In this document: one piece after another, positions 1 through 64,000 of the stretch
Position numbering within the stretch: the first letter of the stretch is position 1
Layout of the letters: each line of letters opens with the position of its first letter
Translations under genes and position numbers: made by a program
The notes under the pieces: model-generated
Databases searched by the model: none
What the model was told of the DNA's origin: nothing
What the model saw: only the letters and a program-made list of their open reading frames with translations
NCBI GenBank assembly: GCA_030018455.1
Contig: JASEFU010000002.1
Coordinates: forward strand, 62,001-126,000
Direction: 5' to 3'
Length of the DNA stretch: 64,000 nucleotides
Source: Dehalococcoidia bacterium
GTDB lineage: Bacteria; Chloroflexota; Dehalococcoidia; DSTF01; JALHUB01

Positions 1-2
1 AG

Positions 3-836
3 GAACCCGAGCCTTCCGCTCCGCCGCCCGTCTACGTCGTCCACATTGTGGAGGAAGGCGATACGATAGGCGGCCTTGCTGCGGCTTACGGCCTGTCGTC
101 GTCATCGATACTGTGGAGCAACCCGGGCATCAAGAGCGCCGACTCGCTTACCCCCGGCCAGGAGCTGCGCATCCCCCCCGCCGACGGCATCGTCTACGAC
201 GTCGCGGCCGGCGACACCCTGAGCGACATCGCGGCCCGGTTCAGCGTCGACGTCCAGGCGATTATCGACTTCGCGGGGAACGGCCTCTCGGAAGGCGACG
301 CCATCGCTGAGGGCCAGACGGTCTTCGTGCCGGGCGGGACGATGCCGGACCCCGTCGCAACGCCCGAACCCGCGCCGCTGCCGCAACCCGAGCGCGTACC
401 GGAGCCGCCCGCGCCGGAGCCGGTCGCCACGCCCCTTCCCGTGGCCCCATCGGGTGATCCGTCTGAGCTGGGGGCGCGGGCCGCCGATCTCGCGCGTTCT
501 CGCATCGGTTCGCCCTACGTCGCCGGGGGCGCCGGCCCCGGCGCCTTCGATTGCAGCGGCCTCGTCTACTGGGTCTACCGGCAGCTCGGCGTGCCTGTGC
601 CGCGCACGAGCTGGGAGCAGTACTCCTGGGCGACCCCTGTGGGGGCCTCGCAGATGCAGCCCGGCGACATCGTCTTCTTCACCAACACGTGGTCGGGCGG
701 CGTCAGCCACGTCGGCATCTACGCCGGCGGCGGCATGGTAGTGATGGCTGTCGACGAGGGCGATATCGTGCGGGAGGTGGCGCTCGCCGAGGCGTACTGG
801 AGCGCCCACTTCGCCGGAGCCGGCCGTCCCCCCTGA
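3..836 (+). CDS. LysM-NlpC/P60 cell-wall hydrolase (5' end cut by window)
   Basis: The open frame runs off the left edge; the first complete codon is at 3 and the GTG at 48 is internal, because the residues before it (YVVHIVEEGD) belong to a LysM repeat. Two LysM peptidoglycan-binding repeats come first, then a Pro/Ala/Glu-rich linker, then an NlpC/P60 domain. Counting from position 48, the catalytic Cys is residue 169 (FDCSGLV) and the His is residue 221 (SHVGIY). NlpC/P60 enzymes usually cleave D-Glu to diamino-acid bonds in peptidoglycan stem peptides, and LysM repeats anchor them to the wall. The protein is therefore expected outside the membrane; the signal peptide would lie outside the window. 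The stop is followed by only 27 bases before the convergent neighbour. Confidence 0.9.
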   Translation, partial: EPEPSAPPPVYVVHIVEEGDTIGGLAAAYGLSSSSILWSNPGIKSADSLTPGQELRIPPADGIVYDVAAGDTLSDIAARFSVDVQAIIDFAGNGLSEGDAIAEGQTVFVPGGTMPDPVATPEPAPLPQPERVPEPPAPEPVATPLPVAPSGDPSELGARAADLARSRIGSPYVAGGAGPGAFDCSGLVYWVYRQLGVPVPRTSWEQYSWATPVGASQMQPGDIVFFTNTWSGGVSHVGIYAGGGMVVMAVDEGDIVREVALAEAYWSAHFAGAGRPP

Positions 837-863
837 TCCGGGTCTGCGTGCGGCCTCTGAGAG

Positions 864-3800
864 TCAACCCTTTCGTCCCCGCAGATAGTCGATGAGCGGC
901 TGCGTCACGAGAGGGACGACGTCGCCTATCATGTGGGGCATCAAGCTGTCCATCACCTTCGGCATCAACTCCGGCACCTGTTCCGCCATGTAGTCGGGCA
1001 TGGGGATGCGCTCGGCTACGCGGTCCAGCATCACCGGCATCACCTTTTGCATCATCAGCGGGAGGAGACGCGGGAAGAGGACGGGGAACATGGGCTTCAT
1101 GAGGTTGAGGGCGCCGGGGACCTTGCCCATTACGCGCATCATCCGCCCCATGCCCAGGGGCATCGCGTCGACAAGCTCGGGCCACATTGTTGTCATGAGA
1201 GCGGCGAAGCCTTCGGGCGTCATCAGCGCGATCATCGCCTCGAAGACCGCCCACTGTTTCTGCACCTCAGGGTTTGGATCGGGGAAGTCGTAGCCCAGCG
1301 CCGACGCCGCGTACCGCGCCAGGTCGACCACCTCAAGGGGCAACTCCTTTTTCTCGGCGGTGACGCGGAACTGAAACTCGCAGCAGGGGCAGAGCGCGAG
1401 CACTTTGTCGGCGCCCGCTTCGATCGCCTCGTCGAGCCGCGTCTTGCCGACGTCTGCGGCGACCGGCGGGTCCTTGATGAGGGTGAGGACGCTGCCGCAG
1501 CAGTGCGCGGCCTGATGGTGGTGGCTCATCTCCACGAGGCGCGTGTTGGGCACCGCCTCGATGAGCCGGCGGGGCGCGTCGTAGACCCCCGACACGCGCC
1601 CGATGTGGCAGGAGTCGTGCCAGGTGACGGTGCCGCGCTGTTCGCCGCTCTCGGGGAACTTGAATTCTCCCGATTCGATCTTCTCGGCCAGTATCTCGCT
1701 GTAGTGCTTTGCCGTTATCCCGTACTCGATGCCCAGCTTCTCCGCCCACTGGGGATAGACGTGCCGCCACATCATGTCGCAGGCGGGGCAAGAGCAGACC
1801 ACCGTATCGGCGCCGGCCTCTTTGACGGCGGCGATGTTCTTCTTCATTGTCTCCGCGAACAGCTCCCACTTGCCGGCGACGAGCATGGGAGTGCCGCAGC
1901 AGTTCTCCTTGTTACCGAGGGAGGTGAAATCAACGCCGGCGGCGTCGAGAAGGCGCACGGCGGCCATTGCGATGTCCTGCTCGACATAACTCGCAGTGCA
2001 GCCCGCGAAGTAAACCGCGTTCGCCCGGCGCTGCGGGCCGTGCGTCTCCTTGAGGTCTTCCGGCAGCCACGCTGAGCGGTCTCTGCGATAGCCCGCCCAG
2101 ATGTCGCCCTCCTTACGCAGCGCCTCCGCCATCATTTCGAACGGTGGGAAGGTCATCTTCTTCTTCTCGTCCACAAGCTGCCCGCGCAGCTTCATCCACG
2201 AGGGCTCGATAGGCAGGGCGGCGGAGCAGCGCAGGTTGCACAGCTCGCAGGTGGTGCAGACGAGGATCGTGTCCACCATGAACTGGTTCCATTTCTCGCG
2301 CCCCTCCATGTACTCGCGGAGCCAGTACCACTTGCCGCGGGGGCTCTGGCTCTCCCAGCCGCGGCCATAGAACTGGTCGCACTCCTCGATGCAGTAGCCG
2401 CACTGGGAGCAGCTGTAAGCGTACCACGCGACATCCGACGGGATGTCGCGGACGGGCTTTGAGGGCCTCTCCCCGATCTGAGGAATAACGCGGTTGCCGA
2501 GCGGCCGCGCCAGGGCTTCGAACGGGCGGGCCAGCCCTAGGGCTGCGCCGACGAGCCCGCCGCCGAAAACCTTGAGGGGGTTCAGGATGCCCCTGGGATC
2601 CGCCTCGCGCTTGAACGCCTTGAGACGGCGGGCCCGTTCCTCGCCCAGCACCTCATCCGACTTCCGGGCGAAGTAGAGTCCCGTGGCATAGGGCCGGCCG
2701 CCGTTCTTCTCGGCGATCTTCATGATCGTCAGGACGAGGCTGAAAACGAAGTTGTAGCTGAAGCGGCGCTGGTCGCTGGGGATGAAGCCGAGGATCACGA
2801 CCTCCGGCTCGCCGTTCAGGCCGTCGCGGATGACGACGCCCTCCTTAACGACCGGCTGATGCACCTTACGCTCGATCTCGGTCATCACGTCGCCGAGAGC
2901 GGAGAGGGGAATGACCACCTCCGCCGGGACGAGGCTCGGCCCGAGACGCTTGACCACCATCAGCTTGAAGCGGTGCTCCCATTCGTGCCGCGCGATGCGT
3001 TCGCTCAAGATCTCCGCCTCGCAGGCCTTCAGCACCTGCGTAAGTCCGTTCGAGACCGCCTCGTAGTCCCGCTCGCGCACGGCCAGGGTGACCACGTACG
3101 CGGCCGGCAGCAGGACACGCTCCTCTACAGGGTGTCCGTGGTGCTCCATGAGAGGCGCTCGGTTCTTCAGTTCCGCCATGCGCGGGTTGATGAATACGAG
3201 CGACCAGATAGGAAGCTTCTCGTCGACGAGGGAACGGAGGAGACGCTGGAGATCGTAAGCGTCGGGACAGCCGATGGCGATTAGCTTCAGCGCTTCGAGG
3301 GGCTGCACGCGGATGGTCACTTCGCTGATGAGGCCGGTGATCCCTTCCGCGCCCGCGATCAGGTCGAGCTCAGGGCCGGCGAAGTCCTTCACCGAGCCGT
3401 CGCCGAGAACGACGCGGGCGCTGACCACGTTATCGCGGAACCACCCCGCCTCGTAGGAGCCGATGCCGGCGCCGCCCTGAGCCAGCCAGCCGCCCACGGT
3501 GGAGGCCGGGTAGCTGGTGGGGTAAAGGCGCAACGTCAGCCCGTGCTTCGCAAGCTCGCGGTCCAGCTTCTCCCATACGACGCCCGCCTGGACGGTGGCC
3601 GTCCGGGCGCCGGCGTCGATTCCGATGACACGGTTCATGCGATAGAAGTCGATGACAAGCCCCTTTTTGACCGGCAGGACGCCGCCGTAGCCCGACGACG
3701 CCTTGCCCCGTGGCGTCAGCGGCAGGCGCCGCTCCGAGGCCCAGCGCACGAGCTCTACCAGCTCTTCTTCGGATTGGGGCTGGACGACGGCGTCGGGCGT

Positions 3801-3944
3801 GGTCCCTCCGATGAGCGGCTTGATCAACCCCGGCACGGCGGCGATGTCGTGCCCGTACAGCTTACGCTCCGTCTTGCGGAAGCAGGCCCTATCGCCGAAC
3901 CTCTCCTCGAGCCACTTGCGCTCGTGCCTCCCGATCCTGCCCAT
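864..3944 (-). CDS. FAD-linked oxidase fused to a CCG-type Fe-S oxidoreductase, with Met-rich tail
   Basis: This 1026-residue protein joins a GlcD-like FAD module to a GlpC/HdrB-like Fe-S module. Residues 35-215 form the FAD-binding PCMH domain and about 240-460 the FAD-oxidase C-terminal domain. Two CxxCxxCxxxC [4Fe-4S] sites follow (C512/515/518/522 and C563/566/569/573). Two CCG-type repeats come next (C682/683 with C717/719/722; C779 with C815/816 and C852/854/855). Related fusions oxidise 2-hydroxyacids or pass electrons between an organic substrate and a quinone or ETF; the substrate here is unknown. Residues 901-1006 are a Met/Pro-rich amphipathic tail that I do not recognise as a domain. 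The start has a good GGGAGG site 8 bases upstream. It lies downstream of two other redox genes on the same strand after a 240-base gap with no convincing gene. Confidence 0.85.
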   Translation of the reverse strand: MGRIGRHERKWLEERFGDRACFRKTERKLYGHDIAAVPGLIKPLIGGTTPDAVVQPQSEEELVELVRWASERRLPLTPRGKASSGYGGVLPVKKGLVIDFYRMNRVIGIDAGARTATVQAGVVWEKLDRELAKHGLTLRLYPTSYPASTVGGWLAQGGAGIGSYEAGWFRDNVVSARVVLGDGSVKDFAGPELDLIAGAEGITGLISEVTIRVQPLEALKLIAIGCPDAYDLQRLLRSLVDEKLPIWSLVFINPRMAELKNRAPLMEHHGHPVEERVLLPAAYVVTLAVRERDYEAVSNGLTQVLKACEAEILSERIARHEWEHRFKLMVVKRLGPSLVPAEVVIPLSALGDVMTEIERKVHQPVVKEGVVIRDGLNGEPEVVILGFIPSDQRRFSYNFVFSLVLTIMKIAEKNGGRPYATGLYFARKSDEVLGEERARRLKAFKREADPRGILNPLKVFGGGLVGAALGLARPFEALARPLGNRVIPQIGERPSKPVRDIPSDVAWYAYSCSQCGYCIEECDQFYGRGWESQSPRGKWYWLREYMEGREKWNQFMVDTILVCTTCELCNLRCSAALPIEPSWMKLRGQLVDEKKKMTFPPFEMMAEALRKEGDIWAGYRRDRSAWLPEDLKETHGPQRRANAVYFAGCTASYVEQDIAMAAVRLLDAAGVDFTSLGNKENCCGTPMLVAGKWELFAETMKKNIAAVKEAGADTVVCSCPACDMMWRHVYPQWAEKLGIEYGITAKHYSEILAEKIESGEFKFPESGEQRGTVTWHDSCHIGRVSGVYDAPRRLIEAVPNTRLVEMSHHHQAAHCCGSVLTLIKDPPVAADVGKTRLDEAIEAGADKVLALCPCCEFQFRVTAEKKELPLEVVDLARYAASALGYDFPDPNPEVQKQWAVFEAMIALMTPEGFAALMTTMWPELVDAMPLGMGRMMRVMGKVPGALNLMKPMFPVLFPRLLPLMMQKVMPVMLDRVAERIPMPDYMAEQVPELMPKVMDSLMPHMIGDVVPLVTQPLIDYLRGRKG

Positions 3945-4184
3945 TTCAGCGGCCTCCCTAATGCTAAGAAGCGGGCCTGCAAGAAGATCTCAGACCCCCT
4001 GGATCAAGCTTGCGACACTGGGAATGCCGCCGTCAAGCATCGGCTCGAGGGCGGACGCTCGCGTATCCGGAGAACGCTGGAGAGCGCGCCATGGGAGAAC
4101 GATGCGGCGCGTGAGGGGGTAAGTCGGCGATACCCGTGCTCGCGCGTGCGGCTGATGACGCCTCGTTACCGCGCACGGGAAGAC

Positions 4185-5183
4185 TCAGGGTAACGGCAGT
4201 TCTCCCAGCGACATCCGCGCCAGCTCTATGATGTGGTAGTTCGCCAGCCCTTTGCCTTCGGCATCGGAGGCGAGGACGCGGCGGCACATGGGGCAGAGGT
4301 AGGCCATCGCCCGGGCGCCCGCAGCCTTCGCGTCCTCGAGGTTGCGGGCGCGGATCGCCCCCGCGCGGTCTCCATCCCACTGGGCGATTGCACCCGAGCA
4401 GCAGAGAGCGTTCTCTCGGTCATAGCGTCGCTCTACCCGCTCGACGCCGATTAGCTGAAAGATCGCGTCGAGCGCCGGCTCCTTGCCGGGAGAAAGACGC
4501 GATGCGCACGGACGCTGATAGGCGACACGCAGATTCACGGGCCGCAGCTCACTCTTGTGGCTCTCCAGGTAGTCGCGCAGGTATTCGACCACGTGCACCG
4601 GGTGGAAGGGGACCTTCACGCCGATCTGCGGGGCAGTGTCAACCAGCGCGCCGTAGCAGTCGTCGTGGAAGAGGATGATCTCCTTCGCGCCGCTGGCCGC
4701 CAGAGTGTCCACGTACCCCTGGATGTGCTTCTTCGTGATGGAGCCCGCTCCCAGGTGGTCGAACAGGATGTAGCAGAAGAAATGCCGCCCCCTCAGCATG
4801 GGCAGGCCTTCGAAGAGGCGTCCCTGGAAGAGGTCCGCCTCCGTGTTGCTGAATACGCAGGCGGAGAGCACCTTCTCTCCGGTTTGTTCTATCTTGACGG
4901 GAGTGGCGGGAGTGAAGAACTCCTCCTGGCTGGCGACCATTTCGGCGGGAGCGGGAAACGTCTGGTACTGTTCCATGCGCTCCAGGATGAGATCGAACGG
5001 CCGCGCCTCCTGCGGGCAGTACTCGTTGCAGGCGTAGCAGGTGATGCAGCTCGACAGTATGGGCGCCTTCTCGCCGTTAATCAGCGCCCGGATCTCGCTT
5101 GCCGCGCGCTCCTTGTCGTAATCGACGTAGGCGCATCGCGCCAGACAGTCGCCGCAGAAGTCGCACTTTTCCTCGTAGAACAT
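4185..5183 (-). CDS. Fe-S oxidoreductase with ferredoxin and CCG domains (HdrD/GlpC-like)
   Basis: This 332-residue protein carries two N-terminal [4Fe-4S] motifs (C7/10/13/17 and C46/49/52/56). A cysteine-rich CCG-like part follows, with C176, C226, C261/262 and C297/300. It probably relays electrons between a flavoprotein and a disulfide or quinone, like the GlpC or HdrD families. I chose the ATG at 5183 because it follows an AGGAG site and leaves 16 bases after the upstream reductase stop; a longer in-frame start at 5243 would overlap that gene. It likely forms an operon with the OYE-type reductase upstream and perhaps the FAD/Fe-S fusion downstream. The exact partner and substrate cannot be read from sequence. 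Confidence 0.85.
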   Translation of the reverse strand: MFYEEKCDFCGDCLARCAYVDYDKERAASEIRALINGEKAPILSSCITCYACNEYCPQEARPFDLILERMEQYQTFPAPAEMVASQEEFFTPATPVKIEQTGEKVLSACVFSNTEADLFQGRLFEGLPMLRGRHFFCYILFDHLGAGSITKKHIQGYVDTLAASGAKEIILFHDDCYGALVDTAPQIGVKVPFHPVHVVEYLRDYLESHKSELRPVNLRVAYQRPCASRLSPGKEPALDAIFQLIGVERVERRYDRENALCCSGAIAQWDGDRAGAIRARNLEDAKAAGARAMAYLCPMCRRVLASDAEGKGLANYHIIELARMSLGELPLP

Positions 5184-5199
5184 CTTCCGCTCCTCTCTC

Positions 5200-7146
5200 T
5201 CAGATCGTCCTCGCCACCCGCAGCCCGTCGAGGGTCGACTCAAGCATCTTCCGCGGCGCCAGCGCCTGTCCGATCAGGTATAGCTCCTTGACCCGCCCCT
5301 TGAGTGACTTGTAGAGGCCGTCGTTGGCCTTGCTGCCGCGCGAGACGACTATCGTATCGATCCCTTCCCTCGCTTCGACGCCGCTGCCGAAGACGCCGCC
5401 CAGGACCAGTGTGCTGCCGTCGAACGACGATATGTCCAGGCCCATCGTTATCCTGCCGTTCTTGCGGGCGATCCTCATCATGATGAAGCCGAAGGTGATC
5501 TGCTCAGTCGCCAGCGGCGCTATCGGGTGGGGAATCAGCAACTCCACTTCGTGGCCGGCTTCCAGCAGGTAATCGGCGGCCGTGAATCCTTCGGTGGAGC
5601 GGTCCATGGAGTAGACAATTACCTTCTTGCCGACCTGCGCCTTCCCGGCCAGGACGTCCCTCGCGAGCACGACGTTCGGATTGTCGGAGCCGGGGAAGGA
5701 CCCGCGGGCAGCGACGCCGCCGGTCGCGACGACCACGGCATCCGGCGCTTCGCGCTCGACCACCTCGGGCGTGACCTCTGTCCCCAGACGCACGTCGACG
5801 TTCAACAACTCGAACTGCCGCGTGTAGTAGCGCACGGGCTCCGCCATGTCCTGACGGCCGGGAGCGCGCGCCGCTATCTGGAGCTGGCCGCCGAGCTCCG
5901 GCCCCTGCTCGTACAGGGTGACGGTGTGGCCTCGCAGGGCGGCCACCCGCGCCGCCTCCATGCCGGCGATCCCTCCGCCGATGACCATCACCTTCTTCTT
6001 CAGCGGCGCTGGCGTTATCTTCATCTCCTCTTCGCGCCCCACCGAGGGGTTCAGCGCGCAGCTTATGGGGAGCTTTTGCTGCGACCTTCCCCAGCAACCC
6101 TCGTTGCAGCCGATGCAGTAGCGGATCTCGTCCAGCCGCCCCTCCTGCGCTTTGAGCGGCAGCTCCGGGTCGCAGATGCAGGCCCGGGTCATCGCTACCA
6201 TGTCGGCCTGGTTCTTCGCCAGGATCTCCTCGGCCTTGAGGGGATCGACGACGCGTCCGGCGCAGAACACGGGTATGTCGACTTCCTCCTTGATACCGGC
6301 CGCCAGGTAGACGAAGGCGGCGGAGGCAACGTACATCGGCGGGATGACGGAGCCGCCGACGCCGATCGAGACGCTTATGTAGTCGACGTCCCCCGTGTCC
6401 GCGAGGGCGCCGCAGACCCGTTTCATGTCGTCGAGCGTGAGGCCGCCCTGCTGGAACTGGTCGCCGCTGACCCTCATGCCGACGGTGAAGTCAGGCCCGA
6501 CCGCCTGCCGCACCGCGGCCAGAAGCTCCCGCCCGAACCGCAGCCGGTTCTCCTCGGAGCCGCCGTACTCGTCGGTCCGCCGGTTCGTGCGCGGCGAGAA
6601 GAACTGTTCCATCAGGAAGCCGTGCGCCCCCATCAGCTCCACGCCGTCGAACCCGGCGCCCTTCATCCGGACGGCGCAGGAGGCAAAGCTGTCGAGTACC
6701 TCCCGGATCTCCTCCTTGTCCATTTCGTGCGTGGACTCGACGTGAAAGCCGGCGGATATCGGCCCCGCAGACCACAGGGGCAGGCCCTCCTCCCGCGAGG
6801 GGAAGAAGTTGCTGCCGGGGTGAAAGAGCTGCGCCACTATCTTCGCGCCGTGCTCGTGGACGGCGGACGTGATCCGGCGGAACGGCTCGATGCACTCGTC
6901 GCGGTAGGCTTGGATCACGAACGACTCCGAGCCGCCGCTAGGATGCACCGCCTGGTCTTCCGTCACTATGAGCCCGACGCCGCCCTTCGCCTTCGTCACC
7001 CAGTAGTTGAAGTGGCGTTCCGAAGGCAATCCGGCCACGGCGAAATTGCTGAGATGACCGGTGCTGACGACGCGGTTCTTTACCGTGAATGCGCCTATCT
7101 TGAGGGGGGTGAACAGGTGCTTTAGCTGGGGAGCGGGCGTCGTCAT
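5200..7146 (-). CDS. OYE-type NADH:flavin oxidoreductase / enoate-dienoyl-CoA reductase family
   Basis: A 648-residue protein with the layout of bacterial 2,4-dienoyl-CoA reductase and 2-enoate reductase. It has an FMN TIM barrel (about 8-340), a [4Fe-4S] motif (C344, C347, C351, C363), then an FAD/NAD(P) domain beginning with the VMVIGGGIAGMEAAR Rossmann loop near residue 386. The barrel motif GAHGFLMEQFFSP with TNRRTDEYGGS is typical of the family, though the usual first His of the HxxH-like pair is Met (ELMGAH). It would reduce an activated C=C bond using NAD(P)H. The start at 7146 follows GGAGGAGG; the longer frame to 7203 has no supporting site. It is divergent from etfA, so ETF could be its redox partner; that is inference. 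Confidence 0.88.
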   Translation of the reverse strand: MTTPAPQLKHLFTPLKIGAFTVKNRVVSTGHLSNFAVAGLPSERHFNYWVTKAKGGVGLIVTEDQAVHPSGGSESFVIQAYRDECIEPFRRITSAVHEHGAKIVAQLFHPGSNFFPSREEGLPLWSAGPISAGFHVESTHEMDKEEIREVLDSFASCAVRMKGAGFDGVELMGAHGFLMEQFFSPRTNRRTDEYGGSEENRLRFGRELLAAVRQAVGPDFTVGMRVSGDQFQQGGLTLDDMKRVCGALADTGDVDYISVSIGVGGSVIPPMYVASAAFVYLAAGIKEEVDIPVFCAGRVVDPLKAEEILAKNQADMVAMTRACICDPELPLKAQEGRLDEIRYCIGCNEGCWGRSQQKLPISCALNPSVGREEEMKITPAPLKKKVMVIGGGIAGMEAARVAALRGHTVTLYEQGPELGGQLQIAARAPGRQDMAEPVRYYTRQFELLNVDVRLGTEVTPEVVEREAPDAVVVATGGVAARGSFPGSDNPNVVLARDVLAGKAQVGKKVIVYSMDRSTEGFTAADYLLEAGHEVELLIPHPIAPLATEQITFGFIMMRIARKNGRITMGLDISSFDGSTLVLGGVFGSGVEAREGIDTIVVSRGSKANDGLYKSLKGRVKELYLIGQALAPRKMLESTLDGLRVARTI

Positions 7147-7246
7147 CTTGTGCCTCCTCCGAGGGGCTATCGGCCGCGACTCGCATTCTATGCGCAACAC
7201 CAATTCGCGTCAATTTGCAGCGCGCCTCCACGTGAGGTCCCACCGG

Positions 7247-7275
7247 TGCTACGAGCGGGGTTGCGGGCGTATAAT
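7247..7275 (+). promoter_or_regulatory. etfA promoter, apparently leaderless
   Basis: A perfect TATAAT sits at 7270-7275, with a weak TGCTAC at 7247-7252 seventeen bases upstream. The predicted transcription start falls at or next to 7282, which is the GTG start codon of etfA. There is no Shine-Dalgarno sequence in the six bases between, so the transcript looks leaderless. The divergent reductase promoter must share this 135-base gap. Confidence 0.55.
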
Positions 7276-7281
7276 CGGGCC

Positions 7282-8322
7282 GTGAACGGAGAGAAGAAGA
7301 CGGAGGTCTGGGTCGTCATCGGCCTCAGGGACGGTGAGGTGGAGGACGCGTCGCTGGAACTCCTCGCGGAGGGACGGGGGCTCGGCGAACGATTGGGCGC
7401 CACCCTGGCGGCGGTCGTCCTTTGCGACGACGCGGGGCGCCTCGTGCCCGTCCTCGGCCAGCACGGGGCGCAAATTGCCTACCTCTGCGATCATCCCGAC
7501 CTGTCGCGTCAGCACCCCGACGTCTGCCTGCCCCTTCTCGAAGCGGCCGTCCGCGAGCGCGGGCCCCGCGTCGTCCTGTTCCCGTCCGACCGCACGATGC
7601 GCGCGCTTGCCGCGAGGCTGGCCGCGAGACTGAACACGGGCCTGGCATCCGAATGCACGAAGCTGGACATCGACGGCGACGGTTGCCTTTTTGTGACCAG
7701 GCCGGTCTACGGAGGAAGGCTGTCGGCGCGGGTGGCGTGCAAATCGTTCCCGCAGATCGCCACCTTTCAGGCCGGATACGGAAAGCGCGCCGCGTCGCCC
7801 TGTGAGACGGAAGTGGTGCGGTTGCCGGTCTCGGCCGTCGGCGCACGCAGGTCGGTCGTGGAAGCGGAGGTGCGCGACCCGCCGGGCGAGATGGACCTGG
7901 CAAGCGCGGACGTCATTGTGGCCGGCGGCAGAGGCGTCGGCGGGCGGGATGGGTTTGCGTTGCTGGAGAGGCTTGCGCGGTGTTTGGGGGGCGCTGTGGC
8001 GGCGAGTCGCGCGGCGGTGGACGCCGGCTGGGCGCCGTCGCACCGGCAGGTGGGCCTATCGGGGAAGACGGTGGCGCCGCGCCTGTACGTGGCCTGCGGC
8101 ATCTCGGGCGCGACGCATCACGTCGTGGGAATGAAGGACGCGAAGTCGGTGATAGCCATCAACAGCGACCGGGCCGCGCCCATCTTCAAGATCGCCGACG
8201 TCGCTATACTCGGCGACGTTCGCCGCGTCATTCCCTCCCTTCTGGAGAGACTGGAGAAAACAGTCAGCGCGGAAGAAGACGCGCGGCAGGCGTTGCGGAG
8301 CCTTTCGGGGGACGGCGTATGA
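7282..8322 (+). CDS. etfA: Electron transfer flavoprotein alpha subunit
   Basis: This 346-residue protein has the N-terminal ETF domain and a clear C-terminal FAD domain: GKTVAPRLYVACGISG, then HHVVGMKDAKSVIAIN, then APIFKIADVAILGD. With EtfB it forms the soluble FAD carrier that links acyl-CoA or other flavin dehydrogenases to a quinone or Fe-S oxidoreductase. The start is a GTG six bases after a TATAAT box; an upstream in-frame extension to 7150 covers the promoter and is unlikely. Its stop overlaps the etfB start as ATGA. The order etfA then etfB is the reverse of many fixBA operons. The nearby FAD/Fe-S fusion, CCG protein and OYE reductase are candidate electron partners. Confidence 0.93.
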   Translation: MNGEKKTEVWVVIGLRDGEVEDASLELLAEGRGLGERLGATLAAVVLCDDAGRLVPVLGQHGAQIAYLCDHPDLSRQHPDVCLPLLEAAVRERGPRVVLFPSDRTMRALAARLAARLNTGLASECTKLDIDGDGCLFVTRPVYGGRLSARVACKSFPQIATFQAGYGKRAASPCETEVVRLPVSAVGARRSVVEAEVRDPPGEMDLASADVIVAGGRGVGGRDGFALLERLARCLGGAVAASRAAVDAGWAPSHRQVGLSGKTVAPRLYVACGISGATHHVVGMKDAKSVIAINSDRAAPIFKIADVAILGDVRRVIPSLLERLEKTVSAEEDARQALRSLSGDGV

Positions 8323-9224
8323 GCCTGACGATTCTCGCCTGCATCACCAGCGCCGTCGACACCCAGGAGCCGCTGGAAGTCGAGAGGGGCGCTCTCAAGG
8401 CCGATGAGGCGGCGCTGCCTCGCGTCCTAGACCCGGCCGATGCCAACGCCATCGAGGCGGCCCTTCTTTTGCGCGACCGGCTCGCGGGCGCCCGCGTCGT
8501 CGCTGTCAGCGTGGGGCCGCCCTACCAGGAAGTCGCCCTGCGGGAGGCGATAGCCCAGGGCGTGGACGAAGCCGTCCGTCTCTGGGACGACGCCTTCGCC
8601 GGATCGGACTGCCTGGGGACGGCGCGGGTACTGGCGGCAGCCGCGGCCAGGGCGGTCGCGGACATCGTCGTGTGTGGGGACCTCTCGCTCGACGGCGGCA
8701 GCGGCGCGCTCGGCGGGCAACTCGCGGAGCTGCTGGGGATGCCGCTGGTGGACGGCGTGGCGACGGCAGAGTTCAGCGCTGAAGGCGAGACCCTGTTGAC
8801 GGAGCGGCGCGCCCGCGGCGGGCTTCGCACGATGGAGAGAACGCCGCTCCCCGCGCTGATTACGGTGCCGGCGGGCGCGAACGTCCCCCGCTACCCGACG
8901 GTTCGCGCCAGACTGAAGGCGCGCTCGTCTCCCATCCCTTGCTGGGGAATGACTGAACTGGGACTGCAACCGGCCGCTGTAGGGGAAGCCGGATCGACGT
9001 TGCGGGTGGTCGCGCTGAGACGCCCTCCTCCCGACCCCCGCGGCCTCGTCGACCCCGGGAGCGATCTGCCGCCGGAACAGCGCTGGATGATGGCCATAAG
9101 CGGCGGCGTGCGCGAGCGGGAAAGCGCGCTCATCGAAGGCGAGCCGGATGAGGTTGCAGGGCGTCTGGCGCGGTATCTGGAACAGGGCGGCTACATCCAC
9201 AGGGCAGGCGGGAGGACAGCGTGA
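8319..9224 (+). CDS. etfB: Electron transfer flavoprotein beta subunit
   Basis: A 301-residue EtfB. It has the family N-terminus (ILACITSAVDT), the central DIVVCGDLSLDGGSGALGG segment where GxxSxDxxxGxxG-type loops occur, and the LPALITVPAGANVPRYP stretch. It pairs with EtfA to bind the second nucleotide (AMP in canonical ETF, FAD in bifurcating ETF). I cannot tell which from sequence alone. The ATG overlaps the etfA stop, and its own stop overlaps the methyltransferase GTG start, so the three genes are translationally coupled. The C-terminal 60 residues (RWMMAISGGVRERES onward) are less typical. Confidence 0.9.
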   Translation: MSLTILACITSAVDTQEPLEVERGALKADEAALPRVLDPADANAIEAALLLRDRLAGARVVAVSVGPPYQEVALREAIAQGVDEAVRLWDDAFAGSDCLGTARVLAAAAARAVADIVVCGDLSLDGGSGALGGQLAELLGMPLVDGVATAEFSAEGETLLTERRARGGLRTMERTPLPALITVPAGANVPRYPTVRARLKARSSPIPCWGMTELGLQPAAVGEAGSTLRVVALRRPPPDPRGLVDPGSDLPPEQRWMMAISGGVRERESALIEGEPDEVAGRLARYLEQGGYIHRAGGRTA

Positions 9225-10039
9225 ACGCCGCCGCCGACGAGGCCTACGCGCGCAAGCTCCTCCTTTCGGACGTACTGAGGGAGCCCGTCATCCGGGCGGC
9301 CATCGAGGCGCTGGAGCTTCCCCCGGGCAGCCGGGGGCTGGACGCGGGATGCGGCATCGGCAGCCACACCCTGTTGCTGGCAAAGGCTGTGGCGCCGACG
9401 GGCCACGTCACAGGGGTCGACATGTGTCCCGAATTCCTGGCCCGCGCGAGGGAGCGGGCGGCGAAGTCACGCCTGTCGGAGCGCGTCACCTTCCGAGAGG
9501 GCGATATCAGCAGCCTCCCCTTCGCAGATGACTCCTTCGACTGGGCGTGGAGCGTGGACTGCGTCGGGTTCATTCCCACCGAACCCGTGGCGTTGCTGAA
9601 GGAGCTGATGCGCGTCGTCAAGCCGGGCGCCAGCGTGGCCGTCCTCGTTTGGTCGTCGCAGCAGTTGCTCCCCGGGCACCCCTTGCTGGAAGCGCGGCTA
9701 AACGCCTCCTCTGCGGGCATCGCCCCCTTTCGAAGAGGCGACGGCCCGGAGTCGCACTTCCTGCGCGCCCTCGGCTGGTTTCGCGCCGCCGGCTTCGAAG
9801 CGACGGTGGCCCGCACCTTCGCCGGCGACGCTTGTGCCCCGCTGAGCGGCGACATCCGCGACGCGCTGCTCTCGCTGATCGAGATGCGTTGGGGAAAGCC
9901 GCAGTCGGAGCTCGCGGCGGCAGAGTGGGAGGAGTTCGCGAGGCTTTCCAGGCCGGAATCGCCCGACTTCATCCTCAATCTCCCCGACTACTACGCGTTC
10001 TTCACGTATTCAATGTTTCGGGGCAGGGTACCCCGATAG
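9221..10039 (+). CDS. Class I SAM-dependent methyltransferase
   Basis: A 272-residue protein with motif I LDAGCGIGSHTLLLA, the acidic ribose-binding GVDMCPEFL, and a GDISSLPFADDSFDWAWS post-motif like UbiE/Methyltransf_11 enzymes. The substrate is unknown. The GTG start overlaps the etfB stop (GTGA), which places it in the etf operon. A quinone or lipid methylation role would fit a redox operon, but that is inference. The C-terminal half shows the usual variable substrate-binding part. Confidence 0.85.
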   Translation: MNAAADEAYARKLLLSDVLREPVIRAAIEALELPPGSRGLDAGCGIGSHTLLLAKAVAPTGHVTGVDMCPEFLARARERAAKSRLSERVTFREGDISSLPFADDSFDWAWSVDCVGFIPTEPVALLKELMRVVKPGASVAVLVWSSQQLLPGHPLLEARLNASSAGIAPFRRGDGPESHFLRALGWFRAAGFEATVARTFAGDACAPLSGDIRDALLSLIEMRWGKPQSELAAAEWEEFARLSRPESPDFILNLPDYYAFFTYSMFRGRVPR

Positions 10040-10071
10040 TCCGGCGGGCGTTTCCCGGCTTGCCGCTTAGC

Positions 10072-10359
10072 TTAAGATACGTCGAGATGGTAACGGGGCG
10101 TCCCGTTGTCGTCGTAGACTGTGAACGTGACCTTGCGGCCGCCGGCCAGTAGCGGCTCCGAGATGCGCCGCAACTCGCGGAAGTCGGCGGTCTCGAGGAA
10201 CCGCCGCAGCAGCTCAGTCCGCTCCGCCAGGCCCGGCGCATCCTCTCCCTCGAGGAGCAGACGCATGCCGCGCTCGAACTCTTCCCGCGCCACCGTTTCG
10301 ACGCAGCGCGCCAGGTCCGGCTCCAGCGTAATACGAGTTGGGGACGACGGAGGCATCAT
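10072..10359 (-). CDS. Hypothetical protein, about 95 residues
   Basis: I do not recognise this protein. It is a small, charged, probably alpha-helical sequence with a region rich in Glu, Leu and Arg (around RFLETADFRELRR), followed by a possible beta hairpin ending VTFTVYDDNG. No Cys motif, signal peptide or membrane segment is seen. The start chosen at 10359 (ATG, with a second ATG at 10356) has a weak GGTGAG site; a longer frame begins at 10431. It is convergent with the methyltransferase gene. Confidence 0.5.
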   Translation of the reverse strand: MMPPSSPTRITLEPDLARCVETVAREEFERGMRLLLEGEDAPGLAERTELLRRFLETADFRELRRISEPLLAGGRKVTFTVYDDNGTPRYHLDVS

Positions 10360-10547
10360 CGGCGCGTTTCTCACCGTCCGGCCATTGGAGGCCTCTGCTT
10401 GTATCAAACTACTCCCTGACTCGCGGGTCAATCCGGCGAAGGCGGGCAGCGTATCGCTTCTTGTCTCCCGCTCTCTCTGTTAATATTCGACTACGCCGAC
10501 CGATGGCGGCGCGCCCGTCGCTGTCCCCTGGGCTGGAGGCACGTGCA

Positions 10548-12026
10548 ATGAAGGGGTATGCACACCCGGTGTCACAGAACACGGTGGTCTTGAGACGCCT
10601 GCGCGCAGAGCACGGCCGGGACGGCTTTACCCGCTATCTCCCGCTCGGAACTGAAGTGGTGGGCGAGATCGAGAAGGCCGTCAAAGACGTCTTTGACGCG
10701 CTCGGCGGCGCCTCCCTCATCAAGTCCAGCGGCGAAGTCTACATCAAGCCGAACGGGGTCGGCCAGCAACCGTACGCTTTCACCAGGCCCGAGGTCCTCG
10801 AGGCTGCCATCAGGTACTGGCAGTCCGCCGGCGCGAAGAGAGTATACGTGCTCGAGAACAGCACGCAGGGCGCCTTGACGAGGACGGTCTTCGAGTTCAC
10901 CGGTTACGGGGAGGTCTGCAAGCGCACGCGCGCGCAGCCCGTATATCTGGACGAAGAGAGAACGGTGCCCTGTCTCTTCTCAGGCAAGGGCCCGGCGGGC
11001 GAAGGAACTCCGGACGGTTACCACCGGACCAGCTTCGGCATGCCGGCAGTCGTTGCGGAGAAGCTCATCGAGGAGAAGGAGCGCAACCTTTACGTCAACA
11101 TCCCCAAGCTTAAGACCCACCCCATGGCGGTGGTGACGCTGGGGATCAAGAACCAGTGGGGACTCGTCCCTCACGGCGACCGCATCGCCGACCACAACTA
11201 CAACCTCCACAGCAAGCTGGTAGACGTTTTGGCGCACGTGCGGCCCGACGTGACGCTCATCGAGGGCGTCGAGGGAACGATCTACGGGCATTATCCGCCC
11301 CTCGCTCTCGCCGACAAGTGCGTCAGGCCGTTCCGGGTCCTGATTGGCGGGCTTAACGTCGTCGCTGTCGATGCCGTGGGCGCGAAGGTCTTCGGGATGG
11401 GGATCGAGGACGTGCCCCACATCAAGCTGGCGATCGAACGGGGACTCGGCGGCGGCGTTGGAACTCTCGACGACGTTTCGCTCGCCGGGGACTTTGACGA
11501 CGTGCAGCGCATCGACCTTCTCGACGAATTGGCCGATTTCGGCGGAAGGTACCCCCATGCACTGTATCCGGCCTTCCCCACGGATGTCGCGGTCGTAACC
11601 GGAAAAGAGATGGCGTGCAACGACGGCTGCCTTGGCGGGGCGCTTTCCGGCATACAGCTTCTTTACCTGGACAGCGGAGGAAAGGGCGGCTGGACGCTCG
11701 TCGCGGGGAAAGGCTTCGACGCCCGTGAGATCGACGGGCTTGACGGGCCCGTCATGGTAGCGGGCGGATGCGCGGTCGAGGAAGTCGGCGATAGGCTGGC
11801 GAAGCGGCTGGGAAGAAAGAAGGTCTATCTCGTCGACGGCTGTTGCGACCTGACGGGAACGACGGAAGCCCTGTGTCATCTAATGCGGGTCGACGCCGTC
11901 CGGGTCGGCAGCAGCCCCCGTCGCATAGGCCTGCTCAAGGCTTTCGAGATCCTCCTGCGGGCGAGGCTGAACCGCTCGAGCGGCAGGCAGGTCAGCGTGT
12001 TCAGCAAGGCCTTCAAGAAAAGGTAA
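10548..12026 (+). CDS. DUF362 domain protein
   Basis: A 492-residue protein of the DUF362 family. Typical segments are YIKPNGVGQQPYAFTRPEV, LYVNIPKLKTHPMAVVTLG with IKNQWGLVPHGDR, DVTLIEGVEG and VIAVDAVGAKVFG-like VVAVDAVGAKVFGMG. It lacks the C-terminal ferredoxin seen in some members but has a Cys-containing C-terminal part (MACNDGCLGG, GCAVEEVG, DGCCDLTG). The biochemical role of DUF362 is not settled. The ATG at 10548 is preceded by GGAGG at an 8-base spacing; the longer frame from 10338 is rejected. The FGGY kinase follows 41 bases later on the same strand and is probably co-transcribed. Confidence 0.8.
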   Translation: MKGYAHPVSQNTVVLRRLRAEHGRDGFTRYLPLGTEVVGEIEKAVKDVFDALGGASLIKSSGEVYIKPNGVGQQPYAFTRPEVLEAAIRYWQSAGAKRVYVLENSTQGALTRTVFEFTGYGEVCKRTRAQPVYLDEERTVPCLFSGKGPAGEGTPDGYHRTSFGMPAVVAEKLIEEKERNLYVNIPKLKTHPMAVVTLGIKNQWGLVPHGDRIADHNYNLHSKLVDVLAHVRPDVTLIEGVEGTIYGHYPPLALADKCVRPFRVLIGGLNVVAVDAVGAKVFGMGIEDVPHIKLAIERGLGGGVGTLDDVSLAGDFDDVQRIDLLDELADFGGRYPHALYPAFPTDVAVVTGKEMACNDGCLGGALSGIQLLYLDSGGKGGWTLVAGKGFDAREIDGLDGPVMVAGGCAVEEVGDRLAKRLGRKKVYLVDGCCDLTGTTEALCHLMRVDAVRVGSSPRRIGLLKAFEILLRARLNRSSGRQVSVFSKAFKKR

Positions 12027-12067
12027 CCAAAGACCGGTGGACAGCGTTTTGAAGGGGACTACTTGAA

Positions 12068-13636
12068 GTGAGACAGACCGCTGGAGATGACACCCTGATT
12101 CTTTCCATCGACGCCGGCACGCAGTCGGTCCGCGCGGCCCTCGTCGACCTCGCCGGCCGCATCCGCCATCTCGTCAAGACCCCCATCGAGTCGTACTTTT
12201 CGCAGCGCCCCGGTTGGGCCGAGCAACAGCCGGAATACTACTGGCAGACGCTGTGCGAGACCTGCCGGAGGCTGTTCGACGCCGCTGGTTCCCCGAAAAA
12301 GAGCATCGCCGCTGTCACGCTGACGACCCAGCGCGGGACGTACATAAACGTCGACCGCCAGGGCAAGGCGTTGCGGCCGGCGATCCTCTGGCTCGACCAG
12401 AGGAAGGCTAGCACGAAGGGAATCCTCGATGCAGGCCTCGTCTCTTTTCTCAAGAGCGCGAAGCTCTATGACCTCGTCCGCTTCGCCGTCCGTTACTGCC
12501 GGTCGAACTGGGTCCGGCAGAACGAGCCCGACATCTGGGAGAAGACCCACAAGTTCCTCGGCGTCTCCGGCTACCTGACGCACCGGCTGACGGGCGAGTT
12601 CAGGGACTCGGCGGGGGGTATCGTCGGCACGATGCCGTTCGACGTGAAGACGTTCAACTGGGCGGCAAAGGACGACTTCACGTGGAGGCTGTTCCCGATC
12701 GAGGAGGAGAAGCTCCCGGCTCTGGTTCACCCCGGCGACCTGCTGGGGCACGTGACGCGCGAGGCCGCGGAAGAGACGGGCATTCCCGGCGGCCTGCCGT
12801 TGATCGCGGCCTCAAACGACAAGGCGTGCGAAATACTGGGCGCGGGCTGCCTCACGCCGGAGACAGCCTGCATCAGCTTCGGCACCATCGCCACGATCAA
12901 CACCCAGAACAGCGAATACGTTGAGCTCCGCCCGTTGATGGCCCCCTACGCGTCGGCGATCCCTTTTCAATTTTACTCGGAGGTCGGCGTGACGAGGGGG
13001 CTGTGGATGGTATCGTGGTTCAAGGAGGAGTTCGGGCTGCAAGAGAGACTGCTGGCGGCGGAGAAGGGAATGCAGCCGGAGGAGCTGTTCGAGGAGCTTA
13101 TGCGGAGCGTGCCGCCGGGCTCGATGGGCCTCGTTCTCCAGCCCTACTGGACGCCGGGCCCCGAGTTGGCATCCTACGCGAAGGGCTCGATAATCGGCTT
13201 CGGCGACATCCACACGAGGGCGCACCTGTACCGAGCGATCATCGAGGGGGTGGTCTTCGCGCTCAAAGAGGGAGCGCAACTGACGGAAGAGAAGAACGGC
13301 GTTCCCATCACGCAGGTCAGGGCGTCCGGCGGCGGCTCTCAGAGCGATTCGATCATGCAGGTGACGGCCGACATCTTCGGTCTGCCCGTTCAGAGGCCGC
13401 ACACCCACGAGACGTCGGTCGTGGGGGCGGCAATCGACGCCGCCGTTGGGCTCAAGCTCTTCCCCGGCTTCGAGCAGGCGGTCGCCGCGATGACGCGGGT
13501 GCGGGACGTCTTCGAGCCCGTTGGGGAAAACGTGGAGATATACCGGAAGCTGTATGAGAGGGTCTACCTGAAGATGTACAAGAGGCTCCTGCCGCTGTTC
13601 CGGGAAATCCAGCGGATTACGGGCTATCCGGACTGA
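12068..13636 (+). CDS. FGGY-family carbohydrate kinase
   Basis: A 522-residue two-domain sugar kinase. The N-terminal ATPase motif is ILSIDAGTQSVRAALVD, the substrate-side motif is RPAILWLDQRKAS, and the C-terminal FGGY signature is VRASGGGSQSDSIMQVTAD with FGLPV. Length and motifs fit xylulokinase/glycerol kinase relatives. The exact sugar or polyol is not deducible, and FGGY kinases also phosphorylate unusual substrates. The GTG start has an AAGGGG site about ten bases upstream. The gene follows the DUF362 gene closely. Confidence 0.87.
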   Translation: MRQTAGDDTLILSIDAGTQSVRAALVDLAGRIRHLVKTPIESYFSQRPGWAEQQPEYYWQTLCETCRRLFDAAGSPKKSIAAVTLTTQRGTYINVDRQGKALRPAILWLDQRKASTKGILDAGLVSFLKSAKLYDLVRFAVRYCRSNWVRQNEPDIWEKTHKFLGVSGYLTHRLTGEFRDSAGGIVGTMPFDVKTFNWAAKDDFTWRLFPIEEEKLPALVHPGDLLGHVTREAAEETGIPGGLPLIAASNDKACEILGAGCLTPETACISFGTIATINTQNSEYVELRPLMAPYASAIPFQFYSEVGVTRGLWMVSWFKEEFGLQERLLAAEKGMQPEELFEELMRSVPPGSMGLVLQPYWTPGPELASYAKGSIIGFGDIHTRAHLYRAIIEGVVFALKEGAQLTEEKNGVPITQVRASGGGSQSDSIMQVTADIFGLPVQRPHTHETSVVGAAIDAAVGLKLFPGFEQAVAAMTRVRDVFEPVGENVEIYRKLYERVYLKMYKRLLPLFREIQRITGYPD

Positions 13637-13663
13637 CCGTCGCGCCGGATAGGACGTCGGCGG

Positions 13664-14173
13664 CTACGCCGCGCGGGCCGTCCCTTTCTGGAGCCGCTGC
13701 AAGAGCTCAGCCAGTCGGCCGTAGATCTCGTCCATGACCTCGGCGGGTCCGCGCCCTTCCTCCTGCATCGACTGGAGCATCCCGTCGCGATCCTCGACCG
13801 ACTGGAAGACAGACTGAGCGATCAGCCTTGTCTTGCCGTCGATGTCCTCCAGTCTCACGGTCTCGAAGCTCACGTGCCCGGGCATGCCTTCCCATTCGAA
13901 CGTCTGGACGATGCGTTCGGGCGTGACGTCGTGGTAGACGCCGTGGAACCAGTACTCGTTCCCCTCGGCGTCACGGTTCACGATTCGCCAGGAGCCGCCG
14001 GGCCTGGCGTCCAGCTTCTCGACCCCGATCGTGTACATTGCCGGGCCCCACCACTGGGATATTAGGGCGGGGTCGGTGTACGCCTTGAACACGAGGTCGC
14101 GTGGCGCGTCGAACACCCGCGTGATGACGACCTCTTGCTTCCCGGGTTCGGCAGAAAGCGTGATTTCCGACAT
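13664..14173 (-). CDS. SRPBCC/AHSA1-family protein
   Basis: A 169-residue START-like protein. The family signature is present: TRVFDAPRDLVFKAYTDP, then QWWGPAMYTIGVEKLD, then RPGGSWRIV and a C-terminal helix. Such proteins bind hydrophobic ligands or act as stress-related helper proteins. The start at 14173 follows GGAGAAAGAGAG; an extension to 14425 runs through the intergenic repeats and is not credible. It is convergent with the FGGY kinase, 27 bases apart. Confidence 0.85.
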   Translation of the reverse strand: MSEITLSAEPGKQEVVITRVFDAPRDLVFKAYTDPALISQWWGPAMYTIGVEKLDARPGGSWRIVNRDAEGNEYWFHGVYHDVTPERIVQTFEWEGMPGHVSFETVRLEDIDGKTRLIAQSVFQSVEDRDGMLQSMQEEGRGPAEVMDEIYGRLAELLQRLQKGTARAA

Positions 14174-14392
14174 CTCTCTTTCTCCGTTCTCCGTTTCCAA
14201 CGGCCAACATAAAAGTGTAACGGCGCGCCGTGCAGGAAAGGTGAAACCGCGGGTGTGCGGTGTGCAATAAATGTGAAAGCGAGCGCGCGTCCGCAGCCGG
14301 GAGGCCTGACGGGGGTGGGCAAGAGGCGGCGGCGACGTCCGGGCAGCGGGCCGGAACAAGCGCTGGGCACGCCCCCATTGTCGGGTTCGGTA

Positions 14393-14436
14393 GACTAGGT
14401 AGAAATACTTAGAGAAGTAGGCCAAATTACCTAGTC
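14393..14436. repeat. Inverted repeat GACTAGGTA / TACCTAGTC
   Basis: Perfect 9-base arms at 14393-14401 and 14428-14436 are separated by 26 bases. Related CTAGG/ACTTAG words fill the gap and continue to about 14450 (CACTAGGCAAGTAG). It lies about 50 bases upstream of the hdr promoter -35 box, where a regulator could bind. It may also act on the divergent AHSA1 gene. Confidence 0.5.
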
Positions 14437-14483
14437 GCCACTAGGCAAGTAGCACGTCTCCTTAGCGGTTCCCCTTGCGCTTA

Positions 14484-14512
14484 TTGACATCAAGGTGACA
14501 CCATGTGATACT
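14484..14512 (+). promoter_or_regulatory. Predicted promoter of the hdr-mvh operon
   Basis: A perfect TTGACA (14484-14489) is followed by a 17-base spacer and GATACT (14507-14512). This is the best sigma-70-type promoter in the window. The expected start is near 14519, leaving about 100 bases of leader before hdrC. Confidence 0.65.
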
Positions 14513-14513
14513 G

Positions 14514-14529
14514 TGTGAAGAACGTCACA
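14514..14529. promoter_or_regulatory. CRP/FNR-type operator TGTGA-N6-TCACA
   Basis: The half-sites TGTGA (14514-14518) and TCACA (14525-14529) match the consensus arms of CRP-family operators exactly, with the standard 6-base spacing. The site covers the predicted transcription start, so a bound protein would repress. Further TGTGA-like words occur at 14505 and 14495. Confidence 0.55.
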
Positions 14530-14617
14530 AAGTCCTCTTGCTCGGGCCGCCTCCCAGGGGAAGGCGGGGTGAAAGGCGCAAGGCCTGGCAAGAGGATGAG
14601 GGGGGACGGAGGCCTGT

Positions 14618-15208
14618 ATGAAAGCTCCACCTTTTCTTCAAGGCAAGATCACGTTTGAGAACCAGGTAGTCCCCGGCTTTGCGGCTGAGGTGGCCGCCAT
14701 CCCCGGGGGGGAGGGCATCTTCGAGTGCCTTCAATGCGGAACATGTAGCGGCGTATGTTCTGTGGCGCCCTACATGGACTATACGCCGCGCCGCCTGATC
14801 AACATGGTGCGGGCCGGCTTCAAGGACGAGGTGCTTCACAGCCGCACTGTCTGGCTCTGCACCGGCTGCTACGCCTGCGCCGTGAACTGCCCCGCCGGCA
14901 TCCACATCACGGACGTGATGTATGCCCTCAAACGGCTCGCAATCAGAAACGGCAGCCACCCGAGACGTTTTCCCATTCCCGTCCTCGTATCCGAATTCAT
15001 AAGAAATGTGCGCCGGACAGGCCGCAGCAACGAGGCGGAACTGGTAGTGCGCGTCGCGATGAAAGTGAACCCGCTCAGACTGCTCAGGGCTGCGCCCACC
15101 GGGCTGAAGCTGCTGCGTACGGGCCGCATGCACATCCGGGGAGCGAAGATCGAGGACCCGCGTCGCCTGGACAGCATGCTGGAAAGCGTTTCGGAGGCAG
15201 GGAAATGA
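14618..15208 (+). CDS. hdrC: Heterodisulfide reductase subunit C-like
   Basis: A 196-residue HdrC homologue with two [4Fe-4S] motifs, C37/40/43/47 (CLQCGTCSGVC) and C81/84/87/91 (CTGCYACAVNCP). HdrC passes electrons between HdrA and HdrB. It heads a seven-gene operon downstream of the promoter at 14484, and its stop overlaps the hdrB ATG. The middle and C-terminal parts are basic and may help docking. A bacterium without coenzymes M and B would use another acceptor. Confidence 0.9.
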   Translation: MKAPPFLQGKITFENQVVPGFAAEVAAIPGGEGIFECLQCGTCSGVCSVAPYMDYTPRRLINMVRAGFKDEVLHSRTVWLCTGCYACAVNCPAGIHITDVMYALKRLAIRNGSHPRRFPIPVLVSEFIRNVRRTGRSNEAELVVRVAMKVNPLRLLRAAPTGLKLLRTGRMHIRGAKIEDPRRLDSMLESVSEAGK

Positions 15209-16065
15209 AGTACACCTACTATCCCGGCTGCAGTTTGAAGGGGACGGGCCGCAACTACGGCGAGTCGCTTACCGCCGTCTACCGGGCGCTTGACCATGAC
15301 CTTGAGCCGCTGGCCGACTTCAACTGCTGCGGCTTCATCGCCTACATGTCAATCGACCAGGCGCAAGCCCTCGCCCTCGCGGCGCGAAACCTGAGCCTTG
15401 CCGAGCAGGGCGGCGTGAAAGACCTGCTGACGCCCTGCACCGCCTGCCAGGTCGTCCTTAACCGGGTCGACGACTTCCGCGTGCGCTACCCGAAGCTGAT
15501 GGACCAGGTGCTCGGGACGATGCGCGAATGGGGGCTTGAGTACCGCGGCACCGTCAAGATCAAGCACCCCCTCGAAGTCCTTTACGATGACGTCGGCATC
15601 GAAGCGATCAAGGCGCGGGGGCAGGGGAAACTCTCCGGCTTTCGGGTCGCCTGCTACTACGGCTGTCTCTACAACCGCCCCCACGGCATCACCGAGGAGC
15701 GCTTCTTCCCCACAAGGATGGAGGAGATGTTCAGCGCCCTCGGCATCGAGCCCGTCGACTATCATTTGAAGACCAAGTGTTGCGGCGGATCGCTGAGCAA
15801 CACTGTGGAAGCCGTGGGACTACACTCGATATTCCTGCTGCTGCAGGGGGCAAAGAGGCTTAATGTCGATGCCATCGCCACCACCTGTCCCCTCTGCCAG
15901 TTCAACCTCGAAGCGTACCAGGACAGGGTCAGCTCCATGTTCGGCGAAGACGTCCGTGTGCCGGTGATGTACTTCTCGCAGGTGCTCGGCATGGAATTCG
16001 GGCTTTCAGGGGAGCAGCTGGGTCTGCAGAGGCTCTTTGTGCCCGCCAAAGTGGCGACGGCCTAG
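15205..16065 (+). CDS. hdrB: Heterodisulfide reductase subunit B-like
   Basis: A 286-residue protein with two CCG domains. Visible ligands are C9, C41/42, C78/81 in the first and C150, C154, C192/193, C228/231 in the second, including FNCCGF and KCCGGS. In methanogens these domains hold two noncubane [4Fe-4S] clusters that cleave the CoM-S-S-CoB disulfide. Here the physiological disulfide or other acceptor is unknown. ATG overlaps the hdrC stop, which gives tight coupling. Confidence 0.92.
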   Translation: MKYTYYPGCSLKGTGRNYGESLTAVYRALDHDLEPLADFNCCGFIAYMSIDQAQALALAARNLSLAEQGGVKDLLTPCTACQVVLNRVDDFRVRYPKLMDQVLGTMREWGLEYRGTVKIKHPLEVLYDDVGIEAIKARGQGKLSGFRVACYYGCLYNRPHGITEERFFPTRMEEMFSALGIEPVDYHLKTKCCGGSLSNTVEAVGLHSIFLLLQGAKRLNVDAIATTCPLCQFNLEAYQDRVSSMFGEDVRVPVMYFSQVLGMEFGLSGEQLGLQRLFVPAKVATA

Positions 16066-16081
16066 GCTAAGGAGGTTCCTC

Positions 16082-18064
16082 GTGACACAGCAAAACGGTC
16101 ATCCGAAAATCGGGGTCTACGTCTGCCACTGCGGCATCAACATCGCCGACAAGGTGGACATCGAGCAACTGGTCGCGTTCGCCTCGTCGCTGCCCTTTGT
16201 CGCCGTCGCCCGCGAGTACAAGTTCATGTGCTCCGACCCGGGGCAGGAGCTTATCGAGCAGGACCTCCGCGACGGCCTCATCGATAGGGTAGTCGTCGCC
16301 GCTTGCAGCCCCCTCATGCACGAAGGCACTTTCCGGCACGCCACTGAAGAGGGAGGAGCGAACCCGTTCCTTTACCAGCACGCGAACATCCGCGAGCACG
16401 TATCCTGGGTGACGCAGGACGGCAAGCTGGCGACCGACAAGGCGAAGGCGCTCGTCGCCGCCGCTGTGCGACGCGTCGCGCTGGCGGAGCCGCTGGAGCG
16501 CAAGCGCGTGCCCATCAAAGACGAGGCGCTGATTGTCGGCGGCGGTATCGCCGGCATCGAAGCGGCGCTCGTCCTCGCCAGCGCCGGCCGCAAGGTCTAC
16601 CTCGTCGAGCGTGAGCCTTCCATCGGCGGCCACATGGCCATGTTTGACAAGACCTTCCCCACGCTCGACTGCGCGGCCTGCATCCTCACCCCCAAGATGG
16701 TGCAGGTGGGCCAGCACCCCAACGTCGAGATCCTCTCTTACAGCGAGGTTGAAGAGGTCTCGGGGTATGTGGGGAACTTTAAGGTGCGCGTCCGCCGCAA
16801 GGCGCGCTACATCGACGAAGAGCTGTGCACCGGATGCGGCGTCTGCATCGAAAAGTGCCCCTGGAAAAACGTCCCCTCGGAGTTTGACCAGGGACTGACC
16901 GAGCGGTCCGTCGTCTACATGCCCTTCCCGCAGGCCGTGCCGCGCATCCCCGTGATCGACCGCGAGAACTGCGTCTACTTCAAGAACGGAAAATGCGGCG
17001 CCTGCAAGAAATTCTGCCCCCGCGACGCAGTCGACTTTGAGCAGGAAGACAGGATCGTCGAGCTGGAGGTCGGCGCCGTCATACTTTCCACCGGCTTCAA
17101 GCCGTTCGACGCGACCCGGATTCCGCTCTACGGCTACGGCCGGTTCCCCAACGTTATCACCAGCCTCGAGTTCGAGCGCATGCTTAACGCCGCCGGGCCC
17201 ACGGGTGGGAACGTTGTCATGAAGGATGGGCGCGTACCCCGCCGGGTGGGCATAGTCCACTGCGTCGGCTCTCGTAACCAGAACTATAACGCCCACTGCT
17301 CCACCGTCTGCTGCATGTACTCGCTGAAGTTCGCCCACCTCGTCCACGAGCGCACGGGCGCCGAAGTCTACAACTTCTACATCGACATGCGGACGGCGGG
17401 CAAGGGGTACGAGGACTTCTACCACCGGTTGATGGCGGAGGGGACGCACTTCGTGCGCGGCCGCGTGGCGGAGGTGACCGATGTGCCGCAAGTGCCGGAG
17501 GAGGAAGGCCACCTCGTCGTGCAGGTGGAGGACACTCTCATCGGCGTGGTGCGCCGCATACCCCTCGATATGATCATCCTCTCCGTAGGGATGGAGCCGC
17601 AGGCCGACTCGGCGGACGTGCGCCGTCTCTTCGGCGTCTCTGCCAGCGCCGACGGCTTCTTCCTCGAAAAGCACCCGAAACTCGCCCCCACCTCGACGCT
17701 GACGGACGGCGTGTTCGTTGCAGGGGCCTGTCAGGGGCCGAAAGATATCCCTGCAAGCGTCGCCCAGGGACAGGGGGCGGCCGCTCAAGCCCTCGCCCTC
17801 ATCGACGGGGCCTTCATGGAACTGGAGCCGAATACGGCGTACGTAACGGAGGAGTTGTGCTCCGGATGCAAAACGTGCATTGGGCTCTGCCCTTACAACG
17901 CGCTGGAGTTCAATGAGGAGCGGAAAGTGGTTGTCCTGAATGAGCCGCTGTGCAAGGGCTGCGGCACCTGTGTCGCCGCGTGCCCCAGCGGAGCCCTTCA
18001 GCAGCACCTGTTCAACGATGAGCAGATCCTGGAGGAGATAAGGGGGGTACTCGTCAGTGGCTGA
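16082..18064 (+). CDS. hdrA: Heterodisulfide reductase subunit A-like flavoprotein
   Basis: A 660-residue HdrA, the flavin-bifurcating core. It has the N-terminal VYVCHCG (C15/C17), the Rossmann FAD loop LIVGGGIAGIEAALVLA from about 150, C197/C200 (DCAACILTPKM), and ferredoxin ligands C249/252/255/259 and C297/305/308/312. A HCSTVCC motif lies near 406, and two C-terminal [4Fe-4S] sites are at C593/596/599/603 and C624/627/630/634. The GTG start at 16082 follows a strong AAGGAGG. It takes electrons from the MvhADG hydrogenase and would split them between HdrBC and ferredoxin. Its stop overlaps the mvhD start by 8 bases. Confidence 0.93.
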   Translation: MTQQNGHPKIGVYVCHCGINIADKVDIEQLVAFASSLPFVAVAREYKFMCSDPGQELIEQDLRDGLIDRVVVAACSPLMHEGTFRHATEEGGANPFLYQHANIREHVSWVTQDGKLATDKAKALVAAAVRRVALAEPLERKRVPIKDEALIVGGGIAGIEAALVLASAGRKVYLVEREPSIGGHMAMFDKTFPTLDCAACILTPKMVQVGQHPNVEILSYSEVEEVSGYVGNFKVRVRRKARYIDEELCTGCGVCIEKCPWKNVPSEFDQGLTERSVVYMPFPQAVPRIPVIDRENCVYFKNGKCGACKKFCPRDAVDFEQEDRIVELEVGAVILSTGFKPFDATRIPLYGYGRFPNVITSLEFERMLNAAGPTGGNVVMKDGRVPRRVGIVHCVGSRNQNYNAHCSTVCCMYSLKFAHLVHERTGAEVYNFYIDMRTAGKGYEDFYHRLMAEGTHFVRGRVAEVTDVPQVPEEEGHLVVQVEDTLIGVVRRIPLDMIILSVGMEPQADSADVRRLFGVSASADGFFLEKHPKLAPTSTLTDGVFVAGACQGPKDIPASVAQGQGAAAQALALIDGAFMELEPNTAYVTEELCSGCKTCIGLCPYNALEFNEERKVVVLNEPLCKGCGTCVAACPSGALQQHLFNDEQILEEIRGVLVSG

Positions 18065-18521
18065 GAATAACTACGAACCCACCATCGTCGCGTTCACCTG
18101 TACCTGGTGCACCTATCTGGCGGCGGATCTCGCCGGGACATCGCGCATGAGTTACCCGGCGAACCTGCGCATCGTCCGCGCGATGTGCTCGGGCCGCATC
18201 GACCCGCAGTTCGTCCTGACCGCCTTCCAATGGGGCGCCGACGGCGTCCTCATCGGCGGCTGCCATCCCGGCGACTGCCACTATCAGGAGGGCAACTACA
18301 AGGCGCTGCGACGCTTCAAGTTACTGAAGAAGCTAGCCGCCGAGCTGGGCATCGAGGATGAGCGCCTGCGCCTGGAGTGGATATCGGCGTCGGAGGCAGA
18401 CAGATTCCGCGATGTGGTGAATGAGATGGTCGAAGACCTGCGTCGCCTCGGTCCGCGTTCAGGCGTCGGAGAGGCGAAGCCGGTTTCGGCGTCAGCAGCA
18501 GAGGAGGCCATCCATGCCTAA
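18057..18521 (+). CDS. mvhD: MvhD-type [2Fe-2S] subunit
   Basis: A 154-residue protein with the MvhD pattern: C15/C18 (FTCTWCTYLAADL), C44 (RAMCSGR) and C69/C74 (GCHPGDCHYQEGN). It links the [NiFe] hydrogenase MvhAG to HdrA in the Hdr-Mvh complex. The GTG start lies inside the end of hdrA. The last 20 residues are a low-complexity Ser/Ala/Glu tail. Confidence 0.92.
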   Translation: MAENNYEPTIVAFTCTWCTYLAADLAGTSRMSYPANLRIVRAMCSGRIDPQFVLTAFQWGADGVLIGGCHPGDCHYQEGNYKALRRFKLLKKLAAELGIEDERLRLEWISASEADRFRDVVNEMVEDLRRLGPRSGVGEAKPVSASAAEEAIHA

Positions 18522-19497
18522 ACCGAAGGTAGGACTCTACTGGTGCGCCAGTTGCGGCGGCTGCGAGGAAGCCGTCGTCGACCTCGCGGAGAAGATACTC
18601 GACGTCGTCGCCGCCGTGGACATCGTCTTCTGGCCCGTCGCGCTCGACTTCAAGAAGGAGGACGTCGAGGCCCTTTCCGACGGAGAGATGACCGCCGCCT
18701 TCATCAACGGCGCCGTGAGGCTGTCGGAGCAAGAGGAGATGGTGCATCTCCTGCGGCGGAAGGCGCAGTACGTCATCGCTTTCGGCAGTTGCGCTCACCT
18801 CGGCGGCATTCCCGGCCTGGCCAACCTGACTGACCGCCAGAGCATCTTCCAGTACGCGTACAGGGACGCCCCCACCGTCGTGCCCGACGACGGCATCGTT
18901 CCGCGCCAGCAGGTCACCGTGCCGCAGGGCGATCTAAAGCTGCCCGAATTCTGGGAGAGGGTGCGCGCGCTCGACCAGGTAATCGACGTGGACTACTACC
19001 TGCCGGGCTGCCCGCCCACGCCGACGGTGATCGCCAACGCGCTGACGGCGCTGCTGGAAGGGAAGCTGCCGGAGAAGGGCGCCGTGCTGGCCGGCACAAG
19101 GGCGCTCTGCTACGAGTGCGACCGCGCGGCGACAAAACCCGAAAAGGGCTGTACGCTGAGCGAGATCAAGCGCCCCTGGGAGATCATCGCCGACCCGGAG
19201 AAGTGCCTTCTTGCTCAGGGCATCCTCTGCCTGGGCCCCGTCACGCGGGGAGGTTGCGATGCCGTGTGCGTGAAGGGCAACATGCCCTGCACCGGCTGCT
19301 TCGGCCCGCTGGACCGGGTGCGCGATTTCGGCGCCAAGGGGCTCTCGGCTATCGCCTCGCTCCTCGATTCCAACGACGAGGCGGAGATCGAGCGGCTGGT
19401 GAACAGTATCCCCGACGTCGCGGGGGTGCTTTACCGCTACAGCCTGCCGGCGTCGGTGCTGTTCAAGAGCGCTCAAACGAAAGGTGATGCGCCATGA
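18514..19497 (+). CDS. mvhG: F420-non-reducing [NiFe]-hydrogenase small subunit
   Basis: A 327-residue small subunit. Proximal cluster ligands are C11 and C14 (WCASCGGCEEA), C93 (GSCAHLGG) and C166 (LPGCPP). Further Cys at 199, 202, 213, 231, 239, 248, 252, 259 and 262 can hold medial and distal clusters. It carries electrons from the Ni-Fe site to MvhD/HdrA. The ATG at 18514 follows GAGGAGG and overlaps the end of mvhD. The last four bases overlap mvhA (ATGA). No signal peptide is seen, which fits a cytoplasmic group 3c enzyme. Confidence 0.92.
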   Translation: MPKPKVGLYWCASCGGCEEAVVDLAEKILDVVAAVDIVFWPVALDFKKEDVEALSDGEMTAAFINGAVRLSEQEEMVHLLRRKAQYVIAFGSCAHLGGIPGLANLTDRQSIFQYAYRDAPTVVPDDGIVPRQQVTVPQGDLKLPEFWERVRALDQVIDVDYYLPGCPPTPTVIANALTALLEGKLPEKGAVLAGTRALCYECDRAATKPEKGCTLSEIKRPWEIIADPEKCLLAQGILCLGPVTRGGCDAVCVKGNMPCTGCFGPLDRVRDFGAKGLSAIASLLDSNDEAEIERLVNSIPDVAGVLYRYSLPASVLFKSAQTKGDAP

Positions 19498-20957
19498 CGA
19501 AGGTGACGATCGACCCGATTACCCGCCTGGAAGGGCACGGAAGGATCGAAATCTTTCTGAACGACGCGGGAGACGTTGACCGCGCGTATTTCGTCGTGCC
19601 CGAGTTGCGGGGGTTTGAGAAGTTCGCCGTCGGCCGCCGCGCCGAAGACATGCCACAGATCACTTCGCGCATCTGCGGCGTCTGCCCGACCGCGCACCAC
19701 ATGTGTTCCACCAAGACCCTCGACGACCTGTTCCATGTCGAGCCCCCGCCCGCCGCCAAGAAGCTGCGGGAGATGCTCTACAACATCTTCATGCTCGAAG
19801 ACCATGCCCTCCACTTCTACTTCCTCGGCGGCCCCGACTTCATCGTTGGCCCCAAGGCCCCAAAGGCCGAGCGCAACATACTGGGCGTGATCGGCAAGGT
19901 GGGCGTCGATGTCGCCGGCCAGGTCATCGCCATGCGCAAAGAGCTGCGCGAGCTCATCGCCTACTTGGGGGGCAAAGTGGTGCACCCCGTGTTCGGCCTC
20001 CCCGGCGGCGTGGCCAAGGGCATCAAGAAAGAAGACCAGGAGCGGTTCGTGAAAGCCGCCGAGCAGGGCGTCGACTTTGCCCTGTTCACCCTCAAGGCGT
20101 TCCACGATCTTGTCCTCTCGAACAAGGAGTACGTCGACCTGATCCTGTCCGACGCCTACACCCACCGCACCTACTACATGGGTCTCGTCGATGACCAGAA
20201 CCGCGTCAACTTCTACGACGGGATGCTGCGGGTTGCCGACCCCAACGGCAAGGAGTACGCGCGCTTCGATGTCCGGGACTACGTGCAGCACATGGCCGAA
20301 CACGTTGAGCCCTGGACGTACGTGAAGTTCATGTTCCTGCGGAACGTGGGCTGGAACGGCTTCGAGGACGGCGAGGGAAGCGGCATCTACAGCGTGGCGC
20401 CGCTGGCGCGCCTGAACGCCGCCGACGGCATGGCCACGCCCAAGGCGCAAGAGGCCTACGAAGAGTACGTGTCGACCCTTGGCGGCAAGCCCGTCCACCA
20501 GACGCTGGCGAACCACTGGGCGCGGATCGTCGAGATGGTGTACGCGGCCGAGCGCTTCCTCGAGCTGGCGCGCGACCCCGAGATAACGAGCGACGACATC
20601 CGCCGCGTACCGACGGAGACCCCGACGACCGGCATCGGCGTCGTCGAGGCGCCGCGCGGCACCCTGGTCCACCACTATGAGACGGACGAGCGCGGGGTCC
20701 TCACGCGCGCGAATCTCATCGTCGCCACGCAGGGCAACTCCGCGCGCATGGCGATGTCCGTCGACAAGGCGGCGAAGGCGCTGATTCACAACGGCAACGT
20801 CGACGACGGGCTGCTCAACATGGTCGAGATGGCCTTCCGCGCCTACGACCCCTGTCACGCCTGCGCGACGCACGCTCTCCCCGGCCAGATGCCGCTTCTG
20901 CTGTCCCTCCGCGATAGCAAAGGCAACATCCTCAAAGAGATCCCACGCGGAGGTTAG
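19494..20957 (+). CDS. mvhA: F420-non-reducing [NiFe]-hydrogenase large subunit
   Basis: A 487-residue large subunit with both Ni-Fe ligand pairs: C61/C64 in RICGVC and C454/C457 in DPCHACATH. The 27 residues after H460 form a C-terminal extension of the kind removed by a maturation protease, and that protease is the next gene. It oxidises H2 or evolves it, feeding HdrABC. Neighbours and lack of a twin-arginine signal on the small subunit place it in group 3c, cytoplasmic. Confidence 0.94.
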   Translation: MTKVTIDPITRLEGHGRIEIFLNDAGDVDRAYFVVPELRGFEKFAVGRRAEDMPQITSRICGVCPTAHHMCSTKTLDDLFHVEPPPAAKKLREMLYNIFMLEDHALHFYFLGGPDFIVGPKAPKAERNILGVIGKVGVDVAGQVIAMRKELRELIAYLGGKVVHPVFGLPGGVAKGIKKEDQERFVKAAEQGVDFALFTLKAFHDLVLSNKEYVDLILSDAYTHRTYYMGLVDDQNRVNFYDGMLRVADPNGKEYARFDVRDYVQHMAEHVEPWTYVKFMFLRNVGWNGFEDGEGSGIYSVAPLARLNAADGMATPKAQEAYEEYVSTLGGKPVHQTLANHWARIVEMVYAAERFLELARDPEITSDDIRRVPTETPTTGIGVVEAPRGTLVHHYETDERGVLTRANLIVATQGNSARMAMSVDKAAKALIHNGNVDDGLLNMVEMAFRAYDPCHACATHALPGQMPLLLSLRDSKGNILKEIPRGG

Positions 20958-20959
20958 CC

Positions 20960-21436
20960 GTGCGTGCGCTCGTGCTTGGTATGGGCAACGACCTCTTCGG
21001 GGACGATGCCGTCGGCCTTCGCATCGTCGAAGAGTTGGCGCGACGCCCTGAGCTGAAGGGGTTCGATTTCGAGATGTCGGAAAGCGGGGGTCTCGCCCTG
21101 CTGGACGTGCTGGCCGGCTATGATAAGGCGTACATCGTAGACTGCGTTCCCGACGACAGCGAGAATACGGGCCGGGTGCGGCGGCTCGGTCCCGACGAGC
21201 TTTGCTGCCAACCCATGACGCTCTCATCGCACTACGCCGGTCTCCCCGAAGTGCTTGCGCTCGGAAAGACGCTGGACATCCCCCTGCCCAAAATCGAGAT
21301 ACTGGCCGTTAGCGTCGACGATCCCTTCTGGATAATGGAGGGGCTGTCCGCCAAGATGCGCCGCGCCCTCCCGTCCATCGTCGACGAGGTGAGGGAGATC
21401 CTGCTGACAAGCCGGGAGCGAACGCCGGAGAAGTAA
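20960..21436 (+). CDS. [NiFe]-hydrogenase maturation protease
   Basis: A 158-residue HycI/HyaD-type endopeptidase. The N-terminal GMGNDLFGDDAVGLRI motif carries the acidic residue that senses Ni, and YIVDCVPDD and the LSSHYAGLPEVL segment fit the second acidic and His positions. It would clip the MvhA C-terminal extension after Ni insertion. The GTG start is 3 bases after the mvhA stop, so it closes the operon. No hyp accessory genes lie in the window. Confidence 0.88.
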   Translation: MRALVLGMGNDLFGDDAVGLRIVEELARRPELKGFDFEMSESGGLALLDVLAGYDKAYIVDCVPDDSENTGRVRRLGPDELCCQPMTLSSHYAGLPEVLALGKTLDIPLPKIEILAVSVDDPFWIMEGLSAKMRRALPSIVDEVREILLTSRERTPEK

Positions 21437-21462
21437 GCGGGGACCGCCAAGCATGTCCGGCG
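21423..21462. terminator. Possible bidirectional terminator hairpin
   Basis: Arms CGCCGGA (21423-21429) and TCCGGCG (21456-21462) enclose a smaller GCGG-GGA-CCGC hairpin. It sits between the convergent protease and sulfatase genes. There is no T-run, so intrinsic termination is unproven. Confidence 0.35.
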
Positions 21463-21479
21463 GCCCGGTCGCGCCGCTG

Positions 21480-22895
21480 TCAGACGTGACGGGGGTCGCG
21501 GTCGAACGGAACGTCGTCGCCCGTTTCGAGGAACCAGCGGAGCAGCCTTTCGCGCATCTCCCGGACGACTCCTTCGAGCGCGGCGTCATCGATTCTGTTG
21601 ACAAGCTCGCAGGGGTCGGCCTCCAGATCATACATCTCCTCTTTGCCCTCGAGCCGCGCGACGTACTTCCACCGCTCAGTGCGTACCATCGCCGCCTTTG
21701 CCAGTGTCGTCGGGTCATCGTGCTGAAGGCGCGTCTTCTCATGGTAGATGGTGCCCTCAGGCCAGACGTCCTCCAGCGTGTGCGTCTCGCCCGGCGCGTG
21801 GCCTCCTTCGGCAAAGACGGCCATTCGATGCTCGTTTGTCTCTCCCCAAATCAAGGGCAAGAGGCTGCGTCCGAATTGAGTGTGGCGCGCCTCTAGGCCG
21901 GCGAGCTCCATGACAGTGGGAAAGAGGTCGACCGTCTCCGTCAGGGCGTCGATGTGGCGCGCCCTCGCGTCCGGCACCCGGATGACGAGCGGCACGCGAA
22001 CGATGCAGTCCTGGAAGCCGGTCCACCACTTCTCCGTCAGCCCGTAGTCACCGACGTAGTCGCCGTGGTCGCTGGTGATTATGACGACGGTGTTCCCGGC
22101 CGCAGGGGAGGCGTCGAGGGCCGCCATCAGCTCGCCTACCAGGTCGTCGAGGCGAGTCACCATCCCCCAGTAAGTGGCGACGATCTCCCGCTGGTCGTCC
22201 TCGCTCAGCCGGTCGATGCCGTAGGCGCGGTGAAGCTCGCGCATGAAATGCGGCTTGTCGTCGAGCCGCGCGGGGAGCGGCGCCCTCACTTGCCCGCGGT
22301 CGTACATCGAGAAGTAAGGCTCTTCGACCGTGTAGGGAGGATGGGGAAAGATGAGCGGGAGGTAGAGGAAGAACGGCTCCGGCGGCGACGCCAGGAACTC
22401 AACGGCGCGTTTTATCCAAAGCGAGTCGTAGTCCTCATAGGGAGCTTGGCCGCGGCAACCGAAGTAGAAGCTCTTAAAGTGGCGGTGGTCCGTCGGCCAG
22501 GGGTTGACGGGCCAGGGCAGCGTCGGCAACCGTTCGCGGCACCGGTCGGAGACGCTAAGCGGAAAGGAGTCCGCGGCCAGCAGGTCGTTCTTGCCGTTCC
22601 ACTGGACGTGATAGCCGGCGTTTTTCAGGTACCGCAGCAGGTTCGGCTCGTGCGGTCTGAGGAGGTGGGTGAGGGTACGATGGCCCCGCGTGTGGGGGTA
22701 CCAGCCGGTCATGAAGCTGACCCGCGAGGGGCCGCACACGGAGTGCTGCGCGAAACAGCGGCTGAAGACGGCGCCCCGCGCAGCGACGGCGTCGATGCTC
22801 GGCGTTTTTACCGGCAGCGCATCGAGGCAATGCACGGCGTCGGCGCGAAGCTCGTCCGCCATCAATAGGATGAAGTTGGGGCGTTTCCGGGCCAT
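21480..22895 (-). CDS. Sulfatase (Cys-type)
   Basis: A 471-residue alkaline-phosphatase-superfamily sulfatase. The N-terminal metal motif is FILLMADELRAD, and the formylglycine site is C54 in CGPSR, followed by FMTGWYPHTRG. TSDHGDYVGDYG supplies further metal ligands. It hydrolyses a sulfate ester; the substrate is unknown and a phosphonate-ester role is possible in this superfamily. The start has GGAGG six bases upstream. It lies 54 bases downstream of the sulfatase maturase on the same strand, which fits formylglycine formation by that enzyme. No signal peptide is obvious, so it may act in the cytoplasm. Confidence 0.9.
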   Translation of the reverse strand: MARKRPNFILLMADELRADAVHCLDALPVKTPSIDAVAARGAVFSRCFAQHSVCGPSRVSFMTGWYPHTRGHRTLTHLLRPHEPNLLRYLKNAGYHVQWNGKNDLLAADSFPLSVSDRCRERLPTLPWPVNPWPTDHRHFKSFYFGCRGQAPYEDYDSLWIKRAVEFLASPPEPFFLYLPLIFPHPPYTVEEPYFSMYDRGQVRAPLPARLDDKPHFMRELHRAYGIDRLSEDDQREIVATYWGMVTRLDDLVGELMAALDASPAAGNTVVIITSDHGDYVGDYGLTEKWWTGFQDCIVRVPLVIRVPDARARHIDALTETVDLFPTVMELAGLEARHTQFGRSLLPLIWGETNEHRMAVFAEGGHAPGETHTLEDVWPEGTIYHEKTRLQHDDPTTLAKAAMVRTERWKYVARLEGKEEMYDLEADPCELVNRIDDAALEGVVREMRERLLRWFLETGDDVPFDRDPRHV

Positions 22896-22949
22896 GTCGT
22901 ACCTCCAGTCTGGAAAGTGACCGCATCGCGGCAGGTGCCGCCCGTGCGT

Positions 22950-24215
22950 CTAGCGCCCGTCATCGAAGCGGAACAAATAGCTCTGTTCAATGCGCGGGTC
23001 GCCGCAACACGCCTTATACTTGCGCCCGCTCCCGCAGGGGCAGGGCTCGTTGCGGCCCGTCGCCGCCGCTCCCGCTATCGCCGCCGTCGTGCCGCGTCGT
23101 TCCAGCCGCTCAGCAAGCGCGCGCAGCCGGGCGTCGGCGTGAGCAAAAAAGCGGCGGTGGCTCTCGCAGAAGTATTCGGGCGGCCCGGACGCCGGTCCGT
23201 TCGAGCGGTTGCGGGGGCAGCCGCCGCGGCACAGCCGGCGCCACTCGCATGCCTGGCACACGGGCGGCAGCGACGCCTTCCGGGCAACGAACGCCGCGCG
23301 CTCGGATTTGGCGAGGATGGCATGGAGGGGTTCATCCGCGACGTTTCCCAGGCGCCAGTCCGGGTGCACGTAGAAGTCGCAGGGATAGACATCGCCGTTG
23401 TACTCGACGGCGATAGCGCCGTCGCAGCGTTCGCTGTACGAGCAGAGATCGTTCGGCATCCCCAGATATGATTGCAGGATGGCGTCGAACGTGCGCACGG
23501 AGGTCCGCGGAAGCCCGCCTTCGTACCACTCATCGAAGAGCGCGACCAGGAAGTCGCCGTACTCTTCGGCCGTGACGAGGTACGCCGCCAGGGCGTCGGG
23601 CTCGACAGACTGGAAGGACATGGCGGGGATGAACTGAAGATGGGTGAAGCCCTCGCGGCGGAAGAAACGCATGAGATCGACGGGGCGGCGGACGTTGTGC
23701 GGGCCGATGACGCAAAGGACGTTGAAATCGACGCCGTGTCTGCGCAGCACGTCGATCCCCGCCATCACGCGGCGAAAGGAACCGTGGCCGCCCCGGTCGC
23801 GGCGGACGCTGTCGTGCACCTGCTGCGGACCGTCCAGGCTGACGCCGACGAGAAAGCTGTACCGGCGCAGGAACTCGCCCCAGTGGTCGTCCAGCAGCAC
23901 GGCGTTCGTCTGCAGGGCATTGCCGATGGTCGTGCCCGGCGGCGCGTACTGCGCCTCCAGCGCCACTGCCCGCTGGAAGAAGTCGAGGCCGGCCAGCGTG
24001 GGCTCTCCGCCCTGCCAGACGAAGGAGGCGACGCCGCTGCCGGCGACGCACGCCATATACTGTCGCATGAAGGCCGCGAGCACGCGCTCGTCCATTCGCC
24101 GGCGCACCCGCTCGCCTTCAAGCGACTGGCGATAGTAGCAGTAGCTGCAATCGAGGTTGCAGTCGCTGGAGACGGTCTTGAAGAGAACAGACAGGGCCGG
24201 CATCCTTCTGTCCAC
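22950..24215 (-). CDS. Anaerobic sulfatase maturase (radical SAM/SPASM) with SEC-C tail
   Basis: A 421-residue radical SAM protein with C19/C23/C26 (CNLDCSYC), SPASM-domain cysteines around CDGAIAVEYNGDVYPCD and CQACEWRRLCRGGCP, and a C-terminal SEC-C zinc motif (EPCPCGSGRKYKACC). The family oxidises the active-site Cys or Ser of sulfatases to formylglycine without oxygen. Both neighbouring sulfatases carry Cys at that site. The frame starts with a GTG at 24215; an ATG at 24203 is an equal alternative, with neither having a good ribosome site. SEC-C motifs also occur on SecA and some maturases. Confidence 0.9.
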   Translation of the reverse strand: MDRRMPALSVLFKTVSSDCNLDCSYCYYRQSLEGERVRRRMDERVLAAFMRQYMACVAGSGVASFVWQGGEPTLAGLDFFQRAVALEAQYAPPGTTIGNALQTNAVLLDDHWGEFLRRYSFLVGVSLDGPQQVHDSVRRDRGGHGSFRRVMAGIDVLRRHGVDFNVLCVIGPHNVRRPVDLMRFFRREGFTHLQFIPAMSFQSVEPDALAAYLVTAEEYGDFLVALFDEWYEGGLPRTSVRTFDAILQSYLGMPNDLCSYSERCDGAIAVEYNGDVYPCDFYVHPDWRLGNVADEPLHAILAKSERAAFVARKASLPPVCQACEWRRLCRGGCPRNRSNGPASGPPEYFCESHRRFFAHADARLRALAERLERRGTTAAIAGAAATGRNEPCPCGSGRKYKACCGDPRIEQSYLFRFDDGR

Positions 24216-24376
24216 ACAGGGCCGACCGCGGTCCGCTGCGCGCGCACGCGTCCCACCGCGCTGACCCGTCCTCAGTATAGCGGGCGCCTTCCTCTGGCGG
24301 CAAAGGCGGGCCGTTGATTAGAATAGGCGGCGCATCAGTCGGACAGGAGCTCGCCCAGGGGCGAAGGAGGTAAAGC

Positions 24377-26677
24377 ATGCCGCAGGAATTCAAGGGCGTG
24401 ATCGGGCGGAGCGTCGATGAGTCGACCCCCTGGTGGCCGGAGCCGGTGAGGCCACCGGAAGGGGCGCCCAACGTGCTCTTCATCGTCCTCGACGACGTCG
24501 GCTACGGGCAGATCAGTTGCTTCGGCGGGCTGTGCGAGACCCCGAACCTCGACCGTCTGGCGGAGAGAGGGGTCCGGTTCGGCAACTTCCACACGACGGC
24601 CCTCTGCTCCCCTACCCGCTCCTGTCTCCTGACGGGGCGGAACCATCATTCCAACGCCATGGCCGCCATCGTCGAGATCCCCAGTGGCTTTCCCGGCTAC
24701 ACGGGCCAGATACCGCCCGAGAACGGCTTCCTGTCGGAGATGCTGCTGCCGCACGGGTACGCCACCTTCGCCGTCGGGAAGTGGCACCTGACACCTCACT
24801 GGGAGATGAACATGGGGGCGCCCCGCGACCGCTGGCCGCTGGGACGGGGCTTCGAACGGTTCTACGGCTTCATGGGCGGCGACACCAACCAGTGGAGCCC
24901 CGCCCTCGTGCGCGATAACCAGCACGTCACTCCTCCGAAGACCCCCGACGAGGGATATCACCTCTCGGAAGACCTGGCCGACCGGGCGATCGAGTTCATC
25001 ACCGACCTGCGGAACGCGGCGCCGGACAAGCCGTTCTTCATGTACTACTGCACCGGCGCAGGCCATGCCCCCCATCACGCGCCGCGCGAGTGGATTGAAA
25101 GGTACCGCGGCAAGTTCGATATGGGCTGGGAGAAGGCGCGCGAGATGGTCTACGCGCGGCAGAAGGAGATGGGCGTCATCCCGCCGGACACGCAACTGAC
25201 GCCGCGTCCGCACTGGATCGCAGAGTGGGACAGCCTCTCCGCCGATGAGCGCCGGCTCTACGCGCGCATGATGGAGGTCTACGCCGGCTTCCTGTCGCAC
25301 GCCGACCACCACATCGGCCGGCTGCTGCGCTTCCTCGAGACGACGGGCGACCTCGAGAACACGCTCATCGTCGCCATCTCCGACAACGGGGCGAGCGCCG
25401 AAGGCGGGCCTCACGGACGTTTGAACGAGGGGAGTTTCTTTAACGCCGTGCCGGAGAAGCTGGAAGATATCCTGGCCCGGATCGACGAGCTGGGCAGCCC
25501 CACAACGTTCAACGCTTACCCGTTCGGCTGGGCCTGGGCGGGCAACGCGCCGTTCCAGAGGTGGAAGCGCGAGGTGCACGAGGGCGGCGTCGCCGACCCC
25601 TGCATCGTCCACTGGCCGGCGGGCATCAGGTCGCAGGGCGAGGTGCGGCGTCAGTACGTGCACGTGATCGATGTGGTGCCGACAGTGCTCGACGTCCTCG
25701 GGATCGAGCCGCCGCGCTCGATCCGCGGGGTCGATCAATCGCCCATTCACGGCGTCAGCTTTCGGCACACCTTCGACGACCCGGAGGCGCCCTCCCGCCG
25801 CCAGACGCAGTACTACGAGATGCTGGGCAACCGAGCTATCTATCACCAGGGCTGGAAGCTGGTCACCTACCACGGCACCCAGGGCGCAATCTACGACGGC
25901 GTCACCGACCCCAGGAAGCCCTTTGACGAGGACCGGTGGGAGCTTTATCACGTGGAAGAAGACTTCTCGGAGTCCGTCGATTTGGCGGGCGAGTACCCTG
26001 AGAAAGTGCGTCAGCTTGAGGCGCTCTGGTGGGCGGAAGCGGGCCGCTACCAGGTGCTGCCCCTCGACTACCGCGGCATCCTGCGCGCGCTGGGACAGCG
26101 GCGGCCGGGCGCGAGACGGCGTCGGTTTGTCTACTACCCGAACGGGGCCCCTGTGGAAGCGGCAGCGGCGGTCAACGTGAAGAACCGTTCGCACAGCATC
26201 ACAGCAGAGGTGGAGATACCAGAGGGCGGCGCGGAAGGCGTGCTTCTGGCAGACGGCGGTCGCTTCGGCGGCTATTCGCTGTACGTGAAGGACGGCAGGC
26301 TGCGGTATGCCTACAACTTCCTTGACCACGAACGTCACGTCATCGTCTCTGATTTCGACGTGCCCGCCGGGACACGCGAGTTGCGGTTCGAGTTCGAGGC
26401 TGACGAGCCGCGTACGTTCGGAGTCGGCGGCACAGGCAGGCTGTACATCGACGGCAGGCCAGCGGGCGAGGGACGGATACCCCGCACTGTCCCGTTCGTG
26501 TACGAGATCGGCAGCGGGCTGCAATGCGGCCGCGACGAGGGGAACCCGGTGACGGAGGAATACGCCTCTCCCTTCGCCTTCACGGGGAAGATCACGCGCG
26601 TGATAGTGGAGCTAGGGGGCGAGCCGGCGCCGCGCGATACCGATCAGGAGCGGCGCATCGGCATGGCCCGTCAGTGA
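24377..26677 (+). CDS. Arylsulfatase (Cys-type)
   Basis: A 766-residue arylsulfatase of the long form. Metal ligands lie in FIVLDDVGYGQ (D39/D40) and ISDNGAS, and the formylglycine site is C77 in CSPTR followed by SCLLTGRNHH. The C-terminal 200 residues form a beta-rich extension as in mycobacterial-type arylsulfatases. A consensus AAGGAGGT site precedes the ATG. It is divergent from the maturase across a 161-base gap that has a TAGAAT box at 24319-24324 but no clear -35. No export signal is evident. Confidence 0.9.
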   Translation: MPQEFKGVIGRSVDESTPWWPEPVRPPEGAPNVLFIVLDDVGYGQISCFGGLCETPNLDRLAERGVRFGNFHTTALCSPTRSCLLTGRNHHSNAMAAIVEIPSGFPGYTGQIPPENGFLSEMLLPHGYATFAVGKWHLTPHWEMNMGAPRDRWPLGRGFERFYGFMGGDTNQWSPALVRDNQHVTPPKTPDEGYHLSEDLADRAIEFITDLRNAAPDKPFFMYYCTGAGHAPHHAPREWIERYRGKFDMGWEKAREMVYARQKEMGVIPPDTQLTPRPHWIAEWDSLSADERRLYARMMEVYAGFLSHADHHIGRLLRFLETTGDLENTLIVAISDNGASAEGGPHGRLNEGSFFNAVPEKLEDILARIDELGSPTTFNAYPFGWAWAGNAPFQRWKREVHEGGVADPCIVHWPAGIRSQGEVRRQYVHVIDVVPTVLDVLGIEPPRSIRGVDQSPIHGVSFRHTFDDPEAPSRRQTQYYEMLGNRAIYHQGWKLVTYHGTQGAIYDGVTDPRKPFDEDRWELYHVEEDFSESVDLAGEYPEKVRQLEALWWAEAGRYQVLPLDYRGILRALGQRRPGARRRRFVYYPNGAPVEAAAAVNVKNRSHSITAEVEIPEGGAEGVLLADGGRFGGYSLYVKDGRLRYAYNFLDHERHVIVSDFDVPAGTRELRFEFEADEPRTFGVGGTGRLYIDGRPAGEGRIPRTVPFVYEIGSGLQCGRDEGNPVTEEYASPFAFTGKITRVIVELGGEPAPRDTDQERRIGMARQ

Positions 26678-26701
26678 CGTTGCGAGCGGCCGGCGTCACT
26701 G
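26672..26701. terminator. Hairpin CAGTGACG / CGTCACTG spanning both stop codons
   Basis: Perfect 8-base arms at 26672-26679 and 26694-26701 with a 14-base loop lie between the convergent arylsulfatase and activase genes and include both stop codons. Lack of a T-run lowers the case for intrinsic termination. Confidence 0.4.
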
Positions 26702-27682
26702 CGGCAGAGCGTCCGATGGTGAAGCAGGGGACGGGTCCGCGTCGTGGCGGGTCATGCCCGACCAGCGCACGAAGCTCAGGCCCTCCGCCCGCGCCAGTTC
26801 CGCCAGGTGCTCCATCTTCTGGTCGGTGAGGAGGGCTTCCCGGGCCAGCGGGAAGTCCCGGCCGAGCCTCTGGTACTTGCCGGCGCACGTGTTGTTGAAG
26901 GCGAGGAGGTCGTAGCGTCCCGCGGTTGGGAGCTCGTCCCGAATGAACCGCGCGACGCGGCGTATGTTCTCATCGTCGTCCGTGTAGCCGGGGATGACCG
27001 GCGTCCGCACCCACATGGGCTTGCCCGCCGCCGCGATACGCCGGGCGTTTTCGAGCACCAGGTCGAGGGGTATCCCCGTGTGCCGTTGGTGCCTGTCCTC
27101 GTCCATAATCTTGAGGTCGTACAGGACGAGGTCGGCGAGTTCCACCAGGGGCGCCAGCCGCCGCCAGCTCACGCCGCCGCAGGTATCGAGGGCGATGTGG
27201 ACTCCCTCGCTCCGCAGGCTGCGCATGAGCGCCGCTGCGAACTCCCCCCACATCGAGGGCTCGCCGCCTGAAAGGGTGACCCCGCCACCGGAAGTACCGT
27301 AGAAGACGCGGTCTCGCAGGGCAACCTCAGTCACCTCCCCGACCGTCCTTCGTTTTCCGATCACCTCCAGCGCGGCCGCAGGGCAGGCCTCGATGCAGTC
27401 GCCGCAGGCGTCACAGCGCTGGCGGTCGACAAGCATACCCTCCGGGGTGAGGGTGAGGGCCTGGTGAGGGCAAGCGGCAAGGCACTCCCTGGCGCCGATG
27501 CAGCGCGCCTCGTACCAGACAAGCTGGGGCTCCGGCTGCGTTCCTTCCGGGTTGTGGCACCAGGGACAGCGCATGGGGCAGCCCTTCAGGAAGACCGTCG
27601 TGCGGATTCCCGGGCCGTCCTCCGTGGAGTGGCGCTGGATGTTGAAGATGAGGCCGGTGGGGGCCTCCGCTTCGGTTGTCAT
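26696..27682 (-). CDS. Glycyl radical enzyme activating protein
   Basis: A 328-residue activase. The radical SAM motif is C35/C39/C42 (GCPMRCPWCHNPEG), and an inserted double-ferredoxin region follows at 61-100. Its second cluster is complete (C90/93/96/100), but in the first the second Cys is Ala (CIGARECLAAC). GGGVTLSGGEP is the family glycine-rich motif. It would install the glycyl radical on an enzyme such as the one at 37661. The ATG at 27682 aligns with family N-termini; a longer start at 27739 is possible. No strong ribosome site is seen. Confidence 0.88.
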   Translation of the reverse strand: MTTEAEAPTGLIFNIQRHSTEDGPGIRTTVFLKGCPMRCPWCHNPEGTQPEPQLVWYEARCIGARECLAACPHQALTLTPEGMLVDRQRCDACGDCIEACPAAALEVIGKRRTVGEVTEVALRDRVFYGTSGGGVTLSGGEPSMWGEFAAALMRSLRSEGVHIALDTCGGVSWRRLAPLVELADLVLYDLKIMDEDRHQRHTGIPLDLVLENARRIAAAGKPMWVRTPVIPGYTDDDENIRRVARFIRDELPTAGRYDLLAFNNTCAGKYQRLGRDFPLAREALLTDQKMEHLAELARAEGLSFVRWSGMTRHDADPSPASPSDALPQ

Positions 27683-27873
27683 GTGATGAGCTTGCGATTC
27701 GCGCGGTTGCCGGCCGGAGCGCGGGGTACCCGGCCGCAAGCTAATTGTCCCCGCGCCTGGCCTGGCGCGTCAAGCCCGCCCGATGGGAAGCCGGCCACGA
27801 CGGCGGCAGTGGCCCCGTCGCGCCACTCGTGCGGCCGGAAGGCGGGGTCTGTTGCGCTGCTTCCAGCACCACC

Positions 27874-28263
27874 TCAAGGATTCGGCCATTCGCCGAGGGT
27901 AACGTCCAGGTCGATTTTGTCTCCTCCTCGAATGACGTGGAGGGTGACTTTGTCACCGGGTGACTTCGAATCAATGTAGCTGATCAGGTCGTCCGAGGTC
28001 TTGATGGTCTGGCTGTCGACCCCGGTGATTACGTCGCCGCCCGGCGGTATGTCGAGCACGGTTGCTCCCGGGGGTTCAGCACCCACCAGGCCCGCCTGCG
28101 CAGCCGGCCCACCCGGGTCTACCTGGACGACGTAAACTCCCTCACTGACCGACAGATCGAGACTCTGCGCCAGGTCCTTGTTTATCGTCTGGGTGGAGAC
28201 GCCGAGCCGCGCGTGGACAATCGTCTGTTGAATCCGTGGGCCTTGAGCTATTGAGCCTGGCAA
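27874..28263 (-). pseudogene. Orphan PDZ domain, likely remnant of an HtrA-like protease
   Basis: This 129-residue frame matches the C-terminal PDZ part of HtrA/DegP-type serine proteases: HARLGVSTQTINKDLAQSL at the domain entry, then GVYVVQVDPGGPAAQAGL and VTLHVIRGGDKIDLDV. The trypsin-like domain that should precede it is missing, and the sequence upstream is unrelated. A free-standing PDZ protein cannot be excluded, but no signal peptide or ribosome site is visible. It sits in a 1-kb stretch with other gene pieces. Confidence 0.6.
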
Positions 28264-28349
28264 TCGCCATAGTCAGCCTTTCGCTGCTATTCTGGCTCGC
28301 CAACGAAGCCGCGAGGAAAGCCGGCGCGCGGAAGGGCGGCGGCCTGTGA
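28236..28349 (+). other. Possible single-span membrane peptide, antisense to the PDZ remnant's start
   Basis: From a GTG at 28236 a 37-residue frame reads as one strong transmembrane helix (LAIAIVSLSLLFWLA) followed by a basic tail. It could be a tiny membrane protein or the end of a lost gene. No ribosome site or homologue is recognised. Confidence 0.25.
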
Positions 28350-28387
28350 GGGCCGTAGTGGGCGATCAGCTCTATCAGGGCAGTGGT

Positions 28388-28525
28388 TCAGGGGATGAGA
28401 CCCGTTAGCCCCAGCGCCAGAATCGCCAGCACAATCCCTGTAAGCACGGCAAACGTCCTGTCGCGTTCGCGCAGAAACAGGAGCATACTCAGGGCGACAC
28501 GGGCAGTGGGCGTGAGGCAAAAAGC
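28388..28525 (-). pseudogene. C-terminal remnant of a DUF1634-like membrane protein
   Basis: A 45-residue open stretch ends at 28388 and resembles the end of DUF1634 membrane proteins: TPTARVALSMLLFLRERDR followed by a hydrophobic helix. The upstream half of the gene is absent; a stop codon lies at 28526-28528 and no matching frame continues. DUF1634 genes often sit beside TauE/SafE anion exporters, but none is here. The family match is from memory and should be tested. Confidence 0.4.
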
Positions 28526-28688
28526 TCAACGACGAAGACGTCAAGGTTGCCCATTCGCACCGCCACCGGCAGACGCCCTCCGGCATCGACTCCACAATCA
28601 TAACACGCTCACGCGGCGGGTGCCTCGTGACTCCTCTCGGGGCCGCCAACCAGCGCCCCGGCGGTGTCTGGCCGCTGTGCTATGATGA

Positions 28689-29966
28689 ATGAAAAGCCCC
28701 CGGCGAAAGGGAATTACTCAAGCCCGGCCTGCGTTAAGTCTCGTGTTTGCCTCGCTGCGCGTCAGGAACTATCGTCTTTTCTGGTTGAGTCAGCTGATAT
28801 CTTTGACCGGCACCTGGATGCAGGTCATTGGCCAGTCCTGGCTGGTGCTCGACCTCACCCACTCAGCTCAGGCGCTGGGAATAGTGACCATGCTCCAGTT
28901 TCTTCCCCTCACCCTGCTTGTCCTTTTCGCAGGCGTGATCGCCGACCGCGTGCCCAAGCGCGGCTTTCTCATCTTCACCCAATCCTTCGCCATGCTGCAG
29001 GCGGTGCTCCTCGCCGTCCTCGTGATGACGGGCGCTGTGCGGCTGTGGCATATATACCTTCTGGCGGCGCTTCTGGGCCTCAACAACTCATTCGATAACC
29101 CGACGCGCCAGGCGTTTGTCCCGGAGATGGTGGGGAGGGAGCTTGTCCCCAATGCCGTTGCCCTCAACAGCGCCCTCTTCAACTCGGCGCGGATCGCGGG
29201 CCCTGCTCTCGGAGGGGCCACCATCGCTACCATCGGCATCGATGGCACTTTCTTCTTGAACGCCGCAAGCTTCCTCCCCGTGATTGCGGCGCTGCTGTTA
29301 ATGCGGCCGGGGGAGCTCCACCCGGCTGTCCGGTCGGGCGCGCCCGTTGACGTCTTGCAGGAGGTCCGGGCAGGGCTCCGGTTTGCGTTCAGGTCGCAGC
29401 AAGTGCTGCTCGTGGTCATCGTCCTCGCCATCGTCGGCACCTTCGGATACAATTTCACTGTTGCCCTGCCGCTTCTCGCGCGAATGGTCCTCCATGTGGG
29501 GTCGGTGGGCTTCGGCGCGATGACATCGGCGCTCGGCGTCGGTTCGCTGGCGGCGGCGCTTACCATCGCCTACACTCACCGCGCCAGCGAGCGTCAACTC
29601 CTGCTGGGGGCCGGCGTCCTGAGTGTTACCTTCGCGCTTGTCGGTGTTTCGCGGTCGTTTCCGCTGAGCCTCATTCTCCTGGCGGTGCTGGGCTACGCCA
29701 GCATAATGTTCACGGCCACCGCGAACACCCGGATGCAACTTTCCGCCCCCGATTATCTGCGGGGACGCTTGATGAGTCTCTACGTTTTGCTTTTTGCGGG
29801 CACGACGCCCTTGGGCAGTCTTCTCCTGGGTCAGACGGCCCACCTGCTCGGCGTGCAGGGCGCCGTGGTGCTTTTCGCCGGCCTCTCGGCGCTGGGCGTG
29901 GCGATAGGAGTTGCCTACAAGTGGTTTGGGGAGGTCTCCAGGGTCAGCCCGCCGGCCGTCGGCTGA
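28689..29966 (+). CDS. MFS exporter, EntS/MFS_3 type
   Basis: A 425-residue protein with about 12 hydrophobic helices. It has the MFS_3 opening (LRVRNYRLFWLSQLISLTGTW) and the loop 2-3 motif ADRVPKRGFL. The NAVALNSALFNSARIAGPALGG segment is typical of drug or siderophore exporters. The substrate is unknown. The ATG at 28689 lies just after a TATGAT box (28681-28686), so the true start could be downstream. It faces the same way as the following P-type ATPase, 72 bases away. Confidence 0.85.
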   Translation: MKSPRRKGITQARPALSLVFASLRVRNYRLFWLSQLISLTGTWMQVIGQSWLVLDLTHSAQALGIVTMLQFLPLTLLVLFAGVIADRVPKRGFLIFTQSFAMLQAVLLAVLVMTGAVRLWHIYLLAALLGLNNSFDNPTRQAFVPEMVGRELVPNAVALNSALFNSARIAGPALGGATIATIGIDGTFFLNAASFLPVIAALLLMRPGELHPAVRSGAPVDVLQEVRAGLRFAFRSQQVLLVVIVLAIVGTFGYNFTVALPLLARMVLHVGSVGFGAMTSALGVGSLAAALTIAYTHRASERQLLLGAGVLSVTFALVGVSRSFPLSLILLAVLGYASIMFTATANTRMQLSAPDYLRGRLMSLYVLLFAGTTPLGSLLLGQTAHLLGVQGAVVLFAGLSALGVAIGVAYKWFGEVSRVSPPAVG

Positions 29967-30038
29967 CGCGCGTGGGGGCTTCAGGTCGGCGGCCTGCGGG
30001 CGACGCCCTGCGCGGCGAAGCCGGCGAGCAAGGCCGCG

Positions 30039-32729
30039 TTGAGGTGTGCGAGCGTGTTCAACGACGCGAAGGATGCACCCGCCCCGCCATCGGCCGTTGA
30101 TTTGGGCGCGCGCGAAGGCGGGTGGCAGGCGCTGGAACTTGCCCTGGCCGCCCGCCTCGAAGCGCCGGCGGTTCTCAAGCGTCTGGGGAGCACGGAAAGC
30201 GGCCTGGACGCAGCCGAGGCGGCGCGCCGCCTCCGTCGGGCCGGCCCAAACGCGGTGCGCAGCCATGGCGCCAATGCCCTGAGCGTCCTGCTGCGCCAGC
30301 TCCAGAGTCCCCTGCTGGTGCTGCTCGTTGCGGCGGCGGCTATCTCGCTCTTCGTCGGCGAGAAGACCGATGCCCTCATTATCTTCAGCATCATGGGCCT
30401 GAGTATTGGGCTCGGTTTCTTTAACGAGTACAGGGCGGCGCGGGCTGTAGAAGCCCTTCATTCCCGTGTTCGGCACGCGGCGGTGGTTTTTCGGGATGGG
30501 GAGGCCGCAGAGGTAAACGTAACCGAGCTTGTCCCCGGTGATGTGGTGCGTGTCAGCGTGGGCGACGTCGTCCCCGCCGATCTGCGCCTACTGGAGGCGA
30601 ACGACCTGACCTGCGATGAGGCTGTGTTGACCGGCGAGGCGACGCCTGCCGAAAAGAGCGTCGTTCCCGCGCCTCCCTCCGGCTCGCCTCTCGATTTGCC
30701 TTCGTGCGCCTTCATGGGCACCGTGGTACGCACCGGCGCCGGCCGTGGGGTCGTCGTCCAGACAGGGAAAGCGACCGCCTTCGGCCGCATCGCGGTCCGC
30801 CTCGGCGAATCGCACGAGGAAACAGGCTTCCAGCGGGGGCTCCGCCGTTTTTCATTTCTGCTGGTACAGGTCACGACCGTTCTCACCGTTTCTATCTTCG
30901 TGATAAACGCGGCCCTGCGGCGGCCGCTCCTCGAATCGGCGCTCTTTGCTCTCGCCATCGCCGTGGGGCTGACACCACAGCTCCTGCCGGCCATCGTCAC
31001 GATCAGCCTGTCCACCGGCGCCCGGCGCCTGGCGCGGAAGTCGGTAATCGTAAAGCGGCTCGTGAGCATCGAAGACCTGGGTAACGTCGAGGTGCTGTTC
31101 ACGGACAAGACAGGCACCCTCACGGAAGGCGAGATCACCTTTTCAGCGGCAATCGACAACGCGGGCAATCCTTCGGAGCGGGTGCTGCTCCTCGGGTTGC
31201 TGTGCAATTCGGCGACTGTCGAAAGAGGGGTTATCGTTGGCGGCAACCCCCTCGACCGAGCGCTCTGGGATGCGCCTCAGGCTGCAGGCGTGGGCGCGGA
31301 GGACTACGCGCGCATCAGCGAGGCCCCGTTCGACTACGACCGGCGACGGATGTCGGTGCTGGTCGAGGACAAGAGCGCGCGCCGCCTGATGGTGACGAAG
31401 GGCGCGCCGGAATCGGTGCTGGGGCTCTGCCGCAACGTTTCGCCCGCCGCGCAGCAGTTGCTGGACGCCCAGTTTGCGGCCGGCGCCCGCATAATCGCCG
31501 TGGCGACGCGTGATTGGGACGGGCCCGGCACGCTCAGCCCTCAGGACGAGCGCGACATGGAGCTTTCCGGCTTCCTTACGTTCGTCGATCGGGCAAAGCC
31601 GGACGCGGGCGTTTCTGTCGAGCAGCTCTCCTCGCTCGGCATCGTGGTCAAGATCGTCACCGGAGACAACGAAAGGGTGGCCAACAAGCTCTGCAGCGAC
31701 CTCAAGATTCCGGTGGCGGGCACGTTGACGGGCAGCGCGCTGAACAAGCTCAGCGACGCTGAACTGGCGGCAGCGCTCCCCCGCACGACGATCTTTGCCC
31801 GCGTGAGCCCGGAGCAGAAATCGCGGATCATCCGCGCCCAGCGCAGCCTTAAGGCTGAGGTTGGCTTTCTCGGCGACGGCGTCAACGACGCGGTGGCCCT
31901 CCACGACGCGGATGTGGGCATCTCCGTTGATTCCGCCAGCGACGTAGCAAAGGACGCTGCCGACATCGTTTTGCTGGACAAAGACCTGGGCGTTCTGGCG
32001 GGCGGCGTAATGGAAGGCAGACGCATATTCTCCAATACCATCAAGTACGTGCTGATGGGGACATCATCCAATTTCGGCAACATGTTCAGCGCCGCCGGCG
32101 CATCTCTTCTGCTTTCGTTTCTGCCCATGCTGCCGTTCCAGATACTGCTGAACAACCTCCTTTACGATATAAGCGAGATGACCATTCCCACCGACAACGT
32201 TGACGAGGAGATGCTGCGACGTCCTTCTTACTGGGACACCGGCTTCATCCGCCGGTTCATGGTCTTCTTTGGGCCTATTAGCTCCGCCTACGATTTCATC
32301 ACCTTTGGGGTCATGCTGTGGGTCTTTCACGCCGGCGAGGTGCTCTTTCACTCGGCCTGGTTCGCAGAGTCGCTCGCCACGCAGACGCTTGTGATTTTCA
32401 TCATCCGCACCCGACGTATTCCCTTCTTTCGGAGCCGTCCCAGTCCCCCGCTGGCGGCAACGACGCTTGCCTGCGCGCTCGTCGGGCTGCTTCTGCCGTT
32501 CTCGCCTCTGGCGGGTGTGCTCGGTTTCACCGCCCTGCCGGTGGGCTTCCTGGGGATCCTGCTGCTGATGGTTGTGACCTACCTGGGCCTGGTGGAGGTG
32601 GGGAAATCGCGGTTCTTTCACCCTGAGCACACTCGACATCCGCTCGCGGAGCGCAGCGAGCGCCGACAGAGACGGATCCACCGGGTCGCGGCGCGCTGGA
32701 GCCGGAGGTCAGGCGCCGAGGTCAGGTGA
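30039..32729 (+). CDS. P-type ATPase, MgtA-like (type IIIB)
   Basis: An 896-residue cation pump with all catalytic motifs: LTGEATPAEK (actuator), DKTGTLTEG (phosphorylated Asp), KGAPESVL (nucleotide domain) and GDGVNDAVAL (hinge). The TM4 motif is GLTPQLLPAIV, where MgtA proteins usually read PEML or PELL; the acidic cation-site residue is therefore Gln. Layout and C-terminal six helices fit Mg2+-type IIIB pumps, but the substitution makes the ion uncertain. The start is a GTG and the first 40 residues are variable. Its last 8 bases overlap the convergent phosphatase gene. Confidence 0.85.
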   Translation: MRCASVFNDAKDAPAPPSAVDLGAREGGWQALELALAARLEAPAVLKRLGSTESGLDAAEAARRLRRAGPNAVRSHGANALSVLLRQLQSPLLVLLVAAAAISLFVGEKTDALIIFSIMGLSIGLGFFNEYRAARAVEALHSRVRHAAVVFRDGEAAEVNVTELVPGDVVRVSVGDVVPADLRLLEANDLTCDEAVLTGEATPAEKSVVPAPPSGSPLDLPSCAFMGTVVRTGAGRGVVVQTGKATAFGRIAVRLGESHEETGFQRGLRRFSFLLVQVTTVLTVSIFVINAALRRPLLESALFALAIAVGLTPQLLPAIVTISLSTGARRLARKSVIVKRLVSIEDLGNVEVLFTDKTGTLTEGEITFSAAIDNAGNPSERVLLLGLLCNSATVERGVIVGGNPLDRALWDAPQAAGVGAEDYARISEAPFDYDRRRMSVLVEDKSARRLMVTKGAPESVLGLCRNVSPAAQQLLDAQFAAGARIIAVATRDWDGPGTLSPQDERDMELSGFLTFVDRAKPDAGVSVEQLSSLGIVVKIVTGDNERVANKLCSDLKIPVAGTLTGSALNKLSDAELAAALPRTTIFARVSPEQKSRIIRAQRSLKAEVGFLGDGVNDAVALHDADVGISVDSASDVAKDAADIVLLDKDLGVLAGGVMEGRRIFSNTIKYVLMGTSSNFGNMFSAAGASLLLSFLPMLPFQILLNNLLYDISEMTIPTDNVDEEMLRRPSYWDTGFIRRFMVFFGPISSAYDFITFGVMLWVFHAGEVLFHSAWFAESLATQTLVIFIIRTRRIPFFRSRPSPPLAATTLACALVGLLLPFSPLAGVLGFTALPVGFLGILLLMVVTYLGLVEVGKSRFFHPEHTRHPLAERSERRQRRIHRVAARWSRRSGAEVR

Positions 32730-33357
32730 CACGAGCGCGTCCCGAGCGCCCAGCCGCGGGGGACAGGTTCAGGCCCTCTGCGCGCACCGCGCCCGCACGC
32801 CAGCGGAATACGCTGAAGTTGCCGGGGTCGTGCCGGACGGACTGGAAGGACTCCGGGGGCGCATCCGTTAACAGGCAGGTTGCTATCTGGCAGAGGACGT
32901 TGTGGGTCACCACGGCAACGACCTCACCCCGATAGCGCTCGACAACCTCATCCAGGAACGACCGCAGCCGTTCGACCACGCTCTGGAGGCGCTCTCCTCC
33001 GGGGAACCGCAGTGTGAGGTCGCCCGCCAGCCAGGCGGCATAGTCCTCGGGGAACTGCTGCGCCACCTCCGCGAAGGGCCGTTCCTGCCAGGCGCCGTAA
33101 TCGAGATCGATGAGTCTGGGCTCCACGACAACGGAGAAGCCCAGACCGGCTGCGAGAGGGCGGGCCGTCTCCAGACACCTTCTCAAGGGGCTGCTGTATA
33201 CATGGTCGGGCGCGTAGCGCGGCAGATGTCGCGCCAGCGCCCTGGCCTGTTTCCGGCCGCGGTCATTGAGGTCCACCTCGGAGTGGCCTCGAAACCGGGA
33301 TTCAGCGTTCAAAGTCGTTTCGCCGTGGCGAATGAGGAGTATGGTCGTGGTGGTCAT
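32722..33357 (-). CDS. Histidine phosphatase (phosphoglycerate mutase-like)
   Basis: A 211-residue branch-1 histidine phosphatase. The catalytic LLIRHGETTLNAE motif gives the nucleophilic His, and SSPLRRCLETARPLA, DYGAWQ and VVTHNVLCQ supply the other active-site Arg, acidic residue and second His. Candidates are phosphoglycerate mutase, alpha-ribazole phosphatase or a sugar phosphatase; context does not decide. The ATG at 33357 starts the core beta strand; the extension to 33420 crosses a G-rich hairpin (AACCCCC at 33380 paired with GGGGGTT about 33405) and is unlikely to be coding. Confidence 0.85.
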   Translation of the reverse strand: MTTTTILLIRHGETTLNAESRFRGHSEVDLNDRGRKQARALARHLPRYAPDHVYSSPLRRCLETARPLAAGLGFSVVVEPRLIDLDYGAWQERPFAEVAQQFPEDYAAWLAGDLTLRFPGGERLQSVVERLRSFLDEVVERYRGEVVAVVTHNVLCQIATCLLTDAPPESFQSVRHDPGNFSVFRWRAGAVRAEGLNLSPAAGRSGRARVT

Positions 33358-33573
33358 GGGCCGCGACTGTTTCACTTGCCAACCCCCGTGCGCCAAACAT
33401 GGGGGGGTTGCCTTAGTCACATACTATCACAGATCCGGGTGTTGAAAGGGCGTCAGGCGGAGCGCTGTCTGCGGTCGTGGCGCTGCACCTGCCGGCGGCC
33501 CCGTGTTCGATGTACAATACGCGCGACCGGGCTCCCCGGCGAAATCAGCGGGGCGCGCCTCAGGGAGGTTGCC

Positions 33574-34665
33574 ATGAGGTTCATTGTCTTGGGCGGCGCC
33601 GGCGACATGGGCAACGAGGCCGTGCGCACGCTCGCCAGCCATCAGGGAGTCGAGGAGGTGATGGTCGCCGATCTTGACTTTCAGTCCGCGCATCTGCTGG
33701 CCGCGGAGCTAGGGGACCCCGTCCGCGCCCGCCGCCTCGACGTGCTGGACCCTCCGGCGCTCGTCGACAGCATCCGCGGCTACGACGCGGCCCTCGGTTT
33801 CGTGGGGCCGTTTCTTGACTTTGAGGGGCGTCTGATAAGGGCCGCGTTGGAAGCTGGCACCCATTACGTCAGCATCGCCGATGATTTCGAGGCCGCGCGC
33901 GACGCGCTTGCCCTCGGCGAGGCGGCAAAGGCGGCGGGGGTCACTGCCGTGACCGGTCTCGGCAACTGCCCCGGTCTGACGAACCTTCTCGCCAAGAAGG
34001 GGGCGGCGTTGCTGGAGTCGCCCCGGCGCGTAAACATCGCCTGGTTCGGGGGCGCCGACGACGCGGGCGGCTACGCTAATTACCGCCACGCCGTGCACGT
34101 CTTCTGCGGCAAGGTGCCCACCTTTCGCGGAGGGCGGGAAGTCCTGGTGCCGGCGGGCAGCGGCGGGCAGATTGTGGAGTTCCCTGCCCCCTGTGGGCGC
34201 TTGCCCGTCTACCATACGGGACACGCGGAGCCCGTGACGCTCCCGCAGAACATGCCGCAGTTGCAGGAAGTCACCCTGAGAGGAGGGATCTGGCCCAGCT
34301 GGCTGTCGCGGATGGGCATTCTGCTCGTGCGGGCCGGCCTCGTGCGGGGCGAGCGCAGCCAGAGGTTCTGGGCCAACTTCTTCTACCGTGTGCTGCCCCG
34401 CTTGCCGAAAGGAAAGTGCACGCAGTCGGGCTTCCGGGTTGACGTGTGGGGAGAGAAGGACGGCAAGGAGGCGCACGTATGGTACGCGGCAATCGATCGC
34501 ATGAAGCGGATCACGAGCATCCCCGCGGCGCTGGGCGCGGTCATGCTGGCGCGCGGCGAGATCGGGGAGCGCGGCGTGTTCGCCCCGGAAGCCGTGATCA
34601 ACCCCGACGTCATGTTGTCCCGACTGGAGCCGTACGGCATCCGGATTGAGTCCAGCGGACCGTAG
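33574..34665 (+). CDS. Saccharopine dehydrogenase-like NAD(P)-binding protein
   Basis: A 363-residue protein with an N-terminal Rossmann loop (FIVLGGAGDMGNEAVRTLA), the acidic second-strand end (VADLDF) and the family segments GFVGPFLDFEG and GLGNCPGLTNLLA. It belongs to the saccharopine dehydrogenase superfamily, which includes enzymes of several unrelated pathways. The substrate is unknown. AGGGAGG precedes the ATG. A TACAAT box at 33513-33518 may be its -10. The acyl-CoA dehydrogenase follows on the same strand. Confidence 0.8.
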   Translation: MRFIVLGGAGDMGNEAVRTLASHQGVEEVMVADLDFQSAHLLAAELGDPVRARRLDVLDPPALVDSIRGYDAALGFVGPFLDFEGRLIRAALEAGTHYVSIADDFEAARDALALGEAAKAAGVTAVTGLGNCPGLTNLLAKKGAALLESPRRVNIAWFGGADDAGGYANYRHAVHVFCGKVPTFRGGREVLVPAGSGGQIVEFPAPCGRLPVYHTGHAEPVTLPQNMPQLQEVTLRGGIWPSWLSRMGILLVRAGLVRGERSQRFWANFFYRVLPRLPKGKCTQSGFRVDVWGEKDGKEAHVWYAAIDRMKRITSIPAALGAVMLARGEIGERGVFAPEAVINPDVMLSRLEPYGIRIESSGP

Positions 34666-34722
34666 CGCCGGGCCCGAGCGCGGGGGACAGGATAGCCCCG
34701 CCTGGGCGCGCCCGATGCCGGA

Positions 34723-34752
34723 TTGGCCGCAATTGGTGATGTGGTCTATTAT
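34723..34752 (+). promoter_or_regulatory. Possible promoter of the acyl-CoA dehydrogenase gene
   Basis: TTGGCC (34723-34728), an 18-base spacer and TATTAT (34747-34752) lie in the 193-base gap. The leader would be about 100 bases. Moderate match only. Confidence 0.35.
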
Positions 34753-34858
34753 GTCGCCCGCGGAGAAGGAACGCTGAGACCCGCGTCCTGTTGCCCATCG
34801 GCGGCGCGATTCTGAAGGAATGCGCGATCATCAGCGGCAGCGAGTCCGGAGGGAATCC

Positions 34859-36040
34859 ATGAATCTGCGAGACACACCGGAGGAGGCGGCCTGGCGACAG
34901 GAAGTGCGGGAGTTCATCGAAAAAGAGCTTCCTCAGCAGTTTAAGGATAATCCGCTTGAAGACGAGAGCGCCGCTGCGCTCTGGAATGACCCCGACATGC
35001 AGGCCTGGCGTCGGAAGCTCGTGGAGCGAGGGTGGATCGCCCCTTCCTGGCCGAAAGAGTACGGGGGCGCCGGCCTCTCCCTCATGCAGCAGTTCATCAT
35101 GGGCGAGGAGATGGCGGAAGCGCGCGCCCCTTCCGTGGGAGGCGCTGGCATATCAATGGTCGGGCCAAGCCTGATAGTGCACGGCACGGAGCAGCAGAAG
35201 AAAGACTTCCTTCCCAAGATCCTCTCGGGCGAGATCCTGCTCTGTCAGGGGTTCAGCGAGCCGGAAGCCGGCTCCGACCTCGCGTCACTCCGCACCAGGG
35301 CAGTGCGGGACGGCGACGACTTCGTGATCAACGGCCAGAAGATATGGACGAGCGTCGCTCATCACGCCAACTGGATGTTTCTCCTCGCGCGCACCGACCC
35401 GGACGTGCCGAAACACAAGGGGATTACCTACTTCCTCCTCGAAATGAAGACCCCGGGAATCGACGTCCGGCCGCTGCCCGACATCACCGGCGACGTTCTC
35501 TTTAACGAGGTCTTCTTCGACAACGTGCGCGTCCCGGCCAAGAACATTGTGGGGGAGGAAAACCGCGGCTGGTACATCGCCGCGACGACGCTGGACTTCG
35601 AGCGCGCGTCCGCCATCGGCGCCGTCGTGCAGCTAAGGCAGACGGTGGAGCGCCTTATACGCCTGGCGAAGCAAGGCGGCAAGGGGAGCGCGTTGAGCCG
35701 TAACCCCCTGCTCCGACTCGAGCTCGCCGACCGGATGATCGAGGTGCAGGTGGTGCGGATGATGGCCTATCAGATCGTGTCCATGCTGGGGCGGGGCCTC
35801 ATCCCCAACTACCAGGCATCGATGCTGAAGACATTCGCCACGGAGACGGCGCAGCGCGTTGCCAGGACGGGCATGAGCGTGCTCGGCATGCGCGCGAACC
35901 TGTACGGGGATGACGCGCCGGAGAAGGGGATCATCCCTCGGAGCTATCTCAGCACGCTCGGCCTGACAATTGCCGCAGGGACGTCGGAGATACAGCGCAA
36001 CATCATCGCCCAGAGAGGGCTGGGCCTGCCGCGGCCGTAG
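34859..36040 (+). CDS. Acyl-CoA dehydrogenase
   Basis: A 393-residue acyl-CoA dehydrogenase. FAD-binding segments are CQGFSEPEAGSDLASLRT, FVINGQKIWTS and the C-terminal GTSEIQRNIIAQRGLGLPR. The family position of the catalytic Glu cannot be fixed by eye. It oxidises an acyl-CoA and hands electrons to ETF, which is encoded 27 kb away at 7282-9224. GGAGGGAATCC precedes the ATG. Its chain-length preference is unknown. Confidence 0.9.
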   Translation: MNLRDTPEEAAWRQEVREFIEKELPQQFKDNPLEDESAAALWNDPDMQAWRRKLVERGWIAPSWPKEYGGAGLSLMQQFIMGEEMAEARAPSVGGAGISMVGPSLIVHGTEQQKKDFLPKILSGEILLCQGFSEPEAGSDLASLRTRAVRDGDDFVINGQKIWTSVAHHANWMFLLARTDPDVPKHKGITYFLLEMKTPGIDVRPLPDITGDVLFNEVFFDNVRVPAKNIVGEENRGWYIAATTLDFERASAIGAVVQLRQTVERLIRLAKQGGKGSALSRNPLLRLELADRMIEVQVVRMMAYQIVSMLGRGLIPNYQASMLKTFATETAQRVARTGMSVLGMRANLYGDDAPEKGIIPRSYLSTLGLTIAAGTSEIQRNIIAQRGLGLPRP

Positions 36041-36180
36041 CCGTCGCGGCGAGAGCGGTCTGGCCGCAGCCGGCCGGGGAGCGCCGGGGCCGGGGACACG
36101 TGCGCCGGGACGCACGATTCGTTCTGCCCCTCATCGATTCGCCGAGCGGGAAATCGCCCCTTTTTATCGTAATGACCGCC

Positions 36181-36208
36181 TTGACAAGCGGTTCGATACC
36201 GCCATAAT
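36181..36208 (+). promoter_or_regulatory. Strong promoter upstream of a broken surface-protein gene
   Basis: Perfect TTGACA at 36181-36186, a 16-base spacer and CATAAT at 36203-36208. It is about 55 bases before the ATG of the pseudogene at 36264, so promoter and ribosome site outlived the coding frame. Confidence 0.55.
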
Positions 36209-36263
36209 TGCCCCGCTGGTGGCTTTTTGCTGAGACCCCGCCGAGATGCGCAGGAGGCGCATT

Positions 36264-37429
36264 ATGCGCGGCCGACGTCTCGTTGTAGCCATATCCGGCC
36301 TCTTATCTATCGGATGCGCATTGTTCTCCTCGGGATCGTTACCTGCGGCGGGTGGGAGGCCGGCGTCACCAGAGCTTCCCCCGGGGCGATAACCTTCCGC
36401 GAGCGGAGCGGACCCGGAGCACCCCAACGGAGGCTTTCAGTTCACCCTCGAGCTCGCGGTCGCGGTTGGCGTTCTGGAGATACGCGACTTCGGCAGTGAG
36501 AGCTTCTCCGAGGTCTCCCGTCTTAACGATCTGAACGACCTGCTGGCGAAGTTCCCGGCCACCGGGGCTGAGATCTGGGACGAAGCCGCCCGAGAAGTCG
36601 CCGCCGGCGAAGGCCGCGGTATCGGTGAGGGAGGTGGCCGTCGCCGACTCGACGGCGGCGGACACGCGTCAGCGGCTCAAGCGTCGTCATCTGGCGGACG
36701 CACGAGCGGGCAGGCAACGGTGGCTCGCGGACGGTAGAGGCGTTCCAGGGCGACGTTGCCATAGCGGGAGGCGCGGGCGCCGGCCAGATGCGTCCTATCG
36801 CCTCCAACACCGATGACACGCTGACACTGGCTGGCGGCGACGCATGGACAACCGTTCCTGACAGCACCTCCAGGTACGTCGCCGTGAAGCCCGGGCATGA
36901 CCTCATTGCCATCTCGCGTGACAGGGTCTTCTGGCTCGAAGAGACGACGACACTTCTCGGCTTTGCCCGGCTGGAGCGCGCCGAGAATATCCTTGACATC
37001 CGCCGTGCCGTGAGGCTGATGCCCAACACCCACAATTTCCTCGCCGCCGACAACAAGCCGTTCAACGACATCGGCACCAATTTGGGCCCCGGCACCGGCA
37101 ATACCGGCGAGGACAGAGACGGTGACGGCGTGAAAAACAGCGTCGACAACCGCCCCCTGGTCGCAAACCCCGATCAGAAGGACGCGAACGGCAACCGCAT
37201 CGGAGACGCCTGCTAGGTCGTGCCCACGCCGACGCCCACGCCGCGGCCGGGGGTCGACGGCGCCGTCAAGCTGTCAGCCGCCTATGCCGCCGCCGCGGCA
37301 GACGATGCCCCCGGGAGCTCGTCATTGCCGATGGCGGCCTATCTGGTGTTGGGCGCGGGCCTGTTCTGTGTGCTCCTCGCCGTCGCGCTTGGCGGCTGGC
37401 ACATGGCAATGGTGCGACGGAAGAGCTAG
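36264..37429 (+). pseudogene. Broken secreted protein with thrombospondin type 3-like end and C-terminal anchor
   Basis: One ancestral gene can be pieced together. It starts at ATG 36264 (after AGGAGG) with a signal peptide (VVAISGLLSIGCALFSS). The frame hits TAA at 36390, then continues in the same frame (HPNGGFQFTLELAVAVGV) to about 36600. One or two frameshifts between about 36600 and 36670 move it to the frame read from 36788. That part (VVIWRTHERAGNGG, later EDRDGDGVKNSVDNRPLVA) ends in a calcium-loop repeat like thrombospondin type 3, with the expected Cys of DNCP changed to Arg. TAG at 37214 then interrupts, and the same frame resumes as PTPTPTPRPG plus a membrane helix (AAYLVLGAGLFCVLLAVAL) to 37429. 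Multiple lesions argue for real decay, though assembly errors remain possible. Confidence 0.65.
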
Positions 37430-37660
37430 CCGCGCGCTCAGGCGAAACGCAAGGCCTAACGAGGGGCGCCCGTTTCCGCGCCCCTCCTCGTCGATTGAGC
37501 GGCGCAGCGCGCCGGCGCGCGCGGCCTGCGCGGTCCGGCGTCCCATCGCCGGGAGTGCGGCGCGGCGTAAACATCTTCCTCTCACGCTCGAAATACCGCT
37601 TGCCGCCCTGATCGGAGTACAATCTCAATCGGAGCCGCCCACGACAACGGGAGACGCGGG

Positions 37661-40051
37661 ATGACATCAACTCCTCAGGCGCCGTCAATCTGGTCGCCTT
37701 CCCCGGCCCTGTCGCCGCGCGTCCGGCGCCTTCGCGACGAGTTCTTCGCCTTCGCGGAGCGCGAGCACTTCCGCAATGAGGTCCGGCCCTACGGCAGTGG
37801 CGTCCCCTGGGACGCGGTATGGTCACCCTATCATTGGGGAGTCGTGCCGGAGATGTACCCGCTGTTCGACGCTATCGGCGATTGCCTGCTCGCCGCCGCC
37901 GAGTCCGTCCCGCTCCCCGACGGCTTCTGGAAGGAGCCGCTTGTCGTGCGCCGCGCCCTCTTCTTCCGCGAGGTTGTGGAGCGGCATCTGCCCGTGAAAA
38001 TCCTGGACGGCGAGCTGATCGTCGGTTCCTACTTCAACACAGCGCTTTCCAAGACGCACACGAAGCGTGAGTCGCGCCAGTGGCGAAAGGGCGTCAAGCG
38101 CTGGCTGCGGGAGGCGCGGCGGCTGAACGATGCCGGCGTGGGGAACTGCGGCGCGGTCCCCGGACACCTCGTGCCAGACTACCCGAAGGTGCTCCGCCTG
38201 GGCTTCAGGGGCATTGCCGCCGGACTGGAGGAGATGCGCGGACGCGAACCACCGGGCGAAAGGCGCGACCTCCTCCGCGCCCTGATAGCCTGCTGCGAGG
38301 CGGCTATCGCCTTCGCCGCCCGCTATGCCGACGAGGCGCAGCGGCTTGCCCGCGAGGAAGGCGATCCGGCGCGTCGCGCGGAACTAGAGGAGATAGCGCG
38401 CATCTGCCGTCAGGTCCCCGCTGGGCCGGCGACGACCTTCCACGAGGCGCTGCAATCGCTCTGGTTTGCCCACATGCTCGTGATGGCCGCCGAGTCATAC
38501 CCCGGCCCCGGCCTCTCACCCGGCCGCATAGACCAGTACCTCTTCCCCTACTACCGCGCCGATATCGACGCCGGCCGGCTCGACAGGCAGCAGGCCCGGG
38601 AGTTGCTCCGGTGCTTCTGGATCAAGCACAACTACGCCTACGACTATCAGGGCCGCATCGGCAACCAGGGGATCAACTCCGGGTTCGGCCAGCTCGTGAC
38701 CCTCGGCGGCACGAACGCCGACGGCAGCGACGCCTCGAACGACCTCACGTGGCTGATGCTGGACGTCATCGAAGAGATGAACCTGCTGGAGCCGAAGCCC
38801 AACATCCGACTGCACGCGAACACGCCGGAGCCGTTGCTGCGCCGCGTCGCCGAGATGACGGCCCGCGCCCAGGGCTCGCCCTTCCTGCTGAACTTCGACG
38901 AGGCGGCCATCCGCGGCCTCGCCTGGCAGGGCCTTCCCGCCGACCAGCTCTGGGACTACGCCCCCGTCGGCTGCCTAGAGAATACCCTCCAGGGCTGCGA
39001 CCGCTCGGGCACCGTCGACGTTAACCTCAACCTTGCGAAAGCCGTGGAACTCGCCCTCAACGACGGCAGGGACATGGCGACGGGCGCGCAGATCGGGCCG
39101 CGCACCGGCGACCCGCGGTCGTTCGCCGATTTCGGCGCCTTCTTTGACGCCTTCAAGCGACAACTCAAGTCGCTTCTCGGTCAGCTCGTCGCCTGCAACG
39201 ACCAGGCCGACGCCCTTCGCGCCCGCTTCGAGCCTACGCCTTACCTGAGCGTGCTCGTCGACGGCTGCGCCGAGAGCGGTCGCGACGTCACTTCGGGCGG
39301 CGCAAGACACAACTACATCACCGTCGAGGGCGTCGCCCTGGCAACCACGGTCGATTCCCTTCTCGCGGTCAAGCAGGTCGTCTTCGAGGACAGGCGCGCC
39401 ACGATGGAAGAGCTGCTGGCCGCCATCCGCGCCAATTTCGACGGATATGAGGCGTTGCGTCAGACGCTCTCCAACCGCGCGCCGAAATACGGCACCGACG
39501 ACCCCGATGCCGACGGCCTGGCCCGCGAGGTCTCGCGCTTCTGGACAGAGGAGGCCTTCCGCCACGTCTCGCCCGCGACGGGTAAACGCTACCGGGGCGG
39601 CTATCTCTCTTGGAACTACTGGATTGGTTATGCGCCGTTGACGGCTGCCACTCCAGACGGACGCCGGCGCGGGACGTACCTCTCGAACGGGGTCTGCCCC
39701 GTGGTCGGGGCCGACCGCGAGGGACTCACGGCGGTCATCCGCTCCGTGGGGCAGCTGGGGCTGGAGACGGCGCCCAACGGGGCGTCGCACACCCTGACGG
39801 TCAGCCCGTCACTCCTCCGCGATGAAGAACATGTCGACAAGTTCGTCGCCCTCCTTCGCGCCTATTGTCGCGTGGGTGGCACTGCCCTCCAGATCAACGT
39901 CATCGATCCCGAGACGCTGCGAAACGCTCAGGCCGATCCCGAGACCTATCGCAACCTGCTGGTGCGCGTGACGGGCTACAATGCGTACTTCGTGACGTTG
40001 GGACGGGAGATACAAGACGAGATCATCGCCCGCGAGGCAGGAAGACTGTGA
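37661..40051 (+). CDS. Glycyl radical enzyme (PFL-like, function unknown)
   Basis: A 796-residue glycyl radical enzyme. The C-terminal glycine loop RVTGYNAYFVTLGREIQDE carries the radical at about G772, and the active-site loop is APVGCLEN with C438 and E440. The Cys-x-Glu arrangement is found in dehydratases, decarboxylases and C-S or C-N lyases of the family, not in pyruvate formate-lyase itself (Cys-Cys). The substrate cannot be named. The activase at 26696-27682 is a likely partner, 10 kb away. A GGGAG site precedes the ATG, and a TACAAT box lies at 37618-37623. The stop overlaps the next gene as GTGA, so the flavoprotein is coupled to it. Confidence 0.9.
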   Translation: MTSTPQAPSIWSPSPALSPRVRRLRDEFFAFAEREHFRNEVRPYGSGVPWDAVWSPYHWGVVPEMYPLFDAIGDCLLAAAESVPLPDGFWKEPLVVRRALFFREVVERHLPVKILDGELIVGSYFNTALSKTHTKRESRQWRKGVKRWLREARRLNDAGVGNCGAVPGHLVPDYPKVLRLGFRGIAAGLEEMRGREPPGERRDLLRALIACCEAAIAFAARYADEAQRLAREEGDPARRAELEEIARICRQVPAGPATTFHEALQSLWFAHMLVMAAESYPGPGLSPGRIDQYLFPYYRADIDAGRLDRQQARELLRCFWIKHNYAYDYQGRIGNQGINSGFGQLVTLGGTNADGSDASNDLTWLMLDVIEEMNLLEPKPNIRLHANTPEPLLRRVAEMTARAQGSPFLLNFDEAAIRGLAWQGLPADQLWDYAPVGCLENTLQGCDRSGTVDVNLNLAKAVELALNDGRDMATGAQIGPRTGDPRSFADFGAFFDAFKRQLKSLLGQLVACNDQADALRARFEPTPYLSVLVDGCAESGRDVTSGGARHNYITVEGVALATTVDSLLAVKQVVFEDRRATMEELLAAIRANFDGYEALRQTLSNRAPKYGTDDPDADGLAREVSRFWTEEAFRHVSPATGKRYRGGYLSWNYWIGYAPLTAATPDGRRRGTYLSNGVCPVVGADREGLTAVIRSVGQLGLETAPNGASHTLTVSPSLLRDEEHVDKFVALLRAYCRVGGTALQINVIDPETLRNAQADPETYRNLLVRVTGYNAYFVTLGREIQDEIIAREAGRL

Positions 40052-40878
40052 TCGCCGCTGCTCCGCCGCAAACGAGTCTCACTTCCGAGGCGGTTCGCGC
40101 CCTGTCCGGCCTTCGGACGCCTAAGTTCCTCGCCACTCGCAACGAGGAGGGCGTCGCCAACGTCGTCCCCGTCCTCTCGCTCGACGCCTTCGACGACAGG
40201 ACGCTGGTCTTCGGTGAAATGATGGTCTGGAAGACGAAGCGCAACCTGGAAGCCGATGCCCGCGTCTCCGTCCTCGTTCTCGCGCCCGACCTCCGCTGCT
40301 GGACGATCAGGGGCCGCTTTGTCGGCTTCGAGCGCAGCGGCCCCCGTTTCGACCGTGTCGCCGCGTCGCCGGACGCCCGCTACAATCCCTACGGCAGCTA
40401 CCGGAGCGCAGGCGTAATCGAGGTGCTGGAGACCGCAGGCGCCTCCCGGGTTTCGCAGCGGGAACTCCTGCTGGGGACGCTTCGAGGCCGTGTGCTGGCG
40501 CGCCGCTTGGCCGCCGGCGGCCGGCCGGTCATGCCCGTCCAGGTGAAGGAAAAGTTCGACAGGCTGAAAGCGGTGAAGGCCCTCGCCTGCGTGGACCCGG
40601 ACGGCGGGCCTCATTGCGTGCCCGCCATGCCGGCAGTCGCAGCGGGCAGGGGCCGGCTCGTCTTGGGCGGCGCCGCCGTCGATGCCGTCGCCGCTCTCCC
40701 CGGCGGCGCGCCGCTGGCGGCTGCTGTGCTCAGCCTGGAGCCGGTCGCGTACCAGGTGAAAGGGCGCTTCGCCGGCCTGCGGCGGAGCCTGGGACAGTCT
40801 TTTGCGGTCCTCGATGTTCTTGAAGCCTACAGCGCGTCGCCGCCGCTGCCGGGCCATCTCTTGCCTATGAAGCCTTGA
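40048..40878 (+). CDS. Pyridoxamine 5'-phosphate oxidase-like split-barrel protein
   Basis: A 276-residue protein with an N-terminal FMN-binding split barrel (LRTPKFLATRNEEGVANVVP, LVFGEMMVWKTKRNLEADA) and a second, shorter half (KALACVDPDGGPHCVPAMPA) that looks like a repeat. The family includes PNP oxidase, heme oxygenases and F420-dependent reductases, and function is not fixed by sequence. The GTG at 40048 overlaps the glycyl radical enzyme stop. A role in protecting or repairing the oxygen-sensitive enzyme is possible but only inferred. Confidence 0.8.
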   Translation: MIAAAPPQTSLTSEAVRALSGLRTPKFLATRNEEGVANVVPVLSLDAFDDRTLVFGEMMVWKTKRNLEADARVSVLVLAPDLRCWTIRGRFVGFERSGPRFDRVAASPDARYNPYGSYRSAGVIEVLETAGASRVSQRELLLGTLRGRVLARRLAAGGRPVMPVQVKEKFDRLKAVKALACVDPDGGPHCVPAMPAVAAGRGRLVLGGAAVDAVAALPGGAPLAAAVLSLEPVAYQVKGRFAGLRRSLGQSFAVLDVLEAYSASPPLPGHLLPMKP

Positions 40879-40987
40879 GATCATCCCGGGCGCTCCGTCC
40901 TCGATCTTCGCGCTTTACCTGCGCTACCATCCTCTCATCTGGCCGGCCGTGAGGGCCGGACGCAAGGTCGAGCGCAGGAGGAGCTTC

Positions 40988-42007
40988 ATGAACCAGAATC
41001 TTTCCAGACGAGAAGTGCTGCGCGCGTCCGCGGTCGCCGTCGCCGCGGGTGGGCTGGCGCTGGCAGCGTGTAATGACGGCGGCCGGAAGTCGCCTGGTTC
41101 GAACTCCGCGATTCCGGCAACGGGCGCAACGCCGACGCCATCGCCGGATGCCGGCCCTGCCGTGCACCCCCTTATCCGCGATGGGAAGGTGATGGTGGTG
41201 CCCGGCGTTTATGACGTCCTCTCGGCGAAGATTGCCGAGCGCACTGGCTTTCCGGTCGTGGTGGTGACGGGCTACGGGGCGTCGGCGAGCCACCTGGGCG
41301 AGCCCGACTTCGGCCTACTCACCCAGACGGAGATGCGGGACGTGGTGCGCCGGATCACGTCTGCCGTCGGAATCGCGGTGGTGGTCGACGGCGATACCGG
41401 CTACGGCGGCCCTCTCAACGTGCAGCGGCTCGTGCGTGAGCTGATCCGGATGGGCGCGAGGGGGGTCATCCTCGAGGACCAGCGCTGGCCCAAGCGGTGC
41501 GGGCATATGCGCGGCAAAGAGGTCGTCGATGCGGAGGAGCACGCCGCCAAGATCCGGGCGGCGCGGGACGCGATAGGCGACGCCCCGTTCTTGCTGACGG
41601 CGCGCACCGATGCCCTGGAGACGCACGGCCTCGACGAAGCGATCAGCAGGGCCCGCCGGTACAAGGAAGCCGGCGCCAACATACTCTTCGTCGAGGGGCC
41701 GCGGTCCCGTGAGGAGCTGCGACGCATCGGCCGGGAGCTGCCCCCGCCGCTCGCGGTCAATCTCATCGAGGGCGGCCGCACTCCTCTCTGCTCCCTGGAG
41801 GAGCTTGCCGAGATGGGGTTCTTCAGCATCGGTTTTGTCCTTTCCGGTCTTTACGCCGCTGCCCGCGCGCTCGAACGCACGTATGCGGAGATCCGGAAGG
41901 AGGGGACGACGATCGGCTTGGGCGACAGCATGTTCTCGTTCGACGAGTTCAACTCGCTCATCGGCGCCGAAACCAGGTACGCCGAGGACGAGCGCTATCG
42001 CCCGTGA
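40988..42007 (+). CDS. Predicted Tat-exported lipoprotein of the isocitrate lyase/PEP mutase superfamily
   Basis: A 339-residue protein. Its N-terminus has a twin-arginine motif (SRREVLRAS, R7/R8), a hydrophobic stretch and a lipobox ending LALAAC with C28. A Thr/Pro/Ser linker follows. The rest is an isocitrate lyase/PEP mutase barrel with the Mg site DGDTGYG (134-140) and the catalytic loop WPKRCGHM (K169-H173, C171). Members of this superfamily cleave or rearrange 2-methylisocitrate, oxaloacetate or phosphonates in the cytoplasm, so export is unusual. GAGGAG precedes the ATG. The substrate is unknown. Confidence 0.8.
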   Translation: MNQNLSRREVLRASAVAVAAGGLALAACNDGGRKSPGSNSAIPATGATPTPSPDAGPAVHPLIRDGKVMVVPGVYDVLSAKIAERTGFPVVVVTGYGASASHLGEPDFGLLTQTEMRDVVRRITSAVGIAVVVDGDTGYGGPLNVQRLVRELIRMGARGVILEDQRWPKRCGHMRGKEVVDAEEHAAKIRAARDAIGDAPFLLTARTDALETHGLDEAISRARRYKEAGANILFVEGPRSREELRRIGRELPPPLAVNLIEGGRTPLCSLEELAEMGFFSIGFVLSGLYAAARALERTYAEIRKEGTTIGLGDSMFSFDEFNSLIGAETRYAEDERYRP

Positions 42008-42105
42008 GCCAGCGCGGCGAAAGGCGGTGCGGCCGGATTACTGTCCGGGAACGACAGACGCGGCGCGCCGGTTCTCGCGCCTCGAGGCAGAAGGCGTCCT
42101 CCGGT

Positions 42106-42774
42106 CTAAACGTCGGGGGAGATGATGCCGCGGCGGATGGCATGCTTCAGCAGCTCCAGACGGTTGTGCACGCCCAGCTTCTCCATCAGCCGCGCGCGGT
42201 GGTTGTGGACGGTGTGCTCGCTGATCATCAGGATCTGCGCTATCTCACGGTTGGAGTTCCCCAGCGCGACGAGGTGCAGTATCTCCCTCTCCCGATCGGT
42301 CAGGCCGTCGTATGGGGCCTTCTCCTCGCCGCTCTTGATCTTGTCAAGGTAGTCGTTGACCAGGAGCTTCGCCACCTTCGGGTTGAGGTAGCACTGGCCC
42401 TGGTGGACGGAGCGGATTCCCGTGAGCACCTCCCACTCCGGCGCCGACTTTGTGACGTAGCCGTCGGCGCCCGACTGGATCGCCTGGAAAAAGTACTCCT
42501 CGTTGTCATGCATCGTGAGAAAGAGGATGCGCACGTCTGGCCGCGCGCTCTTTATCCGACGGGCCGCCTCCAGCCCGCTCAGGCCGGGGAGGCTGATATC
42601 CATCACGACTACGTTCGGCGAGAGTTCTTCCACCATGCCGGCGGCCTCCATGCCGTCCCTGGCTTCGCCGACCACGTCCATATCGGACTGGGACTCGATG
42701 ATAAGGCGAAGTCCGGTGCGCACCACCAGATGGTCTTCCACTATGAGCACCCGGATTCTTCGCGCGTTCTCCAT
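42106..42774 (-). CDS. NarL/LuxR-family response regulator
   Basis: A 222-residue regulator. The receiver has the acidic pair in IVEDH, D59 as phospho-acceptor (VVVMDIS) and Lys in VTKSAPEW. The C-terminal LuxR helix-turn-helix reads LTDREREILHLVALGNSNREIA. It is 13 bases downstream of its sensor kinase on the minus strand. Its target genes are not visible, although an inverted repeat lies in the kinase upstream region. Confidence 0.9.
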   Translation of the reverse strand: MENARRIRVLIVEDHLVVRTGLRLIIESQSDMDVVGEARDGMEAAGMVEELSPNVVVMDISLPGLSGLEAARRIKSARPDVRILFLTMHDNEEYFFQAIQSGADGYVTKSAPEWEVLTGIRSVHQGQCYLNPKVAKLLVNDYLDKIKSGEEKAPYDGLTDREREILHLVALGNSNREIAQILMISEHTVHNHRARLMEKLGVHNRLELLKHAIRRGIISPDV

Positions 42775-42787
42775 GGAGCGGTCTCCC

Positions 42788-44293
42788 TCAAACAGATGCG
42801 CCGGCGGCGCCTATTCCGGCATCTGCGGATGGCGGGGGCGGTACGCTGACAACGAGGCGCGTGCCCTGGCCGCTGGCTGACGACAGATCCAGACGGGCGC
42901 CCAGGAGCAGGCAGCGCTCCTGAATTCCGAATAACCCCAGATGCTTGCCGCTATCGGGCCCGAGGGCCTTGTCGACGTCGAAGCCGACGCCGTCGTCTTC
43001 GACGATAAGGACCAGCGGTCGGCGGGACCCCGCGTACAGACAGACGCGAGCCTTGCTCGCCTGCGCGTGCTTTGCGACATTGGTCAGCCCTTCCTGGGCG
43101 ATGCGGAACAGGGCGATCTCGGTCTCGGCGGGTAGCCTGCCGTTAATGCCCGAGGCCTCGAACTCGACAGGCAGGCCGACGCGGCCGGAAAACGTCTTTA
43201 CATAATCGCGGAGAGCGGGCACGAGACCCAGATCATCGAGGGTACTGGGCCGCAGGTCGAGCGCCACGTTGCGGATCATGTCCATCGCCTCCACAGTGAG
43301 GCCGCGCAGGGAAGATATCTCCTCTCGAAGGCGGGCAGAGGAGACGGTCTGCTCCAGGCGGCTCAGCCCGAGGTGCAGGCCGGTCAGCGACTGGCTCGCC
43401 TGGTCGTGGAGCTCGCGGGCCACGCGCAGCCGCTCGTCCTCCTGTGCCTTGACCACCATCGTGATGTTCTTATGCAGCAGCGCAATGCGCTCCTCACGTG
43501 TGCGCAGCGCTTCGGCATGGAGGTGCACCAGCTCGTCCCGCACCTTTTGCAGCGTGTCCATCATGTCGTTGAGGGCGGCGGCGACCGTCTGGAATTCGTC
43601 GCCCCCGGAGAGGGCGAGCCGCTCGCCGAAATCGCCCCGTCGCACCCGCTCCGTCGCCCCGATCAGCGCCTGCAGGCGGCGGTGGATGTAGGTGCTGAGC
43701 GGATGCCCCATCCCGAAAACCAGCGCCGCGACCGCTGCCAGCCCGCCGACGAGGACGTACCGCGCGCGCCCGAGCGTCGAATACTGGTCATCGGTGGCCA
43801 CGCGGGCGTCCACGAGCGCCTGCTGGAAGACGCTGTCCGCCTCCTCGGTGAGCGAGCCGAAGGCGGCCGCCGAATCGGCGTAGAGGGCGAGGGCCTCCTC
43901 AGACTCCCCGGCGTCGGCCAGCCCGATCATCTTCTGATGCAACGAAAGATAGGAAGTGTACTCGCGGGTGAAGGAGGACGGCGGAGCCCCTCCGTTTTCC
44001 AGGCCGACCCAGTATTCCGCCATTTGCCTGCCGATGGAACTGACGGTGGCGGCGAGGTTGCCCGCGATCTGCTCATGGTCCTCGCTGGTGATGTATTGCA
44101 GTTCCAGCGAGCGCAACTGCGAAATCTCTTCGGCGATATCGCCGGCCTGCTCGATCCGCGGCCACTGGAGAGAGCTGAGGCGGGCGGAAGTGTCGTGCGC
44201 CTTCGAGAGGTCCTGGAAGACGAAATAGCCGAGGAGGCCGAGCGCCGCCAGCAGCACGTTGAACCCGATGACCAGCTTCAGGCGGATCGGCAC
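42788..44293 (-). CDS. NarX-type sensor histidine kinase (HisKA_3)
   Basis: A 501-residue membrane kinase from the GTG at 44293. An N-terminal transmembrane helix (LVIGFNVLLAALGLLGYFVF) is followed by an extracytoplasmic helical sensor of about 150 residues and a second helix (YVLVGGLAAVAALVFGMG). A HAMP region and the dimerisation box RELHDQASQSLTGLH come next, with the phospho-His near residue 296. The ATPase has NVAKHAQA, DDGVGFD and GLFGIQERC. A longer frame to 44404 contains an ATG at 44377. The four-helix-like sensor resembles chemoreceptor 4HB domains; its ligand is unknown. Confidence 0.88.
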   Translation of the reverse strand: MPIRLKLVIGFNVLLAALGLLGYFVFQDLSKAHDTSARLSSLQWPRIEQAGDIAEEISQLRSLELQYITSEDHEQIAGNLAATVSSIGRQMAEYWVGLENGGAPPSSFTREYTSYLSLHQKMIGLADAGESEEALALYADSAAAFGSLTEEADSVFQQALVDARVATDDQYSTLGRARYVLVGGLAAVAALVFGMGHPLSTYIHRRLQALIGATERVRRGDFGERLALSGGDEFQTVAAALNDMMDTLQKVRDELVHLHAEALRTREERIALLHKNITMVVKAQEDERLRVARELHDQASQSLTGLHLGLSRLEQTVSSARLREEISSLRGLTVEAMDMIRNVALDLRPSTLDDLGLVPALRDYVKTFSGRVGLPVEFEASGINGRLPAETEIALFRIAQEGLTNVAKHAQASKARVCLYAGSRRPLVLIVEDDGVGFDVDKALGPDSGKHLGLFGIQERCLLLGARLDLSSASGQGTRLVVSVPPPPSADAGIGAAGASV

Positions 44294-44724
44294 GGTCACC
44301 GCCCTTCGGAAGTCTCGGGGAACTGCGGCATCGCGCGACGTTCGGCCCGCGTTCCGTTCGCGGCACTTCGTGGGCATCCTGCGCTCGTCGCCACGCTCAT
44401 GCACGGCCCGCCGGCGCTGGAACTTGGCCGGCGCAGGCGAGCGGACGCCATTGCGGATGCCCTGAGACCGTCGGTTGTGGTTGCTATGGGCGAGTGTGTC
44501 GGTGCCATCACACTCATACGCCCCGTTGCCCTCCGTTCCCGAACTCTTCCCCCTCCAGAAAGCGCCTCCCGGCAGCCGGTGAGAGGAGGGGCACGGCGTA
44601 AAGATGCCCTAATATTGACATCTTAAGCTGTATTATGCCACAAAAGTACCCAAAAGTGGAGCAGCAGGCTGGTGGTGCCCGCTCCGCCGTTATTGTAAGA
44701 TCAAAAGGCGAAGGAGCTGCCGTC
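44294..44724. other. 431-base intergenic region between divergent genes
   Basis: No gene is seen. It includes the possible N-terminal extension of the kinase, an inverted repeat at 44492-44515, and an AT-rich patch at 44611-44660 with TTGACA (44615-44620) and TATTAT (44631-44636) too close to form one promoter. A TAAGAT box at 44696-44701 could serve the Cys-rich gene. Confidence 0.5.
44492..44515. repeat. Inverted repeat GAGTGTG / CACACTC
   Basis: Perfect 7-base arms at 44492-44498 and 44509-44515 with a 10-base loop, about 200 bases upstream of the kinase start. A possible operator or hairpin. Confidence 0.4.
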
Positions 44725-45204
44725 ATGAGCGCTGATGCCGCACAAGAATTCGTTGACGAGCTCCTGCGTGCTGATCGAGACGAAATCGTCCGTGGTTTTT
44801 GCCGCGGTTTCGCCAATCTGGACGCGGCTTCCGGCACCGCTCTTCTGTCGGAGATGGCAGGGGCTTGCCGCAACTGCTTCCTCCGCCGCGCCGATTTCCC
44901 CGATGGCCTCACCCTGGAAGGCCTGATCGAACGCCTGGAGACTGCCGGGCCGCACCGCATCGAAATCCGGCGCGTGGAGAAAGAGATCATCTGGAGCGAG
45001 CTCCTGGAGGGCCGCTGCGCTTGCCCCCTCGTCCGGCTCGGCACCGTACCCCTCTGTCCCAGACTTTGCGACTGTGCCGTCGAGTGGCTGCGTGGCCTGA
45101 TCGAGAAGTACCACGGGGGAAATGTCACCGTGGAGCTCGTGGAGTCGGTGGCGGGCGGTTCCCAATCGTGCGTCTTTCGCGTCAAGCTCGGAGCGGCCCC
45201 CTAG
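44725..45204 (+). CDS. Cys-rich small protein, possibly a V4R/ATC-hydrolase-like sensor
   Basis: A 159-residue protein that I can only partly place. Cys occur in ACRNCFLRR and in a compact cluster CACPLVRLGTVPLCPRLCDC, followed by VTVELVESVAGGSQSCVFR, a pattern like the C-terminal metal-binding part of V4R-type or related small sensors. The start at 44725 follows AAGGAG. The end shares a CTAG with the convergent decarboxylase gene, so both stops use the same four bases. Role unknown; a metal or redox ligand is plausible from the Cys cluster. Confidence 0.65.
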   Translation: MSADAAQEFVDELLRADRDEIVRGFCRGFANLDAASGTALLSEMAGACRNCFLRRADFPDGLTLEGLIERLETAGPHRIEIRRVEKEIIWSELLEGRCACPLVRLGTVPLCPRLCDCAVEWLRGLIEKYHGGNVTVELVESVAGGSQSCVFRVKLGAAP

Positions 45205-46199
45205 ACAAAATACCTCGTCCGCGCCTTCTTGTACTCCGTTCTGCTGAAGAGGACGGCGAAGTCCGGCGCGCGTGCCTCCTCTGATATCTGTGATGCGATG
45301 GCGCGGCACTCCTCGTCGTCTCGGGCGTGGATCATGGCGAAGAGATTGTACGGCCAGCCCGCGCCTGTAGCGCGCTCGTAGCAGTGACTTACCTGGGGGC
45401 GACGGCACGCCGCCGCCGCGATCTCGTCGACGCGGTCCGGCGCCGCTTTCCAGACGGCCATCCCGTTTCCCCGGTAACCTGCGCGCCGGTGGTAAAGAAC
45501 GGCGGCAAATCGGCGCAGCCATCCCCGCCGCGTCGCCTCTCGCATCCACGTCAAGACCTCCTCCTGGCTGACGGCGAGAGCGTCCGCAGCGGCCGCGAAA
45601 GGCTCGGCGACGATGTCGCCGTTGCGCTGGAGGGCGCGGATGAATGCCTTGTCGCGGGCGTTCGGGCCGGAACCCTCGCGATTCAGGGTCGACGTCTCGT
45701 CGCCGGCTTCTTCAAGGAGCCCGTCATCTTCGATGCCCAGGCGGACGCCGATCTTGAACGTTCGCAGCGCGGGGAGGCACACGTGGGGGAAGCCGCCTGC
45801 CGCCCGCGCCAGACATCGCGCCGCGGTTTCGACGTCGTTTCCTGGGGGCACCGCCAGTGTGAACCAGAGGTTCCAGCGGTGCTCCCGCAGGTAGTTGTGG
45901 CTCACGCCCGGATGAGCGTTTATCACCGCCGCCGCTTCGTCGATGCGCTCGACGGGAACGGCCATGGCGACGAGCGTGCTGCGATAGCCCAGGGCGCGCG
46001 AATCGAAGATGGGGCCGATGTCGCGTATAAGGGAGCTGTCGCCCCCGTCTTTGAGGCGGCGGAGGCGGGCCAGCGCCTCGTTCTCAGAGAGGCCGGTCTG
46101 CGCGGCGATGGCGGCGTAGGGGCGCGTCACCAGCGGCAGTCCCCGCTGCAGCAGGACGAGAAGTCGACGGTCGGTTGCGTCGAGAGCGAGAGCCGTCAC
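45201..46199 (-). CDS. Fused siroheme decarboxylase (AhbA-AhbB / NirDL-like)
   Basis: A 332-residue protein made of two Lrp/AsnC-like siroheme decarboxylase halves, about 1-160 and 175-332. Each has an N-terminal helix-turn-helix-like part (DATDRRLLVLLQRGLPLV; ARDKAFIRALQRNGDIV) and a ligand-binding part (HNYLREHRWNLWFTL; SHCYERATGAGWPYNLFAM). The family removes the C12 and C18 acetate carboxyls of siroheme to give didecarboxysiroheme, the entry to haem (Ahb) or haem d1 synthesis. The ahbC and ahbD genes upstream favour haem. The GTG start follows AGGAG that overlaps the ahbC stop region. It is usually two genes; here they are fused. Confidence 0.88.
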   Translation of the reverse strand: MTALALDATDRRLLVLLQRGLPLVTRPYAAIAAQTGLSENEALARLRRLKDGGDSSLIRDIGPIFDSRALGYRSTLVAMAVPVERIDEAAAVINAHPGVSHNYLREHRWNLWFTLAVPPGNDVETAARCLARAAGGFPHVCLPALRTFKIGVRLGIEDDGLLEEAGDETSTLNREGSGPNARDKAFIRALQRNGDIVAEPFAAAADALAVSQEEVLTWMREATRRGWLRRFAAVLYHRRAGYRGNGMAVWKAAPDRVDEIAAAACRRPQVSHCYERATGAGWPYNLFAMIHARDDEECRAIASQISEEARAPDFAVLFSRTEYKKARTRYFV

Positions 46200-46210
46200 G
46201 CGCGTCGCTC

Positions 46211-47464
46211 CTAACTCGGGTGGCCGCCGTTCTGCACCGGCACCGGCCAGCGGGCCGCCTCTTCGGCCTCCGGCGTTCCCGGCGTGATGCCGATCTCCTC
46301 GTCGGTGAGGTAGCAGCCGGGATCGGGCGCCAGCAGGTTCTTGAAGTACCGCTCCGCCCGCACCCGGAGGTTGCCGTTGCAGATATCAAGCCAGCGGCAG
46401 ACGCGGCAGCGCCCTTTCAGATAGCGCTTGCGGTCCTTCAGTATCGTCAGAACGGGGTCGCCGCGGCCGGACCAGATGTCGCTGAAGGAACGCTCGCGCA
46501 CCTGTCCCAGGCTGTAGTGCCACGAGAATTGGTCGGCGTGCACGTGGCCCGCCGGGTCGACGCAGCTTATGGCGATGCCGGACTGGTTGCCGCCGTTCCA
46601 CCGCAGCATCTTATAGACGTCGCCGGCCCTCTCCGGCTGCTCTCCGGCGAGCCGCATGTAGAGGTAGGCGTTGTCGGCGTGGTTATCGACGGTGAGGATG
46701 TCCTTCTCGATCCCGCGCCGGTGCAAGCGGTCAGAGCGTTCGAAGACCTGGTCGACCACGGCCCGCGTCTGCTGCGGCTCGAGGGAGAAGCGCTGCATGC
46801 GCCGGCCCCGTCCCGAGAAGGCGAGGTGGTAGACGCACAGGCGGGGGAAGTCTTCCTCTTCCAGCAGGTCGAGCAGCGGCGGCAGGTCGTCGATGTTCAT
46901 GGCGTGGACGGTGAAGCGCAGCCCCACCCGGACGCCGGCGTCGCGGCAGTAGCGGGCGCCGCGCAGCGCCTCGTCGAAGGCGCCCTTCTTGCCGCGGATC
47001 CTATCGTTGGTCGCGGCCATGCCGTCGAGGCTCACCCCCACGTAGGAGAAGCCGGCGCGGCGGATGTCGGCAGCGGTATCGGGCGTGATCAGCGTCCCGT
47101 TCGTCGAAAGAACGCAGCGGATGCCCTTCGCGACCGCGTGCGCGACGAGGGGGAAGAGGTCGTCTCGCGTCAGCGGCTCGCCTCCCGAGAAGAGGATTGT
47201 GGGCACGCCGAACGCCGCCAGGTCATCGATGAGGCGCAGCCCTTCAGCGGCCGTCAACTCGTCGGGCAGGGACTTGCCGCCGGCGTCGGCGTAGCAGTGA
47301 ACGCAACGCAGGTTGCAGCGGCGGGTGACGTTCCAGACGACGACCGGCTTCTTGTCGACCGAGAAGTGAAGCATGTGCGCGGGCACCCGCGACGTCCGAC
47401 GCCCGTAACGGAGGGCATCGCCGGGGGTAACGGTACCGTTCAGCAGTCGAGAGACACTCAGCAT
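46211..47464 (-). CDS. ahbC: AhbC: 12,18-didecarboxysiroheme deacetylase (radical SAM)
   Basis: A 417-residue radical SAM/SPASM protein with C50/C54/C57 (CNLRCVHC), FSGGEPL, SLDG and a C-terminal Cys set (CRVCRWLDICNGN). Its opening (MLSVSRLLNGT, then GDALRY) is the AhbC/NirJ signature. AhbC removes the two acetate side chains to give Fe-coproporphyrin III, whereas NirJ acts in haem d1 synthesis; AhbD next door supports AhbC. The ATG lies 1 base after the ahbD stop with GGAAGGAG upstream, so the genes are coupled. Confidence 0.85.
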   Translation of the reverse strand: MLSVSRLLNGTVTPGDALRYGRRTSRVPAHMLHFSVDKKPVVVWNVTRRCNLRCVHCYADAGGKSLPDELTAAEGLRLIDDLAAFGVPTILFSGGEPLTRDDLFPLVAHAVAKGIRCVLSTNGTLITPDTAADIRRAGFSYVGVSLDGMAATNDRIRGKKGAFDEALRGARYCRDAGVRVGLRFTVHAMNIDDLPPLLDLLEEEDFPRLCVYHLAFSGRGRRMQRFSLEPQQTRAVVDQVFERSDRLHRRGIEKDILTVDNHADNAYLYMRLAGEQPERAGDVYKMLRWNGGNQSGIAISCVDPAGHVHADQFSWHYSLGQVRERSFSDIWSGRGDPVLTILKDRKRYLKGRCRVCRWLDICNGNLRVRAERYFKNLLAPDPGCYLTDEEIGITPGTPEAEEAARWPVPVQNGGHPS

Positions 47465-47465
47465 C

Positions 47466-48575
47466 TCACGCTCCTTCCGTCACGGCACGGCGCATCGCCA
47501 GTGGCTCGTAGACGCAGAACGGCTCCTCCGCTAGGAAGTCGCCGCTCATTCCCAGGGCGCGGGCGCGGCAGCCGCCGCAAACGCGACGGAACTCGCAGAC
47601 GCCGCACTTGCCGCCGACGGCGTCCGGGTCGCGCAGCGTGTGGAACACCGGTGATCGCTGCCAGATATCCCGCAGCGGCTGCTCGCGGACGCTTCCCACG
47701 CGGAGTGGCAGGTAGCCGCAGGGGAATACGTCGCCCCGGTGCGACACGAAGCAGACGCCGCTGCCGGCCAGACATCCCTTTCTTGCGCTGCCAAAGTTGC
47801 CCAGATGGCCGGCGGCGCCCGCGTCGGCCACTTGCGGCCGCTCATACTCGGGCGCGGGCTCGCGTTGGCGGGCGACGCGCAGGTAGTGGGGGGCGCAGGT
47901 AGCTTTCAGCTCCAGAGGGCCTTCCTGGTCTCGCTCCCACACCCATTCGAGCACGCGCTCGTACTCCTGCGGACTGATCATCTGCTCGGCGGCGATATCG
48001 ACGCCGCAGCCGACAGGCACGAGCAGGAAGACGTGCAGCGCATCGGCCCCCAGCGAAAGGGCCAGCGCGAAGATGTCCGGCAATTCCTCAACGTTGTGGC
48101 GCGCCACAGTGGTGTTGATCTGGACGCTGATGCCCTCCGCCCGCAGGCAGTCGATGCCGTTGAGAGCGGCGGCGTAGGAGCCGGGAAGGCCGCGGAAGGA
48201 GTCGTGCGTGCGCGCCGTCGCCCCGTCCAGGCTAACGGCCACCCTCCGGACGGCGGCGGCAAGGACGCGCCGCGCCGTTGGCCTGTCGATGAGGGTGGCG
48301 TTGGTTGCCAGCGCCGTCCGGAGGCCCCTGTCGGAGGCATAGCGTGCGAGCGCGAAGATATCGGGCCGCAGCAGGGGCTCGCCGCCGGAAAGCACGAAGA
48401 CCGGGCTGTCGAAGGCCGCGACCTGGTCGATGAGCGCCCGCGACTCGGCGGCCGTCAGGTCTTCCGGCACAAGTCTGTCAGCGACCTCGATGCGACGGCA
48501 ATGGACGCAGCGCAGGTTGCAGCCGGCAGTGGCCTCCCAGAAGATAAGGCGCGGCGCTGACAGGCTTCTTATCAT
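47466..48575 (-). CDS. ahbD: AhbD: Fe-coproporphyrin III decarboxylating haem synthase (radical SAM)
   Basis: A 369-residue radical SAM/SPASM protein with the opening PRLIFWEATAGCNLRCVHC (C19/C23/C26), LSGGEPLLRPD, and the C-terminal cluster motif CGVCEFRRVCGGCRAR. In the Ahb pathway it converts two propionates of Fe-coproporphyrin III to vinyl groups, giving haem b. I chose the ATG at 48575; the frame extends to 48635 but that would overlap the NHL gene. The start has no clear ribosome site, so coupling to the NHL gene 13 bases upstream is likely. It could also be a paralogous peptide-modifying enzyme, but context argues for AhbD. Confidence 0.83.
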   Translation of the reverse strand: MIRSLSAPRLIFWEATAGCNLRCVHCRRIEVADRLVPEDLTAAESRALIDQVAAFDSPVFVLSGGEPLLRPDIFALARYASDRGLRTALATNATLIDRPTARRVLAAAVRRVAVSLDGATARTHDSFRGLPGSYAAALNGIDCLRAEGISVQINTTVARHNVEELPDIFALALSLGADALHVFLLVPVGCGVDIAAEQMISPQEYERVLEWVWERDQEGPLELKATCAPHYLRVARQREPAPEYERPQVADAGAAGHLGNFGSARKGCLAGSGVCFVSHRGDVFPCGYLPLRVGSVREQPLRDIWQRSPVFHTLRDPDAVGGKCGVCEFRRVCGGCRARALGMSGDFLAEEPFCVYEPLAMRRAVTEGA

Positions 48576-48588
48576 CGGCTTGGCGTGC

Positions 48589-49662
48589 TCAGGCAGGTAG
48601 ACGGAACGCGAAGAGTCCGGTGAAACGGTCCACAACGTAAAGGGTGCCGTCGACGACTTTCAGGCCGTGCGGCGCCTGGAAGAGCGATGCCGACTCCTTG
48701 TTGTCGGGGTCTTCTCTGCCGATGAAGCCGGCGTACGTGCCGTCGGCCTCGAACGCCTCCACCGCCACCTGAAGGGTGTCGGAGACGAGCATGCGCCCGC
48801 TGTCGTCCACGGCCACGGCCTTAGGGCGCGAGAACGTCCCTTCGGTGTCGCCGGCCTCGCCCAGACTGAACAGGAACTCGCCGGAAGGGGAGTACTTCTT
48901 GATCTTGTAGTTGAGCATATCGACGACGTAGAGGTTGTCTTCGGCGTCGAGCGCGAGACCCCCCGGCATGTTGAAGCTGTAGTCGCCGGAGTCGCGCGTG
49001 CCGGAGCCGAGGACCGAGACGAGCTTGCCTTCGCCGTCGAGGCGCAGCACGCGGTGGTTGTCGGGGTCGCTCAAGTAGATGTCGCCGCCGGACGTCACGG
49101 CGATCCCGATGGGACGCAGCGGCTTCTCGGCCGCCGGGACCTGCGGGGCAATGACCTGCTGGACAGCGCCCGCGGCGTCGAGGACGATGACGTTGCCGGC
49201 GCGGGAGTTGGCGACGTACAAGCGGCCATCGCGGGCGGTGATCGCCATCGGAGTTTGCAGGGCGAGGCGTTCGTCGCTGCTGGAGTCAAGCATCCGTAGG
49301 ACGTTGCCGTCTTTGTCGATCTCGATGATGCGGTTGTTGTTGGTATCGAGGACGTAGACGCGGCCGTCGACGACGGCGACATCGGCGGGCATGGCGGCAG
49401 AATCGGGCGTGGGCTTGCCGCTTGCGTCGGCGTGGGTCAGGGGAACATGCCACATTAGTTCCGCGGGAAAGACGAGGCCGCTCACCTTGTCCAGGGGATG
49501 GACCTCGCTGGAAGGGATCGGGGGCTGACTTTCGGACCCCTGTCGCAGCACAACACAGGTGCCCAGGCCGACGGCCGCGACGGCTGCCACGAGAAGACCG
49601 ACGACGGCGCTGCGCCGCAAGCCCCTGTTCGTCCGCTCGCTTTGCGATTCTGATTCCACCAA
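48589..49662 (-). CDS. NHL-repeat beta-propeller protein with N-terminal membrane anchor
   Basis: A 357-residue protein with one N-terminal helix (AVVGLLVAAVAAVGLGTCV) and six or so NHL blades (VYVLDTNNNRIIEID, IYLSDPDNHRVLRLD, LYVVDMLNYKIKKYS, LYVVDRFTGL). The propeller would face outside the membrane. Such proteins bind partners or ligands, and one beside multihaem cytochromes may be part of a surface redox complex (inference). The start is a TTG with an adjacent GTG; GAGGAG is 9-12 bases upstream. A palindrome lies about 100 bases upstream. It heads the ahb operon. Confidence 0.82.
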   Translation of the reverse strand: MVESESQSERTNRGLRRSAVVGLLVAAVAAVGLGTCVVLRQGSESQPPIPSSEVHPLDKVSGLVFPAELMWHVPLTHADASGKPTPDSAAMPADVAVVDGRVYVLDTNNNRIIEIDKDGNVLRMLDSSSDERLALQTPMAITARDGRLYVANSRAGNVIVLDAAGAVQQVIAPQVPAAEKPLRPIGIAVTSGGDIYLSDPDNHRVLRLDGEGKLVSVLGSGTRDSGDYSFNMPGGLALDAEDNLYVVDMLNYKIKKYSPSGEFLFSLGEAGDTEGTFSRPKAVAVDDSGRMLVSDTLQVAVEAFEADGTYAGFIGREDPDNKESASLFQAPHGLKVVDGTLYVVDRFTGLFAFRLPA

Positions 49663-49758
49663 GGCCGTTTACTCCTCTTCTGCTGCCGCGTTTCCGGGAA
49701 GCGCGAACAGCGGCCGTGCCGCCGCCTCAGCGCACCCGCCGCGTATCGGTACGGACAC

Positions 49759-49776
49759 GTAAGCGGAAATGCTTAC
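49759..49776. promoter_or_regulatory. Palindrome GTAAGC-N6-GCTTAC upstream of the NHL-ahb operon
   Basis: A perfect 6-base inverted repeat, 18 bases in all, lies about 100 bases upstream of the NHL start. The arms resemble those of the cytochrome operators (GTAAAC / GTTCAC) but the spacer is 6 not 4 bases. The 264-base gap holds no gene. Confidence 0.45.
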
Positions 49777-49813
49777 ATCGAGCTTAAGGGGCCGCCGGCC
49801 GCGCTGCCAATGG

Positions 49814-49839
49814 GCCGGACGCACTAATGCCGGCGTCCG
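49814..49839. terminator. Hairpin CCGGACGC / GCGTCCGG after the 7-haem cytochrome
   Basis: Perfect 8-base arms (49814-49821, 49832-49839) with a 10-base loop lie about 90 bases downstream of the cytochrome stop on the minus strand. No T-run follows. Confidence 0.4.
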
Positions 49840-49926
49840 GACGTGCTATACCGTTTCCACGCCCATGCCATGCGAAGCGCGGGTCGCCTCACGCGCCAAG
49901 GGCCTTTCAACGCGGGCTTCGTGGTG

Positions 49927-51177
49927 TCAATCGTGGCAGTTCAGGCAGAGGGCATCGTACGTCATCGACGTGATGCCGCTGTCGACAGCCCCGTGCACGG
50001 CGTGGCAGGTCAGACATTTCATGTGGGCCTCGCCGGCGGGGACTACGGCCGTGCCTGTCTCGTCCCACAGACGCGTTCCACTGAAGTCGCCCGTGTAGGG
50101 GTCCCACGCGCGGTCGGCGGGGGCGTCGGTCATCCCCATCCAGTGGCTTATCGAGCCGACGCCGTGGCAGGCGAGGCAGAGGTCGGCGTTCTGCGATGCG
50201 GGAGGGAGCCTTGACGGATCGGCGAACTCCCACGTATCGGCGTGCGGGTCGTGACAGCGGTCACAGTCCTCCCCCTCGACGCCGGGCTCGACGTCGTGGT
50301 TCCGGTAGGCGGGGTCGGCGATGAATGCGCCGGTAGCAGTGACTGAGCCGTCGTGGCAACTGAAGCAGAGCGATTGCAGGCCGGACATGCCGGTCTTGGG
50401 CGCGCGGGCCCACAGATAGCTCCCCTGGGCGTTGTGAGGCGTGTGGCACTGCTTGCAGGTGGGTGTATCCGGCGAGCCGAGGTCGTGGGCGGTGCCGTAG
50501 ATATCGCTCTTGCCTGCCGGCGCGCCCGGCTGGAATGTGGGAACGGGCGTAGGCGCGGGCGCTGTAGCCGTGGGCGCGGGAGTGGGCGTGTCCGGTGCGG
50601 GCGTGGGCGTGTCCGGTTGGGGGAGAGGAGTCGGCGTATCCGGCTCAGGCGTGGGCGTCGGGGCGCCCGGTTCAGTCGTGGGCGTGGGCGTATCCGGTTG
50701 GGGTGTGGGCGTCGGCGTATCCGGCTCGGACGTAGCTGTCGGCGTGGGCCCGGTCGTGGGCGCAGCAGGCACGACGATGTCCTCGAAGGCGGCGCCGCCC
50801 TTCGTGCAACTGGGAGGCGCCGGCGTGCTGTTGCAGGAGTCGGCGTCGTCCACCCAGTAGACGCGGTAGGTGGCCCCGTCCCTGGGAAGAGTGAACGAAC
50901 CGGGTCCGTAGCCGTTCGCCACGTTGGAGCCGGCGGGACTGAAGACGGCCCAACCTTCACGGGCGTCGTAGGGGGTGGAGCCCGAGACGTCGTAGGTTGC
51001 GGTAGTCCCCGTCTCGCCCGCTGCGGTCACCGAGATCGAGGTTGCGGGCATGTCCGCCGGGTGACAGGAGACGCAGCCGCTCGACTGGCCGGGGTTAGCT
51101 TCGACCCACGTCGAACGCACAATCACCAGAGTGCCTGCCACCGCCGGCAGGGCCAGCAACAGGGGAAGCCACTTCAT
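49927..51177 (-). CDS. Seven-haem cytochrome c with Pro-Thr linker
   Basis: A 416-residue exported protein: signal helix (LPLLLALPAVAGTLVIV), then one CxxCH at C35-H39. Residues 40-139 are a beta-rich non-haem domain. A Pro/Thr-rich linker occupies 140-214. The C-terminal 200 residues carry six CxxCH (CKQCH, CFSCH, CDRCH, CLACH, CLTCH, CLNCH) and align with the two neighbouring cytochromes (shared DIYGTAHDLGSPD, NAQGSYLWAR, LCFSCHDGS). It is expected outside the membrane and fits an electron-transfer conduit; partner and acceptor are unknown. The ATG has no clear ribosome site and probably depends on transcription through the stress-protein gene 60 bases upstream. Confidence 0.9.
   Translation of the reverse strand: MKWLPLLLALPAVAGTLVIVRSTWVEANPGQSSGCVSCHPADMPATSISVTAAGETGTTATYDVSGSTPYDAREGWAVFSPAGSNVANGYGPGSFTLPRDGATYRVYWVDDADSCNSTPAPPSCTKGGAAFEDIVVPAAPTTGPTPTATSEPDTPTPTPQPDTPTPTTEPGAPTPTPEPDTPTPLPQPDTPTPAPDTPTPAPTATAPAPTPVPTFQPGAPAGKSDIYGTAHDLGSPDTPTCKQCHTPHNAQGSYLWARAPKTGMSGLQSLCFSCHDGSVTATGAFIADPAYRNHDVEPGVEGEDCDRCHDPHADTWEFADPSRLPPASQNADLCLACHGVGSISHWMGMTDAPADRAWDPYTGDFSGTRLWDETGTAVVPAGEAHMKCLTCHAVHGAVDSGITSMTYDALCLNCHD
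50536..50760. repeat. Tandem repeat encoding Pro-Asp-Thr-Pro-Thr linker
   Basis: Imperfect 24-30 base repeats encode units like EPDTPTPTP and QPDTPTP between the non-haem and six-haem parts of the cytochrome. The repeated DNA is within the gene, and copy number could vary between strains. Confidence 0.75.
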
Positions 51178-51237
51178 AACTTGCGCAACGACAACTCTTT
51201 AAGCTTCGTATTTGGCCTCGCCGCACCGCGGCGCGCT

Positions 51238-51765
51238 CTACCAGCCCATCAGCTCGCGGGCGCGCTGCGCGGGCGCCGAGGCGCCTGTCTCAGGGATAGG
51301 CCACGGCCCTTCCCGTCGACCGCGGGAGCGGGCTGCTTCCTCGGCGGTGACCGCGGGCGGGACCACCAGCACCGAGCACACCTTGGCCCGCACCAGCCGG
51401 TTCCAGACGCTGCCCTGCGTGCGGCGCTGCAGTCCGCGGCGGGTGCGGCGCCTCATGACGATAAGGTTGATCTCCTCGTCTCTTGCGAGCCCACCGAGCG
51501 CCTTCGCCACGTTGTCGCCTTTTACGGCCAAGCACTTCGTCTGCTCGGGAAGGCCTTGCCGCTCAACAAGGGCGTGTAAGTAGTCCGCCGTCTCGTTCAG
51601 CCTGGCGGCCACGTCCGGCTGGGAACGGAGCGGGCTGAAGGCGTCAATCGTCTCGACCACCCTCGCGAGGCACATGTCGGCCCCGAAGATCTCGGCCAGC
51701 CTGGCGGCAACCGGTATCGCCTCTTCCGATTCAGAAGTGCCATCAACCGGGACCATGATACGCAT
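51238..51765 (-). CDS. Universal stress protein
   Basis: A 175-residue UspA-like protein. It opens with MRIMVPVDGTSESEEAI and has the long first helix and GDNVAKAL-type centre, but the ATP-binding GSxxxG end is recast as RTQGSVWNRLVRAKVCSVLVVP. Role unknown; Usp proteins respond to stress, energy or redox state. The ATG at 51765 follows GGAGG. A promoter with the shared operator lies about 200 bases upstream, giving a long leader. The cytochrome gene follows in the same direction. Confidence 0.85.
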   Translation of the reverse strand: MRIMVPVDGTSESEEAIPVAARLAEIFGADMCLARVVETIDAFSPLRSQPDVAARLNETADYLHALVERQGLPEQTKCLAVKGDNVAKALGGLARDEEINLIVMRRRTRRGLQRRTQGSVWNRLVRAKVCSVLVVPPAVTAEEAARSRGRREGPWPIPETGASAPAQRARELMGW

Positions 51766-51967
51766 CTTCTTCGCCTCCTGTCCTTGCTGACTCTCTTCCC
51801 GCTTTCCGCGCTCGCCACGTGCAAGGAGCGCGTTGCTCACGCACGACCCCGCCACAGGGCAAAAGCTCGACCGCCCGGTCGGGCCAGCGCCGTGACCGAG
51901 CGGTCTGCCGGCTCATGCTTCTTGCGATGGTGAGGTGCCCCACCTCTGATTCCAGATTCCGTCATCG

Positions 51968-52037
51968 CCTATTCTGACATGCGGCTCAACGCCAGGTCAT
52001 AAAAAGGCGGCGTTTGAAATGTGAACAATCGTTTACC
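51968..52037 (-). promoter_or_regulatory. Shared cytochrome promoter-operator, copy a (upstream of Usp)
   Basis: Read on the minus strand: operator GGTAAACGATTGTTCAC (52037-52021), 14 bases, CTTTTTATGAC (52006-51996), 16 bases, then TGTCAGAATAGG (51979-51968). The last part fits an extended -10 (TGT-CAGAAT) and ATGACC a -35 at 18-base spacing. The predicted start is near 51964. The 352-base gap 51766-52117 otherwise holds no gene; copy a fills its far half and a long leader the rest. Confidence 0.7.
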
Positions 52038-52117
52038 CGATGGCCGAACGCTACGAGCCGGACGAGTTGTGGGGCGACGCGGGCCGCCGGGATGCGCCAC
52101 GGCGGGAAAAAGCTCCG

Positions 52118-52849
52118 CTACTCGTGACAATTGCTGCACAGAGGCTGGAGGTGCCTCTCCGGCGGGCCCGCGTCCAGCTCGTACAGCGACATCGTGTTCA
52201 GCGTCTGCTCCCACTGGCCACCCGGGTTGCGTACCGCGCCGTGTGCGACGTGGCAGGTCTTGCACTTCACGTAGGCGTCGCCCTCTGCGACGGGGAGCGT
52301 GCCGCTGGAGTCCCACAGCAAGGTGCCGCTGAAATCGGGCGGGGCGGCGTAGGGGTCCCACGTGCGGTCGGCGGGGAGGCCGGTGGCCACGTCGACGGGG
52401 TGGGTGAAGGAGCCGGTATCGTGGCAGAGAGCGCACAGATCGGCGTTGCGGTAGGTCGAGGGAATGTTATCGCCGGCGAACTTCCAGTTGTCGCCTTCGT
52501 GCGGGTCGTGGCAGATGTCGCAATCAAAGCCGGGGATACCGGGCCTGGTCCAGTGCGACGCGTAAGCGGGATCAGGGATGAACCAGCCGACATCGGTCAC
52601 CGACCCATCGTGGCAACTGAAGCAGAGCGAAAGGAGCCCCTGTCCCGCGGCCGGGTCGCGCGCCCACAGGTAGGCGCCCTGAGCGTTATGAGGGACGTGG
52701 CACAGCGAGCAGGCGGGGACGCCGGGCGATCCCAAATCGTGGGCGCTGCCGTAGACGTCGGACTTGCCCGCCTGGGCTATCGCCACCATCACGAGAGCGA
52801 GGGCCGCCGCCGCGACGGACGCGCTCAGCGGTATCAGCTTCCGGCTCAC
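52118..52849 (-). CDS. Six-haem cytochrome c
   Basis: A 243-residue exported cytochrome from the GTG at 52849 (SRKLIPLSASVAAAALALV). This start matches the N-terminus of the paralogue at 53942 (NRKLIPLAV); an ATG at 52873 is eight residues longer. Six CxxCH motifs are present: CSLCH, CFSCH, CDICH, CALCH, CKTCH, CSNCH. Conserved KSDVYGSAHDLGSPG and NAQGAYLWARD link it to both neighbours. It probably works with them in periplasmic electron transfer. Promoter copy b lies directly upstream. Confidence 0.9.
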   Translation of the reverse strand: MSRKLIPLSASVAAAALALVMVAIAQAGKSDVYGSAHDLGSPGVPACSLCHVPHNAQGAYLWARDPAAGQGLLSLCFSCHDGSVTDVGWFIPDPAYASHWTRPGIPGFDCDICHDPHEGDNWKFAGDNIPSTYRNADLCALCHDTGSFTHPVDVATGLPADRTWDPYAAPPDFSGTLLWDSSGTLPVAEGDAYVKCKTCHVAHGAVRNPGGQWEQTLNTMSLYELDAGPPERHLQPLCSNCHE

Positions 52850-52881
52850 GATAAGCTTCGCCTCTCTTGCCATGAGTCACT

Positions 52882-52951
52882 GTAATCTTGACACGCGCAC
52901 GTTCGCGGAGTCATAAAAAGCCGCCTGTCCTGCGGTGAACAATCGTTTACC
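52882..52951 (-). promoter_or_regulatory. Shared cytochrome promoter-operator, copy b
   Basis: On the minus strand: GGTAAACGATTGTTCAC (52951-52935), 14 bases, CTTTTTATGAC (52920-52910), 16 bases, TGTCAAGATTAC (52893-52882). Spacings are identical to copy a. The start falls near 52878, giving about a 29-base leader to the GTG at 52849. Confidence 0.72.
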
Positions 52952-52982
52952 TCTCGCGCCCCATGCTTGGCTGCGCACAAGG

Positions 52983-53014
52983 CTCGGCGCCGGTCTTGGG
53001 GGACCGACGCCGAG
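52983..53014 (-). terminator. Strong hairpin after the 347-kb-side cytochrome (53040)
   Basis: Arms CTCGGCG (52983-52989) and CGCCGAG (53008-53014), then one mismatch, then CGGTC/GACCG around a 6-base loop: a 12-pair stem. It is 26 bases beyond the stop of the cytochrome gene at 53040 and just upstream of operator copy b, so it separates the two transcripts. No T-run follows. Confidence 0.5.
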
Positions 53015-53039
53015 AGATTGCCAGACTTGTGTATTTGGT

Positions 53040-53942
53040 CTACTGGTGACAGTTGGTGCAGATCGGCTCCAGGTGCTCGCCCGACGGGCCTTGCTCGTAT
53101 GTGCTCATCGTGTTCAGCGATTCGTTCAGTCCGCCGTGAGTGTCGTGGCACGTCATGCACCGAATGTCGCCCTTGCCGGTGCCGAGGACCTGCTTAGGGT
53201 TGGCCGGGTCGAATAGGCGCGTACCGCTGAAGTCGCCGGCGTCGGCGTCCCAGGCGCGGTCGAGCGGGAGGTTGGTGTTGGCCCCGTCGGGGGCTGTCAC
53301 CGCTTCGGGGTGGGTCACGCCCAGGCCGTGGCGCGAGCCGCTGTGACAGGCGACGCAGACGCTACCGTTGTCGTAGCTGGTGTCGCCGATGGTGTCGCCG
53401 TTTGTGTCGACGTTGACGAAACGGCTCTTCTCCAGGAACACCCAAGCATCGGAGTGGGCGTCGTGGCACTTGCCGCAGTCGGGCTGCATGCACTTGAGGC
53501 ACGACGTGCTGGCGGGAGCCTCGCTGAACATGCCCTCGGACTCAGGGAAGCGCCCGTCGCCGTCGGTGTCGGTGCCGGTCTCGTTTTCAGGGCAGCGACC
53601 GTCGTGATCGGCGTCGTAGCAGCGGTCCCCCTGCGGGTGGTTGTGATAGTTGGGGTTCACGATGTAGTCGCCGGAAGCGACGGCTTCATCGTGACAACTG
53701 AAGCAGAGGGGAAGGATCACCGAGTCGCCGGCGTAGCCGCCGTACGGGGCCTGGGCCCACAGGTAATCGCCCTGGGCCTTGTGGGGGATGTGACAGTGCT
53801 CGCATGTCGGAACGTCCGCGGTGCCCATGTCGTGGGCGGTGCCGTAGATGTCACCCTTCCCCGCCTGGCCGACCCCAACGATGAGCAGGGCCGCGGCCGC
53901 CGCCGCCAGCGCTACTGCCAGAGGGATTAGCTTCCTGTTCAT
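53040..53942 (-). CDS. Six-haem cytochrome c with acidic calcium-like loops
   Basis: A 300-residue exported cytochrome starting at the ATG at 53942 (GGGAGG upstream). Signal region: LIPLAVALAAAAAALLIVG. CxxCH motifs are CEHCH, CFSCH, CGKCH, CVACH, CMTCH, CTNCH, with extra Cys in CLKCMQPDCGKCH. An insert between haems 2 and 3 has DADHDGRCPENETG and TDTDGDGRFPESE, which look like Ca-binding loops. Shared segments (KGDIYGTAHDMG, KAQGDYLWAQ) match the other two. A longer start at 54083 overlaps the regulator gene and is rejected. Promoter copy c lies upstream. Confidence 0.9.
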   Translation of the reverse strand: MNRKLIPLAVALAAAAAALLIVGVGQAGKGDIYGTAHDMGTADVPTCEHCHIPHKAQGDYLWAQAPYGGYAGDSVILPLCFSCHDEAVASGDYIVNPNYHNHPQGDRCYDADHDGRCPENETGTDTDGDGRFPESEGMFSEAPASTSCLKCMQPDCGKCHDAHSDAWVFLEKSRFVNVDTNGDTIGDTSYDNGSVCVACHSGSRHGLGVTHPEAVTAPDGANTNLPLDRAWDADAGDFSGTRLFDPANPKQVLGTGKGDIRCMTCHDTHGGLNESLNTMSTYEQGPSGEHLEPICTNCHQ

Positions 53943-53987
53943 GACATACCTCCCGCCTAGTATTTCCCGACTAGGTTGCATTGCGTG

Positions 53988-54068
53988 ACCATTCTCACAC
54001 AGGGGAAAGCGGCGGGTCATAAATTGTCGTGAAAAAGTGGTCTTCCCGCAGGTAGAGAACCGTTCACC
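53988..54068 (-). promoter_or_regulatory. Shared cytochrome promoter-operator, copy c
   Basis: On the minus strand: GGTGAACGGTTCTCTAC (54068-54052), 14 bases, CTTTTTCACGAC (54037-54026), then AATTTATGAC (to 54016), 16 bases, TGTGAGAATGGT (53999-53988). Compared with a and b it has an extra 11 bases, one helical turn, between operator and core promoter. It overlaps the last bases of the response regulator gene. Start near 53984 leaves about a 42-base leader. Confidence 0.65.
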
Positions 54069-54825
54069 TTTGGGTGAGCGCATCCCGGACGCGCCGCCCC
54101 GGCGTTTCGCAGCCGTGCGCTTCGCCGTTCGAAGGGCCGCCGTTCCGCAGGCAGTAGCCGTCGCCGTAGTGGGTGATGATGTATTGTGGGTGTCTTGGGT
54201 CGACCTCGATCTTGCGACGGAGCCGGTAGACGTAAGTCTTCAGGTACTGTGGCTCGTCGTGGTACTCTTCGCCCCATATGCTGGTCAGCAGGGCCTTGTG
54301 ACTGACCACCTGCCCCGGGTGCCGCGCCAGCTCCTCGATAATGCGGTACTCCTTAGCGGTCAGGTAGAGCTTTTTCCCCTTCAGTGTCACCTGTCTTCGG
54401 ACGAAGTCAACCGTCAGGTCGCCGCAGTGAAAGACATCCGGGCGGTCGCCGCCGTTCGCTCCGCCGGCGCGGCGCAGCAGGGCGTCGACGCGGGCCATCA
54501 GCGTCCGGTAGCCGAAGGGCTTGGTGATGTAGTCATCGGCGCCCGATTCCAGCCCCTGCACCACGTCCTCTTCGCGGTCCCTGGCGGTGAGATGGATGAT
54601 GGGCGCCGAAGTCCGCGCCCGGATGTGACGGCACACCTCGAAGCCCTCCATATCGGGCAGCATGACGTCGAGCACGATGAGGTCCGGCCGTTCCTTCTCC
54701 ACCATCGCCAGCCCCTCCGTGCCTGTGACGGCGGTGATCAGGCGGTACCCGGGCCGGTAGACCTGGAAGGCCACCTCGAGGACCTTGAGGAATTCCTTCT
54801 CGTCATCCACCAACAGTATTTTCAT
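54064..54825 (-). CDS. OmpR-family response regulator
   Basis: A 253-residue regulator. The receiver has DDE at the acidic pocket, LIVLDVMLPDMEG as the phospho-acceptor site and TKPFG with the conserved Lys. The winged helix has LTAKEYRIIEELARHPGQVV and LRRKIEVDPRHPQYI. Its start overlaps the end of the sensor kinase by 23 bases. It is a candidate binder of the operator repeats upstream of the cytochrome genes, because copy c lies at its own 3' end; this is inference. Confidence 0.92.
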   Translation of the reverse strand: MKILLVDDEKEFLKVLEVAFQVYRPGYRLITAVTGTEGLAMVEKERPDLIVLDVMLPDMEGFEVCRHIRARTSAPIIHLTARDREEDVVQGLESGADDYITKPFGYRTLMARVDALLRRAGGANGGDRPDVFHCGDLTVDFVRRQVTLKGKKLYLTAKEYRIIEELARHPGQVVSHKALLTSIWGEEYHDEPQYLKTYVYRLRRKIEVDPRHPQYIITHYGDGYCLRNGGPSNGEAHGCETPGRRVRDALTQR

Positions 54826-56539
54826 TGCCTGTCACCTTCTTTCCGTTGCCGTTGCGTGGCAGCGCGAACGTGAACACAGTGCCCTCGCCGGGCGCGCTCG
54901 TCGCCCAGACGCGCCCGCCGTGCAGATCGACGAGCCGCCGCACGATGACCAGCCCGAGGCCGTGGCCGTCGCGCGCGAAGGGGCGCCGCCCTCCGTCGAG
55001 GAGACGCTCGAGGCGCTCGCCGGGGATGCCGGGGCCGTCATCCTCCACCGCCACGCTGACGCTCTCGCCCTCGTTTTTCGCCCGGACGGTGATGTGCGTT
55101 TTCTCGGGCGTATGGCGGGAGGCGTTGGCTATCAGGTTGAGAAGCACCTGCTGAACGCGGTCGGGGTCGCCGTTGACCGGCGGCAGCCGCGACGGCAGCG
55201 CCAGCGAAAGCTCCTGCTCCTTCCCCTCGAGCATCGGCTGCACGCTGTCCGCCACTTCCATGATAAGCGGTCGCAGGTCGATGGCTCGGCGGCGGAGCGT
55301 GAGGTTCCCCGCCTCCATTCGGGCGAGGTCCAGCAGGTCGGAAACGCGGCGGCTCATGCGGTCGATGTTGCGGGCGATGACACGCAGCAGCTCCTGGCGG
55401 GGCACTTCCGTGGGCTTGCCGGTCTCGTCGAGGAGTATTTCCGTGGCGTTGTGTATGAGCGTGAGAGGCGTCTGTATCTCGTGCGAGGCCATGGCCAGGA
55501 ACTCCGCCTTGCCGGCCTCGGCGTCCTGGAGACGGGCGGCCATGGAGTTGACGCCCTGTGCCAGCCGTCCCACCTCATCGGCGGAGTCGATGTCGACGCG
55601 CTGCCCGAAATCGCCCGCCCCGATGCGTCCGATCACGGACACCACGCGCTCCAGCCGCGAGGCGATGGCGCGGGCGGTGGCGAACCCGAGCACGAGCAGC
55701 ACGAGCGGCACGATGAGCGCCGCCGCGATACCGGCGCCGAGCACCATGTCGCTGGGCCAAACATCGGACCTGGGGACGAATACGGCGGCCGTTACCCCGC
55801 TTTCCGTGCCGAGTGAGTCTACGACGTCATAGGCGGCGGCGTAGGCGCGCCCGTTCACCGCCGACCCCCCTTTGACCGGCCCATCGCCTGCCGGCTGCGG
55901 GGGCGGAGGAGGCGCAACGGTGCTCTGGCCGTGCAGATTGGAAAACGTGCCGGCAAGGAGCGAGCCGTCGCGGTACAGCGCGAGCTCGACCGAGGTCGAC
56001 GGTTTGAGCTCCGTGAGGAGCCGTTCCAGCAGGCGCCCGGCGACGACGTACCCGCGCGGGCTCCCCGTTGACGGAACCGGGGCCGCGACTGCCAGCACGG
56101 CGCCGCCCTGCGAAGAGACAATGCCTGCCGTCCCGTCGCCGCTGAGGCCCGCGAAGTCGCCATCAGAAAGGACCCGCCCGGCCCCGACGGCAAGCGTCCG
56201 GCCATCCGCCGCGAGCACCTGGAGGGCGTCGAGGGAGCCCGCCCCGTTCGCCAGTATGTGCGATAGCGCCGCGCCGTCGTTCGCCGCCAGGGCCGCCGCC
56301 AGGTCCGGCCTCTCGCTCAACGCGAGGGCAGAATCGCGAAGGCGGTCCGTCTCGTGGTCGAGGTGAAGCAGGAAGAGGGAACGGGCGCTATCGAGCCTGA
56401 GGTCGACGTTCTCCGACGCCGCCTTCTTTGCCAGGGGCAGCGCGAAACCCACCACGACCACTGCGGTCAGCACGATGAGCAACGAGAAGGGTATCACGAT
56501 CTGAAAGCGCAGCGGCAGGTCGAAGAAGCGCGTCTTCAC
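54803..56539 (-). CDS. Membrane sensor histidine kinase
   Basis: A 578-residue kinase from the GTG at 56539. Two membrane spans (IVIPFSLLIVLTAVVVVGF; LGAGIAAALIVPLVLLVLGF) flank an extracytoplasmic Cache-like sensor of about 250 residues with a Pro-rich loop. HAMP, the H-box MASHEIQTPLTLIHNATEI (usually SHELRTPL) and ATPase motifs (NLIANASRHT, EDDGPGIPG, GHGLGLVIVRRL) follow. The GTG overlaps the hemA stop, so sensor and HemA are translationally coupled. A longer frame to 56911 runs inside hemA and is rejected. Sensed signal unknown. Confidence 0.9.
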   Translation of the reverse strand: MKTRFFDLPLRFQIVIPFSLLIVLTAVVVVGFALPLAKKAASENVDLRLDSARSLFLLHLDHETDRLRDSALALSERPDLAAALAANDGAALSHILANGAGSLDALQVLAADGRTLAVGAGRVLSDGDFAGLSGDGTAGIVSSQGGAVLAVAAPVPSTGSPRGYVVAGRLLERLLTELKPSTSVELALYRDGSLLAGTFSNLHGQSTVAPPPPPQPAGDGPVKGGSAVNGRAYAAAYDVVDSLGTESGVTAAVFVPRSDVWPSDMVLGAGIAAALIVPLVLLVLGFATARAIASRLERVVSVIGRIGAGDFGQRVDIDSADEVGRLAQGVNSMAARLQDAEAGKAEFLAMASHEIQTPLTLIHNATEILLDETGKPTEVPRQELLRVIARNIDRMSRRVSDLLDLARMEAGNLTLRRRAIDLRPLIMEVADSVQPMLEGKEQELSLALPSRLPPVNGDPDRVQQVLLNLIANASRHTPEKTHITVRAKNEGESVSVAVEDDGPGIPGERLERLLDGGRRPFARDGHGLGLVIVRRLVDLHGGRVWATSAPGEGTVFTFALPRNGNGKKVTGNENTVGG

Positions 56540-57822
56540 GGCGTCCCTCCCCCGGCCGGCGCGGCTGCTTCTTCCCCGTTCAGCCCGAAGAGGTCGTGGG
56601 CGGCGGCCAGGTAGTTCGGGTCCGCCCCCTGCGATTTCAGACGGGTGACAGGGGAGTGCAGCAGTTTCTTTACGATCGCCTGCGTCAGGGCGTCGATGCG
56701 TTGCCGCTCCGCCGCCTCGAGGTGACGCAGGCGACGGAATGTCTTCTCCATCTCCTGCCGGCGGATCTCTTCTGCTCTCCGCCGCAGCGAGACGATGGTC
56801 GGGACGGCGCGCAGCGACTGCCACCAGTCGAGGAAGCGCTGCGCTTCCTCTTCCACAATCGCCTCCGCCCTGGCCTTCTCCTTCTCCTGCTCCTCGGGAG
56901 TGACGGGGCACATCGCGCCCAGGTCGTCGATGTCGTATAGCTCCACACCCGGTATCGCGCGGACGGCGACGTCGATGTCGCGGGGCACGGCGATGTCGAT
57001 GAGCAGGAGGGGGCGTCCGTTGCGCTCCGCCATCGCCGCGGCGACGCGCTCCTCACCGATGAGGAACCCGTCCGACCCGCTGGCGCTGATCATCACGTCG
57101 GCGGCAGCGAGCGCTTCGTTCAGACGCGAGAAGGGGACGGCTTCGGCGCCGAGTTGCTGCGCAAGGTCGACGGCGCGCTCGCCGGTGCGGTTGGTGATGA
57201 CGAGGCGGCGCGCCCCCGCCTTGACGAGGCTGCGCGCCGTGAGGGCGCCGGCCTCGCCCGCGCCGAGGACAAGCACGTCGCGCTGCGAGAGGTCGCCCGT
57301 GATGCGCTGGGCGAGCGCCACGGCTGCGGAGCTCACAGACTTGCCGTGGTGGCAAACGAGCGTTTCGCTGTGCACGCGGCGCCCCGCGCGGATCGCCGAG
57401 TGGAAGAGACGGCTGAGGACGCCGTTGCACAACCGCGCTTCAGCGGCGAGCGCGAGCGTGCTCCGCACCTGCCCCAGGATCTCCGATTCGCCGAAGATCA
57501 TGGAGTCGAGGCCCGCGGCCACACGATGCAGGTGGCGCACCGCCGCTTCGTTGCGCAGATAGTACACGTGGCGGGCCAGGCAATCGGTGCGGGCGCCTGT
57601 CGCGCCTTCGAGGAGACGGAGGGCGTCGTCGCGCTGCCGCTGCGGGCCGTCGGCGAGGAAGTAAAGCTCCATCCGGTTGCAGGTGGAGAGAGGAACGCCG
57701 TTGCCTACATGCTCGCGCAGGTAGGCCAGCGCCTGTGGAAGCTCCTCCGTGCCGAGAGTGAATCGCTCCCGCAGGTAGAGCGGCGCCGTCTTGTGATTAA
57801 GCCCGACCAGTACGATGTCCAT
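56536..57822 (-). CDS. hemA: Glutamyl-tRNA reductase
   Basis: A 428-residue HemA. VLVGLNHKTAPL opens the catalytic domain, the nucleophilic Cys is in STCNRMELY, GESEILGQVR is the substrate loop, and LVLGAGEAGALTARSL is the NADPH Rossmann motif. It makes glutamate-1-semialdehyde, the first step of the C5 tetrapyrrole route, supplying the siroheme-based path. Its position between ccdA and a sensor kinase couples precursor supply to cytochrome assembly. GTGA with the kinase is listed above. Other hem genes are not in the window. Confidence 0.95.
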   Translation of the reverse strand: MDIVLVGLNHKTAPLYLRERFTLGTEELPQALAYLREHVGNGVPLSTCNRMELYFLADGPQRQRDDALRLLEGATGARTDCLARHVYYLRNEAAVRHLHRVAAGLDSMIFGESEILGQVRSTLALAAEARLCNGVLSRLFHSAIRAGRRVHSETLVCHHGKSVSSAAVALAQRITGDLSQRDVLVLGAGEAGALTARSLVKAGARRLVITNRTGERAVDLAQQLGAEAVPFSRLNEALAAADVMISASGSDGFLIGEERVAAAMAERNGRPLLLIDIAVPRDIDVAVRAIPGVELYDIDDLGAMCPVTPEEQEKEKARAEAIVEEEAQRFLDWWQSLRAVPTIVSLRRRAEEIRRQEMEKTFRRLRHLEAAERQRIDALTQAIVKKLLHSPVTRLKSQGADPNYLAAAHDLFGLNGEEAAAPAGGGTP

Positions 57823-57843
57823 TTTCGTTTGCCTGACGCCCGG

Positions 57844-58569
57844 TCAAGTAAGGTCGTAGTAGGCCCTCTGGAACCACTGGTTCAGGTAACCCCACTGTCC
57901 GAGCAACAGTAGCACTCCCATCCCGATGAGCAGCGCGCCGGCGACGCCATTGACGACGACGGAATGCCTCCGCACCCAGGAAAAGACGCGCAGCGCGGAA
58001 GCGAAGCCCAGACCCGCCAGAATGAATGGGATGCCGAAACCCAGCGAATAGACGAAAAGCAAGAGTCCGCCCCTTCCCGCCGTCTCGGTGGCGCCGGCGT
58101 AGAAGAGGATCGATCCGAGGATGGGGCCGACGCACGGCGTCCACGCGAAGGCGAACGCCATGCCCAGCAGCACCGGCGCCGCGGGGCCGAGCACGTCGGT
58201 GGGAACGTTCATGCTCCACTCGCGCTGAAGCCAGGCGACACGCGGCAGCCCCATCACCGTCAGCCCGAAGAAGACCATCGCCGCGCCCGCCACCTGGTAC
58301 ATCGTCGACCGGTGCTCCTCGAAGAAGCCGCCGAGGAGCGAGACGGAGGTGCCGAGCAGGACGAAGACGAGCGTGAAGCCGAGCATGAACAGGACGGAGG
58401 TCCACAGCGCCCGCATCGTCGCCCGGACGCGGCCGCCGGCGTCGACGGTGCTCCCCGCCACGTAGGCCAGGAAGCCGGGGGCCAGCGGCGCCACGCACGG
58501 CGACAGAAACGAGACCATCCCCGCCGTGAAGGCGATGCCCCATCCCGGCTCCGGCACGACGCCTGTCAC
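57844..58569 (-). CDS. ccdA: CcdA-type thiol-disulfide electron carrier
   Basis: A 241-residue membrane protein of six helices with the two redox Cys in SFLSPCVAPLAPG and FAWTPCVGPILGS. CcdA carries electrons from cytoplasmic thioredoxin to the outer-face thioredoxin that keeps haem-binding Cys reduced. The GTG at 58569 overlaps the stop of the ResA/CcmG gene. A much longer frame to 58827 is only the overlapping neighbour. Confidence 0.92.
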   Translation of the reverse strand: MTGVVPEPGWGIAFTAGMVSFLSPCVAPLAPGFLAYVAGSTVDAGGRVRATMRALWTSVLFMLGFTLVFVLLGTSVSLLGGFFEEHRSTMYQVAGAAMVFFGLTVMGLPRVAWLQREWSMNVPTDVLGPAAPVLLGMAFAFAWTPCVGPILGSILFYAGATETAGRGGLLLFVYSLGFGIPFILAGLGFASALRVFSWVRRHSVVVNGVAGALLIGMGVLLLLGQWGYLNQWFQRAYYDLT

Positions 58570-59156
58570 CGCTGCACCTCCTCGATGAAGGCGGAGAGCG
58601 AGTCCGTACTGAGCGGCCCCGCGTACTTGAGGACGATGACGCCCTCGCGGTTGATGAAGAACGTCTCCGGCACGCCGGTGGCGCCGTAGTCGAAGTAGAT
58701 GCTGCCCTCGTCCGGCCCGTTGGGGTAGGTGATGCCGAACTCCTCGATGTACTTCCTCGCGTCGGCGTCGTTGTCCAGCACGTTCACCCCCACAAACACG
58801 ACCCCCTCGTCCCGGTAATCGCGCCAAGCCTGCTCCAGCTCGTCCGCCTCATCGCGGCAGGCCTCGCACCAGGAGGCCCAGATATTCAGGACCACCGGTT
58901 TCCCGCGGTTCTCGGAGAGGGTGAAGCTTCCGCCGTCGAAGAGACTGAGGGTGAAGTCGGGGGCCGCGCGGTTGAGGCGAAGCGGCCCGGCCCCGGCTTC
59001 GCCCTTGTTGGCGAGACCGTAGGCGAGCAGCGCCACCAGCCCCAGGGCGACGGCGACCACGAAGGCAAAGCCGAGGCGGCGCGTCCAGCGCGCCCACGCC
59101 GGAATATGGGCCCCCTCGCCTGCCGCCGCTTCTTCCTCAAATGTCATTCCGCTCAT
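58566..59156 (-). CDS. ResA/CcmG-type membrane-anchored thioredoxin
   Basis: A 196-residue protein with one N-terminal helix (RLGFAFVVAVALGLVALLAYG) and a TlpA-type thioredoxin fold whose active site is WASWCEAC. GVPETFFINREGVIV fits the cis-Pro region. It reduces apocytochrome or CcmH Cys pairs for haem ligation. Start ATG overlaps the ccmD stop and its stop overlaps ccdA. Confidence 0.92.
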   Translation of the reverse strand: MSGMTFEEEAAAGEGAHIPAWARWTRRLGFAFVVAVALGLVALLAYGLANKGEAGAGPLRLNRAAPDFTLSLFDGGSFTLSENRGKPVVLNIWASWCEACRDEADELEQAWRDYRDEGVVFVGVNVLDNDADARKYIEEFGITYPNGPDEGSIYFDYGATGVPETFFINREGVIVLKYAGPLSTDSLSAFIEEVQR

Positions 59157-59359
59157 CCCGCCGCCTCACGCGTGATACCGGCGACGAGGCGTTCGGGCTG
59201 CTCTTCCGCCTCTCCGACGCGCGTCCCCTGCAACGTCGCCTTGAGGAAAGTCACTTCTTTGCGCAGCGCCTCCGCCTGGCCGGCGAGACGAAACAGGTAC
59301 ACGACAAGCCCCAGCCAGACGGCGCCGTACGCCAGCGCCAGGTACCAGACGTCGCTCAT
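59153..59359 (-). CDS. ccmD: CcmD-like small membrane protein
   Basis: A 68-residue protein with one membrane span (YLALAYGAVWLGLVVYLF) followed by a charged helix. Size, topology and position after ccmC fit CcmD, which helps release holo-CcmE from the CcmABC complex. Sequence is poorly conserved, so position is the main evidence. Its stop overlaps the ResA/CcmG ATG (ATGA). Confidence 0.75.
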   Translation of the reverse strand: MSDVWYLALAYGAVWLGLVVYLFRLAGQAEALRKEVTFLKATLQGTRVGEAEEQPERLVAGITREAAG

Positions 59360-59361
59360 GG

Positions 59362-60096
59362 CTAGCCTCTCCTTTCCTCCATCCAACTGATGCGCCTTCT
59401 CAGCTCTGTTACCTCCTGACGGGAGCGTTCCAGCATCGAGCGCAAGAGCGTCAGGTGCAGGAGGACGGCGCTGAAGGCGGCCAGCGATAGGAACAGGGCG
59501 GGGAGCATGGCTGGCTCCACGCTGAAGCCGTTGCCCGTCAGCACCGTCGGGTGCATGGTCCGCCACCACCGGATTGACATGAAAGCGATCGGGACATCCA
59601 AGAACGCGATGATTCCGAACACGGCGGCGAACGTCGCGCGTCGCTGCCCCTCCTCCACCATGCTCCGCATCACCAGATACGAAACGTATATCAACCAGAG
59701 GAGGAACGTCGTCGTCAGGCGGGGGTCCCACGTCCACCAGGTGCCCCACGTGCTCCGCGCCCAGATCGAGCCCGAGACGAGGGCAATGCTGACGAAGACC
59801 ACGCCCGTCTCCGCCGCCGATACGGCGACGACGTCCCAGCGGGCGGACTTCGTGCGCAGATAGGCGACGCTTGCCGCAAAAACAATGAAGAACGCCAGGA
59901 AGGCCGCCCACGCCGCCGCAACGTGGAAGTAGAAGATGCGCTGGATGTCGCCCATCGCCGCCTCGGTGGGGGCGATGACCAGCGCCTCGGTCAGCGCCGC
60001 CAAAAGCAGCGCGGCGGCGAGGACGGGCAGGCCGAACCGGAGCCCGGGCAGGCCGGCCGTCGCGGAGCCGGCGAGAGCGTTCAATCTGATGTTCAC
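59362..60096 (-). CDS. ccmC: Haem exporter/handler CcmC
   Basis: A 244-residue membrane protein with the tryptophan-rich haem motif WGTWWTWDPRLTTT and His in IFYFHVAAAW. CcmC presents haem to CcmE. The GTG at 60096 overlaps the ccmB stop. The stop is two bases from ccmD. Confidence 0.94.
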   Translation of the reverse strand: MNIRLNALAGSATAGLPGLRFGLPVLAAALLLAALTEALVIAPTEAAMGDIQRIFYFHVAAAWAAFLAFFIVFAASVAYLRTKSARWDVVAVSAAETGVVFVSIALVSGSIWARSTWGTWWTWDPRLTTTFLLWLIYVSYLVMRSMVEEGQRRATFAAVFGIIAFLDVPIAFMSIRWWRTMHPTVLTGNGFSVEPAMLPALFLSLAAFSAVLLHLTLLRSMLERSRQEVTELRRRISWMEERRG

Positions 60097-60833
60097 GAGG
60101 CCATCTCCTCGATAACGTACTCGAAAAGCGGCGGGCAGAGCGTCAGGAAGAGGGCGTCGAACGCGGCCAGCACCGACAGCGCCGGCAGGAGCTCGCCCCA
60201 CGACTGGCCTTGCAGAGCGATGCGCGTCCCCTCCACAGCGGCGATGATCAGCGGTATCGCGACCGGCAACAGCAGCAGGGGGAGCATCAGCTCCCGTGAG
60301 CGCGTGGTCACCGCCATCGCCGAGAAAAGCGTGCCGACGGTGACGAAGCCCAGCGTGCCGAGAACGACAATGACGATCAGTCCCGGTGACAGCAGGGAGG
60401 CATCGGCGAAGACGGCGAAAAGGGGCAGCAGGAAGAGTTCGAGCGCCGATGTCAGCAGCAGCGCGCCCGCCGCCTTGCCAATAAAGATGACGCTGCGGTC
60501 CATGGGGGCGAGGAGCAGCCCTTCCAGCCCTCCCTGCGCCCTCTCCTTGGCGAAGACGTAGCTCAGCCCCATCATCCCGGCGAGGACGATGGCCACCCAG
60601 AGGACGCCCGGCCCCGCTGTCTCCTTCATCTCGCCACCGAGATCGAACGCGAAGTTAAAGATGACAAGCGTCAGCAGCGCGAAGACGAGGCTGCCGCTCA
60701 GCGCCTCGCGGCTGCGCAGCTCGACGCGCACGTCCTTGGCGACGATCGCGAGCGCAAAGCCGAGCGACGACAGAAAGCCGTCAGCGGGCTGCGCTTGTGT
60801 GGCTGAAGTAGACTTCCTTAAGGCTTCCCACAT
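60093..60833 (-). CDS. ccmB: Haem exporter permease CcmB
   Basis: A 246-residue membrane protein with six helices and the CcmB opening (VAKDVRVELRSREALSG), VFAKERAQGGLEGLLLAP and FDALFLTLCPPLFEYV. It is the permease of the CcmAB ABC transporter. The ATG overlaps ccmA by 53 bases; a later start would remove part of the conserved N-terminus. Its stop overlaps ccmC. Confidence 0.93.
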   Translation of the reverse strand: MWEALRKSTSATQAQPADGFLSSLGFALAIVAKDVRVELRSREALSGSLVFALLTLVIFNFAFDLGGEMKETAGPGVLWVAIVLAGMMGLSYVFAKERAQGGLEGLLLAPMDRSVIFIGKAAGALLLTSALELFLLPLFAVFADASLLSPGLIVIVVLGTLGFVTVGTLFSAMAVTTRSRELMLPLLLLPVAIPLIIAAVEGTRIALQGQSWGELLPALSVLAAFDALFLTLCPPLFEYVIEEMAS

Positions 60834-61557
60834 CTAACTCGTCTCGCTTGCCGTTGAAAACAATTTTGCCCCTGTCCAGCACGGCCACGCGGTCGGCCAG
60901 GTCCAGGGCGCGCTCCAGGTTATGGGTGGTGAGCAGCACAGTCCGTCCCTGGCCGGCGGCGCGTGCCAGCATATCGACGACGAAGGCCACCCACTGCTGG
61001 TCGAGGCCGGTGTCCAGCTCGTCCAGCAGGAGGACGAGCGGCTCGTGGATCAGGGCGCGCGCCAGCGCCAGCCGCTGCTGCATGCCCCGCGAGAGGGACC
61101 GCTGCAGCGAATGCGCCTGCGCCGTCAAACCGACCAGGCGCAACTGCTCCCACGCCCGCTCCCTGGGGTCGGACAGCCCGTGTAGGCGGGCGTAGAAATC
61201 GAGGTTCTCCAGCGCCGTCAACTCGCCGTAGAGGAACGTCTCGTGGCAGACGACGCCGATCTGCTGGCGGGCCTCCGTCCGCTGCCGCAGGATATCGAAG
61301 CCGGCGATCCGCGCCGTCCCCGATGACGGGCGCAGCATGGTGCTCAACACCCTTATCAGCGTCGACTTCCCCGAGCCGTTGGAGCCGACGATGGCCAGGC
61401 GCTCGCGGGGACGGACCGTGAGGTCGACGCCGCGCAGTGCGGCCACCGGCCCGAAGTTCTTCCACACGCCGATTGCCTCGATGCCGCCGTTCGTGGCGGC
61501 GGCCGGCTGAGAAGGCGTGCTGGCGGCAGCGACGGCGGCGTCTTTCGCTTCGATCAT
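60781..61557 (-). CDS. ccmA: Haem exporter ATPase CcmA
   Basis: A 258-residue ABC ATPase with Walker A GSNGSGKST, signature LSRGMQQRLALAR, Walker B LVLLLDELDTGLD and an H-loop in TTHNLERALDLAD. It powers release of holo-CcmE. The ATG at 61557 overlaps the CcmI-zinc ribbon stop; a frame to 61713 is only overlap. Confidence 0.94.
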   Translation of the reverse strand: MIEAKDAAVAAASTPSQPAAATNGGIEAIGVWKNFGPVAALRGVDLTVRPRERLAIVGSNGSGKSTLIRVLSTMLRPSSGTARIAGFDILRQRTEARQQIGVVCHETFLYGELTALENLDFYARLHGLSDPRERAWEQLRLVGLTAQAHSLQRSLSRGMQQRLALARALIHEPLVLLLDELDTGLDQQWVAFVVDMLARAAGQGRTVLLTTHNLERALDLADRVAVLDRGKIVFNGKRDELDVGSLKEVYFSHTSAAR

Positions 61558-62039
61558 GGCTGTTTCCCTTTTAAAGGCGTCCCGCAGCCGGCGCAAAAGC
61601 GGTCGTCGGGCTGCGCGGGCGCGCCACACTCCGGGCAGCCTCCGCCCAGGCGGGCGCCGCAGCTCCAGCAAAAGCGGTCGGAGGCGCCCTGCGGCTTTCC
61701 GCAGGAAGGGCAAACGCGTTCGGCCGCTGCCGCGGCGACGGTCGCGCGCTCCGCCTCTTCAGCCTTCGTGGCGTCGTCGAGCTGCTGGAGTACGCTCGCC
61801 GCCTCCCGGCGATAGCGTTCGCGGAGACCCTGGTAATCGGAGTCAGAAAGATTTCCCAGCTCGTGCTCGAAATCGAGGTCCTTTATGGCTTGATAGGCGG
61901 AGTCGCGCCTGCGCAACAGGGCGTCGAGCCGGGGCGACCCTTCCCCTTGCGCCGCGAGAGCGCGCGAAGAGCCGACGAGGGGCCAGCCCACAACGGTGAA
62001 CGCCACCAGCATCAAAACAATGATTGCGAGGTAAATCAT
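61554..62039 (-). CDS. CcmI-like protein fused to a double zinc ribbon
   Basis: A 161-residue protein with an N-terminal membrane span (LAIIVLMLVAFTVVGWPL), a CcmI-type helical part (AIKDLDFEHELGNLSDSDY) and a C-terminal double zinc ribbon: CPSCGKPQG with FCWSCGARL, then CPECGAPA with FCAGCGTPL. CcmI usually holds apocytochrome for the ligation step with a periplasmic TPR domain; here the TPR is replaced by zinc ribbons. Its ATG overlaps ccmH, its stop ccmA. Whether the ribbons face the cytoplasm needs topology data. Confidence 0.85.
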   Translation of the reverse strand: MIYLAIIVLMLVAFTVVGWPLVGSSRALAAQGEGSPRLDALLRRRDSAYQAIKDLDFEHELGNLSDSDYQGLRERYRREAASVLQQLDDATKAEEAERATVAAAAAERVCPSCGKPQGASDRFCWSCGARLGGGCPECGAPAQPDDRFCAGCGTPLKGKQP

Positions 62040-62539
62040 CGGCCGTCACCCCAGTCCAGCCGGCCCACGTCCTGGTCGACCCGTTCTTCGTAAGCCTTCA
62101 GCTCATCGGGCGGCGGCGCGGGCGCGGCCGCTTCCCGCCGGACGCCACCGCGTCGGGTCCAGAACCAGGCGAGGCCGGAGATGAACACGGCCCCCGCCGA
62201 AAGCGCGAGGAACGGCGCGACCCATGCCGCCAGGCTGAAGCCGCTCTTTTGCGGCACGGCGAGCACCGCTTCGCCGTAGCTCGCCACGAAGTAATCGAAG
62301 ATCTCCTGCTTGCTCTTGCCCTCGTCGATAAGACGCTGGATCTCCGCGACCATGGCGTCGGAGGTGGTGCACGGCATCGACTCCTGGCAGGCGGCCACTG
62401 TCATGCCGCAGCCGCACAGGCACATCAGCTCGCCCGCTACCTGGCGGAGCGTCGGCGGCTCTTCGGCGACAGCGCTCTCGAACGGCGTCGCGAGGGTGAG
62501 CGCCAGGAAAGCGGCCACGAGGAGGAGCCATCTACGCAC
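62036..62539 (-). CDS. ccmH: CcmH-like haem ligation thiol protein
   Basis: A 167-residue protein with signal helix, an active-site motif LMCLCGCGMTVAAC (in place of LRCxxCQ) and a C-terminal membrane span (VAPFLALSAGAVFISGLAWFW). CcmH keeps apocytochrome Cys reduced for CcmF. The GTG at 62539 overlaps the end of ccmF by 8 bases. The motif and extra Cys are as in the short-form CcmH of non-proteobacterial groups. Confidence 0.92.
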   Translation of the reverse strand: MRRWLLLVAAFLALTLATPFESAVAEEPPTLRQVAGELMCLCGCGMTVAACQESMPCTTSDAMVAEIQRLIDEGKSKQEIFDYFVASYGEAVLAVPQKSGFSLAAWVAPFLALSAGAVFISGLAWFWTRRGGVRREAAAPAPPPDELKAYEERVDQDVGRLDWGDGR

Positions 62540-64000
62540 GGCCCGCCTCCAGCTCTCCGACCGGCGCCCGCGCAGGCAGCGTTGCGCGGCGGGACCCGCG
62601 GCTGTCGGGCCAGAGGGCGACGAGCGTGCCCGCGACGATCACAGCGCCGCCGATCCATATCCACATCACGAGCGGCTTCACCTCCACCTTCAGGATCGCT
62701 TCCCCCGCCTCCGTCCAGCCGATGAGGGTGACGTACAGGTCTTCCCGCAGCGAGCTGCGCAGCCCGATGTCGGTCACCGGCTGCTCGTCCTGCCCCTCGA
62801 AGCGCTTGCTCGTCTCGATGGTGCCGGCGTCGCTTCCCCCGCGTGACACGTCGAGCATCGCCGTCACCTTCACGGAGTTCGCGCCCGCCGTCTCCTTCAG
62901 CTCCCGGAACGTGACCTCGTAGTCGCCGGCCTCGATGCTTTCGCCGGGAGCGACCGTCCGCTCCGCGCCGGTGGAGAACATCTGCGAGGCTGCGATGCCC
63001 ATCGCCAGCAGGACGACGCCCAGGTGGACGATGTGTCCGCCGTAGCGCCGTCGGTTCTGCCGGACCAGACGGGGAAGAGCGGTGACGATGCTGTCGCCGT
63101 GGCCCCGCAGGCGGGCGCGGACGCCGCGCCAGAACTCGAGCGCGATCGCGCCCACGACGAAGGCCAGCGCCGAGAAAGCGATGAGGGCGTATGGGGAGCG
63201 CATCCCCAGCACGTACAGGATGAGCGCCACCGGCAGCGCCGCCGCCACGGGGAAGACGAAGTTGCGCGCCAGGTTCTCCAGCGACGCCTTGCGCCAGCCG
63301 ATGAGGGGGCACACGCCCATCAGGACGATGAGCGCGAGAAAGATCGGCGCCGTCGTCTGCTCATAGAAGGGCGCGCCGACCCCCACCTTCACGCCCCTGA
63401 TTGCCTCCGACAGCACAGGGAACATGGTCCCCCAGAACACGGCGAAGGCGGCCGCCAGCAGCACCAGGTTGTTGGCAAGGAAGCTCGCCTCACGCGAAAC
63501 CAGGGAGTCGAGACGGTGCTCGCTGCGCAGGCGGGGAAGACGCGTCCAGAGCAGCGCCAAAGACCCCACCAGCACGAGGCCGGTAAGCGCCAGCAGGAGC
63601 GGCCCAACGGCGCCCGTCGCGAAGGCGTGAACGGAGCTGAGCATCCCGCTTCGCGTGAGCAGCACCCCGAACAGGCACAGCACATACGTAACGATGATGA
63701 GCAGCATGTTCCAGACCTTAAGCATGCCGCGCCGCTCCTGGAGCATGAGCGAATGGAAGAAGGCAGTCGCCGCAAGCCAGGGCATGAACGCCGCGTTCTC
63801 CACCGGGTCCCATCCCCAGTAGCCGCCCCAGCCGAGGACGGTGTACGCCCAGAGCATCCCGAACAGGTTGCCGAGACTGAGGAAGACCCAGGCGACAATC
63901 GTCCAGTTGCGCGCGGAGCGGAGCCACCAGTCGTCGAGACGCCCGCTGATGAGGGCGCTCATGGCGAAAGCGAAGGGGACGGTAAAGGTCACGAAGCCCA
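62532..64000 (-). CDS. ccmF: Cytochrome c haem lyase CcmF (N-terminus cut by window)
   Basis: The frame runs off the right edge; the GTG at 63992 is internal because the preceding residues (GF) continue the family sequence. About 488 residues are present. The haem-binding WWD-type motif WGGYWGWDPVENAAFMPWL and ten or so helices are seen, with a soluble C-terminal part. CcmF ligates haem to CxxCH cysteines with CcmH and CcmI. The stop overlaps ccmH. CcmE is not in the window and may lie beyond the right edge. Confidence 0.94.
   Translation of the reverse strand, partial: GFVTFTVPFAFAMSALISGRLDDWWLRSARNWTIVAWVFLSLGNLFGMLWAYTVLGWGGYWGWDPVENAAFMPWLAATAFFHSLMLQERRGMLKVWNMLLIIVTYVLCLFGVLLTRSGMLSSVHAFATGAVGPLLLALTGLVLVGSLALLWTRLPRLRSEHRLDSLVSREASFLANNLVLLAAAFAVFWGTMFPVLSEAIRGVKVGVGAPFYEQTTAPIFLALIVLMGVCPLIGWRKASLENLARNFVFPVAAALPVALILYVLGMRSPYALIAFSALAFVVGAIALEFWRGVRARLRGHGDSIVTALPRLVRQNRRRYGGHIVHLGVVLLAMGIAASQMFSTGAERTVAPGESIEAGDYEVTFRELKETAGANSVKVTAMLDVSRGGSDAGTIETSKRFEGQDEQPVTDIGLRSSLREDLYVTLIGWTEAGEAILKVEVKPLVMWIWIGGAVIVAGTLVALWPDSRGSRRATLPARAPVGELEAGRA

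Follow-up and report, generated by a model that had tools for sequence, protein, structure and literature searches.

A Tat-lipoprotein signal on a predicted C-C lyase of the PEP mutase/isocitrate lyase superfamily in a Dehalococcoidia bacterium

The lyase gene and its surroundings

The window, i.e. the whole stretch of 64,000 nucleotides analysed here, contains an open reading frame that starts with ATG and encodes a protein of 339 amino acids, in which a twin-arginine signal and a lipobox precede a domain of the PEP mutase/isocitrate lyase superfamily. The gene, its parts and its upstream neighbours are listed below.

34820-36040, + strand: acyl-CoA dehydrogenase, upstream of the lyase
37661..40051, + strand: glycyl radical enzyme of uncharacterised type (GCLENTLQG, RVTGYNAYF), upstream of the lyase
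40052..40878, + strand: PNPOx_N (pyridoxamine-phosphate-oxidase-like) protein, start uncertain, between glycyl radical enzyme and lyase
40976..40981, + strand: Shine-Dalgarno sequence AGGAGG, 6 nt 5' of the signal-bearing ATG
40988-42007, + strand: lyase open reading frame
40988..41068, + strand: Tat signal peptide MNQNLSRREVLRASAVAVAAGGLALAA, residues 1-27 (TIGR01409, PF10518, resampling)
41060..41071, + strand: lipobox LAAC with Cys28 (41069-41071), predicted to be lipidated (sequence; Lgt in the same genome)
41072..41161, + strand: linker NDGGRKSPGSNSAIPATGATPTPSPDAGPA, residues 29-58, low-complexity and predicted disordered (pLDDT <50 for residues 11-55)
41162..42004, + strand: PEP mutase/isocitrate lyase-superfamily domain, residues 59-339 (profile, structure matches, AlphaFold)
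41387..41407, + strand: DGDTGYG, residues 134-140, metal-site loop (D134 and D136 invariant among 15 aligned relatives)
41492..41506, + strand: KRCGH, residues 169-173, gating loop with catalytic Cys171 (invariant among the 15 relatives and the same in methylisocitrate lyase 3eoo)
41837..41839, + strand: Val284 (alignments)

The position of AGGAGG, 6 nt ahead of the ATG, makes it plausible that translation begins at the signal-bearing start; nothing resembling a Shine-Dalgarno sequence was seen in front of GTG 41162, the only obvious internal alternative start. Neither a promoter nor a terminator was found around the gene. The GC content at third codon positions is lower in the first 58 codons (0.71 vs 0.87), a drop that was considered as a mark of recent fusion and rejected as uninformative, since ordinary genes of the window show the same.

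Residues 1-28 (MNQNLSRREVLRASAVAVAAGGLALAAC) comprise the twin-arginine motif SRREVLR (residues 6-12), a hydrophobic stretch (approximately residues 13-24) and the lipobox ending in Cys28, so that the twin-arginine signal and lipobox named in the original prediction were recovered ahead of the lyase domain. The signal passed the TIGR01409 model (19.2 bits, cut-off 16.7) and fell slightly below the cut-off of the Pfam model TAT_signal, PF10518 (20.1 bits, cut-off 22.7), and a comparable in-frame combination of Tat motif and lipobox arose by chance in one of 300,000 trials when the DNA upstream of the domain was resampled (first-order). Signal, lipobox and linker, the last rich in Pro, Thr, Ser and Gly and absent from every homologue examined, are joined to an intact lyase domain exactly where its native N-terminus lies. 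Genes for both TatC (C1:45167-45796, E 4.8e-64) and Lgt (C3:243231-243944, E 1.7e-47) are present in the genome, in keeping with a Tat-lipoprotein signal in a lyase that is otherwise of cytoplasmic type. A search of the rest of the genome for the source of the 5' segment detected no second copy, the best other match being 29 bp long.

Among the neighbours, the glycyl radical enzyme came nowhere near the curated cut-off of any characterised subtype, and no activating enzyme was recognised beside it, while the PNPOx-like protein gave a weak match, below cut-off, to the F420-dependent PPOX class. Downstream of the lyase a two-component system is encoded on the opposite strand. Elsewhere in the window, positions 45201-48635 (- strand) carry, ahead of two radical SAM genes, a gene for a duplicated protein of the siroheme-decarboxylase type (NirDL/AhbAB-like), an arrangement resembling that of heme d1 or alternative heme synthesis, and 49927-51177 (- strand) encodes what looks like a multihaem cytochrome, a secreted protein that is rich in CXXCH and contains a long TPTPQPDTPTPT repeat. 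In another genome (G235), the gene directly 5' of a signal-less lyase (L221:1081-2274) appeared by eye to be NAD-dependent formate dehydrogenase-like.

Catalytic domain and specificity

The profile PF13714 matched residues 62-302 with 174.5 bits (cut-off 31.5; 3.6e-51), and the protein is the only lyase of PEP_mutase type in its genome, where the gene of the second match reads as panB. The AlphaFold model is confident (mostly >=90) from residue 61 onwards and below 50 for residues 1-6 and 11-55; the modelled fold begins at about residue 57, and the N-terminal extension is unstructured except for the signal helix. As had been predicted, the active site is intact: DGDTGYG and KRCGH are both present, and D107, D134, D136, E163, K169-H173, R206 and N258 are invariant across the 15 relatives and aligned with 3eoo, their metal-site and catalytic roles presumably being those known from PrpB. 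At least 95% conservation was observed in 35 columns of an alignment of 120 homologues, and the lyase deviates at one of these, with Asn instead of Asp at the non-catalytic position 231.

Judged by its sequence and predicted fold, the protein is of the C-C lyase type and belongs to an uncharacterised clade, its nearest known relative being petal death protein, the 2-alkylmalate/oxaloacetate lyase of carnation (PDB 1zlp), which was the best match both by sequence (E 5e-90) and by fold (TM 0.91-0.92, depending on target; 54% by structural alignment). The next structures were those of oxaloacetate acetylhydrolase, 2,3-dimethylmalate lyase and methylisocitrate lyases. At position 284, which we take to be one that governs specificity, the lyase and the close homologues shown in the alignments possess Val; the corresponding residue of petal death protein and oxaloacetate acetylhydrolase is Ser, and dimethylmalate lyase and 4iqd have Pro. 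We take this to mean that the specificity of the lyase is not identical to that of any characterised enzyme, and its exact substrate may differ from that of every characterised member of the family. A substrate of the 2-alkylmalate type is suggested by the similarity to petal death protein, from which this one specificity residue differs.

Distribution of the signal and parallel cases

Among approximately 138 homologous loci from GTDB contigs and Chloroflexota genomes, none displayed a Tat motif with lipobox in a plausible position upstream of the domain, nor did any of 20 further homologues with matches reaching residues 1-58 (about 158 in total). Within the clade of 57-82% identity the signal was found in none of the 18 members with visible upstream sequence; two members, L034 and L101, were cut by contig ends and left out of this reading. 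Where starts are clear in this clade, they fall a few residues from residue 59 of the lyase (MSNDDVHPLI, MPTENVHPLI, MNVDAHPLI). Searches of the class (393 genomes) and of the phylum (400 genomes) listed only one match that spanned the signal with good identity, the window gene itself, and the lyase gene is absent from G001, the one other genome of the family. As far as sequences can tell, the signal is thus private to the window's genome among those examined.

Several candidates for a second signal were rejected. A distant homologue (G682) that aligned from residue 1 possesses SRRRVL, but neither a hydrophobic stretch nor a lipobox; pattern matches in L067 and L145 sit far upstream in long frames; a hydrophobic stretch upstream of L043 is most likely untranslated, because a nearer ATG agrees with the starts of the other homologues; and an alignment of L074 reaching into residue 28 crosses a stop.

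In a quick tree the lyase grouped with the proteins of a sister genome (G162) and of G288 inside a signal-less clade supported at 99*, on an end branch of 0.13, which is ordinary and gives no sign of decay. With a signal-bearing protein nested in this way, parsimony favours a single gain of the signal in the lineage. The original prediction had regarded absence of the signal from close homologues as evidence against it; that absence was indeed found, but a signal that is intact, in frame and preceded by a ribosome site, set against orthologues devoid of it, points to a recent lineage-specific gain rather than to a false signal.

The lyase is not the only such case in its genome, where a TIGR01409 search revealed 19 Tat-like signals, some of them on solute-binding proteins. 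Tat-lipoprotein signals were also detected on the following enzymes and proteins.

G000:C2:224229-228084: phosphotriesterase-family protein (L170) and adjacent metallo-beta-lactamase/alkyl-sulfatase-dimerisation protein (L166), with a tandem metallo-beta-lactamase paralogue (L002) without signal
G000:C2:211262-211327: Tat and lipobox signal of a DUF362 protein (L169)

Both enzyme genes are adjacent in G001 too. There, the metallo-beta-lactamase homologue (67-68%) has its own Tat motif and lipobox, and the phosphotriesterase homologue (L176, G001:C296) presents a TGA in the twin-arginine site, with the hydrophobic region, lipobox and enzyme frame intact. Phosphotriesterase homologues of 57-63% in the order begin at the catalytic domain, and the metallo-beta-lactamase homologues at order level, like the tandem paralogue, are without signal. 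In these sequences the signals on the two enzymes are confined to this bacterial family, one of them being broken in G001; metal enzymes of the family thus carry putative Tat-lipoprotein signals that their relatives lack, at least one being conserved between genera. These parallel enzymes raise the confidence that the signal of the lyase is real and used.

Predicted export, its alternatives and known systems

The explanation preferred here, to which we assign a probability of roughly 0.6, is that a cytoplasmic C-C lyase of the 2-alkylmalate type became a Tat-exported lipoprotein in this lineage by gaining a signal. The enzyme would fold and load Mg2+ in the cytoplasm, be exported in the folded state by Tat, become lipidated at Cys28 and be held at the outer surface of the membrane by a tether of 30 residues. 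Anchored in this manner, it would act on 2-alkylmalate-type 2-hydroxy-dicarboxylates, splitting them into a carboxylate and a 2-oxo acid; D134, D136 and E163 would lie at the metal site, Cys171 would serve as general acid/base, and the products could then be taken up. No transporter or pathway for these products was identified, which counts against this explanation.

Evidence of another kind comes from G162, whose lyase is 80% identical and has no signal. A glycyl radical enzyme orthologue (73% identity) lies about 2.1 kb upstream of it on the same strand, separated from it by an acyl-CoA dehydrogenase and a Fur-family gene. An operon conserved across the whole lyase clade was not found, the glycyl radical enzyme being common only to G162 among members with readable flanks. 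Glycyl radical enzymes are of an intracellular, oxygen-sensitive type, and the conserved synteny argues for a cytoplasmic pathway; it suggests that the lyase originally worked in one together with the glycyl radical enzyme, and weighs more than any other observation against a purely extracytoplasmic role. The lyase could accordingly still be at work there, with its extension poorly used or bypassed by internal initiation near codon 59 (GTG 41162), a reading that also agrees with the cytoplasmic type of all homologues. The strong Shine-Dalgarno sequence is found at the upstream ATG and not at this GTG, and the signal is too complete to be readily ascribed to chance (about 1 in 300,000), so that we regard continued cytoplasmic function as unlikely.

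Less probable again is a protein that is exported and anchored, but serves in binding or scavenging, or has changed its chemistry. It could appeal to the clade-specific Val284, unlike the aligned characterised relatives, and to the several Tat lipoproteins of the genome that are solute-binding proteins; yet the catalytic and metal residues are kept, the branch length is normal, and Val284, being common to the signal-less close relatives, is not a consequence of export. A chimaera of assembly or binning, in which a lipoprotein 5' end was joined to a lyase gene, is very improbable: the fusion occurs in one genome only, an assembly of 26 contigs, but the two parts are joined in frame, precisely where the domain natively starts, the 5' segment has no other copy in the genome, and the glycyl radical enzyme links the locus by synteny to that of G162. 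As to the kind of bond cleaved, the original prediction had allowed for C-C or C-P; the nearest relatives uphold the former, and a surface-exported PEP mutase or phosphonopyruvate hydrolase, though of the same superfamily (PF13714), is hardly credible given scores far under the cut-offs of TIGR02320 (PEP mutase, 100.3 bits, cut-off 319.55) and TIGR02321 (phosphonopyruvate hydrolase, 90.3 bits, cut-off 374.4) and a KRCGH loop and best structural matches that belong to C-C lyases.

The isocitrate lyase/PEP mutase superfamily is one of central carbon metabolism. A surface-anchored member, if the export proposed here holds true, would mean cleavage of C-C bonds in organic acids before uptake; it would be a known enzyme type relocated, and not new chemistry. 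The parallel cases make gain of a signal testable as a route to extracellular catabolism in scavenging Chloroflexota. More speculatively, and with considerable doubt on our part, the family may repeatedly have moved cytoplasmic metal enzymes (lyase, phosphotriesterase-family and metallo-beta-lactamase-fold proteins) to the outside by gaining Tat-lipoprotein signals, thereby building a surface set of enzymes that cleave organic acids and esters, among them an isocitrate lyase-superfamily member facing outwards.

In the literature searched, which did not cover most subscription journals, no exported members of the PEP mutase/isocitrate lyase superfamily were found. Gain or loss of whole signal peptides among otherwise orthologous proteins has been described (PMC5952966), in a study which differs in scope from the present case, as it dealt with the Sec signals of Enterobacterales and left Tat groups out, whereas the signal of the lyase is of the Tat type.

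Of the characterised enzymes, petal death protein shares DGDTG, WPK(R/K)CGHMRGK and IEGG(R/K)TPL with the lyase and differs in lacking a Tat-lipoprotein signal and in the Ser that takes the place of Val284. PrpB (2-methylisocitrate lyase; 3eoo, 1mum) resembles it in fold, metal loop, KRCGH and ARTDA, but is cytoplasmic and without the WPK and IEGG motifs; the lyase missed the equivalog cut-off of the corresponding model TIGR02317 (238.7 vs 354.4 bits), as it did that for carboxyvinyl-carboxyphosphonate phosphorylmutase, the PEP mutase and phosphonopyruvate hydrolase models scoring lowest of the four. Fold and KRCGH loop are likewise common to 2,3-dimethylmalate lyase (3fa3) and oxaloacetate acetylhydrolase (3lye/3m0j), which have no signal and possess Pro and Ser, respectively, at the position of Val284. 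With regard to the proposed localisation, the organophosphate hydrolase of Brevundimonas diminuta is a Tat-exported lipoprotein, a TIM-barrel metal enzyme that is exported folded and lipid-anchored; it belongs to a different enzyme family and is a hydrolase, not a lyase.
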